This document shows positions 1 to 64,000 of a stretch of 64,000 nucleotides of DNA, piece after piece. The notes beneath the pieces are model-generated. The model had not been told where the DNA came from. It made no database searches and was given only the letters and a program-made list of their open reading frames with translations. The position numbers were made by a program, and so were the translations under genes. Origin of the DNA: Ruminiclostridium herbifermentans (lineage in GTDB: Bacteria; Bacillota; Clostridia; Acetivibrionales; DSM-1351); contig NZ_CP061336.1 in NCBI RefSeq assembly GCF_005473905.2, forward strand, positions 3,216,501-3,280,500, written 5' to 3'. Positions within the stretch are counted from its first letter, which is position 1, and each line of letters opens with the position of its first letter.

Positions 1-45
1 AACTAAAATATAATATCCAAAATTCGTCAACTATGGAGGTTTATT

Positions 46-405
46 ATGGAAACAAATGATGACATCACAGTGGAAAATTGCAGAAAGCTATTAAGGAGAG
101 CAGCATGGAGAATACAATATAAGAGTCGTATAAAGCAAATACGGGAACATCAAATGCTATTTGAAGAACAGGCATCTGAAATTGGTTTTGAAGCAGAAAT
201 TATATCAAAAATTTTTGTAGAAAGTCTGTTAAACACTATACCTTGGGAAAAATGTAGATATATTTTGGAAAAAACCATTATCTATGGCATGACTGAAAAA
301 GAAGTAGCAAAACAATTAAATATTACTCAACAGGGGGTGAATAAATGGAAAAAAAAGGGGTTAGATCTATTGCGCGAGACAATACAGAATTTAGAAATAC
401 AGTAA
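46..405 (+). CDS. Sigma-70 region 4-like protein (SigO-like half of a split sigma factor)
   Basis: A 119-residue, basic, helical protein. Residues about 78-110 form a sigma region 4-type helix-turn-helix: a YGMTEKEVAKQLN helix, the turn ITQQG, then VNKWKKKGLDLLRE as recognition helix. No region 2 is present, so alone it should not melt a promoter. The start is fixed by GGAGG at 35-39, six bases before the ATG. The next gene overlaps it by 61 bases and carries a region 2-like domain, so the two resemble the SigO/RsoA two-part sigma of Bacillus, or the sigma-like gene pairs of clostridial phages and conjugative elements. The gene's promoter lies outside or at the edge of the window. The DNA-binding role is well supported; the split-sigma role is inference. 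Confidence 0.65.
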   Translation: METNDDITVENCRKLLRRAAWRIQYKSRIKQIREHQMLFEEQASEIGFEAEIISKIFVESLLNTIPWEKCRYILEKTIIYGMTEKEVAKQLNITQQGVNKWKKKGLDLLRETIQNLEIQ

Positions 406-563
406 AATTGGCAAAACAAGGCGATAAAAATTCTATGGACGAAATTCTTAATCTATTTGCATATGATATTGAATACCTGTCAAAGTACATAATGTTGCCT
501 AGAGAAGATGCTATTCAATCACTAAAAGCTGAACTAATTAGTATCATTTGTAACCAAATATAA
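345..563 (+). CDS. Region 2-like small protein (RsoA / HTH_16-like)
   Basis: A 72-residue protein read in a different frame from the end of the preceding gene, with its own ribosome site (AGGGGGTGA, 332-340) just before ATG 345. The segment TVKLAKQGDKNSMDEILNLF matches the start of small 'helix-turn-helix, conjugative transposon-like' proteins and of sigma region 1.2/2.1, and the tail EDAIQSLKAELISII fits the following helix. In Bacillus the co-sigma RsoA has this domain and works with SigO, which supplies region 4. The 61-base overlap implies translational coupling and equal dosage. Target promoters are unknown; nothing in the adjacent 700 bases is an obvious target. Confidence 0.55.
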   Translation: MEKKGVRSIARDNTEFRNTVKLAKQGDKNSMDEILNLFAYDIEYLSKYIMLPREDAIQSLKAELISIICNQI

Positions 564-773
564 TTTTATTCTTTAACAAATCTAATACTAATTATAATAT
601 AAAATTTGGAATCACATTTTAAATTAAATCATATGCAGTGTTAGGGCAAATGCGTCCAACACTAGTGGTCACTGTTAATGTATTGCGCAGCATAAACAGT
701 GATTAACTATATCTTTTATTTTTTTATGTGAAAAGTATTACATTTAATGTTGTGGAAAATTTAGCTAATGTTC
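564..773 (+). other. 3' untranslated stretch with two adjacent hairpins
   Basis: Downstream of the split sigma pair and before its terminator lie two neighbouring inverted repeats. AGTGTTAGG (637-645) pairs with TCCAACACT (655-663) around a GCA/TGC inner stem, and TCACTGTT (669-676) pairs with AACAGTGA (695-702). They would sit in the 3' UTR of the sigma transcript. No open reading frame is seen here. Confidence 0.5.
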
Positions 774-806
774 GACCCCCAAGAAATTATACTTGGGGGT
801 CTTTTT
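774..806 (+). terminator. Intrinsic terminator of the split sigma operon
   Basis: A perfect 10-bp stem GACCCCCAAG/CTTGGGGGTC (774-783 and 792-801) with an 8-base loop is followed directly by TTTTT (802-806). The T-run is only on the plus-strand side, so it ends the transcript from the genes at 46-563. Confidence 0.9.
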
Positions 807-874
807 ATAACATCTGGATTCAAAATTAAATTTTCGATTAAAGAAAAAATCGCAGAATATTTAATTGCTTCAGC

Positions 875-976
875 GGCGTTTCAATGAGGAAGGATTTATT
901 TTTTTCACCGTCTGAAACTAAAGCTGTACCCACCACTTATTGCAGGAGGGAAATTTACTTGCCTCGTTATAATGCC
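875..976. repeat. Intergenic hairpin repeat, copy 1
   Basis: The 15-base start GGCGTTTCAATGAGG (875-889) is an imperfect inverted repeat of the end CCTCGTTATAATGCC (962-976), 11 of 15 positions pairing. Between them is a conserved core, CGTCTGAAAC followed by AAAGCTGTACCCACC (909-934). A second copy follows at 1050-1146 and diverged copies lie at 24834-24926, 24971-25067 and 53683-53875. No ORF is present. It could be a structured RNA or a decayed miniature mobile element. Confidence 0.75.
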
Positions 977-1049
977 AAGATTCAAAGTGAAATTTTTCAA
1001 TTAATATAAAAATCATAGAAAAGGTCGTAGAAAATTTCACTTCTTCATT

Positions 1050-1146
1050 GGCGTTTCAATGAGGTAGAAGTTCTATTTCACGTCTGAAACCAAAGCTGTA
1101 CCCACCTTATTACTGTGGGATATTTTCTAATCTCATTATTATTACC
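1050..1146. repeat. Intergenic hairpin repeat, copy 2
   Basis: It starts with the same 15 bases GGCGTTTCAATGAGG (1050-1064) as copy 1 and shares the core CGTCTGAAAC/AAAGCTGTACCCACC (1081-1106). The closing arm, CTCATTATTATTACC (1132-1146), is more diverged. The direction matches copy 1, with 73 bases between the copies. Confidence 0.75.
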
Positions 1147-1247
1147 TAGTTTTGCTATAACAACATACAAAGCGATGTATCAACATTAATTTATATATTG
1201 CTGAACATCTAATCAGTTATATATACTTTACACCTTTTATGTATATA

Positions 1248-1544
1248 TTAACTATCCTTACCTAGCTCTTCTCTTATTTCATTAATCCTTAAATGAGCTT
1301 GTTTTGTACTCTCTTCCACACGTGCCAACCTATTAGCATGGTTATTTACTGTACGATTCAGGCATTTTAGTTCAAGCAATGTAGTATCGCTGCTACGCTT
1401 TATATAGTCAATATCTACCTTAAGTTGTCCTGCTTCAATCCCACTTTGCTTTGACTCACTTTTAATTCTAGCCTGCATCGTAAGATAGCCAAATATAATT
1501 CCACAAATAGCTGCCACACATGTAATAATAATGTTTAGTTCCAT
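1248..1544 (-). CDS. Phage-type small membrane / coiled-coil protein
   Basis: A 98-residue protein with one N-terminal membrane helix (residues about 3-23, NIIITCVAAICGIIFGYLTM) followed by a charged helical region. The tail RLARVEESTKQAHLRINEI matches a pattern I associate with small proteins in the lysis region of clostridial phages (holin-like accessory proteins). ATG 1544 is preferred because GAAGGTGG lies 7 bases before it; the upstream GTG at 1553 overlaps that site. It sits alone, convergent with the split sigma pair, and may be part of a prophage or element remnant. Function is not established. Confidence 0.55.
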   Translation of the reverse strand: MELNIIITCVAAICGIIFGYLTMQARIKSESKQSGIEAGQLKVDIDYIKRSSDTTLLELKCLNRTVNNHANRLARVEESTKQAHLRINEIREELGKDS

Positions 1545-1645
1545 CTTTGCCACCTTCTTTCTATAATTAATATAAAAGGACTACCTATTTATTAAGTAAT
1601 CCTAGTCCCTAATATAACAATCATATTTTATAAAAAGTAGCAGCC

Positions 1646-3301
1646 TCATAATCCTTTACTCATTATTTCAGCACCAATCTCAGCGAAAATAGGTGCAGCA
1701 GCAGTTCCTCCACTTTTACCGTCTTCAATAAAAATTGCTACTGAATATTTTGGTGCATTTGCAGGAAAATAACCCGCAAACCATGCTTGTATTATTTTTT
1801 CTCCATCAATGTATTGTCCAGTTTCAGCACTTCCAGTCTTTCCACCTGCCCCACCGTAACCATCAAGATTTGCCTGTTTTCCAGTCCCTATGCTTACTAC
1901 TCCCTCCATAAGACGTTTTAATCTTTTGGCAGTTACCTCTGATAGTACTCGCTTTTGGCTTATTTCTTTCAAATCTCTAACTTTATTTCCTTCTTTGTTT
2001 ACCACACAATCAACAACATTAATATTATTCTTTATTCCACCATTAGCTATAGTGGCAACTAAATCAGCAATCTGAACTGGTGTAGCTAATATCTGACCCT
2101 GCCCAATAGAAACATTTGCAATATCTCCAGGATTTTTTATATCTGATAATGGGGAAACAAATCCTTTTGCCTCATCAATCCCCTGTAAAGATAATCCAGT
2201 ATTATTACCTAGTCCTAATGTATTACACATTGACAAAATCGGGTCTGCTCCTAAGTCCAGTGCCATATTTATAAAATAAGAATTGCAGGAAAGTGCTAAT
2301 GCACTGTTTATTTCAATAGTTCCATGTCCCCCCTTCTCATATGATGAACATTTAAACTCCTTGTCACCCACTTGAATATATCCGGGACAATTATAAATCA
2401 TATCAAAATTCGGATTTTTTTCAAACATTGCAGCCAAATCAATTAATTTAAATACCGAGCCTAAATTGTACTGGGCCACAGCTCTGTTAAACAATGGTCT
2501 CTTATTATTTGATAAATACTTTTCAATATCATTAGGATCAAAATCAGGCTTACTGCACATAGCTACAATATCACCATTATTAACGTTTTCAACAACAATC
2601 GCACCTGTTAGGCCTCTTTTATCCAATGCTTCTTCTATAGTTGCCTGTATATGATAATCAATTGTAAGTCTTATATCTAGCTTTTTAGTTTTATCGTCGC
2701 CTTTAATAATCCTGTAACCTAGGCCATTGAGCAGTTCATTATTACTATCAGTAATTACGGCAAGCGAATCCTCATGTCCATAATTCAATGTCTTTTCATA
2801 AAGCTTTTCTAAACCATTAATCCCTATTTTATCTACCTTATTTAAATAGCCTAATAAATGCTTAGCTTTGGTATCTGTATTGTATCTATTTAGTGAATTT
2901 AAAAATGAAATTCCTTCAATATTCATATTGGCAAGAATAGACTTTGTTTCTTTATCAATTTCAACTAAAATGGGTGTATTATATCTTTGAATTTTTTCCT
3001 TTGTTTTTTCAACATCTAATCCTACAAACCTGCATATTTGCTCAACTGAAGACATTTGATCCCGCAAAAGTGCAGGTTTTAAAACAAGAGTAATTCCAGG
3101 CGTTCTGTTGGTAAGCCTTATACCATTTCTGTCTATAAAATCTCCTCTTGCACTTTCTATATTAACATTACTTGATCTCTGTGCAGAAGCTTCCTTTGCC
3201 ATGGAATTACCTCCAACTATTTGAATATAAAATAGTCTAGTAATTAGGCATGAAAACACTGCTAAAAATATAAAAAGTAATATTCTTATTCTTCTATGCA
3301 T
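1646..3301 (-). CDS. Class B penicillin-binding protein (PBP2/FtsI/SpoVD type transpeptidase)
   Basis: A 551-residue peptidoglycan D,D-transpeptidase. An N-terminal membrane anchor (residues about 5-24) is followed by the dimerisation domain (RGDFIDRNG at 52-60) and the transpeptidase domain with all three active-site motifs: SVFK (Ser282 nucleophile, Lys285), SCN (338-340) and KTG (488-490). There is no C-terminal PASTA domain. At 551 residues it is shorter than typical SpoVD or PBP2x, close to PbpA/PBP2A-type enzymes. GGGG lies 7 bases before the ATG. It appears monocistronic, flanked by spacers of about 100 and 420 bases. A role in wall elongation or sporulation cannot be decided from sequence alone. 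Confidence 0.9.
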   Translation of the reverse strand: MHRRIRILLFIFLAVFSCLITRLFYIQIVGGNSMAKEASAQRSSNVNIESARGDFIDRNGIRLTNRTPGITLVLKPALLRDQMSSVEQICRFVGLDVEKTKEKIQRYNTPILVEIDKETKSILANMNIEGISFLNSLNRYNTDTKAKHLLGYLNKVDKIGINGLEKLYEKTLNYGHEDSLAVITDSNNELLNGLGYRIIKGDDKTKKLDIRLTIDYHIQATIEEALDKRGLTGAIVVENVNNGDIVAMCSKPDFDPNDIEKYLSNNKRPLFNRAVAQYNLGSVFKLIDLAAMFEKNPNFDMIYNCPGYIQVGDKEFKCSSYEKGGHGTIEINSALALSCNSYFINMALDLGADPILSMCNTLGLGNNTGLSLQGIDEAKGFVSPLSDIKNPGDIANVSIGQGQILATPVQIADLVATIANGGIKNNINVVDCVVNKEGNKVRDLKEISQKRVLSEVTAKRLKRLMEGVVSIGTGKQANLDGYGGAGGKTGSAETGQYIDGEKIIQAWFAGYFPANAPKYSVAIFIEDGKSGGTAAAPIFAEIGAEIMSKGL

Positions 3302-3724
3302 AAAAAAACCCCTTTTTTGAAAACTAATTATTTACCTGCCTTAAGCATTAAAAGTACTATTAGCTATCACTAAATTGCGTACAGTAATGCATTGGTATTC
3401 ACAATAATATTGTTTCCAAAAATTGGGTCACATTATACTAGCTTAATATGTTCACTTTTGATATTTTCATTGTTTTTAATAATATTGTAAAACTGCACTT
3501 TCAAAGCAAAATAAAGACATTGCTGTATGGTCAACACTTCCATTTGATTTCTTAAAAAAAGTAAGAAGTTCTAAATCGCTTTTATGCATTAACCTCACCT
3601 ACTTTTAATTTAATAAAATTACTCAACTTTCCCACATGAATATCTTTAGCGTGGGAGACCTATCAATATAAGTTACCAAAATAATTGCACTAAATTAGAA
3701 ACTATGCTTGAGTATTGGTATTAT
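3302..3724. other. Intergenic region, nothing recognised
   Basis: 423 AT-rich bases between the PBP gene and the gene ending at 3725. They should hold the PBP promoter and the end of the upstream unit. I see no convincing ORF, terminator or RNA element; TATGGTC/CAATGC-type short repeats are not significant. Confidence 0.5.
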
Positions 3725-4825
3725 TTAAGTGAAATTAATAAGCATTTCATTTAACTCTTTTTCTAATGCTAGTAGCTTTCTAAATTTATTTGCTATTTTT
3801 TCATTAAGCTGAGTTGTCCTTGTGGATTTTGTATATTTAGCCAGCACTGATTCTAAGTGTCTCCATTGAAAAATTAACTCTTCAAGAGTATCACTTAATC
3901 TCATAAGATTTTCTTTTTTTCCTACATCTTGTATTTCCCGAATAATATACTCTAATAAAATTTGTCTTGAACCATGTATCATCCACATATCAAAGGTTAA
4001 TTTATCATGAAGCGCCCAATTAGCAGTATGTTTATACTTTTTTATATCAACACCAGCATTACAAATATCTATGATTTTTTCAAATGCAGATATTCCATAA
4101 TACTTTGTAATACCTTTGTCTGAAAGTGTTTTGCCTACAAAATTTTCGCTAATAGCATGAATATAGCTAACTATGTCTTCGTGCTTTAAATTTTCATTAA
4201 TATATTGTTTATCCATATCAAGAATATGACATCTCAAGTAAAAATTACATGCCTCTTCCATATCTTTTTTCTCAATTACACCAATTTGATTATTAAACTG
4301 GTAAGGAACAAAATTATTTAAATTGATACGGTTTGGTATTTTTTCTGCATAATAGAATTTATCAGCTTCATGATAAAGAAGGATATTAACATGTGGTGCT
4401 GCTCCATTAAAATATGAATTCAAATCAAAATCTGGATCATATTCAGCATAATATTTTATTTTTTGAAAAACGGTCTGTAGCATAACCATATGCCCCTTAT
4501 CTAAAAGGCTTTCCAAAAATTCTATTGCATGTTTATCCCGCTCTTTTACATAGGTTATTAACTTAATATACTTGTGCCATACAGGAGCATAATTGCTGTT
4601 TTCATTTGTAATGAAAAAGACTCCTGTTTCTTCTTCGTAAGTCAGTATAGGATTGATATCTCTTATAAACAGTGGAATAATAATGCTTTTATCTAATTGA
4701 TTGCTATTTTTTACAATATTATAAATAGCAGCTTCATAGCAGCTTAATGCCATAGCTAATTTATCTTCGCTGTTGTCCTTGTTTAAAAAAAATGACAAAT
4801 CATTTAAATCTGTTTTTTTCAACAT
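3725..4825 (-). CDS. Uncharacterised protein partnered with BtrK-like decarboxylase (possible BtrH_N/C39-like fold)
   Basis: About 366 residues, soluble, no signal peptide. I do not recognise the family with confidence. From the ATG at 4825, the N-terminal part has a Cys in SCYEAAIYNIV (Cys29), a 'LLDKGHMVMLQTVF' strand region and a His in GAAPHVNILLYHEADKFYY (His145). This Cys/His layout is like peptidase-C39/BtrH_N-type domains, which in butirosin synthesis move an acyl group from a carrier protein. The C-terminal half is helical, ending in a coiled coil (about 310-365). The upstream decarboxylase gene ends 31 bases before this ATG, so they are co-transcribed. TTG 4840 is an alternative start. 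The link to BtrH is inference. Confidence 0.5.
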   Translation of the reverse strand: MLKKTDLNDLSFFLNKDNSEDKLAMALSCYEAAIYNIVKNSNQLDKSIIIPLFIRDINPILTYEEETGVFFITNENSNYAPVWHKYIKLITYVKERDKHAIEFLESLLDKGHMVMLQTVFQKIKYYAEYDPDFDLNSYFNGAAPHVNILLYHEADKFYYAEKIPNRINLNNFVPYQFNNQIGVIEKKDMEEACNFYLRCHILDMDKQYINENLKHEDIVSYIHAISENFVGKTLSDKGITKYYGISAFEKIIDICNAGVDIKKYKHTANWALHDKLTFDMWMIHGSRQILLEYIIREIQDVGKKENLMRLSDTLEELIFQWRHLESVLAKYTKSTRTTQLNEKIANKFRKLLALEKELNEMLINFT

Positions 4826-4856
4826 AGCACCAACTTTCAACTAGATATTGTTTAAT

Positions 4857-6101
4857 CTATTTTCTATTAAGTTCATTTTGCCCTTTTATATAATCTTCTT
4901 TTCTTCCTCTTTCTCTTAATACAAACGATTCTTTACCAAATTGAATAACCTCTGCCGGTGAAGGATGGCTGAGAAAGGCTAATGGACTTTGTGTTAAACC
5001 GTAAGCACCTGACTTATCAATTGCAAGAATATCTCCAACATCAATCTGGGGAAGCTTCACTTTCTGTCCAATCACATCTGTAGGTGTACAAAGGGGACCT
5101 ACTACATTTACCTCTTCCTCTGCTTCAGATTTATTTAATACATGCATAGGGAAATTATTGCGTATATGTCGTCCTAGAAAAGCAGACGAAGCGTGATGAT
5201 TTGAACCTCCGTCACATATAATGTATTTATTTCCCTTACATTCCTTTGTATATATTACTTTAGTCAAATACATACCCGACTCAGCCATTAAGAATCTTCC
5301 ACTTTCAACTGCAACTCTTGTATGTACTAATCTATCTTTATACTTATCCCATACTTGGGCAACCCCTTCTTTTAGAACTTCTAAGTTTAGTTCTGTTTCT
5401 CCTTTAAAATAAGGAATTCCAAAGCCGCCTCCCATATCTAAAAATTTTAACGAGAATCCATATGTTTCTGATAACTCAAGAGCTAATGAAATAATTTGCT
5501 CCATAGCGAATATAATCTTCTCTGCATATAATGCTTGAGTTCCTGTATAAATGTGAATTCCAATTACATTGATATTAGGCAGCTGTGAAAATGTGTCAAA
5601 TGCTTTTCCCATCAAAGCCTGATCTATTCCAAATTGAGTTGGAACACCTGACATTTTTATACTAGAACAAGTAGCATCAAAATCAGGATTGATTCTTATA
5701 GAAATATCTACTTTTTTATTTTTTTCAGCTGCTATGCTGTTAATAATAATTGCTTCGTCTATTGATTCAATATTTATACTATATATCTGTTCTTCAATGG
5801 CATATTCAAGTTCTTCATAGGTTTTACCCGGGCTGGTAAAAATAATCTGCTGAGGCGAAAAACCTGCTGACAGCGCAGTATAAAGTTCACCACTAGAAGC
5901 TACTTCTATAGAACTATTTAGTTTTTTAAATAGCTGACATATTCCAAGTAAAGGATTTGTCTTCATGGAATAAAATATTTCTATCTCCTCAGGCAGGCAG
6001 CTTTTGAGTTTTTCAAATTGCGAAATAATTTTATCGCCATCATATGTATATAACGGTGTACCATATTTTTGAGCCAAAGCTTGTAAATCATTATCATTCA
6101 T
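4857..6101 (-). CDS. BtrK/LysA-family PLP-dependent amino-acid decarboxylase
   Basis: 414 residues, fold-type III (alanine racemase-like) decarboxylase. The PLP lysine is in EIFYSMKTNP, the phosphate-binding glycines in FLDMGGGFGIPYF, and the C-terminal active-site Cys and Tyr motifs are GPLCTPTDVIG and KSGAYGLTQSP. Several motifs (SIKMSGVPTQFG, GIHIYTGTQ, DGGSNHHASSAF) match what I recall of BtrK, which decarboxylates glutamyl-carrier protein in butirosin synthesis, better than ordinary diaminopimelate decarboxylase. AAGGGGG lies 9 bases before ATG 6101, so the upstream TTG (6158) is not the start. The partner gene at 3725-4825 follows. The substrate is unknown; no carrier protein, ligase or oxygenase gene is nearby. 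Confidence 0.8.
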   Translation of the reverse strand: MNDNDLQALAQKYGTPLYTYDGDKIISQFEKLKSCLPEEIEIFYSMKTNPLLGICQLFKKLNSSIEVASSGELYTALSAGFSPQQIIFTSPGKTYEELEYAIEEQIYSINIESIDEAIIINSIAAEKNKKVDISIRINPDFDATCSSIKMSGVPTQFGIDQALMGKAFDTFSQLPNINVIGIHIYTGTQALYAEKIIFAMEQIISLALELSETYGFSLKFLDMGGGFGIPYFKGETELNLEVLKEGVAQVWDKYKDRLVHTRVAVESGRFLMAESGMYLTKVIYTKECKGNKYIICDGGSNHHASSAFLGRHIRNNFPMHVLNKSEAEEEVNVVGPLCTPTDVIGQKVKLPQIDVGDILAIDKSGAYGLTQSPLAFLSHPSPAEVIQFGKESFVLRERGRKEDYIKGQNELNRK

Positions 6102-6271
6102 TTTATTAATCCCCCTTATTTTATATAAATTCTGAATATTTATTAACTCAATTTTCAAATAAAATTTGAGTTAATAAATATTTTTATAAAGGCAATTTCA
6201 GTTGAAGTTCACATATTATGCTTACCTCTAAACATCCTAATTTACATTCTACTGAGGATTTTACCTATATA

Positions 6272-7192
6272 TTACTTTGGGTTCTGAAGATACTGTGCAA
6301 TAAATCCTTCCAATACACCTTGAGAACTGATTTTTATTTCTTCTATATTAAATTTGTCCATAACTGAAAGAAGTATTTTAATTCCGGATGTGATTACATC
6401 TGCTCTTTTAGGATTGAGTCCGATAAGTTTCTTTTTGCTTTCTATATTTAAAAGTTTTAGCATGGAAAATAGCAATTCTATTTCATGTTTCTTGATAACT
6501 TTGCCATTTATAGATTTTTCTTTTGAATGTTCTTTTTGATAAAAAAGTGTCCCCAGAGTTTTTATTGTTCCTCCAGTTCCAACTAACTGTAGCCCGCTTA
6601 AATCTAATGATTCTCTTTCGTTTATCTGTTTCTCTATGTATGCAGTCATTTGCTCAACCTCGCTGTCTTCTATAGGATCATGGCTGACAAACATTTCTGT
6701 TAATCTAACTGCTCCAACATCTAAACTGATTTTCTGCTCAATAACAGTACCATTTCCAATTATTATTTCTGTACTGCCCCCACCTATATCAATGACACTG
6801 AATTTTTGAGATTTGTTTTCAACAACCTCTCTACAAGCCATATATGCTAATTGAGCTTCCTCTTCACCGCTGATAACATTAATATCAATACCAAATAACT
6901 CTTTTACTTTCCCAATAAAAGCTTCCTTATTACCTGCATCTCTTAAAACACTAGTTGAGAAAATTGATACCATCTTTGCTCCTTGAGCATTACTTTCTTT
7001 TATTAAGTTTCCAATAATCTCAATACCCTTTTCTATTGCTTCAGGCTTTAAGTTATTTTCAGGATACATCCCACTACTTAGTCGATTAACTGTGCTAGTT
7101 CTAGTAATAACTTCAACTGCTCCATTTTCATTTAGTTGAGCAATAATAAATTTAGTCGAATTTGTACCTATTTCTATAGCTGAAACACGCAT
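6272..7192 (-). CDS. Ppx/GppA family exopolyphosphatase / (p)ppGpp phosphohydrolase
   Basis: 306 residues from ATG 7192. It has the ASKHA phosphatase motifs: IEIGTNSTKFIIA at the N-terminus, EEEAQLAYMA and IDIGGGSTEIIIG in the middle, and VGTGGTIKTLG later. It lacks the C-terminal HD domain of long Ppx proteins, as usual in clostridia. It should hydrolyse polyphosphate or pppGpp; sequence does not separate the two. Family members usually start right before the first motif, which favours MRVSAIEIG (7192). Upstream in-frame ATGs (7204, 7210) and TTG 7219 lie inside the leader hairpin described separately, and the strong GGGGGG ribosome site is beyond that hairpin. Confidence 0.85.
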   Translation of the reverse strand: MRVSAIEIGTNSTKFIIAQLNENGAVEVITRTSTVNRLSSGMYPENNLKPEAIEKGIEIIGNLIKESNAQGAKMVSIFSTSVLRDAGNKEAFIGKVKELFGIDINVISGEEEAQLAYMACREVVENKSQKFSVIDIGGGSTEIIIGNGTVIEQKISLDVGAVRLTEMFVSHDPIEDSEVEQMTAYIEKQINERESLDLSGLQLVGTGGTIKTLGTLFYQKEHSKEKSINGKVIKKHEIELLFSMLKLLNIESKKKLIGLNPKRADVITSGIKILLSVMDKFNIEEIKISSQGVLEGFIAQYLQNPK

Positions 7193-7260
7193 AAATACAT
7201 CCATGTCCATGTTAAACAAATTAACAATAAATCAATGACATGGACTTGGCACCCCCCTTT
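7190..7260 (-). promoter_or_regulatory. Hairpin-spaced Shine-Dalgarno, Ppx/GppA gene (copy 1 of 4)
   Basis: On the minus strand AAAGGGGGGTG (7260-7250) is followed at once by a stem CCAAGTCCATGT/ACATGGACATGG (7249-7238 and 7212-7201, 11 of 12 pairs) with a 25-base loop, then ATGTATTT and the start ATG at 7192. If the hairpin is folded, the SD-to-start gap is 8 bases rather than over 50. The same arrangement with different stem sequences occurs before trmR, comEA and the gene at 52059-53546. Confidence 0.6.
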
Positions 7261-7755
7261 AAAAATTTATAATATATATTTAGCCATATTCCATGCCCAT
7301 GTTTAATAAAAAGTATTAAAAGTCAATTACAACATACCTAAAGCCGTTCTCCTTTGGATTTGTGGCTAAAGCCTCCTGAAGTTAAAACCATAATATAAAA
7401 CCCCAAAATGCGTTCAAAGTCTGATTAAAAGCAGAATTCATCTAAAAGCGAAAACATTGAACCAGAATTGGCTTTGGTAATAACATGGACTGGGCATAAC
7501 TTTGAAGCTATTTTATTTTAATTGTTCATAATGCGTAATAGAATTGCTTGATATAATTTATTTTATCAAGTACCTATATTTTTTAGAATACATTACATTA
7601 ATTACCTTGTCAATATATTGACATTACAACTTATATTGTATTTTGGCTATTTATTGTATATATTGATGTATTTTAGGAATTAATGTTTGCTTTTGTTGAT
7701 TTGTCAGAATGCCGTATTTCTTAGCTTTGGCAGGAACACAAGTAAAAAACTATAC
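7261..7755. other. Leader/intergenic region with a second AGTCCATG inverted pair
   Basis: Upstream of the hairpin-spaced SD, the minus strand holds a wider pair: TGCCC-AGTC-CATGTT (7496-7482) can pair as TGCCC+CATGTT with AACATGGGCA (7303-7294), enclosing about 180 bases that include AGGAGGCTTTAGCC. It may be a long 5' leader of the phosphatase gene. From 7500 to 7755 the sequence is AT-rich and I see nothing else before the CRISPR repeats. Confidence 0.35.
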
Positions 7756-7888
7756 GTATATATACATCTTATGTTTCAGTTACAGACTGCACATTTATCA
7801 AATGTAGAAGACTATTGCTAGTTTAAATACATCTCATGTTTCAGTTACAGTAGAAAAAGACGTTTTGTCGGTATTTAGCACCGAAAGT

Positions 7889-8227
7889 TTAAATACATCT
7901 TACAAATTTGTGTGTCTGTAATTCCGAATCAATATCTCTACCACCATACATAACACGAATAATGGTCACAAGTGAATTTTCCTTATCCAAAATATATAAA
8001 ACACAGTAGTTATCTACAGGCATAATATGTAAGCCTCGACTGTGCCATGGTTCATTTTCATATAAACGAAATCGTTCTGGCATTTGTTCAAGGCTCATAA
8101 TACCTTTTTCTAGTCTATCAAGCTGTCCACTAGCATTCTTAATGGATTTTAGTTCAAAAGCAATGTACTCATAAATACTTCTTAAGTCTGTATCCGCCTG
8201 TTCTGAAACTTTAATTTAAAATATCAT
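7889..8227 (-). pseudogene. RelE/ParE-family toxin, early nonsense codon
   Basis: Starting at ATG 8227, which overlaps the antitoxin stop as ATGA, the frame reads Met-Ile-Phe then TAA (8218-8216), then continues IKVSEQADTDLRSIYEYIAF...QLDRLEKGI...MPERFRLYENEPWHSRGL...VIRVMYGGRDID. These are the conserved blocks of a full ParE/RelE toxin of about 110 residues, so codon 4 has become a stop. A shortened product from an internal start (ATG 8098, 69 residues) would lack the first helices. The last codons (R-C-I-stop) are read from the CRISPR repeat, so the native C-terminus is also altered. Rescue by the ATT after the stop is possible but unlikely. It is probably inactive. Confidence 0.8.
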
Positions 8228-8532
8228 AAATTGAAATCCTTGCGGATGTCTGCAAATGCCTTACTTGCTGATTTAGTTCTGCCCGCTTTCATATCCGTAT
8301 ATCCTTTCTCCAGTTCTTCATTCATCTGTTCTTCGGATAAATCATACATATTCACAGGTCTTTCAGATGGAATTTTTACTTCAAAAGGAATACCTCTGTG
8401 AAGTATGATTTGTTTGTAAAACATATTTATTGCGTTAGATGCTGGAATACCAAGTTCAGAAAGAATGCGCTCTGCCTGCTCTTTAACGTCTGGTTCAATT
8501 CTTGCGTATAAATTTGCTGATTTTGCTGCCAT
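8224..8532 (-). CDS. RelB/DinJ-family antitoxin
   Basis: A 102-residue ribbon-helix-helix antitoxin. The N-terminal DNA-binding unit is NLYARIEPDVKEQAERIL followed by SELGIPASNAINMFYKQI, typical of RelB/DinJ. The C-terminal part (SERPVNMYDLSEEQMNEELEKG onward) is the region that would wrap and neutralise the toxin. GGAGTGAT precedes the ATG. Its TGA overlaps the toxin ATG by two bases (ATGA), the usual coupled arrangement. The frame is intact while the toxin frame is broken, as often seen in decaying modules. It likely represses its own promoter at the palindrome 8604-8629. Confidence 0.85.
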   Translation of the reverse strand: MAAKSANLYARIEPDVKEQAERILSELGIPASNAINMFYKQIILHRGIPFEVKIPSERPVNMYDLSEEQMNEELEKGYTDMKAGRTKSASKAFADIRKDFNL

Positions 8533-8575
8533 AATATCACTCCATTCGAAATCATGCTTAAATCTTTATATAAAT

Positions 8576-8629
8576 AGTATACGCATTTTGTATGTACATT
8601 AGCAATACATTTTAAACATACAATGTATT
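8576..8629 (-). promoter_or_regulatory. Toxin-antitoxin promoter and operator
   Basis: On the minus strand TTGCTA (8605-8600) and TATACT (8581-8576) are 18 bases apart, a plausible sigma-A promoter 44 bases before the antitoxin ATG. Just upstream is the palindrome AATACATT-N10-AATGTATT (8604-8629), overlapping the -35, a fitting site for the ribbon-helix-helix antitoxin. Confidence 0.45.
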
Positions 8630-8778
8630 TATTTAGAACTTATCAAAATCATCCAGCATAGATTATATTTATATTTCACATCGAAAAATAAAATCATGTT
8701 TCAGTTACAGACGGGAAACTCATATAGACAAGGCTCTGGCTTACACAAGTTTAAATACATCTCATGTTTCAGTTACAG

Positions 8779-8984
8779 GCCCGAAATAAGTCTATTTCAT
8801 AATATACATTTTAACGTATATACCTTGTACAATCAATGATTTGCGTAATTTTTTCCAACCGAATGTTACTTTTAGACAAGTACATTTAAAATCCCCTTAA
8901 ACTCACTAATACCAAGCCATTCATGTTATATATATTTTTATCCGCTTGGAAAAACTATGTGAAATATAAAACCATCATTAAAAA
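8779..8984. other. AT-rich region at the presumed CRISPR leader side
   Basis: If the array is read on the minus strand, this flank of R4 is where the leader should be. It is AT-rich with no ORF. I cannot identify a conserved leader motif. Confidence 0.3.
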
Positions 8985-9087
8985 ACAAAACCCCCAATCC
9001 GTATCAAACTATAATATGTACCACTTTGCTAGATTCTGTCCCGTAAAGGGGGGTACATATCGCTATAGTTGATGTGTATGGGGTTGT
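8985..9087. repeat. 103-nt long imperfect hairpin
   Basis: The left arm 8985-9022 (ACAAAACCCCCAATCC... ending ATATGTACC) pairs with the right arm 9052-9087 (GGTACATATCGCTATAG... ending GGGGTTGT) over about 35 positions with small bulges. The inner part (CCACTTT/AAAGGGG) pairs too. It lies between the CRISPR remnant and the end of the GNAT operon and has no T-run, so it is either a large bidirectional hairpin or a miniature palindromic element. Confidence 0.65.
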
Positions 9088-9171
9088 CCATAAAAGTACT
9101 CTTAATATAAAATTGCTACCTTTCAGCTTAAGTCTTATAGATTCTGTATTTTCCTATAAACTTAAAAGTCC

Positions 9172-9325
9172 TTTAAAGTGTATGATTTTAACTAGATTAT
9201 AATCATTAATAACGCAATCAGATCAGATTTTACCACCTTTCAAAGTGCCTAATTTAAAATTGATTCTAATCATTAATAGTACAACCAGAGCAGGTTTTTC
9301 CACCTTTCAATATGTCTATTTAAAC
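9172..9325. repeat. Tandem repeat, 2.3 copies of about 67 bp
   Basis: Unit 1 (9172-9237) and unit 2 (9238-9304) share TTAAAGTG/TCAAAGTG starts, the block TAATCATTAATA, CAGA-CAG and the ending CCACCTTTC; a partial third unit runs to about 9325. They lie just downstream of the GNAT gene. There is no coding potential, and the role is unknown. Confidence 0.6.
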
Positions 9326-9371
9326 CGTATAATTTATTCCTATATAAAAACATTCAAAACGCCAATTATTC

Positions 9372-9899
9372 TCACAAAACACATTCCAATTGGCAATCGC
9401 AAGGTTCATTTTCCACATGCTCTTTATTATATTCAAGTGCTTCAACACAGCCCATAGCTCTATAAAAATCCTGAGTTTCAACCGAAGAATGTGCTGAAAT
9501 ATATAACTTTTTTGCGCCATTCTGCTTTGCCCAATCCTTAGACAATCGGAATAATTCTTTTCCAATACCCTTTCCGCGCATATCTTCAGATACATGTATG
9601 CTAGATAAGTCAAGGTATTCTTTATTTTGTCCAAATAAAAACGGCTCTACAGATGAAAATCCTTTCAGCATGTCATTTACAAATACTCCAAAAACCACAC
9701 CGCCTTTTGTTACCGTGTTCTTTAAGCAAGCTACCAATATGTTATACTCAGCTTCGCCCCAATCTTCTGAAAGTGAAATGTCTATAATACACCACTTGCC
9801 ATCAATTTTCCTCCAGCATTTTGAAACTTTTTGATGACGCATGAAGTGAGCAAACAAATCTTTGTTTATCATTTCTGTAGTTAGCTTTATTATCTCCAT
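9372..9899 (-). CDS. GNAT-family N-acetyltransferase
   Basis: 175 residues with one GNAT domain. The acetyl-CoA pyrophosphate loop is in HVSEDMRGKGIGKELFRLS (R/Q-x-x-G-x-G/A), preceded by the strand YLDLSSI and followed by KKLYISAHSSVETQDFYRAMGC, the usual motif B. The C-terminus ends in a Cys-containing tail (PCDCQLECVL). The start is 7 bases after the stop of the U32 gene, with GAGGAGG inside the end of that gene, so the two are co-transcribed. The acceptor substrate cannot be predicted. The family is close to small-molecule acetyltransferases found beside clostridial metabolic genes. Confidence 0.85.
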   Translation of the reverse strand: MEIIKLTTEMINKDLFAHFMRHQKVSKCWRKIDGKWCIIDISLSEDWGEAEYNILVACLKNTVTKGGVVFGVFVNDMLKGFSSVEPFLFGQNKEYLDLSSIHVSEDMRGKGIGKELFRLSKDWAKQNGAKKLYISAHSSVETQDFYRAMGCVEALEYNKEHVENEPCDCQLECVL

Positions 9900-9906
9900 T
9901 ATTCCT

Positions 9907-11136
9907 CTACTGCCTCCTCAATATAGCAAATGGCTCAACTTCCTCTGCCATGGGCATATAAACAATCATCTGAGCATGAGGTGCTGTTCTTATGTCCTCT
10001 CCCTCTTCATTTTTCATGGACTCAATTGTTTGAACAAAAAAATCCTTATTTGGACTCATAACTTCAATTTCATCACCCACAATCATTCTGTTTCTTTGCT
10101 CAATCTTTGCTATCTTCGTTTCCTTGTCATATTCCAAAACCATACCAATAAAATCATAGTCCCTTACATATGAACTGGTATGGTAAATCTGGTCTTCACC
10201 TGAGGTCTTATTAAAATAAAAGCCCTTTGTATACTCTCTATGGCTTGCTTTAGACAGTTCAATAAGCCATTCGGGATTGAATTTATAATTCTCAGGGTCA
10301 GCTAAATATGCATCTATTGCCTTTCTGTATGCACTTACAACCGTCGCTACATAGAAGGAACTTTTCATTCTGCCCTCAATTTTAAAGCTGTATATTCCAG
10401 CCTCAACCAGCTCAGGTATATGCTCAATCATGCATAAGTCCTTTGAATTAAATATATACGTTCCCTTATCATCTTCATATACAGGATAAAATTCGCCCGG
10501 ACGTTTTTCCTCCATAATATGATATTTCCATCTGCAGGACTGTGCACAATCGCCTCTGTTTGAATCTCTTCCTGTCATATAGCTGCTGAGCAAGCATCTT
10601 CCAGAATAAGATATACACATTGCTCCATGAATAAATGCTTCTATGTCCAAATCATCAGGAGTTTTTGTATTAATTTCCTTAATCTCTGAAAGCGAAAGTT
10701 CTCTAGCAACAACTATTCTCTTAGCACCAAGTTCATACCAGAAATTCGCACTTTGGTAATTTGTATTATTTGCTTGAGTACTTATATGAATTTCCATGTT
10801 TGGTGTAACTTTTCGAACAATAGAAAACACACCCGGATCAGATACAATCAACGCATCAACACCTAGTTCATTCAGCTGCATTATATATTCTGGCAATCCC
10901 TCTAAATCCTCATTATGCGGTATTATATTTACAGTAACGTAAACCTTGCAACCTCTATCATGTGCAAATATAATTCCTTGCTGCATGTCCTCAACAGAAA
11001 AGTTATCTGCTTGAGCTCTAAGTCCAAATTTCTGTCCTCCAATATATACTGCATCTGCACCATACAAAACAGCCATTTTCAATTTTTCCAAATTACCGGC
11101 AGGTGCCAAAAGTTCAATCTTCTTCATATTAATCAT
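9907..11136 (-). CDS. trhP: Peptidase U32-family tRNA hydroxylation protein TrhP
   Basis: 409 residues with the U32 signature EAFIHGAMC (166-174). The four cysteines typical of tRNA/rRNA hydroxylation members are at 174, 181, 197 and 201 (GAMCISYSGRC, RGDCAQSC). TrhP proteins use prephenate and an iron-sulphur centre to make 5-hydroxyuridine at tRNA position 34. Directly upstream is trmR, whose product methylates that hydroxyl, matching the yrrM-yrrN-yrrO order in Bacillus, but only one U32 gene is present here. AAAGGGG precedes two close ATGs; either 11136 or 11127 may be used. Confidence 0.85.
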   Translation of the reverse strand: MINMKKIELLAPAGNLEKLKMAVLYGADAVYIGGQKFGLRAQADNFSVEDMQQGIIFAHDRGCKVYVTVNIIPHNEDLEGLPEYIMQLNELGVDALIVSDPGVFSIVRKVTPNMEIHISTQANNTNYQSANFWYELGAKRIVVARELSLSEIKEINTKTPDDLDIEAFIHGAMCISYSGRCLLSSYMTGRDSNRGDCAQSCRWKYHIMEEKRPGEFYPVYEDDKGTYIFNSKDLCMIEHIPELVEAGIYSFKIEGRMKSSFYVATVVSAYRKAIDAYLADPENYKFNPEWLIELSKASHREYTKGFYFNKTSGEDQIYHTSSYVRDYDFIGMVLEYDKETKIAKIEQRNRMIVGDEIEVMSPNKDFFVQTIESMKNEEGEDIRTAPHAQMIVYMPMAEEVEPFAILRRQ

Positions 11137-11312
11137 ATACCCCTTTGAGTTATTCTAACAGCTAATCATTGATAATGCTCCGATAGTTTTATGAAATAAG
11201 TTAGTTTTTCGTCAATAAGCCATTGGTAAACTTAAGTATGGCTCGACTTTTCATTCGAAAGTTAGTTCAAAAATAGTTATGACTGTTGGCTTAGTGTATC
11301 AGCCAGCAGCTA

Positions 11313-11954
11313 TTAACCTTTCTTATAGCTAAGTGCAACTCCATCTCCAATAGGAATAATACTGGTTTCAAAGTCATCATCCTCGCAAAGAATTTTCAGA
11401 TAGTCCCTCATCCTTGTAACAATTGTTTTCTTTCTTCTAACCACAAGTTCTTCGCTTGCAATCATACCCTTATACAAAACATTGTCCGATACCAATAATC
11501 CTCCAGGAACAAGCATCCTTTTGCATTGTTCAAAAAACTCATTATATTGCCCCTTGGCAGCATCAATAAAAATCATATCATAGCGCTTGTCCAAACACAC
11601 CAAGACATCCAAAGCATCCCCTGCAATTACATTTATAGTGTTTTGCTTACCAGCTAATTTTATATTTTTCCTTGCCAGTTCAATCATTTCTTCATTTCTT
11701 TCAATTGTATCAATAACACCATCCTGCTTCAAGAATCCAGAAAATAATATAGCTGAGTATCCTATAGCAGTTCCAACTTCAAGTATTCTAGACGGCTGCT
11801 TTATTTGTCCTAGCACCTTCATTAAAGCGGCAACCTCAGGTTGAATAATGGGCACATGATTAAGAGCCGCATATTGCTCAAGTTCTGCAAGTAGTCCAGT
11901 GTTAGCCTTTATTGTATCTCTAATATATTCAATTATATAATCATAATTAATCAA
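11313..11954 (-). CDS. trmR: tRNA 5-hydroxyuridine methyltransferase TrmR (COMT-like)
   Basis: 213 residues, catechol-O-methyltransferase-type SAM enzyme. The SAM motif is ILEVGTAIGYSAILF, with an acidic ribose-binding residue in IDTIERNEEM and metal-site residues in MIFIDAAKGQY and VSDNVLY. Its position upstream of trhP and downstream of mltG equals yrrL-yrrM-yrrN of Bacillus, where YrrM is TrmR and makes 5-methoxyuridine at tRNA U34. The only workable start is TTG 11954, because the frame is closed by TGA five bases earlier. The strong SD (GGAGGTG, 12008-12002) is separated from it by a hairpin. Confidence 0.85.
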   Translation of the reverse strand: MINYDYIIEYIRDTIKANTGLLAELEQYAALNHVPIIQPEVAALMKVLGQIKQPSRILEVGTAIGYSAILFSGFLKQDGVIDTIERNEEMIELARKNIKLAGKQNTINVIAGDALDVLVCLDKRYDMIFIDAAKGQYNEFFEQCKRMLVPGGLLVSDNVLYKGMIASEELVVRRKKTIVTRMRDYLKILCEDDDFETSIIPIGDGVALSYKKG

Positions 11955-12008
11955 TAGTCACGTCCATGTTTTTCCACAGTTAACAAATAACATGGACTTG
12001 GCACCTCC
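11952..12008 (-). promoter_or_regulatory. Hairpin-spaced Shine-Dalgarno, trmR (copy 2 of 4)
   Basis: Minus strand: GGAGGTG (12008-12002), one base, then stem CAAGTCCATGTT/AACATGGACGTG (12000-11989 and 11970-11959, 11 of 12 pairs), an 18-base loop, ACTA, and the TTG start (11954). Folded, the SD-start gap is about 7 bases. A short ORF (ATG in the 5' arm to TGA at the 3' arm) also exists and gives a translational-coupling alternative. Confidence 0.6.
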
Positions 12009-12170
12009 TAGATACATATTTCTAAATACATTGGTTATTCTTAAACTTGCTGAGATTCTCATACTTCTAATTTACCCGTTGCTAAAAATAATTTTCAAAA
12101 TCAGCTTATCAACTACTTCTATATTTTATTGAACCAATAATAAAAACTACATAATTCTCATTGCTTTATA

Positions 12171-12195
12171 AAATTAGGGTGGCACACAGCCACCC
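12171..12195 (-). terminator. Terminator after mltG
   Basis: Stem GGGTGGC/GCCACCC (12177-12183, 12189-12195) with a TGTGT loop, followed on the minus strand by TAATTTTAT. It is placed 37 bases after the mltG stop, so trmR probably has its own promoter. Confidence 0.75.
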
Positions 12196-12231
12196 CAATC
12201 CATTTAATAAAATATAATATACAAAACAAAA

Positions 12232-13509
12232 TTATTTTGTTAAACCATACTGTTTCATAGCCTTTAAATGTTCATTATATGACTTGGTAAATTTTGTAGT
12301 TCCATCCCCTGTTGCTATAAAGAACATATAATCAGTATCTTCATCAGGGTACAATGCCGCATTTATAGAATCCATACCAGGAGAACATATTGGTCCAGGT
12401 GGAAGTCCAGGATGAAGGTAAGTATTGTAAGCATCATCGACAGTTGTATCTTCATAGGTTATTTGATCATGTACCTTGCCCTCCCTGTTAAGGAAAATGT
12501 ACTGAAGCGTAGCACATGATTGTAATTTTCGGAGATATTCTTCTTTACTCTTTAATCTCTTATGGAAGACAGCAGAAACCAATCTTCTGTCTGCACTTGA
12601 GTTTGCCTCTCTTTCAATAATTGATGCAAGAGTAATAATTTGATCCATTGACATTCCTAGTTCTTGAGCTCTTTTATAATGCTCCTTTGTCAGCTTACTG
12701 TCAAAATTTCTAAGCATTACATTTATAATTACCTTCTCACCAGGATTCATTGCAAACTCATATGTGTCAGGGAATAAATATCCCTCTAAAATAAATTCTC
12801 TGTTATTGGTATTTGTAATCTGTTTTATGAAATCGAAATCATATTTTTCATATTTCATAGCATAATCAAATTTGTCTTCGATTGCTATACCCTTATCTTC
12901 AAATTTCTTAACAATCTGCTTATAGGTTAAGCCTTCTGGAATAGTAATCTTAACACTTTCAGGCTTTGAAATAAGTACCTTCATTATATCATTAAGTTCT
13001 AAGTCTTTTTTCAAAATATGTGTACCAGCTTGATATTTCCCATCAAACCCATTAAGCTTTGATACAATCTTAAAAACTTGAGGATTGGTTATTAATCCCC
13101 CATCCTTTAAAATGTTTGCGATAGCCTTTGTATCTGACCCCATAGGTATTTCCACTGGTATTGCATTAGGATCAGTAGCATCAATCTGAATTTCAGCAGT
13201 TTCCACATCATCACTGACAGCTTCTATACTTAGAAAAGAAAAAATAGTTCCCACTGAAAATATAACCACAAATACAATTATTGAAGCTAGTACAAAAGTA
13301 AGCTTCTTTAACCCAGCAGATATTAAGAATATACCAGAAATAACTAATGTAATTCCAACTACTGTTAATATAGCATTAAATACGCCATAAGAAGCATTAT
13401 AACCACTTAACAAAGTACCACCAAAACTTACTATTTTCGGTATTGATAAAAATGCACCTATAACAACTAATAAAATACCTACCAGTGCAACCTTTAATTT
13501 TTTATTCAT
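12232..13509 (-). CDS. mltG: Endolytic murein transglycosylase MltG (YceG-like)
   Basis: 425 residues from ATG 13509, chosen because GGAG lies 8 bases before it; TTG 13530 overlaps the SD. The YceG domain is complete, with a LysM-like part and the catalytic block ASIIEREA (active Glu) plus NTYLHPGLPPGPICSPG. It cuts nascent glycan strands at the membrane and sets chain length. The N-terminus is unusual, with about three hydrophobic segments (residues about 5-22, 40-64 and 68-92) instead of the single anchor of most MltG proteins. In Bacillus the equivalent gene (yrrL) also precedes trmR. Confidence 0.9.
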   Translation of the reverse strand: MNKKLKVALVGILLVVIGAFLSIPKIVSFGGTLLSGYNASYGVFNAILTVVGITLVISGIFLISAGLKKLTFVLASIIVFVVIFSVGTIFSFLSIEAVSDDVETAEIQIDATDPNAIPVEIPMGSDTKAIANILKDGGLITNPQVFKIVSKLNGFDGKYQAGTHILKKDLELNDIMKVLISKPESVKITIPEGLTYKQIVKKFEDKGIAIEDKFDYAMKYEKYDFDFIKQITNTNNREFILEGYLFPDTYEFAMNPGEKVIINVMLRNFDSKLTKEHYKRAQELGMSMDQIITLASIIEREANSSADRRLVSAVFHKRLKSKEEYLRKLQSCATLQYIFLNREGKVHDQITYEDTTVDDAYNTYLHPGLPPGPICSPGMDSINAALYPDEDTDYMFFIATGDGTTKFTKSYNEHLKAMKQYGLTK

Positions 13510-13812
13510 TGGCATTACTCCAATCTTCAAAGTACATCAATAATATCTACTATAATATTGTTTTCCTAATTTGTCCATATTTCCATACAATTTATTTACT
13601 TCTAAAATAAACTCTATATACAAAACTATACTGTCAAAACCAACTAACTATTCACATAGCCGATTCTATTAGCCATGTATAATATCATGCTCAAAACCTC
13701 TTATAGCATAGCTATTCATATAGTTTGTATCTTTTTGGTACATTTAACTCATGCACCATTACTCAATAAACACCCATCAACTACAGCATCTGTAAGCTAA
13801 TATATTTCAACA
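13510..13812. other. Intergenic region, nothing recognised
   Basis: 303 AT-rich bases between typA and mltG, presumably with the mltG promoter. No terminator-like stem with a T-run, ORF or RNA element was found. Confidence 0.45.
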
Positions 13813-15630
13813 TTACATTTTACTTCTGCTCTTTGCTCTAAGTTCAGAATTTAATATTCTCTTCCTTAAACGAATATTTTTAGGTGTTATCTCAACTAAC
13901 TCATCATCTGCAATAAACTCTAAAGCCTGCTCAAGACTTAAGTTCAGAGGTGGTGTTAACCTAAGTGCATCGTCACTTCCTGATGCTCTTGTATTTGTAA
14001 TGTGCTTCTTTTTACACACATTAATAACCAAATCATCACTTTTTGCATTCTCGCCGACTATCATTCCCTCATATACCTTTGTACCAGGTGTTATGAAAAG
14101 TGTTCCTCTTTCTTGAGCGTTATATAGACCATAAGTAATAGCCTCTCCATCTTCCCAAGCTACAAGTGAACCTCTTTGTCTCATAGGAATATCTCCTTTG
14201 TATGGTTCATAGCTGTGGAAAACGTGATTCATTATTCCATTTCCTTTAGTATCAGTCAAAAGTTCTGATCTATATCCAATTAAGCCCCTAGCAGGTATCT
14301 TAAATTCAATTCTTATATATCCTTGATTTGCAGAAGACATATTTACCATCTCAGACTTTCTCTGTCCAAGCTTCTCCATTACAACGCCCATATATTCTTC
14401 AGGTACATCAATCATCAAGTATTCAATTGGTTCTAAAAGCTGACCGTCAACTTCCTTATATATAACTCTTGCCTTTGAAACCTGGAATTCATATCCTTGT
14501 CTTCTCATTGTTTCTATTAATATGGAAAGATGAAGTTCTCCTCTGCCTGAAACTACAAATGCATCTGGTGAATCAGTTTCTTCAACCTTGAGACTTACAT
14601 TTGTCTCTAATTCCTTGAATAATCTGTCCCTCAAATGTCTTGAGGTTACAAACTGGCCTTCTCTGCCAGCAAATGGACTATTATTTACGCTAAAGGTCAT
14701 AGATAGTGTTGGTTCATCAATAGCAACAAATGGCAGTGGGTCAGGAGCACCAACATCACATATCGTGTCTCCAATTGTTACATCTGTAACTCCTGATACA
14801 GCAACAATATCTCCAAGCATTGCTTCACTTGCTTCTTTACGCTTTAGTCCTTCAAATGTATACAGCTTTGTTATCTTTGCATTAACTTGATGTCCTTCTG
14901 TTTTACAAATAATAGCCTGTTGACCAAGCTTTATCTTTCCTCTGTCAACTCTTCCTATTGCAATTCTTCCAACATAATCATCATAGTCAACATTTGAAAC
15001 CAATAATTGCAATGTTCCATTCATTTCACCCTTTGGTGCAGGAACTTTTTCAAGTATTACATCAAATAGAGGCTTCAAATCTACTCTTTCCCCATACAAA
15101 TCACATACAGCAAAGCCTTCTCTGGAAGAAGCATATACAACTGGGAATTCTAATTGGTCATCATCTGCCCCTAATTCTATAAACAATTCAAGTATTTCGT
15201 CCACTACTTCGTCTGGTCTAGCTTCTTGCCTGTCTATTTTATTTACAACTACAATAGGCTTTAAATTAAGCTGAAGCGCTTTTTTCAAAACAAATCTTGT
15301 CTGAGGCATAGCTCCTTCAAATGCATCAACTAGTAAAAGAACGCCATCAACCATTTTTAAAACACGTTCCACTTCACCGCCAAAGTCAGCATGGCCAGGT
15401 GTGTCTACAATATTAATTTTAGTTTCTTTATATTGTACTGAGGTATTTTTTGATAAAATAGTAATACCTCTTTCTTTTTCTAGATCATTTGAATCCATTA
15501 CTCTTTCAACAACTGCCTCGTTAGATCTAAAAATACCACTTTGTCTAAGCATTGCATCAACAAGTGTAGTTTTGCCATGGTCAACATGGGCAATTATAGC
15601 TATATTTCTTACGTCTTGTCTAATATCCAC
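13813..15630 (-). CDS. typA: Ribosome-associated GTPase TypA/BipA
   Basis: 605 residues, full length for the family. GTPase motifs: G1 AHVDHGKTTL (14-23), G3 DTPGHADFGGEVERVL, G4 NKIDRQEARPDEV. EF-G-like domains II, III and V follow, then the BipA-specific C-terminal domain with GLIGYRSELLTDTKG and the basic end SELRAKSRSKM. It binds the ribosome and aids 50S assembly, especially at low temperature. GTG 15630 is the start, with GAAGGAGA 6-7 bases before it. It is followed by a long spacer and appears to be monocistronic. Confidence 0.95.
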   Translation of the reverse strand: MDIRQDVRNIAIIAHVDHGKTTLVDAMLRQSGIFRSNEAVVERVMDSNDLEKERGITILSKNTSVQYKETKINIVDTPGHADFGGEVERVLKMVDGVLLLVDAFEGAMPQTRFVLKKALQLNLKPIVVVNKIDRQEARPDEVVDEILELFIELGADDDQLEFPVVYASSREGFAVCDLYGERVDLKPLFDVILEKVPAPKGEMNGTLQLLVSNVDYDDYVGRIAIGRVDRGKIKLGQQAIICKTEGHQVNAKITKLYTFEGLKRKEASEAMLGDIVAVSGVTDVTIGDTICDVGAPDPLPFVAIDEPTLSMTFSVNNSPFAGREGQFVTSRHLRDRLFKELETNVSLKVEETDSPDAFVVSGRGELHLSILIETMRRQGYEFQVSKARVIYKEVDGQLLEPIEYLMIDVPEEYMGVVMEKLGQRKSEMVNMSSANQGYIRIEFKIPARGLIGYRSELLTDTKGNGIMNHVFHSYEPYKGDIPMRQRGSLVAWEDGEAITYGLYNAQERGTLFITPGTKVYEGMIVGENAKSDDLVINVCKKKHITNTRASGSDDALRLTPPLNLSLEQALEFIADDELVEITPKNIRLRKRILNSELRAKSRSKM

Positions 15631-15720
15631 AAAAATTCTCCTTCATTAACTTCACAAATTTAAAATCTATAATAAAAACGTATTTACCTAATAAACATAA
15701 TGATGTCTAATAATAAAGTC

Positions 15721-15890
15721 AATTACTATAGCAAAAATACCACCGCATATACTTTAAACTGTAATTGACTTTCGTCAAATTACTATCACAAAAATACCAC
15801 CGCGTATGCTTTGACTGTTATGACTTTAGTCAAGTTATTATTGCGAAAATATCACCGTTTTAAGCTTAAACCATAATTGACATCGGTAAA
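15721..15890. repeat. Three tandem 55-58 bp repeats between typA and mutS2
   Basis: Units 15721-15777, 15778-15832 and 15833-15890 each contain A(A/G)TTA-TAT, then CAAAAATACCACCGC or its variant, then a GACTTT-GTCA or GACATCGGTAA end. The third unit is the most diverged. They lie in the typA leader (plus strand right of the gene) and contain no ORF; the rest of 15631-15996 shows nothing else. Confidence 0.75.
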
Positions 15891-15996
15891 CAAGCCACTA
15901 ATTATTGTAATTTAATGAAGCAGAATTGTCAACCATTAGCGTTATATTCAGCATATTGTCATAAATTAGAGGTTTCTATTTATCTTTTGGCAAACT

Positions 15997-18375
15997 TTAT
16001 TTAAGTTCAACCACTGTTACACCTGATTCTCCTTCACCAAGCTTACCCAGTCTAAAACTCTTTGTGTGGGCATTATGCTTCAAATATTGATGCAATCCAG
16101 CCCTCAAAGCTCCAGTTCCTTTTCCGTGTATAAGTGTAACAATTCCCATCCCCGCAATACTAGCATCATCAAGATATTTATCAACCACATCAATTGCTTC
16201 GTCTAGCAGCATCCCTCTTAAATCAATTTCAGAGGACAAACTCTGTGCTTTAGCAACACCAATTTTACCTATGCCAGTTTTCTGAGTCTGTTGTTTCTGT
16301 TCATCAATTAATTTTAGATTTGATATATGCACATTTATTTTCATTATCCCTGCTTGAACTTGCGCCTCTCCACTCTTATCAGGTGTTGTTAATACAGTAC
16401 CCTTCTGATTGAGATTTACAATAAGCACAGTATCTCCTGGCTTTAAATTCTTAGGAGGCTTGACTAAGCCTTGTCTTGGCATAATTGACTCAACAAGCGA
16501 ATCATCTAATTTGTTTATGCTTTTATTTAATTTTTGGCGGAGTTCTTCAGTTTGTCTTCTAACCTCTGCCTCTTCCTGCTCTTTTGCAAGTCGTTTCATT
16601 TCGGCAACTAATTCTTCAGCCTCTCTCTTGGCATCCATCAAAATTTGACGAGCCTCTTCTCTTGCCTTTCGAAGTTCCTTTTCTTTCTGAGCCGCCAGTC
16701 TGCTCTTTTGTTCCTCTAAGTCTTTCTTTAATCGCTCAGCTTCAAGTCTATAACTCTCTGCACGCATTTTTTCTCTCTCAGCTTCACTTCTGTTTTTCTC
16801 AATACTTAATAATATATCCTCAAACCTTATATCCTCTTGAGAAAGAAATTCTTTTGACCTTTCAATAATATCATCTGTAAGTCCCAATCGTTTTGATATT
16901 GCAAAAGCATTACTCTTTCCAGGCACACCAATCAACAAACGATATGTGGGCTTTAATGTCTCCACATCAAATTCGCAGGAGGCATTTTCAACACCAGCTG
17001 TAGATATTGCATATACCTTTAATTCACTATAATGGGTAGTAGCAAGGGTTGTCGCTCCCATTTGGTGAAGGCATTCAAGTATTGCCATCGCAAGTGCAGC
17101 GCCTTCCGTTGGGTCTGTTCCTGCACCTAGTTCATCAAACATAACCAAAGACTTGCTGTCTACATTCTTTAGTATTTCAACTATATTTTTCATATGAGAT
17201 GAAAATGTACTTAGACTCTGCTCTATACTCTGTTCATCACCAATATCCGCATAAATCTTATTAAATACACTTATTTCTGTTCCTTCGTTAGCAGGTACAT
17301 GTAAACCGCTTTGTGCCATTAATGTGAACAAACCAACAGTTTTAAGAGATACCGTTTTACCTCCAGTATTTGGTCCTGTTACAATGAGCGAGTTAAATGT
17401 ATCGCCAATCCAGAAATCTATGGGAACTACTTTTTTCTCATCTAATAAAGGATGTCTGCCCTTTTTTATAATGATTCTCCCGCTTTGATTAATTTTAGGA
17501 CACATACATTTATAATCAATTGCCAGTCTTGCCTTTGCAAAAATAAAGTCCAGCTTTGCCATTATACTCATATTTGCATTTAATTGAGGCAATATAAGCG
17601 AAGCATCCTGAGAAAGTTCAGCCAATATTCTTTCAATTTCAGCCTGCTCCTTTATTTTCAGCTGCTTAATACTATTATTAGCTTCAACAACAGCCATTGG
17701 CTCAATGTAAAGTGTAGCACCACTTGAGGATGAATCATGCACTAGTCCGGGAATGTCATTTCTATGCTCCTGCTTAACAGGTATTACATATCTGTCTCCT
17801 CTTATTGTAACAATGGACTCCTGTATATATTTCTGATACTTTGTTGAGCGAATCAAATCATTAAGCTTATCTTTGATTGATGCCTGATGATCCTTTATCT
17901 GGCGTCTAATTGTATTAAGGGCAGGACTGGCATTATCTGCTATTTCCTCTTCACTGATAATGCACATATCAATTTTCTGTTCAAGCCTTGCATTTGATTC
18001 TAGGCAGGAAATTAATTCATTAACACAATTTACATTATCCTCATCTACCCTGTCATTTGCATAAGACTTTAGTTTACGGGCAGCACGCAGAACCCCGCCC
18101 AATCGCAATAATTCGCCGGGATTTAAAACACCGCCTATATCCAATCTTTTCAAACTTGGCCTTATATCAGTTATCCCGCCAAGAGGTGGTGAACCTCGCC
18201 TCATTATGCAGCTAACACCATCATTTGTTTCGCTTAGCAGCTTTTCCACAGTATTAAAATCAGTTTGAGGAGAGAGTTCCTCAACCAACTCCCTCCCCAA
18301 TTCAGATGCAGTTAAACCTTTTAATTTATCAATTATTTTTCCGTATTCAAGTACTCTAAGTGTTTTTTCGTTCAT
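15997..18375 (-). CDS. mutS2: Endonuclease MutS2 (RqcU)
   Basis: 792 residues. A MutS-type clamp/core and ABC ATPase: Walker A GPNTGGKT (334-341), Walker B with DELGAGTDPTEG (about 414-425). Then a long charged coiled coil (about 515-640, rich in E/K/R), a KOW-like segment and a C-terminal Smr domain (about 715-792) with IDLRGMLLDEA and LIHGKGTGALRAGL. There are no mismatch-recognition domains. In Firmicutes MutS2/RqcU splits collided ribosomes for quality control and has been linked to suppression of recombination. AAAGGAATT precedes the ATG. The gene stands 72 bases after the acyl-CoA synthetase stop and may be co-transcribed with it. Confidence 0.95.
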   Translation of the reverse strand: MNEKTLRVLEYGKIIDKLKGLTASELGRELVEELSPQTDFNTVEKLLSETNDGVSCIMRRGSPPLGGITDIRPSLKRLDIGGVLNPGELLRLGGVLRAARKLKSYANDRVDEDNVNCVNELISCLESNARLEQKIDMCIISEEEIADNASPALNTIRRQIKDHQASIKDKLNDLIRSTKYQKYIQESIVTIRGDRYVIPVKQEHRNDIPGLVHDSSSSGATLYIEPMAVVEANNSIKQLKIKEQAEIERILAELSQDASLILPQLNANMSIMAKLDFIFAKARLAIDYKCMCPKINQSGRIIIKKGRHPLLDEKKVVPIDFWIGDTFNSLIVTGPNTGGKTVSLKTVGLFTLMAQSGLHVPANEGTEISVFNKIYADIGDEQSIEQSLSTFSSHMKNIVEILKNVDSKSLVMFDELGAGTDPTEGAALAMAILECLHQMGATTLATTHYSELKVYAISTAGVENASCEFDVETLKPTYRLLIGVPGKSNAFAISKRLGLTDDIIERSKEFLSQEDIRFEDILLSIEKNRSEAEREKMRAESYRLEAERLKKDLEEQKSRLAAQKEKELRKAREEARQILMDAKREAEELVAEMKRLAKEQEEAEVRRQTEELRQKLNKSINKLDDSLVESIMPRQGLVKPPKNLKPGDTVLIVNLNQKGTVLTTPDKSGEAQVQAGIMKINVHISNLKLIDEQKQQTQKTGIGKIGVAKAQSLSSEIDLRGMLLDEAIDVVDKYLDDASIAGMGIVTLIHGKGTGALRAGLHQYLKHNAHTKSFRLGKLGEGESGVTVVELK

Positions 18376-18447
18376 TGGAAAGTAATTCCTTTCTAAGGAA
18401 CATTTAAATAACTTACCTTTTTATCAGGGGCTTATCATTTACTGTCC

Positions 18448-20127
18448 CTATTTTGTTTCAAATTTTTGTTTATCTTCATGACGAATATGCGCCCTCTTTA
18501 TTTTTCCACTAATGGTTTTTGGCAATTCATCAACAAATTCAATAATTCTAGGATATTTGTATGGTGCCGTAACCTTTTTAACATAATTCTGTATGTCCTT
18601 TTTTAACTCTTCAGATGGTTCATAGCCTTTAGCAAGAGTTACAGTAGCCTTAACAACTGTTCCTCTTACACTGTCAGGTGCTCCAGTAACAGCACATTCT
18701 AATACAGCCGGATGCTCTATCAAGGCACTTTCAACCTCAAAAGGACTTATTCTATAACCTGATGCCTTGATAACATCATCATTTCTGCCAACAAACCAAA
18801 GGAAGCCATGTTCATCTCTATAAACAACATCTCCTGTGTGATAAGCATTATCATACCATACCTTAGCTGTTGCTTCAGGGTCTTTATAATAGCCGCAGAA
18901 TAATCCTGGCGTCTTATTAGTGTCAACATCTCTTATTATTAACTCCCCTTCCTCTCCTACTGGACAAGGGTTGTTATTCTCATCAACAACATCAATATTA
19001 TATGCTGGGTTTGGCATACCCATTGCTCCTGGGTCTACCTTCAGCCATTCAAAATTAGCTACAATAACAGTAGTTTCAGTTTGACCGAAGCCATTTAAAA
19101 TTTCATGACCAGTTATATTCTTAAATCTGTTAAATATTTCCGGATTCAGTGGTTCACCTGCTGTAGAGCAATGTGTTAAGGATGATAAATCATATTTTGC
19201 AATATCATGCTGAAGTAAAAATCTATAAATAGTAGGTGGCGCACAAAAAGTACTTACTTTATATTTTGCCAGCTTGTCTAGCAAATTACATGGGTCAAAT
19301 TTTTCCATATCATAAAGGAACTGAACAGCACCACATATCCACTGTCCAAACAATTTGCCCCATCCAAACTTTGCCCAACCTGATTCAGCAACTGAAATAT
19401 GCAGCCCCTTCTCTACTACTCTATGCCAATACTTCGCTGTAACAATGTGCCCCAAAGGATATGTAAAATCATGCATAGCCATTTTAGGCATACTAGTAGT
19501 TCCAGATGTGAAATAAATCATCATTAAATCTTCATTTGTTGTGTTTTGGTCACCTTCAGGTCTTGTCCAAACATCAGATACATTCTCTATTTCGCTGTCA
19601 TAGTCTAGCCAGCCCTCTTTACTGCCTCCAACCATAATATAGGTGTCAACTGTTGGAGACTCTTGTCTTGAACTATCTACATGTTCAGGAACACCATTAT
19701 CGTTATATGCAATAATAGCCTTAACTCCTGCAGCATTATTTCTGTATACTATATCCTTTTTCATCAATTGGTTAGTACATGGAATAAATATTGCACCTAT
19801 TTTACAAGCAGCAAAAGCAAAGAAGTAAAACTCAAACCTTCTTCTCAATATAAATATTATTTTGTCGCCTTTTTTAATGCCTTTTGATTTGAGATAATTT
19901 GCTGTCTTGTCAGACCAATACTTTAGTTCACTAAACGTAAATTTCCTCTCATTTCCGTTATCATCGCACCAAACGAGAGCAAGTCTTTCTGGCTCAATTC
20001 TTGCATATTCATCTATAATGTCATAAGCGAAATTAAAATTTTCAGGAACCTTCAGCTTAAAATTTTTACTAAAATCCTCATAAGAATTAAATTCTGTTCT
20101 TTCTAAATATCTTTGCTCTAAGCCCAT
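18448..20127 (-). CDS. AMP-dependent acyl-CoA synthetase (medium-chain/acetyl type)
   Basis: 559 residues from ATG 20127, 9 bases after GGAGGATG (GTG/ATA codons upstream are not needed). ANL-superfamily motifs are intact: the P-loop YFTSGTTSMPKMAMH, the A5 motif NGFGQTETT, YHTGDVVYRDEHGFLWFVGR with the arginine that contacts ribose, and the catalytic lysine in LPKTISGKIKR. It resembles the MACS group that activates medium-chain or branched fatty acids to acyl-CoA. A cupin-type XRE regulator is the next gene upstream (20770-21318), a pairing common in clostridia, which suggests the regulator controls it. The exact substrate is not known. Confidence 0.9.
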   Translation of the reverse strand: MGLEQRYLERTEFNSYEDFSKNFKLKVPENFNFAYDIIDEYARIEPERLALVWCDDNGNERKFTFSELKYWSDKTANYLKSKGIKKGDKIIFILRRRFEFYFFAFAACKIGAIFIPCTNQLMKKDIVYRNNAAGVKAIIAYNDNGVPEHVDSSRQESPTVDTYIMVGGSKEGWLDYDSEIENVSDVWTRPEGDQNTTNEDLMMIYFTSGTTSMPKMAMHDFTYPLGHIVTAKYWHRVVEKGLHISVAESGWAKFGWGKLFGQWICGAVQFLYDMEKFDPCNLLDKLAKYKVSTFCAPPTIYRFLLQHDIAKYDLSSLTHCSTAGEPLNPEIFNRFKNITGHEILNGFGQTETTVIVANFEWLKVDPGAMGMPNPAYNIDVVDENNNPCPVGEEGELIIRDVDTNKTPGLFCGYYKDPEATAKVWYDNAYHTGDVVYRDEHGFLWFVGRNDDVIKASGYRISPFEVESALIEHPAVLECAVTGAPDSVRGTVVKATVTLAKGYEPSEELKKDIQNYVKKVTAPYKYPRIIEFVDELPKTISGKIKRAHIRHEDKQKFETK

Positions 20128-20345
20128 TATGTACATCCTCCAATACTTTACCGACCGTTTCTTTTCTATGTCTGACCCATTTGGCGTAGTTGGCCGCTAA
20201 TTAAATTTAATTTTATATAATTTAAATTTCTTACAGCATTAAATTAATATCTACTTTTATCTTACTTTTTAATAATATTCAAAACAATTACAACTACAAC
20301 TCAAGCCTTTAAAAGGATATCTATATCAGTAGGATATTTTTTCCT

Positions 20346-20675
20346 GATGCTGTTAAAACAGAATTTTCTATATACCGATGTCTTATTACAATTAATAGTA
20401 CTAAGTAGTAATATATCTACTTGCGAAGCTCGGTTAGAAACTGTTGCCAGAAATAATTGGTGAAGAACAAATATTGTAGCCGATACAGATACAGGATGTA
20501 TCTGTGAGTATTGACCCGAGGCATGATACCTTGGTAATACGGTCGGCGGAAGTGCCTGCTCTTCACTGTAATTATTTCAGAGTCAATTTCGTGATCGAGC
20601 AATGGATATATTGCACGGGAGTACCATTTAAGCAGCTAACTGTTGATATATATTTTTCTTGTTTTGCAACAGCCC
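20346..20675. repeat. 330-nt structured element, copy A
   Basis: Homologous over its whole length to 35934-36275. The ends are inverted (GATGCTGTTAAAACAG against TTGTTTTGCAACAGCCC). An internal long helix pairs 20451-20484 with 20542-20577, including AAATAATT/AATTATTT, GTGAAGA/TCTTCAC and GCCGAT/GTCGGC. Compared with copy B, paired bases change together (AATAATT/AATTATT against AATAGTA/TACTATT), which supports selection for RNA structure. Conserved single-strand blocks include GCTCGGTTAGAAA, GAGTATT, TAATACGGTCGGCG, GTCAATTTCGTGATC and ACGGGAGTAC. There is no ORF. It lies between the acyl-CoA synthetase and its likely regulator. Confidence 0.8.
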
Positions 20676-20769
20676 TTTTTAGTCAAAATATACTTTTAAG
20701 CAATTCAAACACCTTTTTGCATTTATTTGCTAATTTACTTTATACTTTTGTCGAGAGTAACTGACTTTT

Positions 20770-21318
20770 TTAAAGCAAAATTATTGTTACAAATTTTGCA
20801 GGCTTTCCGTCTAGCGCCAACTGCTTATGTGGTAGTGTTGAATTAAAATACAAAGAGTCACCAGGCTCCATAATAAAGCTTTCCTTGCCTATTATTACCT
20901 GCATCTTGCCCTCAAGGCAATAGTTGAACTCCTGCCCCTTATGTGAAACAAGTTCAGGAGAATTTTCAGGATCAAGTTCAACAAGCAAAGGTTCTATTTT
21001 TCTATTGGAATACTTATATGCAAGACTTTCAAACTTGTACTGATCAAATCTTTCAACCTTTAAGCCTTCACCCTTTTTAACAAAGCTAATATCATGCAAT
21101 TTAGGTGATGTACCAGTTAGTATTTCTGTCATATCTACCTTGTAGTATTCAGCTATTTCATATAATATACTGACTGGAATATCGTCTTCAGCATTCTCAT
21201 ATTTTAAGTATTCATCTACATTTATTCCAATTGCGTCTGCCACTGTTTTTTCAGATTCTCCAGCTAATAGCCTTAATCCTTTAATCCTGACCGCAATATC
21301 CTTTACCTTTTCATTCAT
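20770..21318 (-). CDS. XRE-type helix-turn-helix regulator with C-terminal cupin
   Basis: 182 residues from ATG 21318. The HTH_3 domain (residues about 5-62) contains IKGLRLLAGESEKTVADAIG-type helices and DVDEYLKYENAED-like ends; the cupin_2 domain (about 105-180) contains HKGQEFNYCLEGKMQVIIG and the second motif GDSLYFNSTLPHKQLAL. This architecture senses a small ligand through the cupin. The neighbour downstream is the acyl-CoA synthetase 18448-20127, which it probably regulates. The first part of the open frame (TTG 21375 to 21319) has no SD; GGGATGG lies before 21318 but somewhat far, so the start is moderately certain. Confidence 0.85.
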   Translation of the reverse strand: MNEKVKDIAVRIKGLRLLAGESEKTVADAIGINVDEYLKYENAEDDIPVSILYEIAEYYKVDMTEILTGTSPKLHDISFVKKGEGLKVERFDQYKFESLAYKYSNRKIEPLLVELDPENSPELVSHKGQEFNYCLEGKMQVIIGKESFIMEPGDSLYFNSTLPHKQLALDGKPAKFVTIILL

Positions 21319-22206
21319 ATTGTTGACCATCCCTTTCATTATACATTGGCAATACTTTTTAATGCCTTGATACAATATAAAATTTTTGATTCATTCTTAG
21401 CAGGCTTCGAATAGTAAAAATTCAAACGTAATATACTAATTTGTACTTAAAATGTGGTATAACAATTCAAATAGCAACAAATATGGCGACAAGTCCGCAA
21501 ATGTTGTTCAAATACTAACCTTCTATGACTCATTTCGGCATAAACTAAGTTGAAACTATCGTGGGAGGTACGCAGTATTTTTTCTGCCTTAACCTCTGCT
21601 TGCAGAGGCAATTTACTTATTTTCGATTATGAGTCAATGCTTATACAGCGCACCGTTACGACTATGAGTTAGAATATTTGTCTTATTTTAAATACAAAGT
21701 AGTATTACAAATATTTATATTATATCATATAAATTGAATTCAGATACATTTTATCATGAAATTTATGTGCAAATTAGGCAAAAAATACTTTTACAGTTAG
21801 CCAATCTTCTTGAAAATACATAGACAACCTCTTAGTTAAAATCTAGATTAAGGATTTAGTCCGCACCCCCATTTACCCAAACAAATTTATAAGTTGAAAT
21901 TAGTTTTACTGAGAAAATAATTACATTTATTTTATCTTTTTTAGCCATTAATACTCTCAAATCCGAATCCTCTGTCAACGACTTATTAGTAATAGTTTTA
22001 GGCACACCATTGACTGTAGTCTCTATTTTAGTAATAGTTATGGAAATAGTTAATAAAAAATGATGGAATTTATATTTTCAAAAAAGAATGGATATTTTAG
22101 ACTAACGTTTATTTGCATCCAAAAATTAATTGAAAATAGTGTTTTTTACCACTATTTATACCAAATTGATAAAAAGTTGTAACAAAAAATCATTTCTACT
22201 TTCAAC
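21319..22206. other. Long intergenic region with a nested-hairpin element (21523-21670)
   Basis: 888 bases without a gene. Between 21523 and 21670 several inverted repeats nest: TATGACTCAT (21524-21533) with ATTATGAGTC (21626-21635) and again with ATGAGTT (21664-21670), enclosing the perfect hairpin CCTCTGC-TT-GCAGAGG (21593-21608 as CCTCTGCTTGCAGAGG). The enclosed GTGGGAGGTACGCAG (21561-21575) recurs as GTGGAGGTACGCAG in every unit of the tandem array at 26749-27331. The rest (21671-22206) is AT-rich with nothing recognised. Confidence 0.5.
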
Positions 22207-22497
22207 TTAATCCTTAAATTTGTTTCTGATTGAAGGAAATATCCAAACTCCTAGCGCTAAACAGATAAGACACGCAGACATGCCAAAAAGACTTGGAAGT
22301 GAACTGTAGAATAACTGTTGAAAAGATACACTGGCGGTATTCTCCACAATTATCGCAGAGTTAATTACCATATATGTAAAGAAAAAGGCAATTCCAATTA
22401 ACTGAAATATGTAATGTTGCCTTAATAGATTTACAGAACAGCCAGCTATAAAAATTATAACAAAAACAGCAATGGAATATGAAAAAGCTGGGCTCAT
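22207..22497 (-). CDS. Small membrane protein, unknown function
   Basis: 96 residues with three predicted membrane segments (about 5-22, 30-50 and 68-90). No known motif is recognised. The start is supported by GGAGGTTACT directly before ATG 22497. It is last in a run of minus-strand genes (DUF5685, DnaJ, membrane protein, this gene) with 133 bases between it and the preceding gene, so co-transcription is possible but not certain. An alternative reading (22361-22582, another frame) lacks an SD and was not preferred. Confidence 0.6.
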   Translation of the reverse strand: MSPAFSYSIAVFVIIFIAGCSVNLLRQHYIFQLIGIAFFFTYMVINSAIIVENTASVSFQQLFYSSLPSLFGMSACLICLALGVWIFPSIRNKFKD

Positions 22498-22630
22498 AGT
22501 AACCTCCGTTGTAAATTAACCAAATAAAAGAAATCAAAAAAGCACTGCAATTACAATTATTGTAATATATACAGCGCTCCATTTCAAATTATTTCCATAT
22601 ACAACTTTCTATACAAATGTTATTATCACT

Positions 22631-23146
22631 CTAAATTTTTAATTTGGGTTTTAGTTTTGATGCGTAGAATCTGATAAACAGTGTATATACATAGTCATAT
22701 ATTAAGAAAACCAACTCTAATAACCCAACAACAATATAAATAGGAGCAGAAATAGTTACTCCCACAAGTATTATTTCTTTTAAGAAAAATAGTCCCAAAA
22801 GTAAACATATATTAAAATATGCAAACTTTAATATATACTCTAAAATTCTGCTTTGTATTTTTTCAGTATAAAACTTTATTAATCCATATATTCCAAAAAA
22901 CACAACAAACGGCACTACTTCCAGTCTTGGAATCAAAACTGCCGATAATATACTAGACACCAAATAAAATGTCCAGCCTGCTTTTGTACCAAACTCAATA
23001 ATAATAACTGAAATAAACAACGAGCTGACAGCATACAGAGTAAGCACACTCGTAGGAAGTATTGATGCAAAGAAAACACATATTACAGCAAATGCAGCAA
23101 GAATCCCTCCCAGTGCAATTCCTTTGACTCTATTATTGTTGTTCAT
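22631..23146 (-). CDS. Polytopic membrane protein, unknown function
   Basis: 171 residues from ATG 23146, preceded by GCGGAGG about 14 bases away (the ATG at 23185 has no SD and would include that SD as coding). About five membrane segments run through the protein, from GIALGGILAAFAVICVFFAS to VGLLELVFLIYDYVY, and the C-terminal tail is basic (KLKPKLKI). The layout is like small clostridial membrane proteins of the ECF S-component/YybS kind, but no diagnostic motif is visible. It lies 90 bases after the DnaJ-domain gene, in the same direction. Confidence 0.65.
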   Translation of the reverse strand: MNNNNRVKGIALGGILAAFAVICVFFASILPTSVLTLYAVSSLFISVIIIEFGTKAGWTFYLVSSILSAVLIPRLEVVPFVVFFGIYGLIKFYTEKIQSRILEYILKFAYFNICLLLGLFFLKEIILVGVTISAPIYIVVGLLELVFLIYDYVYTLFIRFYASKLKPKLKI

Positions 23147-23236
23147 GTTAATTATACCAACCTCCGCGCCAACAATTATGGGCATAAAATAATGATAAGT
23201 CTGCGGCTCAAAAAATAACCATGATTAAAATTTATT

Positions 23237-23875
23237 CTAGCAGCAGGAAATTAAATCTCCACCGCAACATTCACACATTGTATCTGAACACCACAAGAAA
23301 GTACACATATCACAAAAACTAGGGCTAGAATTATAGCCTCTATAGCTTGCATTTCCACGATACATATTATTGCTTGAATTCATTCTATTTAGTGTATTTC
23401 TGTACTCAAAATTTGTAGGGTCCATGTTTACTGCTTGCTTAATATTCATGGAAGCTTCATTATACCAGCCCTTTTTCATAAATATCAGCCCTCTCAAGTA
23501 AAACCATTCAGCATTTTTGATTGAGATGGTTTCAAGCAATGACTCTGCCTGTAATATGTTACCATTGTTAATATACATTCTTACTTGCGCAAAGCTATCA
23601 CTGCCACCGCTGCCATATGAACTGGTGCTTTGATTTGGACTGTAGCTTGCATTTCTTCCATTCCACCCACTGGTAGCCTTAGCACCATTACCTTTTCCTG
23701 TTAAATATTCATATGCTTCATTTACTTCTCTAAGTTTTTCTTCAGCTAGTTTTGAAAGAGGATTGTCTTGATATTGATCAGGATGATACTTTTTTACCAA
23801 TTCTCTATATGCCCTTTTAATCTCTTCTTCAGAAGCCCCTTCCTTAATTCCTAGTACCTCATATGGATTTTTCAC
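23237..23875 (-). CDS. DnaJ-domain protein with TPR-like middle and Cys-rich tail
   Basis: 212 residues. The J-domain occupies residues 1-62 with the HPD tripeptide at 31-33 (KKYHPDQYQ), so it should stimulate an Hsp70. A Gly/Ser/Asn-rich linker follows, then two TPR-like helical pairs ([37 protein letters not shown]). The end is unusual: [18 protein letters not shown] then GGDLISCC, nine cysteines in 25 residues, probably a metal site or disulphide-rich anchor. The GTG start (23875) overlaps the DUF5685 gene by 17 bases, implying coupled translation. Clostridia often place DnaJ and DUF5685 genes together; the shared role is not known. Confidence 0.85.
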
Positions 23876-24737
23876 CTTTTACACAACTCCTCTGGCATAA
23901 AATTTTATCAGTCTTACTTAACATGCCTATATATAATATATTTTCAAGTATTTCTTTATTTTCCTTAGCCGCTAGTAATTGAAATGCTTTTGATGCTTCA
24001 CCTAAACAATATAATAGCGTAAACTCAACTTGCTCCTTTATATTATCTTTAAACTCACAAACATCATTTCCATTGTATTTAAAATGACTTAGCAACGGAT
24101 TATAGCTAGAATTTTTTATATCATCCTCCAAGTCGTCAAATGCATCAATTAAATAAATCCATTTTCCCAGATTGTAGCCCATCCACCTAAGAATCTGTCT
24201 AGTGTTATCATCAAGCTTTTCATAGTCCAACACCTCTTCCATCAGCTTTGCAAAAGGTTCTGCTGCTGCATCCATGGAATCACAGTTGTTTTTTTCCAGT
24301 ATAGACAGTTCCTCTAATCTTCTGTTTATTATATCACATTTAGTTGAATATTTTGAATGCAGCTTCTTATAAGCTCTTTTTAATCCTACCAAACCAACTA
24401 ATGCTATTTTAGATTTATCATCCTTCCACTTATCAATTATATTATTATACGCTAATATTATATTAATGTCGGATGAATAATCAATAATTTCATTATAAAT
24501 TACAAAGGATTTTTTAGTAGGATGTACCATACATCGTTCTTTTTTTACCTTTGTTTCAACATTTAAAATTGAACATAGCAATAAAGCTAAAAAAGCGGCA
24601 TCGTATGTGAGGGTCATTCTTTTTATTTGGCCATGCCTTCTACCAATAGACTTACAAACTCCGCAGTAATAAGCACGATACATATCAAATTCTTTTATTT
24701 TCAATTCTGGTTTTTCTGGCATTATATATCCAAACAT
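23859..24737 (-). CDS. DUF5685 family protein
   Basis: 292 residues, helical. It starts [20 protein letters not shown] and has the Cys pair [10 protein letters not shown], then [14 protein letters not shown], as in DUF5685 proteins. A central DAFDDLEDD acidic segment (after [10 protein letters not shown]) recalls the metal-binding aspartates of isoprenoid-synthase-like folds, a resemblance only. GGAGGGC lies five bases before ATG 24737. It is the first gene of a likely operon with the DnaJ-domain gene (17-bp overlap). No function has been assigned to the family as far as I know. Confidence 0.75.
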
Positions 24738-24833
24738 TTATGCCCTCCAAATTAGATTTATACCTAGAATCAATATAATAATTTTCGATTTAGCATATTT
24801 CTAGCATTAAAGAAAAATTTTATAGGATTCAGC

Positions 24834-24926
24834 GGTATTTCAATGAGGCAGGAGATATTATTACTGTCTAAAGACCAAACGATACTCATCAGGAGCAGGG
24901 AACATTTCTTGCCTCTTTATAACGCC
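24834..24926. repeat. Intergenic hairpin repeat, copy 3
   Basis: Starts GGTATTTCAATGAGGCA (24834-24850), ends TGCCTCTTTATAACGCC (24910-24926); 12 of 17 positions pair, with one further G-U. The core reads CTGTCTAAAGACCAAACGATACTCATC, a diverged form of the core in copies 1 and 2. Arms have drifted but keep pairing. Confidence 0.65.
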
Positions 24927-24970
24927 TAAATTCAATACAAATTATCCCATTTTTATAAATTCCTTTTAAT

Positions 24971-25067
24971 CAGCGGCATGTTAGCAATATGTGATATATT
25001 CTCACTATCTGAAAACTAAAGCTATACCTACCGATTATGTAAGCATAGAACATTTTAAGCTACCGCT
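24971..25067. repeat. Intergenic hairpin repeat, copy 4 (degenerate)
   Basis: AGCGGCATGTTAGC at the left and AAGCTACCGCT at the right replace the usual arms; the core ATCTGAAAACTAAAGC then TATACCTACC (25017-25031) keeps the family pattern. It is in tandem with copy 3, as copies 1 and 2 are with each other. Confidence 0.5.
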
Positions 25068-25261
25068 ATACCAATAATAATATTACTAATTTATTAACTA
25101 TTTATAAACTAAAACTTACATTTATAAATATGTCCATAAAAATAAACACTAAATACTTACTTGTTGTGCTCATTTATGAACATAATTTAAACTATAGAAA
25201 AGACATGCTATTTTTTCGATTAAAGTCATTCCAAGGTATAATGCATAACCTCATATTATAT

Positions 25262-25287
25262 TAAAAGGCACACCCTTAAGTGTACCT
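25262..25287 (-). terminator. Probable terminator after pgsA
   Basis: Minus strand AGGTACAC-TTAAGG-GTGTGCCT followed by TTTTAATAT. The stem has one mismatch and lies 112 bases after the pgsA stop. Confidence 0.5.
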
Positions 25288-25398
25288 ACAAATTAAGCTT
25301 TCATTAACATGATTCTGCTTTTCAGATAGAATTTTTACTTAATCAGGCTGTAAAATGTGTTTGTATTGATGGTAACCCATGCAAAATAATTGCTTAGA

Positions 25399-25965
25399 TT
25401 AGTTATTTTTAACATCCTTTTCGTAATTTTTTGAAAACTTGAAATAAATAATTATATATCTTACCAATGCAAAAAGCGTACATACAACTGCCAAACTAAG
25501 TGCAATATTAATAGCTATTGTTGTATAGCTATTGCTTAAACACTCAATTCTAAGCACTATTGTTGCAATTATTGCAAAATAGAATATTACAGTAGCTAGT
25601 TTACCATACCAATTTGCACCAATAACAGTTTTCCCTTTAGTATATAGCAGTATGCCCCCAATTAACATTAATAGTTCTTTTAAAACTACTATAATTAGTA
25701 CTACAACAGGAATAAAATCCTTTATTACTAAGAAAGTCAATGCAGTTATTTGCATAAGCTTATCTGCTAATGGGTCAAAAAACTTGCCCCACTTTGTTAT
25801 CATATTGAATTTTCTTGCAATATAGCCATCTACAACGTCAGTAATCCCCCCAAAAGCAAAAAGAACTATAGCAAGTATATATCTTTCTTTGTGCATAGAA
25901 TAACCTAAAAATGGCACAATTATTAGTCTTAACGTTGTTAATATATTTGGAATGTTAATTACCAC
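25399..25965 (-). CDS. pgsA: CDP-diacylglycerol-glycerol-3-phosphate 3-phosphatidyltransferase
   Basis: 188 residues, four to six membrane helices. The CDP-alcohol phosphotransferase signature is complete: D-V-V-DG-Y-I-AR (TDVVDGYIARKF) followed by GKFFDPLADK, giving the D-x2-DG-x2-AR-x8-9-G-x3-D-x3-D pattern. It makes phosphatidylglycerophosphate from CDP-diacylglycerol and glycerol-3-phosphate in the membrane. The start is GTG 25965 with AGGTGG before it. N-terminal residues NIPNILTTLRLI are typical of PgsA. It stands alone, with 344 bases to the next gene upstream. Confidence 0.93.
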   Translation of the reverse strand: MVINIPNILTTLRLIIVPFLGYSMHKERYILAIVLFAFGGITDVVDGYIARKFNMITKWGKFFDPLADKLMQITALTFLVIKDFIPVVVLIIVVLKELLMLIGGILLYTKGKTVIGANWYGKLATVIFYFAIIATIVLRIECLSNSYTTIAINIALSLAVVCTLFALVRYIIIYFKFSKNYEKDVKNN

Positions 25966-26309
25966 TGAAACACCACCTGATTTACTAGTTTATATCAATA
26001 TACCAAATCTGATAACCACATTACTTTTTATTAGTGAAACATTTTGCTTTAAATTTGCTCAAGCTTATAACAAACACAATACGACTAATTCTAATTCTAT
26101 CAAACATAAGACTCTCAATTGTGATTGACTGAGACAATGAATTGACTTGGTCAATTCATTGTCTTTAGTAAGCATAGTCTATCATAATTTTAATATGTAG
26201 TGCAATATTTTATTGCCTTAATACTATTATGAAATTACTAAAGACTGCAAAATACAACAATAATATATAGTTTCAAAATACTTGATTCTCTCTAAGACTT
26301 TTTTAGCAA
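25966..26309. other. Intergenic region with a perfect 15-bp hairpin
   Basis: 344 bases between the thioesterase gene and pgsA. AGACAATGAATTGAC (26132-26146) pairs perfectly with GTCAATTCATTGTCT (26150-26164) around a TTG loop. There is no clear T-run on the minus side and only TTTAG on the plus side, so it may be a processing or stabilising hairpin rather than a terminator. Nothing else is recognised. Confidence 0.6.
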
Positions 26310-26738
26310 TTAAGTTTCTTCAATAGCATTTATACTTATTATATGATAAAGTTCTGGAAAGTGTTTCTGTAAATTTATTGGTTTCAGTTCACTATTTGTC
26401 CATACATGAACAGTTTCACCAGTTGTAATAGGTTTAGTCATATCTTGTTCTTTGAAAACCTCATAGTAAAAGCATAATCTGGTTTTTGAATAACTTTTAA
26501 TGCGAGTTCTTACAATAACTTTGTCCTCATATGTGGATGAACTTATAAACTTGCAATTAAGTTCAATCAATGGCAAAAGTATCCCTTTTGACTCAATCTC
26601 AGAATAGGAAATTCCAAACTTATTTATAAATTCAGTCCTGCCTGCCTCAAACCAAACTGCATAATTTGAATGATGTACTATACCCATTCTATCTGTTTCA
26701 GCATATCTGACGGTTAAAGGTGTATCAACGTAATGCAT
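26310..26738 (-). CDS. 4-hydroxybenzoyl-CoA thioesterase-like (YbgC/FadM type) acyl-CoA thioesterase
   Basis: 142 residues, hotdog fold. The active-site block is YAETDRMGIVHHSNYAVWFE, with the catalytic Asp in the D-x-x-G-I-V-H-H pattern. It would hydrolyse short or medium acyl-CoA. The SD GGAGGTTAG lies about 12 bases before the ATG and is part of the first unit of the 94-bp tandem array (26749-27331) that fills the upstream region. No operon partner is evident downstream; the closest minus-strand gene is pgsA 344 bases away. Confidence 0.9.
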   Translation of the reverse strand: MHYVDTPLTVRYAETDRMGIVHHSNYAVWFEAGRTEFINKFGISYSEIESKGILLPLIELNCKFISSSTYEDKVIVRTRIKSYSKTRLCFYYEVFKEQDMTKPITTGETVHVWTNSELKPINLQKHFPELYHIISINAIEET

Positions 26739-26748
26739 TTGTTTATCC

Positions 26749-27331
26749 TAACCTCCACATTCTACTTCAGTTATTAATAAATTATACTATCTCTCGTGGA
26801 GGTACGCAGCTAGTTTTAATCAACATTTAAATCCCTTCTTGCTAACCTCCACATTCTACTTCTGTTATTAATAAATTATATTATTTATCGTGGAGGTACG
26901 CAGCTAGTTTTAAACAACATTAAATCCCTTCTTGCTAACCTCCACATTCTACTTCTGTTATTTAATAAATTATATTATTTATCGTGGTGGTACGCAGCTA
27001 GTTTTAAACAACATCTAAATTCCTTCTTGCTAACCTCCACATTCTACTTCAGTTATTAATAAATTATATTATTTCTCGTGGAGGTACGCAGCTAGTTTTA
27101 AACAACATCTAAATTCCTACTTGCTAACCTCCACATTCTACTTCAGTTATTAATAAATTATATTATTTCTCGTGGAGGTACGCAGCTAGTTTTAAACAAC
27201 ATCTAAATTCCTTCTTGCTAACCTCCACATTCTACTTCTGTTATTTAATAAATTGTATTATTTATCGTGGAGGTACGCAGCTAGTTTTAAACAACATCTA
27301 AATTCCTTCTTACTAACCTCCACGTTCAATA
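26749..27331. repeat. Tandem array, six 93-95 bp units plus a partial seventh
   Basis: Units start at 26749, 26843, 26936, 27031, 27125 and 27219, with a partial one at 27314. Each has TAACCTCCACATTCTACTTC, an AT-rich stretch, CGTGGAGGTACGCAGCTAG and AAACAACAT. CCTCCAC and GTGGAGG can form a hairpin within a unit or between neighbouring units. On the minus strand each unit repeats the GGAGGTTAG that serves as the thioesterase SD. Most units differ at only a few positions, so the array is young. A single relative of the GTGGAGGTACGCAG block is at 21561. Confidence 0.95.
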
Positions 27332-27404
27332 ATGACAGTAATTTATTTACAACACAATAATAGCTCCGAGCATCATATGCACGAAGCCATCATAAATAAT
27401 TTTA

Positions 27405-27602
27405 TTAATAACCCGTTTCTATAATAACGCTATGTGCTTCCTCAACCTCTGCCTCAGGAACAAGAACTTCAAAGTAATTATCATTGTTCTCATGATTTTT
27501 ACTAATTGGCCTTAATTTTACAAGAATACCTTCATTGGACAAAAGATTCTGCAGCTGATTTGCCACTTCTTTGCTCTGGGCCATATATACCACTGTCCAC
27601 AT
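27405..27602 (-). CDS. DUF2007-like small signal-transducing protein
   Basis: 65 residues: WTVVYMAQSKEVANQLQNLL then EGILVKLRPI and FEVLVPEAEVEEAHSVI. The ferredoxin-like beta-alpha-beta-beta-alpha layout is typical of small 'putative signal transducing' proteins (DUF2007). AAAGGTAGTG precedes the ATG. It follows the TRAP gene by 26 bases and is probably co-transcribed. In several clostridia a similar small ORF is found among housekeeping genes; its role is unknown. Confidence 0.65.
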   Translation of the reverse strand: MWTVVYMAQSKEVANQLQNLLSNEGILVKLRPISKNHENNDNYFEVLVPEAEVEEAHSVIIETGY

Positions 27603-27628
27603 TGTAATCTACACTACCTTTCAAATTG

Positions 27629-27862
27629 TTATTCACCGCATTGAATAGTACCATATCTGCAATAAACACTAGCCTTTCCTCTAATTTTAATTGCAGACGT
27701 ATTCTCTGTAAATTGCGCAAGCAGCAATTCACCTTTGTCAAGCTTTTCGGTATGATGAAACTTTGTATCCCTTCCACGTGTCAAACCAATAATCGTAACT
27801 CCGTTTTCCTCTGCCTTAACGGCAACATACTCACCAGAAATTTTATCTTCTAGGCTGTCCAT
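27629..27862 (-). CDS. mtrB: Tryptophan RNA-binding attenuation protein TRAP (MtrB)
   Basis: 77 residues, closely matching Bacillus [26 protein letters not shown] and [13 protein letters not shown]. Residues matching the RNA-binding triad of Bacillus (Lys37, Lys56, Arg58) are Lys40, Lys59 and Arg61, and the tryptophan-pocket threonines (T28, T52, T55) are kept. TRAP forms an 11-mer ring that binds (G/U)AG repeats when loaded with tryptophan and shuts down trp genes. GAGGTGG precedes the ATG. No trp operon or anti-TRAP gene is in the window, and no clear run of (G/U)AG triplets was found next to the gene. The C-terminus is shorter in charge and carries two cysteines ([11 protein letters not shown]). 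Confidence 0.92.
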
Positions 27863-28048
27863 ATAACCACCTCGACATTTATATTATATTATTTTCCACC
27901 AAAAATCAATATTAAGCACTGTAATATGTTATTTTTATATATTTCAGGCTACTTCTCAGTCTATAAACTACAAATAATTTCTTTCTCATACATTGCTTGT
28001 TCATATATAAACTTGCTTAATGTGCGTTTTTAAACATTTCATGTTTTG

Positions 28049-31000
28049 TTATTTTATAAAAATGTTTTCTTTTCCCAATCGTTCTTCCAACTCTTCTATT
28101 ATAACATTATTAACATCAATCCAATATTGCCTGTCAAGTTTTTTAAAATTTTTTTCATTTTTCATATTAATAAAAGTAGGAGTTGTTCCACTGAAATATT
28201 TGAGCAAGGCTCGGAAAGAACTACTTTCCTCCTTTGATAGTTTTTTTTCAAAGGTCATATACACTCCCTTTTCGTAATTGTTTTCATAATTGTTTTTATC
28301 ATTGTTTTTATTTTTGAGGCTATTTATCGGATATACCTCTTCACATATAACTTTAGGTTGCTCATCTTCTCTCAAACTTAATCTTCCTTTTACAACAACA
28401 ACACTCTCAATTTGCAGCAAATCTGAATATTTTGTGTAAATAGTCGGAAATACAATAAGTTCCATTGTTCCAAATAAATCCTCAAGGCCAATAAATGCCA
28501 TTAAGTTGTTGTTCTTAGTAGTTTTTGTTTTTCTTGAATTAACTATTCCTCCAACTGTAACTCTCATTGAGTCCTCAAGCTTTTTCATTTCAAGCTGCAT
28601 TTCATTAGAGTCTTCATCATTTACATTTATAAATAAATCCTTACTATATAAGTTTACATTTTTATCAAGTATACTTTGATATTCACTTAATGGATGCCCC
28701 GAAACATACAGGCCCAACATTTCTTTTTCCATTCCCAGCAAAACATTTGTAGGGTATTCCTTAATATCAGGATACTCCTCTTGCAATGCTTCTTGGGGCT
28801 CCTGCATCAAATCAAAAATAGATAACTGACCATCCATATTTTTCTTTTTTGCTTGTGCTATACCATCAAGAAAACGTTCATATACAGCCATATGCTTTGA
28901 CCTGTAAATATTTAATGAGTCGAAAGCTCCACTTTTAATTAAGCTTTCTATACATCTTTTATTGATTTCATGGCTGTCAATTCTTTGGCAAAAATCAAGA
29001 AAGGATGTGAAAACTCCATTTTGTGCTCGCTCCCTAATCATAGATAGTATTGCATTTTCTCCAACATTTTTTATAGCAGCAAGTCCAAAACGTATTTTTC
29101 CGTTTACAACGGTAAACTTCACGCTGCTTTCATTTACATCAGGAGGTAATACCTGAATATTAAGCAGCTTACATTCATTAACGTACTGTGATACCTTATC
29201 ACTTGAACCTAAAAAGCTATTTAATGAAGCTGCTAAAAATTCTGTTGGATAATAATGCTTGAGCCATGCAGTCTGATATGCAACTACAGCATAAGCTGCT
29301 GCATGTGATTTGTTGAAAGCATAGCTTGCAAAATCCATCATTTCATCAAATATTTTATTTGCAGTAGCTTCATCTACTCCATTTCTTATTGCACCCTTTA
29401 CAATTTCATTTCCATCCTCGTCTATAATACCATAGATAAAGTTTTTACGTTCTTCCTCCATAACTGAGACTTTTTTCTTTGACATAGCTCGTCTTACAAG
29501 GTCTGACCTGCCCATTGAATAGCCTGCCAGTTCCCTTACTATCTGCATTACCTGCTCTTGATATACCATACAGCCATATGTTACATTCAAAATATTCTCC
29601 AATAGAGGATGAGCGTATTGTACATCTTTAGGGTTGTTTTTATTTTTAATATATCTAGGTATTTGATCCATAGGACCGGGTCTGTACAATGAAATACCTG
29701 CAATTATATCTTCTAGTGAGTTAGGCTGCAATTCCTTCATAAACTGTGTCATTCCAGCACTTTCAAGCTGGAATATACCTACTGTTTTACCCTCACCGAT
29801 CATTTTATATACAGCTTTATCATCATAATCAATTTCAGAAATATCAATTTTTTTATTATGTCCCTGCTCTACAAGTTCTAAAGCATCTCTTATTACAGTT
29901 AATGTTCTTAGTCCAAGAAAGTCCATTTTAAGAAGCCCTAGTTCCTCTAGCAGCCCCATTGTAAACTGTGTAGTTACATTGTTTTCATTCATTTGCAGAG
30001 GTACATATTCAACAATAGGTTTTTTTGAAATAACTACACCAGCTGCATGGGTGGAAGCATGGCGCTGTAAGCCTTCAAGACTTCTTGCTGAATCTAATAA
30101 AAGTCTTGTCTCTTCATCCTCATTATATTTTTGCTTAAGCTCTGGATTAATTTCCAATGCCTTATCAATAGTTATGCCTATTTGAAAAGGAATCATTTTT
30201 GCAACAACATCCACATTTCCATATGAAATATCAAGAGCTCTACCCACATCTCTGATTGCATTTTTGGCAGCCATGGTACCAAAGGTTATTATTTGAGCAA
30301 CATTATCCTTACCATATTTTTTAACCACATAGTCAATAACCTCTTGCCTTCTCTCATAGCAAAAGTCAATATCAATATCAGGCATACTGATTCTTTCAGG
30401 GTTTAAAAATCTCTCAAATAGCAAATTGTATTTAAGAGGGTCAATGCTTGTAATTTTCAAGCAATATGAAACTATACTGCCTGCTGCTGAACCTCTTCCA
30501 GGGCCAACCATAATTCCATTGTCCCTTGCATACTTGATAAAGTCCCAAACTATTAAAAAATAATCCACATAACCCATTTGAGAAATGACAGACAACTCAT
30601 ATTCCAATCTTTGACGAATGGATTCATCACAATTCTCACCATAACGCTCTGCCAAACCCTGATAGCACTTTTCCTTCAGGTATTCATAAGGTGTATATCC
30701 TTCCTCTACATCAAAGCTTGGCAAATGAAGCTTTCCAAACTCCAATTCTACATTACATCTATCTGCAATTTTTACAGTATTCTCTAGTGCTGATTTAACA
30801 TTTTTAAAATGCGTGTACATTTCCTCAGGTGACTTAATATAAAGCTCATCTGTATTAAAACGCATCCTGCTTTCATCATTTATCGTCTTACCTGTCTGAA
30901 CACACAGTAATATCTCATGTGCCGCTGCAGATTCCTTTAATAAATAGTGAGCATCATTTGTGGCAACCAAAGGGATACCAAGTTCATTGGATAATTTTAT

Positions 31001-31570
31001 AAGCTGCTGGTTCACCATATTCTGGTCAGCTAATCCATTGTGCTGTAATTCCAAATAGAAATTGTCCTGTCCAAATATGCTATTTAATTTGTTTGCTAGC
31101 TTCACTGCCCTGTCGTAATCATTATTTAGCAGTGCAGCAGGAACATCACCTGACAAACATGCGCTCAGAGCAATAATACCTTCTGAATACTTTTCAAGCG
31201 TTTCATAATCCACACGCGGCTTATAATAGTAGCCCTCTGTGCAGCCTAGCGTAACTATTTTCATCAAATTCTTATATCCAATATTATTTTGAGCAAGCAA
31301 AACCAAATGACCATAATCGGAGTCTATTCCCGCTTGCTTATCATACATACTTCTTTTTGCTGTATATACTTCACAGCCCAATATTGGCTTAATTCCATTT
31401 TTCTTGGCTTCTTTATAAAAGTCAACTACTCCGTACATTACACCGTGGTCTGTTATAGCACAGCTGTCCATTCCCAGTTCTTTTACTCTTTTTATTAAAT
31501 CCGTTATTCTATTTGCCCCATCAAGCAGGCTGTATTGTGTATGTACATGCAAGTGTACAAATTCTCCCAT
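28049..31570 (-). CDS. dnaE: DNA polymerase III alpha subunit
   Basis: 1173 residues from ATG 31570, with AGGAGAACC at the right distance; the extra N-terminal codons to 31597 have no SD. The PHP domain is at the start (HLHVHTQYSLLDG). The polymerase active site contains PDIDIDF (about residue 400), followed by tandem HhH and, near the end, an OB fold (MRVTVGGIVNSRKTKT). It is the DnaE-type replicase, distinct from the PolC enzyme that clostridia also carry. In clostridia DnaE is thought to start from RNA primers or act in repair. It appears to be monocistronic here. Confidence 0.95.
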   Translation of the reverse strand: MGEFVHLHVHTQYSLLDGANRITDLIKRVKELGMDSCAITDHGVMYGVVDFYKEAKKNGIKPILGCEVYTAKRSMYDKQAGIDSDYGHLVLLAQNNIGYKNLMKIVTLGCTEGYYYKPRVDYETLEKYSEGIIALSACLSGDVPAALLNNDYDRAVKLANKLNSIFGQDNFYLELQHNGLADQNMVNQQLIKLSNELGIPLVATNDAHYLLKESAAAHEILLCVQTGKTINDESRMRFNTDELYIKSPEEMYTHFKNVKSALENTVKIADRCNVELEFGKLHLPSFDVEEGYTPYEYLKEKCYQGLAERYGENCDESIRQRLEYELSVISQMGYVDYFLIVWDFIKYARDNGIMVGPGRGSAAGSIVSYCLKITSIDPLKYNLLFERFLNPERISMPDIDIDFCYERRQEVIDYVVKKYGKDNVAQIITFGTMAAKNAIRDVGRALDISYGNVDVVAKMIPFQIGITIDKALEINPELKQKYNEDEETRLLLDSARSLEGLQRHASTHAAGVVISKKPIVEYVPLQMNENNVTTQFTMGLLEELGLLKMDFLGLRTLTVIRDALELVEQGHNKKIDISEIDYDDKAVYKMIGEGKTVGIFQLESAGMTQFMKELQPNSLEDIIAGISLYRPGPMDQIPRYIKNKNNPKDVQYAHPLLENILNVTYGCMVYQEQVMQIVRELAGYSMGRSDLVRRAMSKKKVSVMEEERKNFIYGIIDEDGNEIVKGAIRNGVDEATANKIFDEMMDFASYAFNKSHAAAYAVVAYQTAWLKHYYPTEFLAASLNSFLGSSDKVSQYVNECKLLNIQVLPPDVNESSVKFTVVNGKIRFGLAAIKNVGENAILSMIRERAQNGVFTSFLDFCQRIDSHEINKRCIESLIKSGAFDSLNIYRSKHMAVYERFLDGIAQAKKKNMDGQLSIFDLMQEPQEALQEEYPDIKEYPTNVLLGMEKEMLGLYVSGHPLSEYQSILDKNVNLYSKDLFINVNDEDSNEMQLEMKKLEDSMRVTVGGIVNSRKTKTTKNNNLMAFIGLEDLFGTMELIVFPTIYTKYSDLLQIESVVVVKGRLSLREDEQPKVICEEVYPINSLKNKNNDKNNYENNYEKGVYMTFEKKLSKEESSSFRALLKYFSGTTPTFINMKNEKNFKKLDRQYWIDVNNVIIEELEERLGKENIFIK

Positions 31571-31978
31571 TTTGGTTCTCCTTATATATAAATCCAAATA
31601 GCTTACATTACATTTGTATAGAATTTTGCAAAATACAAAATACCTTGTGGTGTCGTCTTCTGCCTAACAGAAATAAGCTATTATTATAATAATCTAAATC
31701 CTTTTAATTTATTGCACTTTGCCCTTTTAAAAGTCAAAATATTAAACTTTCAGTCAACAATTCCAAAAATAATTAACTTATGTTCAACTATTTAATTATA
31801 ACATATTTATAAAAACAGTTTTATTAATAAATTGATTCTTTAAAATTACTATAAATTGCAATATTAAATGCTGTTGAAAACTTCTTTAAAATACTTCATA
31901 AATTTCCCCTTCAATTTCAGGGAAATAAACCCAATTTTAAGAATTTAGTGTTAAAATTGATTTTGGAGGTGATAATTT
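31571..31978. other. Divergent intergenic region, nothing specific
   Basis: 408 AT-rich bases between dnaE (minus) and the Cys-rich gene (plus); must contain both promoters. No RNA element or repeat was recognised. The SD of the plus gene (GGAGGTGAT) is at 31965-31973. Confidence 0.45.
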
Positions 31979-32593
31979 TTGGAATATTTAAATAACAAAA
32001 TGAATATATTTTTTAGATGGCTGTCAAATTCTAACTTACTCTCTGTGGATTTAATTTATAGGATATATTTCATGCAGATATTTGGCTCTAAGCTTTACTT
32101 CAGGCATAAAGTTAACTCCTTTAGGTCTTGCGCCTTTTGTAAGCATCTTAGTTTTGATAAGTTTTTAAATAAATATATTTGCTCTCATGGTGAGTATGAG
32201 GCTTGTGGTTCTCTGATTCCATGCATTATACCTGATACCTCCTATATAAATAGCAGAACTTATATTGAAGAGGAAGATGATATTCCGTGGCTATTCAAAG
32301 AGCCGTGCTTAAATTTTGATGTTTTAGATAGTAAAAATTATTTTAAGAATTTTATCTCACCAGACTTAAACAGTAGTATTATTAAGCTAGAGTCCTTAGA
32401 AGGAATTTTTACTGGTCAATCTAGCGGATGCATTCCATGTCATATATGTGCCTGTGTAAATAAAGAAATGTATTCTAAATGCTCAAATATAAAGTCTGCT
32501 AATATGGCTGGAAAGTGCAATAAAATTTATGACAAAGTGAATAATTTTTACTGCACAGAACCTTCTTTAGTCAAAACATCAAAAGTGTCCTAA
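31979..32593 (+). CDS. Cys-rich protein, unknown family
   Basis: 204 residues, TTG start supported by a near-perfect SD (GGAGGTGATAAT). The first 45 residues are hydrophobic and aromatic (FFRWLSNSNLLSVDLIYRIY), perhaps a membrane-surface helix. A cysteine cluster SCAFCKHLSF...YICSHGEYEACGSLIPC could be a zinc or Fe-S site, and a second cluster GCIPCHICACVNKEMYSKC follows after residue 150. I do not recognise the family. It stands alone on the plus strand among minus-strand genes, and its codon use is ordinary for the region. Confidence 0.65.
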   Translation: MEYLNNKMNIFFRWLSNSNLLSVDLIYRIYFMQIFGSKLYFRHKVNSFRSCAFCKHLSFDKFLNKYICSHGEYEACGSLIPCIIPDTSYINSRTYIEEEDDIPWLFKEPCLNFDVLDSKNYFKNFISPDLNSSIIKLESLEGIFTGQSSGCIPCHICACVNKEMYSKCSNIKSANMAGKCNKIYDKVNNFYCTEPSLVKTSKVS

Positions 32594-32719
32594 TAATACC
32601 TAAATAGAGCATTAATTTTTCAATTTGAAACAGTAATTTCAAACAGTAAACAACTATTTAAAATTTTATAACATTGTAAATTATTAGTAATTTCCCACTT
32701 AGCCTGTGGTTTTATTTAC

Positions 32720-32775
32720 AACAAAAGAACTAAGCAAATGAAAAAGCTTCGTTTCATTATACTTAGTTCCTTGTA
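32720..32775 (-). terminator. Bidirectional terminator hairpin
   Basis: GAACTAAG (32727-32734) pairs with CTTAGTTC (32762-32769), with inner AATGAAA/TTTCATT. On the minus strand it is followed by TTTTGTTG, fitting the end of the gene 32835-33815; it may also serve the convergent plus-strand gene ending at 32593. Confidence 0.65.
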
Positions 32776-32834
32776 TTAAAATATATTTTTTGCAATTTTG
32801 TTTTTATAGTTCATTATAGAACTAATACATAAGG

Positions 32835-33815
32835 TTACTTAGTAACATTTTCATCTTCTATAACAATTTGTCCACCAAATATATCAGCATTAATATGTAA
32901 TACATCACTAAAGAAATTTATAGGAACATATGTAGTTCCATTTATAAGTTCAGGAGCAGTTTCCAACCTAATAGGTGCCATTTTATAATAAATGTAATTA
33001 GGATCTCCTATTGTGCATACAATCCCTTTACCAATTGTTGCACTCTTCGTTTTACCATCCCATTTTATACTGTAGCCTAGAGCCTGAACTATTTTACTGA
33101 CAGGAACCATCACTATCCCATTATCATTAGTATATGCAGGCAAGCAATTTATCTTTTGATCATTAACAATTATATCAAATGTAGACACATCGCCTACTTG
33201 ATTATCTAGCACTACTATTTTTGTTGGGGTAGTTTGTGCTGGAATACTTCTTGTTGAGTTTTTGTAAGTAACAACAAGCTTTTTATCAAATATTGTTCCA
33301 TTATACTTTTTACCCTTTTGTGAAATGATTTCTGTATCTTCACTAATATTTAATTTAAGAAATCCGTCTGAGCTTACAAGTTCTTTATTAAAGATGTCAA
33401 CTTTAGTAATCTGTTCAGTGTTTTCAACAACAACTACTTCAGTAGTGTATTGTGGTGGATAAATCATTATCATTGGTGCATTAAGATTATAGTACCCTGT
33501 AATAACTGTTCCCTTAGTTATTTCAACATTATCAACAATATATGTACTCTTTGAAATTACAAGGTTTGCAATGTTTCCATCGTCACCTTCTATTGTAATA
33601 TAGTAAAAATCACTTCCGCTTCTTTTTTCACTTATTTCTGTTACCTTTCCATTAACAGAGCCAAATCTAAACTCTAACGCACCATTTGCATCATCATATT
33701 GCGAAACTTGACTTAATAAACCATTAATGTTGTTTTGTTCTGTATCAGCCAACACACTAGTACCAACTGAAAGTGATATAGCTGCCACTAATACAAGTCC
33801 TGTAATTTTTTTCAT
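32835..33815 (-). CDS. Exported protein with copper amine oxidase N-terminal-like domain
   Basis: 326 residues with a clear signal peptide (residues 1-23, MKKITGLVLVAAISLSVGTS, cleavage after VLA). The middle is beta-rich with no known motif (TTEVVVVENTEQITKV, KGTVITGYYNLNAPM). The C-terminal third is a stalk-like 'copper amine oxidase N-terminal' domain: NDQKINCLPAYTNDNGIVMV then VSKIVQALGYSIKWDGKTKSATI and TYVPINFFSDVL. Such domains are common in secreted clostridial proteins and do not imply amine oxidase activity. No wall-anchor motif is seen. Its role is probably at the cell surface. Confidence 0.8.
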   Translation of the reverse strand: MKKITGLVLVAAISLSVGTSVLADTEQNNINGLLSQVSQYDDANGALEFRFGSVNGKVTEISEKRSGSDFYYITIEGDDGNIANLVISKSTYIVDNVEITKGTVITGYYNLNAPMIMIYPPQYTTEVVVVENTEQITKVDIFNKELVSSDGFLKLNISEDTEIISQKGKKYNGTIFDKKLVVTYKNSTRSIPAQTTPTKIVVLDNQVGDVSTFDIIVNDQKINCLPAYTNDNGIVMVPVSKIVQALGYSIKWDGKTKSATIGKGIVCTIGDPNYIYYKMAPIRLETAPELINGTTYVPINFFSDVLHINADIFGGQIVIEDENVTK

Positions 33816-34251
33816 ATAAATAATCTCCTTTCAAATTTGGTTATAACGAAGTAATTAATTTTTACTAAAATCTAAAAACCATTTTCTAAAAATTCAGTTG
33901 AATCTGGCGTTATAATAATAGACGTAATTTTTATAAATAAGTTTCAAATAAAAAAACTTTTAAAAGTAAATATTTAAAAATGTCTATCAATTTAAAGTTA
34001 ATTTAATAATTTAAAATAGGTTTATTAATCTTTAAATAGTATATTTAACTACAAAGTATGAATTTTATAATCATAATAAGAGATTATACAAATAAAATAT
34101 CAGGGCTTTTATAAATTAAACGCCCCCTTAAAACAGTTATTTAAGAATAACCATCAAAAGGAGGCATATTAATAATTTAATATTTATATTCTTTTTATTA
34201 CCTAAAGCCACAGATGATAGCAACCATGTGACAGATGAAAAAACGAAAATA
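33816..34251. other. Intergenic region with a weak terminator-like stem
   Basis: 436 AT-rich bases. GCCCCCTT (about 34122-34129) and AAGGAGGC (about 34158-34165) can pair around a smaller GGTTATT/AAATAAC stem; on the minus strand it is followed by GTTTAATTTAT, so it may end the glyQS transcript. The rest shows nothing. Confidence 0.35.
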
Positions 34252-35637
34252 CTATATATTATCTATAGGCAATTTAGTCTTTTCATTTATATAGTCTACT
34301 AATTCTTCTAGTTTAATTCTAATTTGCTGCATTGAATCACGTTCTCTAAGAGTTACAATTCCGTCATTTAAAGTATCATCATCAATACTGATTGCAAACG
34401 GAGTACCAATTGCATCTCCTCTTCTATACCTTCTTCCTATATTACCAGCATCATCATAAGTAGCCATAAAATGCTTTTTAACATAATTGTATATTTCTAA
34501 AGCCTTTTCACTATGCTTTTTCTTCATTACTGGAAGTACATTTAATTTAATTGGTGCCAATGCTGGAGAAATCTTTAATACAAGTCTAGTATCGCCACCT
34601 TCAAGTTCTTCTTCTTGTAAAGCTTCAAAAAGAACAGCCAATACTATTCTATCAACTCCATATGTTGACTCAATAATATATGGTACATATCTTTCGTTTG
34701 TTACTAAATCAATATAATCCAATCTCTTACCTGAGTACTCAATATGCCTTGATAAATCAAAGTCAGTTCTATTATGAGTACCATTAATTTCTCCCCATCC
34801 AAATGGGAATAGATATTCAATATCACATGCAGCTTTTGCATAATGAGCAAGCTTTTCATGGTCATGGAATCTTAAACGTTCACTTGGAAGTCCTAACAGA
34901 TTGAAGAATTTAATACCATAATTTTTAAAGAAATCGTAAAGTTCTTCATCCGTACCCTTCTTACAGAATGTTTGATATTCCATCTGCTCAAACTCAATTG
35001 TTCTGAAAGTAAAGTTTCCAGGTGTTATTTCATTTCTAAATGCCTTACCAATCTGTCCAATTCCAAAAGGAAGTTTAGCTCTCATTGTTCTCTGAACATT
35101 TAGGAAGTTAACATACTCACCCTGTGCATTTTCAGGTCTCAAGTATATTGTACTAGTGGAACCCTGTGTTACTCCTCTTTCAGTTGCAAACATAAGATTA
35201 AACTGTCTTATGTCAGTAAAGTTTGACTTACCGCACTTTGGACATGGAACGTTATTTGCTCTGATATATTGAACCATTTCTTCAGTAGTCATTCCATCAG
35301 GTTTTGCATTTTCGTCAAAATCCGCAATAAGATTGTCTGCACGATGCCTTGTTTTACATTCCTTACAGTCAAGAAGTGGATCAGAAAAACTGTCTAAATG
35401 GCCACTTGCTTTCCAAACCGTTGGATTCATCAATATATCTGAATCTAATTCAAAGCTATTATCTCTGCTTTGAATAAAAAAGTATCTCCAAGCATCTTTA
35501 ATGTTGTTTTTGAGTCTAGTGCCTAATGGTCCGTAATCCCAAGTGTTAGCCAAACCTCCGTATATTTCACTGCCTTGAAAAATAAATCCATACTGATTGC
35601 AATATGCAACCATATCTTCCATCATTATCTTCTTCAT
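34252..35637 (-). CDS. glyQS: Glycyl-tRNA synthetase, single-chain dimeric type
   Basis: 461 residues, alpha2-type class II synthetase. The first motif region MEDMVAYCNQYGFIFQGSEIYGGLANTWDYGP is typical. Two Cys pairs (CKECKTRH and CPKCGKSNF) form the zinc site. Class II motif 2 is in GIGQIGKAFRNEITP and motif 3 in IIESTYGVDRIVLAVL; the anticodon domain follows LNVLPVMKKK. No T-box leader is seen, unlike thrS in this window. GGAGGA (35676-35671) is about 35 bases from the ATG with a hairpin between them. Alternative in-frame ATGs at codons 5 and 6 follow GAAGAAG. Confidence 0.95.
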   Translation of the reverse strand: MKKIMMEDMVAYCNQYGFIFQGSEIYGGLANTWDYGPLGTRLKNNIKDAWRYFFIQSRDNSFELDSDILMNPTVWKASGHLDSFSDPLLDCKECKTRHRADNLIADFDENAKPDGMTTEEMVQYIRANNVPCPKCGKSNFTDIRQFNLMFATERGVTQGSTSTIYLRPENAQGEYVNFLNVQRTMRAKLPFGIGQIGKAFRNEITPGNFTFRTIEFEQMEYQTFCKKGTDEELYDFFKNYGIKFFNLLGLPSERLRFHDHEKLAHYAKAACDIEYLFPFGWGEINGTHNRTDFDLSRHIEYSGKRLDYIDLVTNERYVPYIIESTYGVDRIVLAVLFEALQEEELEGGDTRLVLKISPALAPIKLNVLPVMKKKHSEKALEIYNYVKKHFMATYDDAGNIGRRYRRGDAIGTPFAISIDDDTLNDGIVTLRERDSMQQIRIKLEELVDYINEKTKLPIDNI

Positions 35638-35676
35638 CTTGCTATACTATGCGATAAATGATATCACATATCCTCC
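35638..35676 (-). promoter_or_regulatory. SD and start of glyQS separated by a short hairpin
   Basis: Minus strand: GGAGGA (35676-35671), then ATGTGATA-TCATT-TATCGCAT (8 pairs, one G-U; 35669-35649), then 11 bases to ATG 35637. It is related in layout to the four hairpin-spaced SD sites but lacks their AGTCCAT sequence. Confidence 0.4.
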
Positions 35677-35933
35677 TGTATTAAATTATTATTAAATTAT
35701 TTTAAACCTGCCAAAAGTACTAATATGGGACTTTGGCAGCATTAAATTCATTTTTAATTAGTATATTTGTATTTTCTAGAATAATTATACTATCTAGAGT
35801 CTTAACAAACGAAATTATAACACAAATTATTAGCTGTGTCACTGAATTTGCAATAGTAAATTTAAAATTGTGACAATGAATACTACTGCAATATCTTTAT
35901 AATATCGCAAAAATTGTGATGAATAAATTCAAA
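35677..35933. other. Intergenic region, nothing recognised
   Basis: AT-rich sequence upstream of glyQS and before structured element copy B. No ORF or terminator was recognised. Confidence 0.4.
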
Positions 35934-36275
35934 GGGGTTGTTGCAAAGCAACATTTTCTATATACTTATGTCTTGTTGCAAGAAATAGTACGCGAGTGTA
36001 ATATATATCTAATTGCGATGCTCGGTTAGAAATTGATGCTCGAAATAGTAGGTGAAGAACAAGTATTGTAGCCGACACAGCTATAGGATGTAGATGTGAG
36101 TATTATCTCGAGACAGGGTACCTTTGTGTAATACGGTCGGCGAAAATACTTATTTCTCCACCGTTACTATTTCAGCGTCAATTTCGTGATCAAGCAATAG
36201 ATATATATATTGTACGGGAGTACTATTTAAACAGTTTACTGTTGATTATATTATTTCTTGCTTTTCAACAACCCC
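35934..36275. repeat. 342-nt structured element, copy B
   Basis: The ends are near-perfect inverted repeats: GGGGTTGTTGCAAAGCAA at the left and TTGCTTTTCAACAACCCC at the right (17 of 18). An internal helix pairs 36043-36076 with 36136-36172, from AAATAGTA/TACTATTT through GGTGAAGAA/TTCTCCACC to GCCGAC/GTCGGC. It is colinear with copy A at 20346-20675. The two differ at many unpaired sites and by paired changes in the helix. It lies between glyQS and the cellulosomal cluster. No ORF is present and no transposase is nearby. Confidence 0.85.
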
Positions 36276-36365
36276 ATCAATTATTTGTCACATTTTTGTG
36301 CTGGCAGAAGTCCTATATAATTCTAAATCAATAATATCAGACTTTGCATTGATAAAATGAGTTAA

Positions 36366-36411
36366 CAAAAAACTGACTAACAGTTCAGAATTTTTCATTG
36401 CTGTTAGCCAG
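36366..36411 (-). terminator. Terminator of the cellulosomal gene cluster
   Basis: Minus strand CTGGCTAACAG and CTGTTAGTCAG (36411-36401, 36383-36373) form an 11-pair stem with one mismatch, followed by TTTTTT (36371-36366). It is 220 bases after the last stop of the cluster. Confidence 0.8.
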
Positions 36412-36631
36412 ATTCTATTGATTTTAATACTATAATCTCTTTCCGTTTATAAATATGAATACCTCAACACTTTCAATGTAGAAAATTTGGGTTATATATG
36501 TAAAACTCATGTTATTACCTTGACATTATATTAACTAACTCAATAAGTTTACATTCAATAAATCTCCATAAAGTTCGTTAATGGCATTCTTTATATTTAT
36601 GTATTCTTATATTTTAAGGCATCCATTTTCA

Positions 36632-38317
36632 TTAAGGTTTATATGGCAGTTCATTGACAATACCAAGTAAATACTGCTTGAATACTGCAAAATCAAGGGC
36701 ATCTATTACTTTGTCGCCATTTAAATCAGCAGCCTCAAGGTCATTTTCTGCTGGGAAATCTGTAATAGAACCTAGAAGATACATTTTCAATAATGCGTAG
36801 TCGGTTGCATCTACCTCTTTATCTCCATTAAGATCTGCTACAATAGTTGCAGGTGCTGGGGCTTTGCCAAATACAAACCAGTTAATATTGAGCAAATAAC
36901 TGCTGCCACCAGTAAATTTCAGATACAGGTCATGTTTTCCAGTAACCTTTTCTATATCGCATTTTACATCGGTCCAAGTCTGCCAGCCGCCAGTACTCTT
37001 TACAGTACACGTTCCTATCTTAGGTCCGTCAATTTTATCCAGCCTGATTTCGATATTTCCTCCATTAGCATTATTACTAGCTACTCTTGCTTGGAAACTT
37101 GTTGCACCATCACCGAAATCTACATTTTGATAAACTAGATAATCTCCATTTTCAATATATCCAACATCATCTCCACCGCCAACATCTGAGCAGGCTTCTG
37201 TTTGGGTTCCATACTGGTCATCATATGCCTCGGCCTCAACCTTTGTATATGGTGATATTGGTCCATTTCCAGCATCTAACTTCTCACCATCAAAAGGAAC
37301 AACTATAACCTTACTTCCATGTCTATCATTTCCAACATCTTTGTCTTTTGCAACATCTATTACTGCAAATGTCATTGCAACAACATGTCCGTTCTCCATG
37401 TAAACATTAGGACGTTCTATCTTATTCCAATGATTTACAGTGCCATCTGTGTATCTTAAAAAGTTTGTTGTTGGATCATAAGCAAGTCCAGATTCGAGCT
37501 TCCAATTACTGATACCATCCTTGGAAGTGAGGTGGTACGCCTTACGAGTATCCCATTTATTGGCTATAACATGATACTTTCCACCACTATACCACATAAC
37601 AGGGTCCTCCATGTTAACTGTTGGACAACCTGGAGTGCTTGCATAAATATTTGTTCCCTGAATAACATAAGGTCCAAGTACATTATCTGAAATACCTATT
37701 ACTGCATCTCTTCCAATTAGTCCATAACGTCCGTCTGGGCGGAGCATAATATAAACATTGGATGCTGAATAAAGGTTTGAATATTGATTTTGAGCTATTG
37801 TTACATCTCCCAGCTTTGACCAAGGTCCATCTAAGGAATTTGATACATAAATAACTGCTGGTCGTCTAGTCTCACTAACGAGAACAGCATATCGTCCATC
37901 CTTCAACTGGAATGGAACAACATTGTGACCTCTTCCGCCTAAATCATTTGGCCAGATAACTCCCTTGTCTGTATAAGGTCCGTATAAGTTATCACTTGTT
38001 GCATGTACAGCAACTGAACCGAACCATCCGTTGTGACCAGCACTTTGATCCCAGCGGCTTGCAAACATGTGATATCTGCCATCTTCTCCCTTTATTATTC
38101 CTCCATCCCAGTAACAGTACCTTGACATAGTTCTGTCTTCTAAACCATTACCCAAGTCACGAGGTCCTACATCCTGAGCCCCCCAGCAATTAGAGGACAA
38201 AGGTTCTATAATAGGCATGGGCTGAAAATAATTAATTAATGGTGTCGCAGCTATTGCACCCTGAAACATCATTACTGACATAACCCCGGCCAAAAACACG
38301 GAAATTAATTTTTTCAT
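36632..38317 (-). CDS. Cellulosomal five-bladed beta-propeller enzyme (GH43-clan-like), CBM6, dockerin
   Basis: 561 residues, secreted. Signal peptide 1-23; a five-bladed propeller domain about 30-355 with acidic motifs YWDGGIIKGEDGRYHMF, NVEDP-like NMEDPVMWYSGGKYH and IERPNVYMENGHVV; CBM6 about 360-483 (VEAEAYD, GYIENGDYLVY, NGGNIEIRLD, LYLKFTGG); dockerin 494-556 with two calcium repeats, DLNGDKEVDATDYALLKMYLLG and its partner around DALDFAVFK. The propeller resembles GH43/GH62-clan glycosidases but I cannot fix the family. It is the last gene of a three-gene cluster, 160 bases after the preceding gene. The dockerin would plug it into a scaffoldin; CBM6 suggests xylan binding. Confidence 0.8.
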   Translation of the reverse strand: MKKLISVFLAGVMSVMMFQGAIAATPLINYFQPMPIIEPLSSNCWGAQDVGPRDLGNGLEDRTMSRYCYWDGGIIKGEDGRYHMFASRWDQSAGHNGWFGSVAVHATSDNLYGPYTDKGVIWPNDLGGRGHNVVPFQLKDGRYAVLVSETRRPAVIYVSNSLDGPWSKLGDVTIAQNQYSNLYSASNVYIMLRPDGRYGLIGRDAVIGISDNVLGPYVIQGTNIYASTPGCPTVNMEDPVMWYSGGKYHVIANKWDTRKAYHLTSKDGISNWKLESGLAYDPTTNFLRYTDGTVNHWNKIERPNVYMENGHVVAMTFAVIDVAKDKDVGNDRHGSKVIVVPFDGEKLDAGNGPISPYTKVEAEAYDDQYGTQTEACSDVGGGDDVGYIENGDYLVYQNVDFGDGATSFQARVASNNANGGNIEIRLDKIDGPKIGTCTVKSTGGWQTWTDVKCDIEKVTGKHDLYLKFTGGSSYLLNINWFVFGKAPAPATIVADLNGDKEVDATDYALLKMYLLGSITDFPAENDLEAADLNGDKVIDALDFAVFKQYLLGIVNELPYKP

Positions 38318-38477
38318 AATCTACATTCCTCCTATTTTATTTTCATTGCACCTACGTCAGCAGATTATCATTACATATTTTCCTGATAAAACAGCTTGTG
38401 CATTTGGGTAAGGATGATATTGTAACCATCATAACCAACAAATGCACAGCTGATTTTATATATTTAGTAAAATAGTA

Positions 38478-41363
38478 TTATTTTATATATGGTAATGTAG
38501 TAACTATACCTAACAGATATTGCTTAAATACAGCAAAGTCAAGTGCATCAATTACTTTATCACCATTCAAATCTGCTGCCTCAAGGTCATTTTCTGCTGG
38601 GAAGTCTGTAACTGTACCAAGAAGATACATTTTCAATAATGCATAATCTGTTGCATCTACCTCAGAATCCCCATTTAGGTCTCCAACAATAGTAGTAGGT
38701 TCAGGCTCAGGTACTGAATTAATGAACTGGAACCAGTTTACATTAAATAAATATCCACTTCCACCAGTAAATTTCAGATATACATCGTGTACTCCAGTAG
38801 CACCAGTTACTTTACATTCTGCATCAGCCCAAGTCTGCCAACCGCCAGTCGAACCAACTTTACAGGTTCCTATTAATGGACCATTAATACTGTCAAGTCT
38901 GATTTCTATATTACCTCCTGCACCATTGCTAGCTACCCTAGCTTGGAAATCTGTAACTCCATTGTTGAAATTGATGTTTTTGTAAACTACATAGTCTCCA
39001 TTCTCAATATATCCAACATTCTTTCCGCCTTCTGAGCAGTTTTCAACTTCTATACCTGACTGAGAGGAGAAATCTTCAGCTTCAATCTGTGCGCCTTTTA
39101 CTCTTACTATGAATTCAGACTCACTAATCTTCTTACCCTGTGCATCTAAAACAAACAACTTATAGTTTCCTGGTTTAGTAGGAACCGTAATAGAAGTTGC
39201 TATTCCTGCCGCTTTAGTCATGCTTACTCCCTGTTTAAAGCTAGTTGTACCAGCTGGAGCAAACCATACAGTGTTTGAAGTGTTGCCGCTACTTCTAATT
39301 TTGATAACATCTCCTGCTGATGCCTGACAGCTTGCAGGGAACACATAATCAGCTACTGAAATTACGTTTTCAGGCACAATGTCTCTGTATTCATCCTGAA
39401 CTCCAGAATTCACACATACATTGTACGCAGCCATAGGCCAAACATTGTCTGGAACAACAATTATAGGATCAATTCTGCTGTTAGGAGGATTTTTGCCCAT
39501 TTTGCTTACAGTAGCATATGTTCTTAGTATTGTTAAGTCATGCTTCTCACCGAAATCCTCACAGTTAATTGTGTAAGTTACACCAGGGTCAATGTCTAAA
39601 ACATTATCATTTTCAGTTATATATGCGCTACCTTCATCATTATGTAAACCATAAGTAGGTCCAGTTGAGTTATTAGGAATTCCCTTTACATAGTTTTCAT
39701 TTATAGTGGTATAAGGCATTTGTCCTATAGTGTATATTGCTCCACTGTCATGAAGTCTGTTTAATGCATTATATATACGGTTATTATTTATTACATTGTC
39801 TTTACATGTAGTTGAGTCTTTGAAATTACACCATCCCCAACCTAAAGTTATTCCATTGTAACCTGTAGTATGAACTGTGTTTTGCGTAATCTTCAGCTTG
39901 TTTACAAAGAATGCTGTTATACCGGCACATCCTCCAAAACCAGGAGCTGTACTACAATCCCATAACATATTATTATTAATTACGTTATTTGTACAAATTC
40001 CTTCTATGCCTGGAGCATATTTCTGATTTTGTCCACCGTCACCTAAATATACATGCTGTGGATGTCCTACAGTGATACCACTTGCAGTAATGTCATAGAT
40101 GTAGTTACCTACTAAATTTGAGTTAATTACATCATTAACCATAGTAACACCATCAGAACCACTGTGTTTAATAATATTTCTTGTAAGGTTTATTGAATCA
40201 GCACTTACTATGCTTATTATTGCTGGATATGTATCAAGTAGAGTGTACTTAGTATCATGCCAGTTGCCGTTGTAATAAGCTATAAATGCATCTGCACTCT
40301 GACAAGTAGTTCTTCCATAGGATTCTCCAACCTTAACAAGGTTCCAATCAGTATGTGCAAATGTTATTCCTTCAAAAGTTATATTTTTAACTCTGCTTGA
40401 ATTTGATTTTCCTGAAATGTCTATAAGCTTTTCAACAAAAGGAGCCTCAACTTCTGCAGTTGCCATATCTTCGCCTGGGCGTGGATAGTAATAAAGTGTC
40501 TTTGTAGTCTTGTCAAAATAGAATTGCCCTGGAGAATTTAAAAACTCAAATGCATTATAAATTGTATGCATACTTGTTGTAGTAAAAGCCGCACCCCAAC
40601 CAGGCAATTGTGCTATTGAACCATAAGGCTGCTGTAATAGAAGTACTCTATTAGACCCTACTGTAATAACATCCCTAGTACATACAATGTTCTCGTTCCA
40701 TGTAGTACCATTTACTATTTCGAGGTCATCCTTATTGCTTTTTATTTCTGGTACATCTGACAAATTATATTTAACTCCGTCACTATTGCTGCCGCTTGTC
40801 CAAGCCCAACTAGCCTGTCCTTTTGTAATAGAATAGGTTCCGTATCCACCTTGACCTTTTACTGTTTTCTTAGTCATCTGAGCTCTCTTGTCATTTACAA
40901 AGAGATATCTCAATTTGGTTGAACGGTTCAAAGTAGCCTTATATATGTTGTCGTTGTACTTAGTCCATCCTGTAACCTTTGTTGAACCATTAAGGACAGG
41001 TGTTTCACCATCATATGCTTTGTAATATATTCTGAAGCCATTTGTTCCAGAATCCTCTACTCCAAAATTAATGGTGCTATTAAGACGATAATCTCCACCT
41101 CTTAAATAAACATATATATCACCAGTCATATTTTTGTTTATTGTACGAACTACATCACGAGCCTTTGCAATTGTCTGGAAAGGAGCATCAATAGTTCCAG
41201 GATTGCTATCGCTTCCTGACGGTGATACGTAATAGGTTGCCTGTATTGCTACTGCTGCTGAAACATCTTCCGTAAATGCAGCAGATGTTAAAATACCGCA
41301 CAGCATTACTATAAAAGAAAGCGTTATTACAAAGCACCTCTTTATAGCAGTCATTTCGAACAT
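38478..41363 (-). CDS. Cellulosomal parallel beta-helix enzyme (GH141-like), CBM6, dockerin
   Basis: 961 residues. Signal peptide about 1-35; a right-handed parallel beta-helix (about 38-660) beginning YYVSPSGSDSNPGT and containing repeats such as INNNMLWDCSTAPG and VINNNRIYNALNR with the block HDSGAIYTIGQMPYTTINEN. This layout fits GH141 (fucosidase/xylanase) as known from dockerin-CBM6 proteins of cellulolytic clostridia. Next come an Ig-like segment (about 670-755), CBM6 (about 757-880: IEAEDFSS, GYIENGDYVVYKN, NIEIRLDSI) and a C-terminal dockerin (about 893-957). It starts 28 bases after the stop of the upstream GH43 gene, so they share a transcript. Confidence 0.8.
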   Translation of the reverse strand: MFEMTAIKRCFVITLSFIVMLCGILTSAAFTEDVSAAVAIQATYYVSPSGSDSNPGTIDAPFQTIAKARDVVRTINKNMTGDIYVYLRGGDYRLNSTINFGVEDSGTNGFRIYYKAYDGETPVLNGSTKVTGWTKYNDNIYKATLNRSTKLRYLFVNDKRAQMTKKTVKGQGGYGTYSITKGQASWAWTSGSNSDGVKYNLSDVPEIKSNKDDLEIVNGTTWNENIVCTRDVITVGSNRVLLLQQPYGSIAQLPGWGAAFTTTSMHTIYNAFEFLNSPGQFYFDKTTKTLYYYPRPGEDMATAEVEAPFVEKLIDISGKSNSSRVKNITFEGITFAHTDWNLVKVGESYGRTTCQSADAFIAYYNGNWHDTKYTLLDTYPAIISIVSADSINLTRNIIKHSGSDGVTMVNDVINSNLVGNYIYDITASGITVGHPQHVYLGDGGQNQKYAPGIEGICTNNVINNNMLWDCSTAPGFGGCAGITAFFVNKLKITQNTVHTTGYNGITLGWGWCNFKDSTTCKDNVINNNRIYNALNRLHDSGAIYTIGQMPYTTINENYVKGIPNNSTGPTYGLHNDEGSAYITENDNVLDIDPGVTYTINCEDFGEKHDLTILRTYATVSKMGKNPPNSRIDPIIVVPDNVWPMAAYNVCVNSGVQDEYRDIVPENVISVADYVFPASCQASAGDVIKIRSSGNTSNTVWFAPAGTTSFKQGVSMTKAAGIATSITVPTKPGNYKLFVLDAQGKKISESEFIVRVKGAQIEAEDFSSQSGIEVENCSEGGKNVGYIENGDYVVYKNINFNNGVTDFQARVASNGAGGNIEIRLDSINGPLIGTCKVGSTGGWQTWADAECKVTGATGVHDVYLKFTGGSGYLFNVNWFQFINSVPEPEPTTIVGDLNGDSEVDATDYALLKMYLLGTVTDFPAENDLEAADLNGDKVIDALDFAVFKQYLLGIVTTLPYIK

Positions 41364-41391
41364 TATTATTCCTCCTTTTATTTACAAAGGA

Positions 41392-42939
41392 TTATACCTC
41401 TGCAGGGAATTTATCAATCATGCGAAGCAAATACTGCTTTAATAGTGCAAAGTCTATTGCATCTACAGTTCCACTTCCATCAACATCTGCTGCTTTTAGT
41501 TGCTCATCTGTTAAATTTGCAGTTCCAAGTAAATACTGTTTTATTTTTGCAAAGTCTATTGCATCTATGCTGTCGCTTCCATCAATATCACCGTATTTTA
41601 CTGTTGGTTGTGTTGGAGTTCCATTAAATTTCCAGTAGTTTAAGTTGAATAAATAACCGTCTCCACCAGTAAATTTAAGATATAAATCATGTACTCCTGT
41701 AGCACCGCTTACACTACAAGATACATCTGTATAAGTCTGCCAAGCACCTGTTCCTTTAACAGCACAAGTTCCAACCAGTGTTCCTGTTGGGCTGTCTAAA
41801 CGAATTTCAATATTTCCGCCACTAGTTGCTGAAGAAGCTCTAGCTTCAAAAGATGTTGCACCAGTACCAAAATCTACGCCATTTATCTTTAAGTAATCAC
41901 CATTCTCAATAAAGGATACAGCCATTCCGCCTTCACCACATACTTCTGTTTCAACGCCTTGTCCCCAAGCAAATGTTTCTGCTTCAGTTTTAACGAATGG
42001 ATTCAGATACTTAATCTGAGCTGGTCCACTTTTAGTCATTGGGATATTTGGTATTCTTCCATCTGAAGTATATTTGAATTGTTCTACACATACGGAACGT
42101 TTATAGCTTCCTCCACCTGGAAGGTCACCTGTGTGATAGAACAAGTAATCATTTCCTTTAAATCTAGCTACTCCAGGATGGTTTGTAAAGCTGTTTCTAG
42201 CACCCATAATAGCTCCTCTAGCTGTCCATGGTCCTGTTGGGCTATTGCTTGTTGCATATTGAAGGTTTTCGCCACCATTATTCCAACCTGCATATACCAA
42301 GTAATACAAATTATTTAGTTTGTAAACCCATGGTCCCTCTATATATCCATCTGGTTTTGTTAATGTTTGTACAGTGCCTGAATAAGAAATCATGTCTGGA
42401 TTTAATTTTACCATGTAAAGATTACCATTTCCCCAATACAAGTAAGCTTGACCATCATCATCGATGAAACATGTTGGATCTATATCCTGTGAACCGCTTT
42501 TTGTAGCTAAAGGCTTTCCTAATGGATCAACAAATGGTCCTGTAGGACTGTCTGATACAGCAACACCGATTGCATATGCCCCATTTTTTTGTGTTAAAGG
42601 TACATAAGCATAAAATTTACCGTTTCTTTCAACAACCTGCCAAGCCCAAGCATCCCCTTTTGCCCAGCTAAAGTCAGTATAGCCTAAAACTGTACCATGA
42701 TCAGTCCAGTTTTGCATATCTGTTGTTGAGTAGCATTTCCAGTTTTTCATAGTATAAAAGTTGTTCTCAGTTACATCTTCATCATGACTGGTATAAAGAT
42801 ATAAAGTATCGCCAAGAACCATTGGTGCTGGATCAGCAGTGTAAACAGTTTGTACAATTGGATTGTCCGCATAACATAATGTCGGAATACATAGTGATAC
42901 TGCTGTTAAAAGTCCTAACAATTTTTTTGCTTTCTTCAT
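41392..42939 (-). CDS. Cellulosomal GH43 arabinofuranosidase/xylosidase, CBM6, dockerin
   Basis: 515 residues, first gene of the cluster. Signal peptide 1-24; GH43 domain about 30-310 with the catalytic triad Asp36 (TADPAP), Asp154 (QDIDPTCF) and Glu201 (YIEGPWVY). CBM6 is at 318-439 and a type I dockerin at 449-512 with GDIDGSDSIDAIDFAKIK and DVDGSGTVDAIDFALLK, whose 'A-I' recognition pair is like the mesophilic cellulosomes. It should remove arabinose or xylose from arabinoxylan. The SD is GGGGGG six bases before the ATG. A long upstream region holds a strong leader hairpin (43011-43048). Confidence 0.9.
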   Translation of the reverse strand: MKKAKKLLGLLTAVSLCIPTLCYADNPIVQTVYTADPAPMVLGDTLYLYTSHDEDVTENNFYTMKNWKCYSTTDMQNWTDHGTVLGYTDFSWAKGDAWAWQVVERNGKFYAYVPLTQKNGAYAIGVAVSDSPTGPFVDPLGKPLATKSGSQDIDPTCFIDDDGQAYLYWGNGNLYMVKLNPDMISYSGTVQTLTKPDGYIEGPWVYKLNNLYYLVYAGWNNGGENLQYATSNSPTGPWTARGAIMGARNSFTNHPGVARFKGNDYLFYHTGDLPGGGSYKRSVCVEQFKYTSDGRIPNIPMTKSGPAQIKYLNPFVKTEAETFAWGQGVETEVCGEGGMAVSFIENGDYLKINGVDFGTGATSFEARASSATSGGNIEIRLDSPTGTLVGTCAVKGTGAWQTYTDVSCSVSGATGVHDLYLKFTGGDGYLFNLNYWKFNGTPTQPTVKYGDIDGSDSIDAIDFAKIKQYLLGTANLTDEQLKAADVDGSGTVDAIDFALLKQYLLRMIDKFPAEV

Positions 42940-43723
42940 TTTTTATTACCCCCCAATAAATATTTTGTGTAAGCTAAGTTACACTTTTGATTTTTATAAA
43001 TTGCTTATATCAAGGGTTCATTGTTTTATCAAAAACAATAACCCCTTGTTTCATGAAGAAATGCTGTTCACATACAAAAATTAAGTGTCCTAGTGAACAG
43101 AGTTAAACGTTTAGCTTAGGAATGCTAACTTTGCATTAATACCTGACAAACAATATCAATGCAAAGTAAATACAAAATTCAAATATTCTCATATAATTTT
43201 ATAAGAGTATTCTACTTATATTATATAAAACAGTACATTTGAAATGCCATGCACATATTTTTACTTGTTTGTCATTTGTTTACGAGTTTTAAATACACTC
43301 AATTTATCAATAAAATAGTCTCTATATCTAAATTATAATTCAAATTAAATAAATTTTTTAGGAAGATTAAATTTTTATGGATAATATTTTTTATTATTAA
43401 AAAAGTATTTTTCTTAAAAAGACTTAAACCTTTATCAAGCTTCTCCCAAATATGGATATAACAATTAGTAATATATTCAAATTAATAAACTAAACAATGC
43501 AAAATCCTAATACAAAACTCCAATTTGAACATAAAAATTTGATAAATAATTCAGTTGAAAAAACTCTGCTTCATTGCAGTAAACCTAAGCCATTTCGCAT
43601 ATATTACCTGCTCCGCAAATAATAATCAAAAACCTGCAAAAAAATAAAACACAAAATGTAGTTTCTACTTCTTTAAGCTTATTTCAATAATATAGTCATA
43701 GTAATGCGTATTGTATTTGATAT
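42940..43723. other. Long upstream region of the cellulosomal cluster
   Basis: 784 AT-rich bases between the secA terminator and the first cellulosomal gene. Apart from the hairpin at 43011-43048, I see no ORF and no clear operator; it must hold the cluster promoter, perhaps with a two-component response-regulator site as in related xyl-doc clusters. Confidence 0.45.
43011..43048 (-). promoter_or_regulatory. Leader hairpin upstream of the cellulosomal GH43 gene
   Basis: CAAGGGTTCATTGTTTT (43011-43027) pairs with AAAACAATAACCCCTTG (43032-43048), about 15 of 17, loop ATCA. It lies 72-109 bases before the start codon; there is no T-run, so it is more likely an mRNA-stabilising or processing stem than a terminator. 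Confidence 0.6.
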
Positions 43724-43766
43724 AAAAAAAATCTGCTTAACTTATATAATAAGTCAAACAGATTTT
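43724..43766 (-). terminator. Terminator of secA
   Basis: Minus strand: AATCTGTTTGACTTATT and its partner ATAAGTTAAGCAGATT pair with a small internal loop and are followed by TTTTTT (43730-43724). It lies about 70 bases after the secA stop. Confidence 0.8.
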
Positions 43767-43833
43767 AGTTGCTTTATTAATACATAAAACTGTGTATCAC
43801 TGATGCTTGTAAAACTCATAATCAAAAACTCTG

Positions 43834-46575
43834 CTACTCATTTATTCCGCAGCATTTTTTATACTTTTTGCCGCTTCCGCAAGGGCATAAATCGTTTCTT
43901 CCAACTTTATTGTTATTTGTAACAGGCTTTTTAGGTTCATCTCCATGACTAGCATTTACTGGTTCTGCAACCTTTTCACGCTGTGGAGCATGCTCTCTGT
44001 CAATTCTTGATCTTACAAGTAATTTAATCGCATCCTCTTGTATACTCTTTATCATTTCTTCAAACATCTGATAGCCTTCAAATTTATACTCAACAACAGG
44101 ATCTCTCTGCCCGTATGCTCTGAGACCAATTCCATTTTTTAATTGATCCATTGCATCTATGTGATCCATCCATTTTTGGTCAACTACTCTTAACAGAACT
44201 ACTCTTTCCAATTCTCTCATGAGTTCAACTCCAATATCGGCCTCTTTGAACTCATATATTTTTTCAACAATTTCCATAAGCTTTTCTTTCAAGTCTATCT
44301 TGTCAAAGGAGCTACGTTCTTCATTACTTAAAGTTAAAGCACCTTGAGGTAAGAATACACTTTCAAGATATGCAATCATTGCTTCCCAGTCCCACATATC
44401 AGCATACTCGCTTTCAGCACAGTAGGTAGCAATAACATTGTCTATGATACTTTCAAACATTTTAATAAATGAATCTCTAAGATTGTCTCCATTAAGAACA
44501 GTTTTTCTCTGCTCATAAATAACTCCTCTTTGAGTATTCATTACATCGTCATATTGGAGAACTCTCTTTCTAATATCAAAGTTTCTTCCTTCAACCTTCT
44601 TTTGTGCACCTTCAATAGCATTTGTCAGCATATTATGTTCTATTGGCTGATCCTCTTCAAGACCTAAAGTCTCAACAATCTTTGTCAATCTTTCTGAACC
44701 AAACAGCCTCATGAGATCATCCTGCAAGGATATATAGAATCTTGAAGAACCAGGGTCACCTTGACGTCCAGCACGTCCGCGCAGCTGATTATCAATACGC
44801 CTTGATTCATGTCTCTCAGTACCTATAATATGAAGTCCACCTGCTGCATAAACCTTCTCACGTTCTGCATTGGTAATTTCCTTATATTTTTCATTAAGAG
44901 TTCTAAATCTTTCTCTAGCCTCTAAAATAAGTTCATCATCTGTGTCATTATAGCTGGTAGAAGCACTAATCAATTCTTCAGGATAGCCCATTTTTCTCAT
45001 TTCCTGCTTAGCCATAAATTCAGCATTACCACCAAGAACAATATCTGTTCCTCTACCTGCCATATTAGTAGCAATAGTAACAGCACCAAGCTTTCCAGCC
45101 TGAGCAATGATTTCTGCTTCTTTTTCGTGATATTTTGCATTTAATACCTGATGAGGAATTCCCCTTCTCTTGAGCATTGTGCTAAGTAATTCCGATTTTT
45201 CAATAGAAATAGTACCAATCAGCACAGGCTGACCCTTTTTGTGGCACTCTACAATATCTTCAATAACTGCATCTAATTTACCTTTTTCATTTTTATAAAC
45301 AACATCTGGAAGGTCTTTTCTTGCCAGCGGTTTATTTGTAGGTATAACTATTACATCCAATTTATATATTGTGTTAAATTCATCTTCCTCTGTTTGAGCT
45401 GTACCTGTCATACCTGCAAGCTTTGTGTACATTCTAAAGTAGTTTTGGAATGTTATTGTTGCAAGAGTTTTACTCTCTCTCTCAACTTTAACACCTTCTT
45501 TTGCTTCAATGGCTTGATGCAGACCATCACTATATCTTCTTCCGTACATCAATCTTCCAGTAAATTCATCAACAATAATTACTTCTCCATCTTTAACGAC
45601 ATAATCCTTTTCATTTTTCATTAAGCCATGTGCTCTAATTGCTTGATTAATATGGTGGGATATAGTCATATTCTCAGGATCTGATAAATTTTCTATACCA
45701 AAATATTTTTCTGCCTTCTTAACACCATTTGCAGTAAGTACTGTTGTATGCGCCTTTTCATCAACAATATAGTCCTCATCAAACATTTCATCGTTATCAA
45801 CTTTATCATCCATTTGCTTAATAACCCTTGCCTTTAATGTAAGTGCAAAGGAATTAGCCCGCTTATACATATCAGTGGATTTATCTCCTTGACCTGAAAT
45901 TATAAGTGGTGTTCTAGCTTCATCTATGAGGATTGAGTCAACTTCATCCACTATAGCATAGTGCAATTCTCTTTGAACCATATCCTGCTTATAAATAACC
46001 ATGTTGTCTCTAAGGTAGTCAAAGCCCAACTCGTTGTTTGTTCCATAGGTAATATCACAGTTATATGCAGCACGCCTCGCATCATTTTCCATGTCATGTA
46101 CTATTAGACCAACTGTTAAGCCTAAAAAGCTATATACCTTGCCCATCCATTCACTGTCACGTCTAGCAAGATAATCATTTACAGTTACAACATGAACGCC
46201 CTTGCCGGCAAGAGCATTAAGGTATACAGGTAATGTAGCAACAAGAGTTTTACCTTCACCAGTTTTCATTTCGGATATTCTTCCTTGATGGAGAACAATA
46301 CCACCAATGAGCTGAACTCGGAAATGTCTCATTCCCAACACTCTTCTTGAAGCCTCACGAACTACAGCAAAAGCCTCAGGCAATATATCATCAAGAGTTT
46401 CGCCATTAGCAAGACGTTCTTTAAATTCAGGTGTTTTAGCCTTTAACTCAGCGTCAGTAAGTTTTTGAATTGAAGGTTCTAATGCATCTATTTGGTCAAC
46501 AATTGGATAAATTCTTTTTAATTCTCTGTCACTATATGTTCCTATTATTTTTTCAACTATACTTTTAATTCCCAT
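43834..46575 (-). CDS. secA: Preprotein translocase ATPase SecA
   Basis: 913 residues from ATG 46575, placed after GGAGAG (an upstream ATG at 46590 overlaps that SD). Walker A is MKTGEGKT (103-110); [19 protein letters not shown] holds the DEAD box; motifs [12 protein letters not shown] and [10 protein letters not shown] are present. The C-terminus ends in the zinc/SecB-binding SEC-C motif [13 protein letters not shown]. It drives export through SecYEG, needed by the secreted enzymes next door. In many Firmicutes hpf/raiA precedes secA and prfB follows; neither is here. Confidence 0.97.
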
Positions 46576-46898
46576 AATTATACTCTCCATTCACAAATAC
46601 ATTGATTTGTTTATTTTTTATTAACACATCAACTCTCATTAAATAATAGCAGTTGCTTAGCAAGTATTAAGACTGCCAGCTTGCTATAGCTACTTTTACA
46701 ACTCCAGCAACTTATAACTGTATATCACAATACAGCATACTAGCTATTTTGAAAGCTGTTTATATTATTCTATTCATCATTAAGCTATAAAAAATATTAA
46801 ATACAAGAAGTTTACTTAGCAAGCCACATCAGCAATACCAAGCTTATTTCTCAAAAAACATTCCATATAAAATTGTATGATAATCGAAAAAAAAGAAA
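46576..46898. other. Intergenic region, nothing recognised
   Basis: 323 AT-rich bases upstream of secA, presumably with its promoter. No ORF, stable stem or known leader was recognised. Confidence 0.4.
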
Positions 46899-47306
46899 TC
46901 AGCAAAAAGCTGGTGGCGAAGAATCTGCAAGACACAATAAATCAAGCCTTGTAAAAATGAATATTTTTTTATTTAAGTAAATAAATACAACACTGAACAC
47001 AACTAAGCAAATAGCTGTTGTCAATATCCATAAAGGCACTGAGCCATTATTTATATTTGGAGTCTTTGCATCAATAGATTCCTGAGAAATCAGTTTGTAA
47101 AAAGCTGCTGGAGTACCCTTTTTTTCTACTGCATCCGTCTTATTTATAGTATAATCAGAGACAGCGTTTAGGTCATCCTGCTTTATATCAAAATAGGTAA
47201 GATTAACCAAGTAGAAGTTAATTAATTCCTCAGAATAAGATACCCCACTTTCGGAAGCAAAAGCAGACAATATTATTATGCTTAAAAATATTTTTCTTAA
47301 CATCAT
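46899..47306 (-). CDS. Hypothetical exported/membrane protein
   Basis: 135 residues. A hydrophobic N-terminus (MLRKIFLSIIILSAFASESG) reads as a signal peptide or anchor, and a second membrane helix (about 92-112, WILTTAICLVVFSVVFIYL) precedes a short Cys-containing tail. The segment between (VSYSEELINFYLVNLTYF) would face outside. I do not recognise the family. It follows the YerC-like gene by 5 bases in the same direction, so the two are probably one unit. The last 20 residues read through an AT-rich spacer and may not be conserved. Confidence 0.5.
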   Translation of the reverse strand: MMLRKIFLSIIILSAFASESGVSYSEELINFYLVNLTYFDIKQDDLNAVSDYTINKTDAVEKKGTPAAFYKLISQESIDAKTPNINNGSVPLWILTTAICLVVFSVVFIYLNKKIFIFTRLDLLCLADSSPPAFC

Positions 47307-47311
47307 GTATG

Positions 47312-47614
47312 CTACTTATCCTTATCCTTTTCCTCTAGTCTGTCTAAAACAAGATTATACCCATCAGCACCATAAACTAAGCATCTATTTACTCTGCTAA
47401 TTGTTGCTGTACTAGCACCAGTCTGCTCACTTATTTCAGTATAGGTTCTCTTATTTCGAAGCATCTTGGCTACTTCAAGCCTTTGAGCTAGTGCTTTAAT
47501 CTCAGATATTGTGGAAATATCCTCAAAAAATTTATAGCATTCTTCTCTATTTTCTAATAGTAAGATAGCGTCAAAAAGGCTATCTGTATGTTCATCCTTT
47601 ATTTTGGAATTCAT
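47312..47614 (-). CDS. TrpR/YerC/YecD-family transcriptional regulator
   Basis: 100 residues from ATG 47614 (AGGAG 11 bases before it; TTG 47635 lies on top of that SD). The fold is all helical with a TrpR-type HTH: RLEVAKMLRNKRTYTEISEQTGASTATISRVNRCLVYG. Conserved YerC positions include the first helix TDSLFDAILLL and ENREECYKFFEDI. It is likely a DNA-binding regulator. Despite the name, tryptophan binding has not been shown for this group. Its neighbour 46899-47306 may be its target or partner. Confidence 0.85.
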   Translation of the reverse strand: MNSKIKDEHTDSLFDAILLLENREECYKFFEDISTISEIKALAQRLEVAKMLRNKRTYTEISEQTGASTATISRVNRCLVYGADGYNLVLDRLEEKDKDK

Positions 47615-48355
47615 AATCAATAAATCTCCTAACAATAAAAACGCAAATCCCTTAAAGCTAACTCCAAGCCAATTTTACGATAAAACGTACAAAGACTGAT
47701 AGAATAAAGTGTAATTGACTTTTAAATAAATCAATTAAATACTTCAATTAAATATTCACTTAAATATTCAATCAATCTCTCTTCATAGAAATACAATAAC
47801 AGTTTTTTCAAAAACAGTCAAGGTTGTATGTTCACATCAATACGTATCCTCTTTGTTACTAACAAACTTTCCATTTATAAGTTTAAGCCATTATCACAGC
47901 TAGAGCAAACGCCCAAGTTTTTGCTATCATACTTTCATTGATAATTTTATGCATCTGAAAATACATACAAACAACTTAACTTGGAAAGTTGAGTCACAAA
48001 AAAATATCAAGCAAATTTAATTATTACTTTAAATTTAAAATTTTATAATAAAAAAAATAGTGAAAAATATTTGTTTGTGACATATAATGTAATTAGTAAT
48101 AATTTATTAGCAATAGACTTTTTTAAAACATACTAACTTAAAATTATATAGTATTTTAGCCAAAAAATATTTAAGTATATCAACAATAATTCTTGAATCT
48201 AGTTTGCTCCACGTCATATCATTTTTGTGCCTCAATTCTGTCGTGGAAACAGGTTAAAATACTAAATAAAATGATAAAACTCATGCATGTGCCAATATTA
48301 TAATAGGAATTTTATCCATAATTCAAGGCACAAATATATTAATGGATATATATAA
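47615..48355. other. Divergent intergenic region
   Basis: 741 AT-rich bases between the regulator (minus) and the PilZ gene (plus). One stem, CCACG (48210-48214) with CGTGG (48242-48246), is the only clear inverted pair. No ORF, riboswitch or repeat was recognised. Confidence 0.45.
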
Positions 48356-49063
48356 ATGGATACTAACAAATTAGAAGTAGGTACTAAATTAGAAATAAAA
48401 ATACCTCACACTACCAGCAGCGATTCCTCAGACACTTACTCCAGTCAGTTGATTGACATTATTGATAATAAAACAGTTAGTATTGCTGCTCCAATTAGTG
48501 ATGGAACATTTAAATACCTTAACATAGGTTTAGATTTGTTTGTATATTTTTTAGATGAGAATAAGGATTTTTTATTCTTTAGTGCTATAGTAAAGGGACA
48601 TAGAAAAAATGGCCCTGTTGAAGCATTTGATATAACTATAGTCAGTGAAATCAAGAAGGTACAAAGAAGAGAAGCATATAGGCTAGAAACAGCACTCATC
48701 TGTAAATACGCTATAGTGGATTCAGAATTGATCAATTCTGATAGTCCTAATTTCCCTGATATAAACAATGCAGTTTTTTGGGATACTTCAACTACAAATA
48801 TAAGTAGTAATGGTATTTCTCTGCATCTTGACGCACCTCTTGAAGCCGGTACCATTTTATATATTATAGTAAATTTGGATAAAAACTCAAAAATCAGAGT
48901 TCTTGCTCAAGTAAAACGTTCTCTGCGTAAAGATGGCAACAAATATATGGTAGGTATGCACTTCATAAAAATCCATTCTCGCGACTTAGAAGTATTGACA
49001 AAATTCATATTTGCCCAGCAGAGGGTTATGCTAAAAAATAAAATGCCATTGAAGTTTAGATAA
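48356..49063 (+). CDS. PilZ-domain c-di-GMP-binding protein (YcgR-like)
   Basis: 235 residues with a YcgR-type N-terminal beta domain (about 1-95) and a C-terminal PilZ domain (about 100-225). The c-di-GMP motifs are present: QRREAYRLE supplies the R-x3-R, and NISSNGISLHLD the (D/N)-x-S-x2-G block. Such proteins act as flagellar brakes or polysaccharide regulators when c-di-GMP rises. The SD is weak (GGATATATAA before ATG). It is a lone plus-strand gene with a possible shared terminator at 49161-49187. No diguanylate cyclase is in the window. Confidence 0.9.
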   Translation: MDTNKLEVGTKLEIKIPHTTSSDSSDTYSSQLIDIIDNKTVSIAAPISDGTFKYLNIGLDLFVYFLDENKDFLFFSAIVKGHRKNGPVEAFDITIVSEIKKVQRREAYRLETALICKYAIVDSELINSDSPNFPDINNAVFWDTSTTNISSNGISLHLDAPLEAGTILYIIVNLDKNSKIRVLAQVKRSLRKDGNKYMVGMHFIKIHSRDLEVLTKFIFAQQRVMLKNKMPLKFR

Positions 49064-49160
49064 TTATCTAAACCTCAATTAATTTCAAACGATATGAAAC
49101 GTATAACACAATTACCTTTGTATTCTAATTAATTAAACTTATATAAAAACTAAACTATTC

Positions 49161-49187
49161 AAAAAGGGAGTCCTATTAAGGACTCCC
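49161..49187 (-). terminator. Terminator of the infC-rpmI-rplT operon
   Basis: GGGAGTCC/GGACTCCC (49166-49173, 49180-49187) with a six-base loop; on the minus strand TTTTT follows (49165-49161). It may also work weakly for the convergent PilZ gene. Confidence 0.88.
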
Positions 49188-49204
49188 TATATTTATCATT
49201 TTAA

Positions 49205-49558
49205 TTATTTAGCACTCTTTGCCATCTCAGCAAGTTGAGCAAATGCATCAGCATCATTTACCGCCATATCAGCAAGAACTTTTCTGTTAAGTTCAATTCC
49301 TGCTTTTTTCAAACCACCAATAAATTTGCTATATGATAAACCATTTATTCTTGCAGCAGCATTTATTCTTGCTATCCAAAGCTGTCTGAAATCTCTCTTT
49401 TTTAATCTTCTATCATTATATGCATAATTTCCGGATTTCATAACGGCTTGTTTAGCCATTCTAAAGAGTTTACTCTTTGCTCCGAAATATCCCTTTGCGA
49501 GTTTTAGCACTTTTCTACGTCTTGCACGAGTTCTCATCGCACCCTTTACTCTTGCCAT
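49205..49558 (-). CDS. rplT: 50S ribosomal protein L20
   Basis: 117 residues, full length. The basic N-terminal extension ([20 protein letters not shown] then [18 protein letters not shown]) and the globular part with [20 protein letters not shown] and [13 protein letters not shown] match L20. It is the last gene of the infC-rpmI-rplT operon. Besides its role in 50S assembly, L20 represses this operon through the leader RNA in Bacillus. Eighteen bases separate it from rpmI, and an SD (AAGGAGGGC) precedes the start. Confidence 0.98.
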
Positions 49559-49576
49559 AACCCTATGCCCTCCTTC

Positions 49577-49774
49577 TTATTTATATGGAATAAGTTTCTT
49601 TACTGTAGCTAAATTTGCGTCTGAAACGTAAGCACCCAATCTATGATGCTTCTTAGCCTTTGTAGACTTAGAAACAAGTCTGTGGCTTCTCCAAGCATGT
49701 CCAAACTTTATCTTACCATTAGCTGTAACTCTAAATCTTTTCTTTGAAGCACTGTGCGTTTTTAACTTTGGCAT
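49577..49774 (-). CDS. rpmI: 50S ribosomal protein L35
   Basis: 65 residues, highly basic. MPKLKTHSASKKRFRVTANG and HHRLGAYVSDANLATVKKLI match L35. SD AGGAGGAG precedes the ATG. It is the middle gene of the operon, 16 bases after infC. Confidence 0.97.
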   Translation of the reverse strand: MPKLKTHSASKKRFRVTANGKIKFGHAWRSHRLVSKSTKAKKHHRLGAYVSDANLATVKKLIPYK

Positions 49775-49790
49775 AATTTTCTCCTCCTGT

Positions 49791-50303
49791 CTACTGCTTT
49801 GGATTAAGTATCATTATCATACTTTTGCCTTCAAGTTTTGGTTTTTTTTCAACTATTCCAACATCCTTTACTGCTTCTGCAAACCTATCAAGTATCTCAT
49901 TGCCCATTGAGGTGTAGTGCATTTCTCTTCCTCTAAATTTGATTGATACCTTAACCTTGTCTCCATTTTGCAAGAATTTATAAGCGTTCTTAACCTTGAA
50001 TTCAAAGTCATGGTCTTCAATTGAAGGTGAGAATCTAACTTCTTTAATATTTATGATCTTCTGATTTTTTCTTGCTTCTTTCTCTTTCTTGGCAAGTTCG
50101 AACATATATTTACCATAGTCCATTATCTTACAAACAGGCGGCACAGCTTGCGGCGCAATCTTCACTAAGTCAAGATTTTTATTATTTGCAAGCATCTGGG
50201 CTTCCTTAATTGCCACAATACCAAGCATAGTACCATCAGCATCTATAAGTCTGACCTCTTTATCTCGAATTTCCTCATTGATCATTAATTCATTTTTGCT
50301 AAT
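49791..50303 (-). CDS. infC: Translation initiation factor IF-3, AUU start
   Basis: 170 residues. The N domain begins SKNELMINEEIRDKEVRLI; a linker helix (ELAKKEKEARKNQ) joins it to the C domain with EVRFSPSIEDHDFEFKVKNA and KFRGREMHYTSMGNEIL. It prevents 50S joining and checks initiator tRNA. I choose ATT 50303 as start: GGAGGTG stands 6-7 bases before it, while the GTG at 50312 is part of that SD. Bacillus and E. coli infC also use AUU, which lets IF-3 limit its own synthesis. Operon order is infC-rpmI-rplT. Confidence 0.93.
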   Translation of the reverse strand: MSKNELMINEEIRDKEVRLIDADGTMLGIVAIKEAQMLANNKNLDLVKIAPQAVPPVCKIMDYGKYMFELAKKEKEARKNQKIINIKEVRFSPSIEDHDFEFKVKNAYKFLQNGDKVKVSIKFRGREMHYTSMGNEILDRFAEAVKDVGIVEKKPKLEGKSMIMILNPKQ

Positions 50304-50520
50304 AACTGACACCTCCGAAATTTAATAGGCTGGAAGAGTTACTTTCCAAGTCCCGATAATTATAAAATACAATAAAAAAAGTGGATAGAAGAAATATCCA
50401 CAATAATATCTAAGTCTTGAACGTATTTAACGTAAGGAATTGATATTAACCTTGTAAATCAAATGTTCACTAGGTGAGAAGTGGAAAACTTCTTCTTGTT
50501 TTGCATATCTATGATATCAG
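50304..50520 (-). promoter_or_regulatory. L20-type leader with attenuator, infC operon
   Basis: The minus-strand leader has a terminator hairpin GTGGAT-N9-ATCCAC followed by TTTTTTT (50401-50374), about 70 bases before infC. Upstream are alternative stems, e.g. GAAGAAGTTTTCCACTTCTC (about 50498-50478). The layout matches the Firmicute L20 leader, where L20 binding favours termination. Confidence 0.75.
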
Positions 50521-50569
50521 ATGATTTTATTTTTGTCAATTTTTTTGCTAAACTTTTTTAAAAAAACTT

Positions 50570-51052
50570 TTAAGTTTTTTTCTCATAAACCAAGTGCTTG
50601 TAGTCATATGGGTTATCTTCGTTTTTCACCCCTGGCTCGCTAGATATAAGCTTCCACTTAGCATAATCAATCTGGGGAAAAAAAGTGTCTGCTTCAAAGG
50701 AACTATCTATTTCAGTTATATACATTTTATCTGCAATAGGCATAAAAGCATCATATATTTCTGCACCGCCTATTATAAAGCATTCCTTATCCTTAGTTAA
50801 TTCTTTAGCCTTCTCCACTGATTCAACTATTATACATCCCTCATGCATAAAATTTCTATTTCTGGTAATTACAACATTTGTTCTCCCTGGCAATGGTCTT
50901 CCTAAAGATTCAAAAGTCTTTCTGCCCATAATAACAGGCTTCCCCATTGTAACCTTTTTGAAGTAGGCTAAATCTGCTGGTAAGCGCCATGGCAATTTAT
51001 TTTTGTAACCAATTGAATTATCCTTTCCCATCGCAAATATTAATGAGATCAT
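50570..51052 (-). CDS. folA: Dihydrofolate reductase
   Basis: 160 residues. [21 protein letters not shown], the substrate acid in [32 protein letters not shown] and [12 protein letters not shown] are the standard DHFR motifs with NADPH-binding glycines. It regenerates tetrahydrofolate after thymidylate synthesis. The start overlaps the thyA stop by 4 bases (ATGA-type), so the two are translationally coupled and co-transcribed. Confidence 0.97.
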
Positions 51053-51843
51053 ACTGAAACGGCCCCCTTTATATGAGGATGAGGGTCGTAGTCTGTTAAT
51101 GTAAAGTCCTCATATTTGAAGCTAAATATATCTTTTACATTAGGATTAATGTTCATTTTAGGGAGTTTTCTGGGTTCACGCGTAAGCTGTAGTTTTACCT
51201 GCTCAATGTGATTTAAATATATATGCGTATCACCTAAAGTATGCACAAACTCTCCAGGCTTTAAATCACACACTTGTGCAACCATCATTGTAAGAAGTGC
51301 ATAAGATGCTATATTAAAAGGAACTCCAAGAAATACATCAGCACTTCTTTGATAAAGCATACATGATAGTGTACCATTTACAACATAAAACTGATAAAAA
51401 CAATGACAAGGAGGTAAAGCCATTTTTTCTATCTCTCCAACATTCCACGCACTAACAATCAATCTTCTTGAATCAGGATTATTTTTTATTTGATTAATAA
51501 CATCTTTTAGTTGGTCAATGGTTCTTCCATCAGAAGTAGGCCAAGACCTCCACTGATGACCGTATATAGGGCCTAAATCGCCATTTTCATCAGCCCATTC
51601 GTCCCATATAGTCACTCCATTGTCTCTTAAGTATTTAACATTTGTATCTCCGTTTAAAAACCATAAAAGTTCATAAATTATGGATTTAAGATGCAGCTTT
51701 TTAGTAGTAACCACAGGAAACCCAGCTTGCAGGTCAAATCTCATCTGATTACCAAATGTACTAATTGTGCCAGTACCAGTTCTATCTTCTTTTTTTACTC
51801 CATTTTCTAAAATATGCCTGCATAAATCAAGGTATTGTTTCAT
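51049..51843 (-). CDS. thyA: Thymidylate synthase ThyA
   Basis: 264 residues, the length of the short ThyA form. [18 protein letters not shown], the catalytic Cys in [14 protein letters not shown], and [20 protein letters not shown] are diagnostic. It methylates dUMP using methylene-tetrahydrofolate, giving dihydrofolate that FolA recycles. SD AGGAGGAAG precedes the ATG. It is first in the thyA-folA pair. Confidence 0.98.
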
Positions 51844-52058
51844 TATGCTCTTCCTCCTAATAGTTCATTAACGATTGTAAGCTTTTATGTTCAAAAATAA
51901 CATTTATATAAACAGTTTTCTTATCAGTTCAAATCAGTTCAGTAGCTTATAAAAATAATTTTGTTACTTTGATATTATTTCACAAATTTTATATTATAAC
52001 AAATCCATCGAACTGTCGAATACTAGAATTATAAAATATTTTTATATTAAAATTGTTA

Positions 52059-53546
52059 TTATTCGCAATTATCCTCTTTAATATATTTAATATTTTTTCT
52101 ATATCCTCTGCATCTGCAAAGCAGCATTTCACTTCCCTTAGCCGCCATAATAAATACTATAATAACTGCAAAATACCTGTATCTCACTTGTATTTCAATA
52201 AAAAAGTGTATGCCGAAATAGCATAAAAGTATCAATGAAAGCAGTAAAATGCCTTGATTTATTTTATTATTCACAAGAATTCTGAAAAGACCTATAAACA
52301 TAAGTAAAAAAATAAATATATAATATATTTTTTCATATTTCAGTACAAAAGGTTCAATCTTTTTTACTTGGTTTGAAGGCACAAGTTGTCCGTCTATTTT
52401 TTGATAAAATCCCCAACTTAAGGAATCTGTTCCAGCCCACATTATTTTTTGCTTTTCATTTATCAATACAGCAAGTTTTCTGATTCCTGCAGACATGCGC
52501 TGCTTAATAACCTGTTTTGCTGCATTATCCCTCTCATTAAAATCCTGTATGTTAAAGATATTGTTTTCATCATCAAAGGAAAATTGTCCCTTAGTCTCAT
52601 AGTTTAGGCCAACTACAAATTTCCAAAGAGGAAAGTTATTTGCCAATCCTTCTGAATTAATACCAGTATATTTTACCAAAGCTGAGCAGCCATAGCTTAC
52701 CAGTAAACAAGAAATAAGTACCAATATAGTACTCCCCAGCATGAGCCATTTACCATTTGCAATTTTCTCTATAATCCCACACAATATTAAAGCAGCTAAA
52801 ATAATAATACCTATAGGTCTAACTGCATTTCCTAAAGCAATTACTGCTCCTGCAGCAATGCTTTTAACACCCCAATTTTGTCCTTTCAAAAGCAGTATAT
52901 AAATAGATAGCAGAAACATACACGCTGCGAAGTGCTGATTTGTTAATACTGTTGTCAAAAAATATGGAGCGGGATATAAAAGATATAAAATTGATACCAC
53001 TCTTGCAGTAAAATCATTTGATATTTTATGAGCTATAAGGTATATAAGCGCATTTGTACCAGCCATAAAGAAGCAGTTCGCCATCTTTAACGGAAATAAT
53101 CCCGTTCCAAACAGCTTCATTAAAGCTGCATAATATATAACCGGTCCTGTTTGATATGCCCAAGTCTTAAAATACAATATATCTTGAAAGGACTTTTCAC
53201 CATTTAATAGTTTAGCAGCATACTGATAAAAAACTGCAAAATCGGAAACTGGCTTTGTGTCTGTGAAAAAAATTAATATGCCCTTTGACAAAATGACCAT
53301 AAGAAAAATTACTATAGCAAAAGCTCTATGTGAAATTTTTATATAGCAGGATAAAAAGTGTATTAATACAAATACACTTAAAGCCAATAAAGTACAAATA
53401 GTATATCTCTTATTGCCGTCTATTAGATAATAATAAAAATTGAGATAAATTAAATATAATGAAAAAACGGCTAATATTGAAATAATTATCTTGTTAAGAA
53501 TGGCTCCAAATTTTGTATTATCAACAGTTCTAAAATAATTCGCCAT
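52059..53546 (-). CDS. Polytopic glycosyltransferase-like membrane protein (GT39/ArnT-type)
   Basis: 495 residues from ATG 53546 (MANYFRTVDNTKF). About eleven membrane helices; the first outer loop has TDTKPVSDFAVFYQYA, matching the Asp-containing catalytic loop of PMT/ArnT-type enzymes that use lipid-linked sugars. The second loop FKTWAYQTGPVIYYAALMKLF is also typical. The C-terminal loop region (ETKGQFSFDDENNIFNIQDF) is soluble. A DPM-like GT2 gene (53903-54883) is upstream in the same direction and would supply the polyprenyl-phosphate sugar. The start is set by the hairpin-spaced SD; codons to 53570 (GTG) may instead be used. Confidence 0.8.
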   Translation of the reverse strand: MANYFRTVDNTKFGAILNKIIISILAVFSLYLIYLNFYYYLIDGNKRYTICTLLALSVFVLIHFLSCYIKISHRAFAIVIFLMVILSKGILIFFTDTKPVSDFAVFYQYAAKLLNGEKSFQDILYFKTWAYQTGPVIYYAALMKLFGTGLFPLKMANCFFMAGTNALIYLIAHKISNDFTARVVSILYLLYPAPYFLTTVLTNQHFAACMFLLSIYILLLKGQNWGVKSIAAGAVIALGNAVRPIGIIILAALILCGIIEKIANGKWLMLGSTILVLISCLLVSYGCSALVKYTGINSEGLANNFPLWKFVVGLNYETKGQFSFDDENNIFNIQDFNERDNAAKQVIKQRMSAGIRKLAVLINEKQKIMWAGTDSLSWGFYQKIDGQLVPSNQVKKIEPFVLKYEKIYYIFIFLLMFIGLFRILVNNKINQGILLLSLILLCYFGIHFFIEIQVRYRYFAVIIVFIMAAKGSEMLLCRCRGYRKNIKYIKEDNCE

Positions 53547-53608
53547 TCCTCTATCCATATCACTCTTCACATAGCAATATAAAGAAATGATATGAACTCA
53601 GCACCTCC
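53544..53608 (-). promoter_or_regulatory. Hairpin-spaced Shine-Dalgarno, GT39-like gene (copy 3 of 4)
   Basis: Minus strand: GGAGGTG (53608-53602), CTGA, stem GTTCATATCA/TGATATGGAT (53597-53588, 53562-53553; 10 pairs including two G-U), a 25-base loop, AGAGGA, ATG 53546. Folded, the gap is about 10 bases. The stem sequence differs from the other sites while pairing is kept. Confidence 0.6.
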
Positions 53609-53682
53609 AGTAAATTTTTCACACCTGATTAAAATGAAGCTTTCTGATTCATAAATTATTCTTTTATATAAATTATTCTTTA

Positions 53683-53875
53683 ATCAGCGGTATGTAAGCA
53701 AGGCATGAAATATTCTCAGCGCATATAAACCAAAGTGGCGTCCGCAGATAAAAAACCAAAGCAATATCTGTCCTTTATAAAAGCGAGGTACATATAACTT
53801 AAGCAGGAGATATTTTCAAAACCTTAAAACCAAATGCTACTCAACATTTATAATAGTAGTGACATTTTCTCGCCT
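53683..53875. repeat. Intergenic hairpin repeat, diverged tandem copies
   Basis: Starts CAGCGGTATGTAAGC and contains two relics of the family core (CATATAAACCAAAG near 53722 and CCTTAAAACCAAATGC near 53822), ending TTCTCGCCTCAATA. It is the most decayed occurrence of the family seen at 875-1146 and 24834-25067, with mutations in both arms. Confidence 0.45.
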
Positions 53876-53902
53876 CAATATAAATATACATCTTTATCTG
53901 TC

Positions 53903-54883
53903 TCAATTAACCTTCTTATTCTTATTATCCTTCTCTTCATCATTATTATCAGGAAAGCCTATTAACTCGCCAATTATATATAGCGGCCTAGCCTTCACTT
54001 CCTCATATATTCTTCCCACATATTCTCCCATAATACCTAAAACAATGAGCATAACACCATTAAAAAACAAAGATACTGCCATTGAAGATGCCCATCCAGA
54101 TGCAACATCATTTTTTATAAACTTCTGTACTAAAACCACTATAAGATAGATAAAGCTAAAGGCTGAAATAATCATGCCAGTAAAGGTTGCCAGCTTTAAT
54201 GGTTTATATGAAAAAGAAAAAATGCCGTCTCCCGCAAGTTTTATCATTTTCTTGAGAGGATATTTTGTTTCTCCAGCAAACCTCTTTTCTCGTTTATATT
54301 CCACACTTGTCTGCTTAAAACCAACCCAACTCACCAATCCTCTAACATATCTTGAACGTTCAGGCAAACCCTTCATTGCATCACATACTTTTCTGTCTAT
54401 TAACCTAAAATCACCAACATCAACTGGAAGCTTTACATCCGTCATACGATCAAGAAATCTATAAAACATTTTTGCAGTAAACTTCTTAAAAAAGGTTTCA
54501 CCTTCTCTTTGTAATCTTTTTCCATATACTACCTCATAGCCCTCTTGCCACTTTTCAACCATTTGCAGAATAACCTCAGGAGGATCCTGCAAATCAGCAT
54601 CAATTATTACAACAGCATCACCCTTTGCATAATCCATACCAGCGGTAATGGCTATTTGATGGCCGAAATTTCTTGCAAAATTTATAATACGAACCTCTGG
54701 GTTATTCTTCGCAATTTGCCCAAGTTTGAAGTATGTGTTATCTTTACTTCCATCATTTATAAAAATGTATTCAACTTTCATAAAATAGTCCTTGAATACT
54801 TCAGATAATCTTCTAAATGTTTCATCTATAACTTCCTGCTCATTGTAAACAGGAACTATTATTGACAGCAGTTTTTGATGCAT
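53903..54883 (-). CDS. GT2-family polyprenyl-phosphate glycosyltransferase (DPM/GtrB-like)
   Basis: 326 residues. The GT-A domain (1-230) has SIIVPVYNEQEVIDETFRRL, the nucleotide acids in YIFINDGSKDNT and the DxD-like VIIDADLQDPPEVI; the block GDFRLIDRKVCDAM is typical of GtrB/ArnC proteins. Two C-terminal membrane helices (about 232-255 and 268-292) follow. It would load a sugar onto polyprenyl phosphate for the GT39-like enzyme just downstream. GAGGATAATT precedes the ATG. The gap to the downstream gene is 356 bases and holds repeat relics and the SD hairpin. Confidence 0.9.
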   Translation of the reverse strand: MHQKLLSIIVPVYNEQEVIDETFRRLSEVFKDYFMKVEYIFINDGSKDNTYFKLGQIAKNNPEVRIINFARNFGHQIAITAGMDYAKGDAVVIIDADLQDPPEVILQMVEKWQEGYEVVYGKRLQREGETFFKKFTAKMFYRFLDRMTDVKLPVDVGDFRLIDRKVCDAMKGLPERSRYVRGLVSWVGFKQTSVEYKREKRFAGETKYPLKKMIKLAGDGIFSFSYKPLKLATFTGMIISAFSFIYLIVVLVQKFIKNDVASGWASSMAVSLFFNGVMLIVLGIMGEYVGRIYEEVKARPLYIIGELIGFPDNNDEEKDNKNKKVN

Positions 54884-55367
54884 TTAAATTATCCTCACTC
54901 GTATTATAAAGTAGTAGTGTTTATAGTCCCTCTCCAAGGACTGTTTAAGGCTACTGTTCATAGCAGTTTTTACATTTTCTATAAGTATAATTAGTTGAGT
55001 TTTTCACAAAACACATTATAACATACTAGTCATTCTAATTTGTATAAATAAATTGAATAATCAACTCATTTTAATTATTATCAATATAATTAAAAAATAA
55101 TACATCCTCTCAAAAGTACTAAAGGTGAAATCCTCTCAGATTCCACCTTATAAACTAATTAAACATTGAATTGCAAGCGGATGCTATCAGCAGCTTGATT
55201 GCCTTGTTTTTAATATTATAATATTATCAATATGGCTGACTGATATATCAAACATATCAATCCAAAATCCACTCCGTTTGTTAATTGAGTAACACCACAT
55301 TATTACTAATATTATTAACATGCTCAACTTTCATTTAGCAGCTTGCAGCATCTTCATATTTTAATGC
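54884..55367. other. Intergenic region with a weak stem
   Basis: 484 AT-rich bases. AAGGTGAAATC (55122-55132) pairs with GATTCCACCTT (55139-55149), one mismatch, and may end thrS; it has no proper T-run on the minus side (TAGTACTTTTG). Nothing else is recognised. Confidence 0.4.
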
Positions 55368-57275
55368 TTATTTTGCCTTAGTTTTTATTTCTTCAACTAT
55401 TTTATTTACAAAATCCTGAACTGATAGTGCTCCAAGATCTCCTTCTTTTCTGGACCTTACAGCTACAGCATTGTTTTCCATCTCCTTATCACCAATTACT
55501 AGCATATAAGGTGTTTTTTCCATCTGAGCCTCTCTAATCTTATAGCCTATTTTTTCATTTCTTGTGTCAACTTCAACTCTAATATCATACTGTTCAAGTA
55601 TCTTTTTGACCTCATATGCATAGTCATGATGCTTGTCAACTAGTGGCAATATTTTAACCTGAACTGGTGAAAGCCATACTGGGAAGGCACCTGCAAAGTG
55701 CTCTGTCAAAATAGCAATAAACCTTTCAATACTTCCAAATACAACTCTATGAATCATTACTGGTCTATGCTTTTCTCCATCAGCACCAACATAGGTCAAA
55801 TCAAATCTCTCTGGCAAATTCATATCTAACTGTATAGTTCCGCACTGCCATGTACGTCCTATAGAATCTTCAAGGTGGAAGTCTATCTTAGGTCCATAGA
55901 AGGCACCGTCACCTTCATTTATTTTATAGTTTATACCTTTAGCTTCTAACGCTTCTTTAAGTCCAGTTGTAGATAATTCCCACATTTCATCTGAACCAAT
56001 TGATTTCTCTGGTCTAGTTGAAAGTTCAACATTATATTTAAATCCAAACACCTTATAGAAATCATCAATTAAGTTAATTACACCTGTTACCTCATCTTTA
56101 ATTTGCTCAGGTGTCATAAATATATGAGCATCATCTTGAGTAAAGCATCTTACTCTCATTAATCCATGCAGAGCCCCAGACAACTCATGTCTGTGTACAA
56201 GTCCAAGTTCACCCGCTCTTACTGGAAGATCTCTATATGAATGAAGCTTTCTTTTGTATACTAAAATACCTCCTGGACAGTTCATTGGTTTAATTGCAAA
56301 ATCCTGCTCATCTATTTCTACAGTATACATATTTTCTTTATAATTTTCCCAGTGACCTGATCTAATCCAAAGTTCCTTGTTTAGAATCATAGGTGTTTTA
56401 ATTTCCTGATATCCTGCTTTTTTGTGCTCACTGCGCCAAAAATCTTCAAGTAAATTACGAAGCACCATTCCTTTAGGCATGAAGAATGGGAATCCTGGTC
56501 CTTCATCTAATATGTCAAACAAATCCAATTCTTTTCCAAGCTTTCTATGGTCACGCTTTTTAGCCTCTTCCATTCTAAAAAGATATTCATCAAGCTGGCT
56601 TTTCTTAGGAAATGCAGTACCATATATTCTTTGAAGCATTTTATTTTTCTCATTACCTCTCCAATAAGCACCTGTAGCACTCATAAGCTTTATTGCTTTA
56701 ATTTTTCCAGTTGAAGGCAAATGAGGGCCAGCACATAGGTCTACAAAATCACCCTGCTTGTAAAAAGATATTTCTTCGTCTTCTGGCAAATCTCTAATAA
56801 GCTCTACTTTATATGATTCGCCTTTTTCTTCCATAAATTTGATAGCTTCATCTCTAGGAAGAGTAAATCTTTCTAATTGGAGATCCTCTTTTATAATATT
56901 CTCCATTTCTTTTTCAATTTTAATCAAATCATCAGGTGTATAATTCTTTTCTGTGTCAAAGTCATAATAAAAACCATTATCAATTGCAGGACCTATTGCT
57001 AGCTTAACATTTGGGAATAGTCTCTTTACAGCTTGAGCTAAAACATGTGATGTAGTATGCCTATAAGCTAACCTTCCGCCTTCGTCATCAAATGTCAAAA
57101 GGTTTAAATTACAATCTTCTTCAAGCTTGAAACCTAAATCTTTTACTTTTCCATCAACCTCACCTGCTAGTGCCACTCGAGCTAAACCTGCACTAATGCT
57201 TTCAGCAACTTCTTTTATTGTAATACCCTTTTGGTACTCTTTTGTGCTGCCATCCTTTAAAGTAATTTTTATCAT
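55368..57275 (-). CDS. thrS: Threonyl-tRNA synthetase
   Basis: 635 residues with the full bacterial layout: TGS domain (1-60), editing domain (about 60-225, with RHTTSHVLAQAVKRLF), class II catalytic core (KPMNCPGGILVY with the zinc Cys, HRHELSGALHGLMRVR, RPVMIHRVVFGSIERF) and anticodon-binding domain (LPLVDKHHDYAYEVK). GGAGGTATATGCT precedes the ATG. Expression is controlled by the T-box leader just upstream (57455-57775). It appears to be monocistronic. Confidence 0.97.
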   Translation of the reverse strand: MIKITLKDGSTKEYQKGITIKEVAESISAGLARVALAGEVDGKVKDLGFKLEEDCNLNLLTFDDEGGRLAYRHTTSHVLAQAVKRLFPNVKLAIGPAIDNGFYYDFDTEKNYTPDDLIKIEKEMENIIKEDLQLERFTLPRDEAIKFMEEKGESYKVELIRDLPEDEEISFYKQGDFVDLCAGPHLPSTGKIKAIKLMSATGAYWRGNEKNKMLQRIYGTAFPKKSQLDEYLFRMEEAKKRDHRKLGKELDLFDILDEGPGFPFFMPKGMVLRNLLEDFWRSEHKKAGYQEIKTPMILNKELWIRSGHWENYKENMYTVEIDEQDFAIKPMNCPGGILVYKRKLHSYRDLPVRAGELGLVHRHELSGALHGLMRVRCFTQDDAHIFMTPEQIKDEVTGVINLIDDFYKVFGFKYNVELSTRPEKSIGSDEMWELSTTGLKEALEAKGINYKINEGDGAFYGPKIDFHLEDSIGRTWQCGTIQLDMNLPERFDLTYVGADGEKHRPVMIHRVVFGSIERFIAILTEHFAGAFPVWLSPVQVKILPLVDKHHDYAYEVKKILEQYDIRVEVDTRNEKIGYKIREAQMEKTPYMLVIGDKEMENNAVAVRSRKEGDLGALSVQDFVNKIVEEIKTKAK

Positions 57276-57454
57276 AGCATATACCTCCGTTTTATTTTTC
57301 TTATCTATTTGTTAAAATTAAGTTGTTATATCATCCATTTACTAAAGCTTTCAAGTTAAAATAGATGTAGTGGAATTTTGCCTGTATAGAAATCCTGCTT
57401 TAATTTCCATAGCTTTTATCCATAGCTTTTAATAGTAGAACTTGTGTTATAATC

Positions 57455-57775
57455 ACCAAATAAAAAAAACCCGTCCATATATATAATATAAGGACGAGAG
57501 TTATTCTCGTGGTTCCACCCTACTTGCTGCTCATTTTGCACAAAATGTATTTATTGAATAAAAAAATTTTCATATTAATATTTCATTTTGATATTTTCAT
57601 ATCAATAAATTTATTAATAATCTGCATTTTGTACAAGGATTATAACGTAATCAACGATGTAGCTCAGAGGTGGTCTTCAGTAAAGCATAGGCTTGAACAC
57701 TTTCAGCTAATGTGCTCAATCTCTGAAGCCCTGTTTCTTACCTACTCTTCTCATCAACGCTAATTTCAATATTTA
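57455..57775 (-). promoter_or_regulatory. T-box leader of thrS
   Basis: Minus strand: the T-box TGGAACCACGAGAA (57517-57504) is followed by the terminator stem CGTCC...GGACG with CGTCCTTATATT and GGACGGG and a T8 run (57496-57462). Upstream stem I starts with AGCGTTGATGAG and AGTAGGTAAGAAAC, then has GGTCTTCAGT opposite; a candidate Thr specifier ACC lies in GAAGACCACC (about 57682-57673). Uncharged tRNA-Thr would favour readthrough into thrS. Confidence 0.9.
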
Positions 57776-58018
57776 AGTTAGTTTTAACATCTTCTATTAA
57801 TTATATTCTCACAATTTTACTGTGTCAATACCTCTTTAATTTGCATAATATTAGCAAAGGAAAGTTTGTATAATATTTGTAAACATAATAAAGCATACTG
57901 TGTTCTTCCTTACAAAAGTTTGTTTACAAATTAAATGCATGAATTAATTGATTAAATTTAAATGCATGAATTAATTAATTAATTAAATTTTAGTGCTAAG
58001 TTTGAGTTGGTTTTAGCT
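57776..58018. other. Intergenic region with short direct repeats
   Basis: AAATGCATGAATTAATT occurs twice (57931-57948 region and 57959-57976), followed by an AATT run. It should contain the thrS promoter. Nothing else is recognised. Confidence 0.4.
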
Positions 58019-58555
58019 TTATCCTTTAAACTTAATAGCGCGCTTCAGCACAGGCAGTACTATTAAGGCAAGAACACCACCTATAAGGGCAGTTATCAAT
58101 TGCGGAATGGAAAACATATTTGACACAACAATAGCCTTTTGTTCAGGAAGTTTCAAGAAAACAGGAATTGCAAGCTTGACAATCCCTAAATATAAGACTA
58201 AAAATTTAGCAACTGCTGCCACAATCAATGCAAGAACATATGACAACTTAAACTTTTCCATCTTACAATTTCCAATAATGTGCCACAGAATTATCAACAC
58301 AATATTACCCGCAATTATAAATGGAATTAACGACCAAAATGGTCCAATACCAAAAAGCTTTGCACACACAGGTGAAATTATCCCCACTGTTATTCCCGTA
58401 GACACGCCACAAGTCATAACTGAAACAATTAAAATCAAATTGACAATTGAACCAGTAACTAAGGTATTGCCAAGGGATGAAGTAGCAGCCTGCATCACAA
58501 TAAGTAAGGCTGTAAGTGCCGCTGTTCTTGTAATCCATAAAACTTTATTATTCAT
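58019..58555 (-). CDS. ECF transporter S component-like membrane protein
   Basis: 178 residues with five to six membrane helices. The N-terminal TRTAALTALLIVMQAATSSLG and the small-residue helix pattern (LVTGSIVNLILIVSVMTCG, SPVCAKLFGIGPFWSLIPF) are typical of substrate-binding S components of energy-coupling-factor vitamin transporters. The substrate cannot be read from sequence; no riboswitch is apparent upstream. AAAAGGAGTAC precedes the ATG. The shared ATPase/EcfT genes would be elsewhere. Confidence 0.8.
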   Translation of the reverse strand: MNNKVLWITRTAALTALLIVMQAATSSLGNTLVTGSIVNLILIVSVMTCGVSTGITVGIISPVCAKLFGIGPFWSLIPFIIAGNIVLIILWHIIGNCKMEKFKLSYVLALIVAAVAKFLVLYLGIVKLAIPVFLKLPEQKAIVVSNMFSIPQLITALIGGVLALIVLPVLKRAIKFKG

Positions 58556-58952
58556 AACTAAGTACTCCTTTTATGTAAATTTATATTTATACATATTAAT
58601 ATGTAAGCATTTTGTTGCCAGCTAATATAATTTTGAAATCCAATTCTCTAAGTACTAAACAGCTGTGCTAAATAATAATAAACATAATTTTCCATTTGGT
58701 AAATAAAAATTCTTATTTGTGTAATAATATAGTTATTATAACATTAATCACAAATTTATAAATAATTGTTTAGGCTTTTTTTGTTTTAATTTACTTGCTC
58801 AACTTTCCCAGTTGATAATTATATGGACTACTGAAATAGAAATCAAGTTAATTGTAATAGTTTAACTTTATGACAGACCAAAAACTTAGCATATTTGAAT
58901 TTTTTTAATAAAACACTGCCAAAAATACTATTTTATATTTTGGAGGTAATCA
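58556..58952. other. Divergent intergenic region
   Basis: 397 AT-rich bases between the ECF gene (minus) and the small plus-strand ORF. No stem, repeat or riboswitch was recognised. The SD for the small ORF is TTTTGGAGGTAAT at 58938-58950. Confidence 0.4.
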
Positions 58953-59102
58953 TTGAGAAATACAAGGTTCAAAAGACATAAAAAAAATAGACATAAAAGA
59001 AACATTAAATTATTGCTATTTGGGTTTATTATTCCTACATTAACTCTTCTAATTTCATATATTTTGATATCAATTTTTATAATTCCTATTTTAGATAAAT
59101 GA
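58953..59102 (+). CDS. 49-residue basic single-pass membrane protein
   Basis: TTG start just after a strong SD (GGAGGTAATCA, 58942-58952). The product has a very basic head (RNTRFKRHKKNRHKRNIK) and one membrane helix (LLLFGFIIPTLTLLISYILI) ending SIFIIPILDK. A terminator (59232-59263) follows 130 bases later on the same strand. Small proteins of this shape are often missed by annotation. I do not recognise a family; a spore- or envelope-related role would be a guess. Confidence 0.6.
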   Translation: MRNTRFKRHKKNRHKRNIKLLLFGFIIPTLTLLISYILISIFIIPILDK

Positions 59103-59231
59103 GGTGCATGTTAATTTTGTATAATATTTTGCTTATTTCGACTAAAATATCGTTCATTATACCAATTGATTTTTTACTGTAAAGCTATATAATAAATTTG
59201 AAAACTAAACGGTTTCTCCTTAAAATTATGT

Positions 59232-59263
59232 AAGACCGACCTTTGAGTCGGTCTTTTCTTTTT
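59232..59263 (+). terminator. Bidirectional-looking terminator
   Basis: AAGACCGAC (59232-59240) pairs perfectly with GTCGGTCTT (59247-59255), loop CTTTGA, followed by TTCTTTTT on the plus strand. It can end the 49-residue gene and, with a partly A-rich left flank, perhaps comEA. Confidence 0.88.
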
Positions 59264-59316
59264 AGCAGTATTATCTGGACTAATATCTGAGCGTTGTTAC
59301 CCTTAACTTTCATAAT

Positions 59317-60168
59317 TTATTCTATGCAAATAAAATCTTTGATTTTGTCAAAAGTTTTCTGTTTTATGCCAGTAATTTTCATAATATCTGTAAGTTTTTT
59401 AAAACCTCCATTCTTTTCTCTATAGGAAATTATTGCTTTAGCAGTAGCAGGCCCCACATTAGGCAGACTTTCAAGTTCGGACTGTGATGCCGTATTTATG
59501 TTAATTAAACTGCTTTCTTCTTTGCTGCCAGTCTTTGGGGCTTCAACAACACAGCCCATACTATCCTTAATTATATCTACACCACTATTTAATACATTTG
59601 AACTGCTATTCTCATCACTTTTAAAATTGGCAGAAACACTCGTTTTTTGTTGACTAACATTTGCTTTTGGCTTGTTAGAATCCACTTGTATATTGGCGTT
59701 CTCTTTTGAATTATTTTCAGAAATAATTTTATTGTCAGCAATATTTGAAACCTTTGCTTTTATTCTTAACATTGTGTTTTCATTTATTATGTAAGCCAAA
59801 TTAATATTTTCTAAATCAGCCTCTTCTGTAGCACCACCAGCCATCTTTATTGCATCGTCAATTACCTGCCCCTTTTTTATAGTAACTACGCCTGGTTTAT
59901 TTACACAGCCAACAACATATACCTTTATTTCTGGCTCTTCTTCCACTTTATCAAGTTCCTCAGAAGAATTAGTCTCACCTGATGACTCAACTTTCTCAGC
60001 TTTGACTACACTTGTGTTAGTTACTTCTATATCAGAACTAGATAATGGCTTATACACCTGCTTCAAAAAATATCCTAATCCCCCCAAACCAAGAATAAGA
60101 ATTATTGATACACTTATCAACAAAACTTTCTTAATGTAAATTTGCTTTCCGAATAATGTTATTTCCAT
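59317..60168 (-). CDS. comEA: ComEA-like competence protein (SLBB + helix-hairpin-helix)
   Basis: 283 residues from ATG 60168 (MEITLFGKQIYIKK). One membrane helix (about 15-34); an SLBB domain (about 80-138: IKVYVVGCVNKPGVVTIKKG then DDAIKMAGGATEEADLENIN); a long Ser/Asn/Lys-rich linker (about 140-220); and the C-terminal HhH2 DNA-binding domain with ININTASQSELESLPNVGPATAKAIISYREKNGGF. It acts as membrane receptor for DNA during uptake. The alternative ATG 60180 lies in the 3' arm of the hairpin that separates it from the SD (60216-60210). Other com genes are outside the window. Confidence 0.9.
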   Translation of the reverse strand: MEITLFGKQIYIKKVLLISVSIILILGLGGLGYFLKQVYKPLSSSDIEVTNTSVVKAEKVESSGETNSSEELDKVEEEPEIKVYVVGCVNKPGVVTIKKGQVIDDAIKMAGGATEEADLENINLAYIINENTMLRIKAKVSNIADNKIISENNSKENANIQVDSNKPKANVSQQKTSVSANFKSDENSSSNVLNSGVDIIKDSMGCVVEAPKTGSKEESSLININTASQSELESLPNVGPATAKAIISYREKNGGFKKLTDIMKITGIKQKTFDKIKDFICIE

Positions 60169-60216
60169 GTTTATATCCATTGCACATATGTAAATGCCAA
60201 TGGACTCATCACCTCC
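60166..60216 (-). promoter_or_regulatory. Hairpin-spaced Shine-Dalgarno, comEA (copy 4 of 4)
   Basis: Minus strand: GGAGGTG (60216-60210), ATGA, stem GTCCATTG/CAATGGAT (60205-60198, 60182-60175; 8 pairs), a loop with a further GCA/TGT pairing, ATAAAC, ATG 60168. Folded, the gap is 10 bases. The pairs differ from those before the phosphatase gene and trmR (CCATTG/CAATGG against CCATGT/ACATGG), i.e. compensatory changes. Confidence 0.6.
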
Positions 60217-60926
60217 TATATTTTTTATTTAACCTTTAATGAAATAAACAGAACAGAGCCTATTAATATCAGATTAGTAGCAGTATCAAATGGTAGACCT
60301 GAAATTTATACTGAAATTCATTTAGAATCTGATAAAATTAATTTGCTTATGAAGAATAGTTGTTTTTTCTGCTTTATAATGAAGCATATATGCTAATTGT
60401 AGGCGGCGGTATGATTAATTATGAATCAACCACTAATAAATCAACAAATATCTAGGTAGAAAACATTTAGACAAGCTTGTACAGAAGCGCAACTAAGCTA
60501 GTGCTTTGATTTTTCCTAAAAAATCAATAAAATAATTAACTTATCTTGTTGTACTAATTGATTTAAACAGGGTTTGAAGGTAATCAACTTAAAGTAAACA
60601 ACTTTTTATACTTGTGAGTCGGAACAACTTTGATAAATGGGATACTTAGAAAAAAAATTTTTGAAAAGAAATATGATAAAGAATTTATCATATATTGAAT
60701 AACTAACATATAGTATTATAGTATAATAATTGGTAAATATCTATAGAAAAATTAAATTTATGACACAAATTTTTTCTTATTAATTTTGAGTTTAAAAATA
60801 TGTTATTTTGCATTATAATATTTACTAGGTCCAACAAAAGAAAAATAACTAAATTAAAGAAGGCACTTAATCCATTCGAAAATTTATATGGAGTTTGGTG
60901 CATAACTATGAGGTATTAAATTAATT
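60217..60926. other. Intergenic region with a possible gene relic
   Basis: 710 bases. On the plus strand a frame ending at TAA 60394-60396 reads INRTEPINIRLVAVSNGRPE then IYTEIHLESDKINLLMKN, protein-like but without a start codon; an adjacent frame continues LIVGGGMINYES. It may be a decayed gene. The remainder is AT-rich with the dacF-like promoter; nothing else is recognised. Confidence 0.3.
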
Positions 60927-62234
60927 ATGAAAAAAGCAATTACCGCACTAATTATTTTATTAATTTTGTCATTTCAAGCTTCACCAGTCTTTTGTGCTTT
61001 AGATATTGATGCAGCTGCATACATATTAATGGATGCCAAAACAGGCAGTGTGCTTTATGAATATCAGCCAGATATCAGACTTCGACCAGCAAGTACGACA
61101 AAAATAATGACTGCACTTGTAGCACTAAAGAAAGGTGATTTGAGCCAAGTAATGACTGCAAGCAGCAAAGCTGTATCTGATATAGGCGTTGGTGGAATGA
61201 ATGTTGGCATCATGGTAGGAGAGCAGTTATCCTTAGACGACTTACTGCATGCTATGCTAATAGCATCAGCTAATGAGGCTGCAAATATTATTTCAGAAAA
61301 CATATATCCAAACCAGACTGATTTTATTAATGCTATGAATGAAATGGCAGTTCAAATTGGAGCTAAAAATAGTACATTTACAAATCCTTGCGGAATTGAT
61401 GAATATGAAAGAGATGCAAATCATTATTCTACCGCAAGGGACTTAGCAATTATTGCAAAGGAATGCCTTACACTACCAAAATTCAGAGATATTATCAGCC
61501 AAAAGCAGTTAAACTCACTTTCACCAACTAACAAGCATCAGAAGTGGAATGTTGTAAACAACACAAATAAGCTTTTAGGACAAACAATTAAATACGGTAT
61601 CAATGGAGAAAAACAATTTACAATAACAGGTTTAAAAACTGGCTCAACTATTCGTGCAGGCGCAAACTTTATATCATCAGCAGTTAATGACGATGGTTTT
61701 GAATTAATATCTGTAATACTCGGAGTTAATAATAAACCTGGCAGAACTGTATTTGATTTTACAGAAACCCTTTTAAAAGCTGGTTATGAAAACTTCTCTA
61801 ATCAATTGATTGTTGACAGGAATACTGTTATTAAAAATGTTCAAGTAGAAGACGCTGCTGACGATGGAAACCTTGCTCTTGTTACAAATGGTAAACTTGA
61901 AGCAGTATTACCTAATAATGAAAATGAATGGAATATAGAAAAAATAATAACGATAAATCAAAATTTAAAAGCACCAATTAAAAAGGGTGATATTTTAGGA
62001 AATATTGAATATAAAAAAGCAGGTATTTCAATCGGCAAAGTATCTATTGTTTCTTCACGAACAGTAGATCAAAGCTTAAAAGCTAAAATAGAAGATTATA
62101 TAAATAAAGTTATTGAAAATTCAATATTTAAATTTATTTTCATTGCATTAATTGTAGTGGTTTGCTTTTTAATCCTTCGAAAAATACTCCGAAAAATATC
62201 AAGGGCAAGAAACAGAAGAAGGCGACTACGATAA
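60927..62234 (+). CDS. D-alanyl-D-alanine carboxypeptidase (DacF/PBP5-type)
   Basis: 435 residues. Signal peptide 1-23; peptidase S11 domain with STTK (Ser56 nucleophile, Lys59), SAN (114-116) and KTG (237-239); a PBP5-type C-terminal beta domain (about 290-385); then a membrane helix (about 399-420) with a strongly basic tail (RKILRKISRARNRRRRLR). The membrane segment replaces the amphipathic anchor of typical PBP5. It trims the last D-Ala of peptidoglycan stems. The SD is GAGG, unusually far from the ATG. The next gene, on the same strand, is 252 bases on. Confidence 0.92.
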   Translation: MKKAITALIILLILSFQASPVFCALDIDAAAYILMDAKTGSVLYEYQPDIRLRPASTTKIMTALVALKKGDLSQVMTASSKAVSDIGVGGMNVGIMVGEQLSLDDLLHAMLIASANEAANIISENIYPNQTDFINAMNEMAVQIGAKNSTFTNPCGIDEYERDANHYSTARDLAIIAKECLTLPKFRDIISQKQLNSLSPTNKHQKWNVVNNTNKLLGQTIKYGINGEKQFTITGLKTGSTIRAGANFISSAVNDDGFELISVILGVNNKPGRTVFDFTETLLKAGYENFSNQLIVDRNTVIKNVQVEDAADDGNLALVTNGKLEAVLPNNENEWNIEKIITINQNLKAPIKKGDILGNIEYKKAGISIGKVSIVSSRTVDQSLKAKIEDYINKVIENSIFKFIFIALIVVVCFLILRKILRKISRARNRRRRLR

Positions 62235-62486
62235 CATTAATTTTATAATCTAAAACTTTAAGCTGGCAATAATTTAATTTAAAATTTTTTACTTCATATA
62301 TTGATTTAATCTAAATATACTTATATTATAGTATAGGATTGTACATTAACAAATGCAAACAAATGAAATTTATTTTTTGACTGGTATGTTATTTTAGAAA
62401 ATGTTATAGGTTAAGCTTTCTTTTGTATAATATTAGAGCCTTTTTCATCTCTGATAGTATTTGACTTTATTAAAAGGAGTGTAATT

Positions 62487-64000
62487 ATGAAAACCGAACC
62501 GATTTACAAGCAAAGGAAAATTACAGATCTAAAAGATATGATTTCTCAAAGTGTAAATTTATATGGAAATAGAAATGCATTTTACATAAAAGGTAGCAAC
62601 GGTGAGTATTATGGCAAAACATATAATGAGTTAAAGGTTGAAATTGACGCACTTGGTACTGCTCTTATCGATCTAGGGCTTAAGGATAAAAAGATTGCCA
62701 TATTGTCAGAAAATAGTCAACAATGGTGTACCTCTTATTTGACAATTACTTGCGGTGTTGGTGTCGTTGTCCCTTTAGACAGAGAGTTGCCTTTTAATGA
62801 AATTGAAAATCTTATTTCACGTGCAGGGGTCAGCGCAATAATATTCTCCTCTAAGCATGAAAAAGATATGCTGCAGCTAAGGCAAATATCTAATCAAATT
62901 GAATACTATATTAATATAGATGCTGAAACTGACAAAGATAATGATTTACTTTCATACTCTAAGCTTATTGAAAAAGGAAAAATATTAGTTCAAAATGGTA
63001 ACAGAACTTATTTAGATGCTGAAATAGATGAAAATGCAATGTGTGCATTAATTTTCACATCAGGAACTACTGATTTGGCAAAAGGAGTAATGCTATCTAG
63101 CAAAAACATTGTTTCTGATATAATGGCAGTTTGTTCAATGTTAACGGTTGATGAAACTGATAGTTCTTTATCTATCCTCCCTCTTCATCACACCTATGAA
63201 TGTACTGCTAATTTTCTTGTTATGATGTACAATGGAGCATGCTTCTCCTTTAACGAAGGGTTAAAACATATTGTTAAAAATCTGCAAGAAGTAAAACCAA
63301 CTGTTTTAATGCTAGTTCCTCTAATACTAGAGAATATGCACAAAAAAATTATTAAGCAAGCTTCAAAAACAAAATTTGGAAAACTTAAGCTTAATGTAGC
63401 TCTTGAAATAAGCAATTTTTTATATTCATTCCTTAAAATTGATATCAGAAAGAAGTTGTTCAAACAGGTACATAATATATTTGGCGGAAGAGTTCGATTA
63501 GTCATATGTGGTGCCGCTGCTGTAAACCCTGATGTTTCAAATGATTTATGCAGTATGGGAGTTAGAATTATTCAAGGGTATGGTTTGACCGAATGTGCGC
63601 CAATTGTTGCTGTAAATAATGATCATGGCTACAGAGATGATTCTGCTGGAAAACCCCTTGCAGGTGTTGAAGTATGGCTTGAAAATGTTGGTGACGATGG
63701 TATCGGAGAAATAGTTGTACGTGGAGACAATGTAATGCTCGGTTATTACGAAAATCCTGTTGCAACTCAAAAGGTACTTAAAAACGGTTGTTTATATACT
63801 GGAGATTTAGGATATATTGATGAAGAAGGATATATTTTTATAACTGGAAGAAAGAAAAACGTTATCGTTACCAAAAACGGAAAAAATATTTTCCCTGAAG
63901 AGGTTGAGGCTTACCTAGCAAAAAGTCCTTATGTGAAAGAGAGTTTAGTATGGGGCCGCATTGACGAAGAATCAGGCGAGACAGAAGTAAATGCCCAGAT
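62487..64000 (+). CDS. Long-chain acyl-CoA synthetase (FadD-type), cut by window end
   Basis: 504 residues visible from ATG 62487 (AAAGGAGTG before it); no stop before the edge. Motifs: P-loop LIFTSGTTDLAKGVMLS, then LPLHHTYECT, GYGLTECAPIV (A5) and TGDLGYIDEEGYIFITGRKKNVIV; the catalytic lysine block lies beyond the window. The KNGKNIFPEEVE segment fits long-chain and AMP-dependent fatty acid ligases. It activates fatty acids to acyl-CoA or acyl-AMP. About 60 residues, probably followed by a carrier-like end in some relatives, are missing. Confidence 0.88.
   Translation, partial: MKTEPIYKQRKITDLKDMISQSVNLYGNRNAFYIKGSNGEYYGKTYNELKVEIDALGTALIDLGLKDKKIAILSENSQQWCTSYLTITCGVGVVVPLDRELPFNEIENLISRAGVSAIIFSSKHEKDMLQLRQISNQIEYYINIDAETDKDNDLLSYSKLIEKGKILVQNGNRTYLDAEIDENAMCALIFTSGTTDLAKGVMLSSKNIVSDIMAVCSMLTVDETDSSLSILPLHHTYECTANFLVMMYNGACFSFNEGLKHIVKNLQEVKPTVLMLVPLILENMHKKIIKQASKTKFGKLKLNVALEISNFLYSFLKIDIRKKLFKQVHNIFGGRVRLVICGAAAVNPDVSNDLCSMGVRIIQGYGLTECAPIVAVNNDHGYRDDSAGKPLAGVEVWLENVGDDGIGEIVVRGDNVMLGYYENPVATQKVLKNGCLYTGDLGYIDEEGYIFITGRKKNVIVTKNGKNIFPEEVEAYLAKSPYVKESLVWGRIDEESGETEVNAQ

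What the first reader, a model, noticed from the sequence alone, without database searches (positions are those of the whole stretch)
7190..7260. A shared leader motif: hairpin placed between Shine-Dalgarno and start codon in four genes
Four unrelated minus-strand genes (Ppx/GppA, trmR, GT39-like, comEA) have GG(A/G)GGTG, up to four bases including most of an AGT(C/T)CAT-type 5' arm, a loop and a matching 3' arm, then 4-8 bases to the start. Sites: 7190-7260, 11952-12008, 53544-53608, 60166-60216. Unfolded, SD and start are 40-60 bases apart; folded they are 7-10 apart. Stem bases change in pairs (CATGT/ACATG; CATTG/CAATG; CATATCA/TGATATG). This looks like a structured-spacer translation control element, as known in isolation for T4 gene 38 but not, to my knowledge, as a recurring family.
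Basis: partly seen in the sequence, partly recalled or inferred. Interest (0 to 1): 0.8.

Follow-up and report, generated by a model that had tools for sequence, protein, structure and literature searches.

The report
Mobile hairpins carrying ribosome-binding sites
The four hairpins are old copies of a small mobile DNA element that lands between a gene's ribosome-binding site and its start codon and brings a replacement ribosome-binding site, and related transposons seem to find such sites with a guide RNA.

Summary
All four sites are real and belong to a large family. A covariance model of seven copies (two of them window sites) finds 57 matches at E<0.1 in the window's genome, more in other Ruminiclostridium, and none in the genomes searched outside the genus. 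Stems persist through compensatory and G.U changes, so the RNA hairpin between SD and start is probably used, as in the split ribosome-binding sites of phage T4 genes 25 and 38. It is not an ancestral leader: the motif pattern is absent from 80 trmR loci of other genomes. It is the 3' end of a ~95-nt dispersed element; empty sites in relatives show insertion between native SD and start codon, about 4 nt before the ATG, without a long target duplication. Two more families in R. hungatei take the same place. One shares ends and position with full-length IS110-family transposons. In a second IS110 lineage the candidate bridge-RNA guide is an anti-SD sequence that matches the junction and differs with it. 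Best reading: RNA-guided IS110-type elements aimed at ribosome-binding sites, with miniature derivatives. The mobiliser of the window's own family is inferred, not shown.

The parts
7190..7256 (-). Site 1: SD 7256-7252, 5' arm 7245-7237 (GTCCATGTC), 3' arm 7207-7199 (GACATGGAT), start ATG 7192-7190 of a Ppx/GppA-family gene (6272-7192). Whole element by model R2 about 7290-7197.
   Evidence: R1 E 3e-14; R2 genome match 3223697-3223790, E 1.2e-5; Pfam PF02541; re-read. Site 1 is in the training set of R1.
11952..12008 (-). Site 2: SD 12008-12004, 5' arm 11997-11989 (GTCCATGTT), 3' arm 11970-11962 (AACATGGAC), start TTG 11954-11952 of an O-methyltransferase (TrmR-like) gene (11313-11954). Whole element by R2 about 12042-11960.
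   Evidence: R1 E 1.4e-8; R2 E 4.9e-4; Pfam PF01596.
53544..53608 (-). Site 3: SD 53608-53604, 5' arm 53597-53589 (GTTCATATC), 3' arm 53561-53553 (GATATGGAT), start ATG 53546-53544 of a gene without Pfam match (52059-53546). Whole element by R2 about 53645-53551.
   Evidence: R1 E 1.3e-12 (in the training set of R1); R2 E 0.006.
60166..60216 (-). Site 4: SD 60216-60212, 5' arm 60205-60198 (GTCCATTG), 3' arm 60182-60175 (CAATGGAT), start ATG 60168-60166 of a ComEA-like gene (59317-60168). R2 match about 60239-60173.
   Evidence: R1 E 8.6e-6; R2 weak, E 0.076; Pfam SLBB and HHH.

Best explanation
The sites are old copies of a ~95-nt non-autonomous mobile element (5' AAGG(C/T)TGAAAGAAAT ... SD - 6 nt - 9-bp hairpin - AT 3') that inserted into the spacer between a gene's native SD and its start codon. 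Shown by sequence: dispersal before unrelated genes, fixed place and orientation, empty sites in relatives, stem conservation at RNA level. Inferred: translation now starts from the SD carried by the element; the hairpin folds out the long spacer so that a 30S subunit on that SD reaches the start codon (a split ribosome-binding site). Inferred: the elements are moved by an IS110-family recombinase. A sister family (fam3) has the ends, place and replacement SD of full-length IS110 elements of Lachnospiraceae; IS110 elements choose targets with a bridge RNA; and in a second IS110 lineage the candidate guide is an anti-SD sequence that matches the SD at the junction. My odds: 0.95 for insertion between SD and start, 0.65 for split-site function in this genome, 0.85 for IS110 origin of fam3, 0.6 for IS110 origin of the window's own family (fam1).
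For: Family and specificity. Insertion: near-identical copies before unrelated genes with common ends; empty sites for L163, L166, L155 and, less exactly, L157; native SD just 5' of the left end in most of 32 junctions; 32 of 40 matches of a model without start codon have ATG at +3 to +5, background 6.2%. RNA stem. IS110: fam3 core in viral contigs beside IS110 transposase genes, Pfam PF01548 and PF02371, right end abutting the start codon of genes in Roseburia and Enterococcus raffinosus. Guide: SD-like run after a conserved block in 7 of 11 IS110 loci; anti-SD guide equal to the junction in L439, L457, L458, L459/L460, the rule described for bridge RNAs (PMC11208160, passages).
Against: No full-length IS110 with fam1 ends was found; tblastn with two IS110 transposases found none in the ~464 kb of this genome or ~400 kb of R. 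hungatei held (samples only). The G006 IS110 beside a fam1 copy is a separate element sitting in that copy's SD, not its parent. R. hungatei fam1 copies lack the SD 5' of the hairpin. Folded spacing (11-14 nt) exceeds that of ordinary genes (5-9 nt in 115 of 162). In four IS110 loci (L421, L424, L433, L452) only short ORFs follow and in four others the guide block is missing. L459 and L460 print as identical here, so they count once; the junctions of L458-L460 are inferred without an empty site. No translation or transposition was measured.
Confidence: 0.6

Rival explanations
1. A regulatory leader family: a protein or small RNA binds the conserved hairpin and controls translation of a regulon.
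For: Conserved stem sequence as well as pairing; place at the start codon.
Against: Genes are unrelated (GatB, MurD, biotin synthase, transketolase, rubrerythrin by recalled likeness of their N-termini; Ppx, methyltransferase, ComEA by Pfam); sequence likeness is also what recent copying gives; each genome has its own version and gene set.
Confidence: 0.15
2. Translational coupling: the SD serves a short leader ORF whose ATG lies in the 5' arm, and ribosomes re-initiate at the gene.
For: 84 of 120 leaders have an ATG shortly after the SD; young copies encode MPFLS... peptides.
Against: The ORF is not kept: 36 of 84 stop more than 12 nt before the start, 32 between -12 and +30, 16 later.
Confidence: 0.1
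3. The real SD is the weak purine run in the 3' arm (e.g. ATGGAC), and the hairpin hides it; the upstream GGAGG is a leftover.
For: GGA lies at usual SD distance; R. hungatei copies have a purine run on the 3' side and no upstream GGAGG.
Against: The upstream SD is strong in both members of all six G000/G003 orthologue pairs although the rest has changed, while a left end within 2 substitutions is found in only 6 of 67 copies of this genome. The searches favour copies with SD.
Confidence: 0.2
4. REP-like elements moved by a Y1 (IS200/IS605, RAYT) transposase.
For: Hairpin preceded by GGAG and no target duplication, as recalled for REP elements.
Against: Y1_Tnp counts do not follow element counts: G002 has 13 matches and no credible element, G006 has none and 3 elements. 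No fixed bases at the left junction.
Confidence: 0.05

Closest known systems
Split ribosome-binding sites of phage T4 genes 38 and 25 (PMC3014915, passages)
   Same: An RNA structure between SD and start shortens a long spacer (22 to 5 nt and 27 to 11 nt there; 43-59 to 12-13 nt at the four sites).
   Different: Single phage genes, no mobile element; here dozens of genes in one genome, spread by insertion. Effect on translation not measured here.
IS110-family insertion sequences and bridge RNAs (PMC11208160, passages)
   Same: fam3 has the ends of full-length elements with a DEDD_Tnp_IS110 / Transposase_20 recombinase; scarless insertion; CT at the junction and a guide equal to the left target in the second lineage.
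   Different: Target is the ribosome-binding site / start region; ~70-110-nt derivatives without recombinase; the element's end supplies the SD. 'Shine' and 'start codon' do not occur in the main text of that paper.
TAACTGA heptamer repeats before start codons of Beggiatoaceae (PMC4679880, abstract and outline)
   Same: Many dispersed repeats within a few nt of start codons of unrelated genes.
   Different: Short direct repeats, no hairpin, no SD, no known transposon.
byp elements of yeast mitochondria and REP/RAYT elements (both recalled)
   Same: Small hairpin elements dispersed in a genome.
   Different: byps lie in coding sequence and are bypassed in elongation; REPs are not tied to start codons and use Y1 transposases.

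Membership tests
Split ribosome-binding site (T4 gene 25/38 type) | Strong SD too far from the start in linear distance | tested here: met
   43-59 nt at the four sites.
Split ribosome-binding site (T4 gene 25/38 type) | Conserved RNA stem between SD and start | tested here: met
   (11 double changes, 8 positions unpaired in at least one of a pair, of 69).
Split ribosome-binding site (T4 gene 25/38 type) | Destabilising the stem lowers translation | not testable with these tools
   Needs reporters.
IS110-derived miniature element, fam3 | Ends shared with a full-length element that encodes an IS110 recombinase | tested here: met
   TAG(C/T)GTGAAAG and TTTCATTACTATTTGTG-hairpin-GGAG ends.
IS110-derived miniature element, fam1 (the window's family) | Ends shared with a full-length element that encodes an IS110 recombinase | tested here: inconclusive
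   Only the TGAAAG left-end motif, a CTTTCAT..TTTGTG likeness in R. hungatei copies and the same insertion place; no full-length fam1 element found in the loci held.
IS110-derived miniature element, fam1 (the window's family) | Scarless insertion, 0-2 nt duplicated | tested here: met
   Empty sites for L163 and L166.
Bridge-RNA guided targeting | Guide in the non-coding end equals the target next to the junction and varies with it | tested here: met
   L439 CACCTCCT, L457 ACCTCCT, L458 TTCCTCCT, L459/L460 AATTCCTCCT, each in guide and junction; few loci, RNA not folded or tested.
REP elements / RAYT (Y1) transposases | Y1 transposase where the elements are | tested here: not met
Any Rfam family | Match at the gathering score | tested here: not met
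   Window and eight loci at gathering threshold: only a SAM riboswitch outside the element; twelve loci at E<=10 or E<=5: no match on an element at gathering score.

The most novel reading that the evidence does not exclude
A group of IS110-type transposons and miniature derivatives uses bridge RNAs with an anti-Shine-Dalgarno or SD-mimic guide to home into ribosome-binding sites across the genome. They survive there because their ends rebuild or replace the SD, in one family through a hairpin that folds between SD and start codon, so that a transposon end has become a portable translation-initiation module in dozens of host genes.
Probability: 0.5. Interest if true: 0.95.

Novelty: new variant of a known kind. 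Interest (0 to 1): 0.88.

Why it matters
It would be a natural RNA-guided system aimed at the commonest functional motif of bacterial messages, a new kind of transposon safe harbour, and a set of dozens of natural split ribosome-binding sites on which to test how a 30S subunit spans a structured spacer. It also explains start regions that would otherwise be taken for a regulon.

Tried and rejected
Leader peptide or coupling: the ORF is not kept. Y1 transposase: no association. A serine recombinase gene preceded by an element copy in G005/G006 (L272, L273): one gene among many, no sign that it moves the element. Rfam: no element match. A search for long elements with the fam1 left end gave fam2 instead. 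fam3 in plasmid records and fam1 in phage records: no match for the queries tried; fam1 pattern in viral contigs: 0. Common ancestry of G000/G003 orthologous copies: undecided. Empty site of fam3: the query around L359 gave no orthologous gene; the thiS-thiF site gave an empty site in G001/G008 and what looks like a shortened copy in G004. Literature: ten searches listed nothing whose title or abstract describes IS110 or miniature elements aimed at start regions; only listings were seen except for passages of PMC3014915, PMC3936740 and PMC11208160 and the abstract and outline of PMC4679880, and the library holds open-licence papers only.

Full report
Observation. The pattern of the 5' side alone occurs 12 times in the 4.82-Mb genome and its reversed control never; each of the 12 has a pairing 3' arm by inspection. 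Model R1 (seven copies, two from the window) finds 62 matches at E<=10 and 57 at E<0.1. Model R2, of the whole element without any start codon, finds 61 at E<=1; together they name 73 places, weak ones included. R1 hits 7 of 60 genomes and R2 8 of 58 genomes at E<=0.01, all of them in the genus (R2: 8 of 11 genus genomes).

Chance and structure. Stems chosen by Watson-Crick pairs only reach 8-9 of 9 in 75 of 120 leaders from eight genomes, against 3.9% of mononucleotide shuffles, and in 35 of 65 leaders of this genome against 1 of 162 ordinary leaders. The other juxtapositions include G.U 63 and A.C 17, in this genome alone G.U 44 and A.C 9: what is expected if the sense RNA is what pairs. The stem ends exactly 6 nt before the start in 81 of 120. 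Copies within a genome are related, so these are not 120 independent events. Eight pairs of orthologous genes with an element on both sides give 69 stem positions: 45 unchanged, 5 one-sided, 11 double changes, 8 unpaired in at least one (the register of each pair was chosen by likeness). Whether the six G000/G003 pairs descend from one insertion each is open: all score above the mean of non-orthologous pairs, none is extreme.

It is an insertion. The motif pattern is absent from 80 trmR loci of other genomes, and the 47 printed leaders show none by eye. In G010, G001 and G008 copies before unrelated genes are near-identical from AAGGTTGAAAG to ..GGGCAT and differ beyond. Relatives show the empty site: gaggagctgg|aaatATG for L163 (one genome), gtgtgggga|aataATG or its variants for L166 (six genomes), less exactly for L155 (three genomes) and L157 (one); L165 is shared by G001. 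Just 5' of the element lies a purine run, the native SD: positions -7 to -3 are G or A in 22 to 31 of 32 junctions. A tandem pair in this genome (L109, L102) joins ..GGACAT directly to AAGGCTG.., which marks both ends. R2 matches end 3-6 nt before the last codon of the overlapping R1 match in 50 of 50 pairs (these include the tandem copy L109, where that codon is no start, and the TTG site, where it is off by one). Of 40 further R2 matches, 32 have ATG at +3 to +5 (background 6.2%); 3 have none within 12 nt.

More families. R. hungatei (G004) has 13 young fam1 copies (L176, L242-L253) without the upstream GGAGG; one, L252, has no ATG after it. It also has a second family, fam2, at 9 places (in L284 the ATG opens only a two-codon frame) and a third, fam3, with 26 matches; fam3 also has 7 in G010, 4 in G008 and 3 in G001. 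All 31 fam3 matches inspected, of 40, end 0-3 nt before an ATG, mostly after a native SD-like run. Fam2 and fam3 bring their own purine run (AGGGGGG, GATGGGAG) just before the start. One gene (MAQVDYKELKKGGF...) carries fam3 in G001/G008 and fam1 in G004, so separate elements entered one start site.

The transposon. The fam3 core TTTCATTACTATTTGTG occurs in 17 viral-contig stretches; 5 have the fam3 layout. Four of these (L424, L431, L433, L437) carry a related IS110-type transposase gene, L421 fragments of one. L431, L433, L437 and the Roseburia plasmid L438 share ~1.67 kb from TAGTGTGAAAG to ..GGAATGGAG, which abuts ATG; Pfam PF01548 and PF02371. A clear gene follows in L431 (197 aa), L437 (140 aa), L438 (open in frame with the annotated gene, 261 aa) and Enterococcus raffinosus L456 (the annotated SDR start); in L421, L424, L433 and Lactococcus L452 only short ORFs follow. 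In 7 of 11 such loci a block CTACAAA(G/T)CACG is followed by an SD-like run containing GAGG. So fam3 is very probably an internally deleted IS110 element.

A second IS110 lineage. The IS110 beside a fam1 copy in G006 (L439; Pfam) has a relative in a viral contig (L457; 91% in protein). On the gene strand both end in ..GTACAAGGAGGT before a gene; in G006 that SD is the fam1 copy's own. Their RNA region holds TTTCACCTCCTGG. In Peptoclostridium (L458) the corresponding stretch and the inferred junction both read TTCCTCCT, in Thermoanaerobacterium (L459, L460) AATTCCTCCT, again just before annotated gene starts. A guide that equals the left target and changes with it, ending at CT, is what the bridge-RNA work describes for the left target guide (PMC11208160, passages). 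This rests on few loci; I did not fold or compare whole bridge RNAs.

Function. An SD cut off from its start by ~95 nt must be replaced. In this genome most copies supply an SD about 6 nt 5' of a stem that ends about 6 nt before the start (58 of 65 by the SD rule). Folded spacing is 11-14 nt in 45 of 58, longer than in ordinary genes but close to the 11 nt of the T4 gene 25 split site (PMC3014915, passages). SD and stem remain recognisable where the mobility end is not (left end within 2 substitutions in 6 of 67 copies of this genome), which suggests use by the host, although the searches favour copies with intact SD and stem. Nothing about translation was measured. The R. hungatei copies show that the split form is one solution among several.

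Verdict. Observation confirmed; interpretation partly supported; the origin is different and more interesting than proposed.

Noticed in passing
L282, L284-L289, L310, L316 (G004): fam2: AAGGTTGAAAG.. element of ~67 nt with two hairpins and its own AGGGGGG run, inserted between native SD and ATG at 9 places, found only in R. hungatei among 11 genomes.
   Followed up: partly
L358-L387: fam3: ~109-nt element with a conserved TTTCATTACTATTTGTG core, no Rfam match, always just before start codons in the 31 matches inspected.
   Followed up: partly
L093 2296-2396: SAM riboswitch (RF00162, 88 bits) downstream of an element-bearing gene.
   Followed up: no
L302 5279-11760: Cluster of serine-recombinase genes in G006, one of them preceded by a short-loop copy of the element.
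   Followed up: no
L441, L440, L443, L445: Further diverged or shortened fam3-like right ends before ATG in G004, G001 and G010.
   Followed up: no
L406 (G004, thiS-thiF junction): Only the last hairpin and SD-like run of a fam3 copy seem to remain between thiS and thiF.
   Followed up: no
L252 (G004): Young fam1 copy followed by AATCCTG instead of an ATG; possible CTG start or damaged gene.
   Followed up: no
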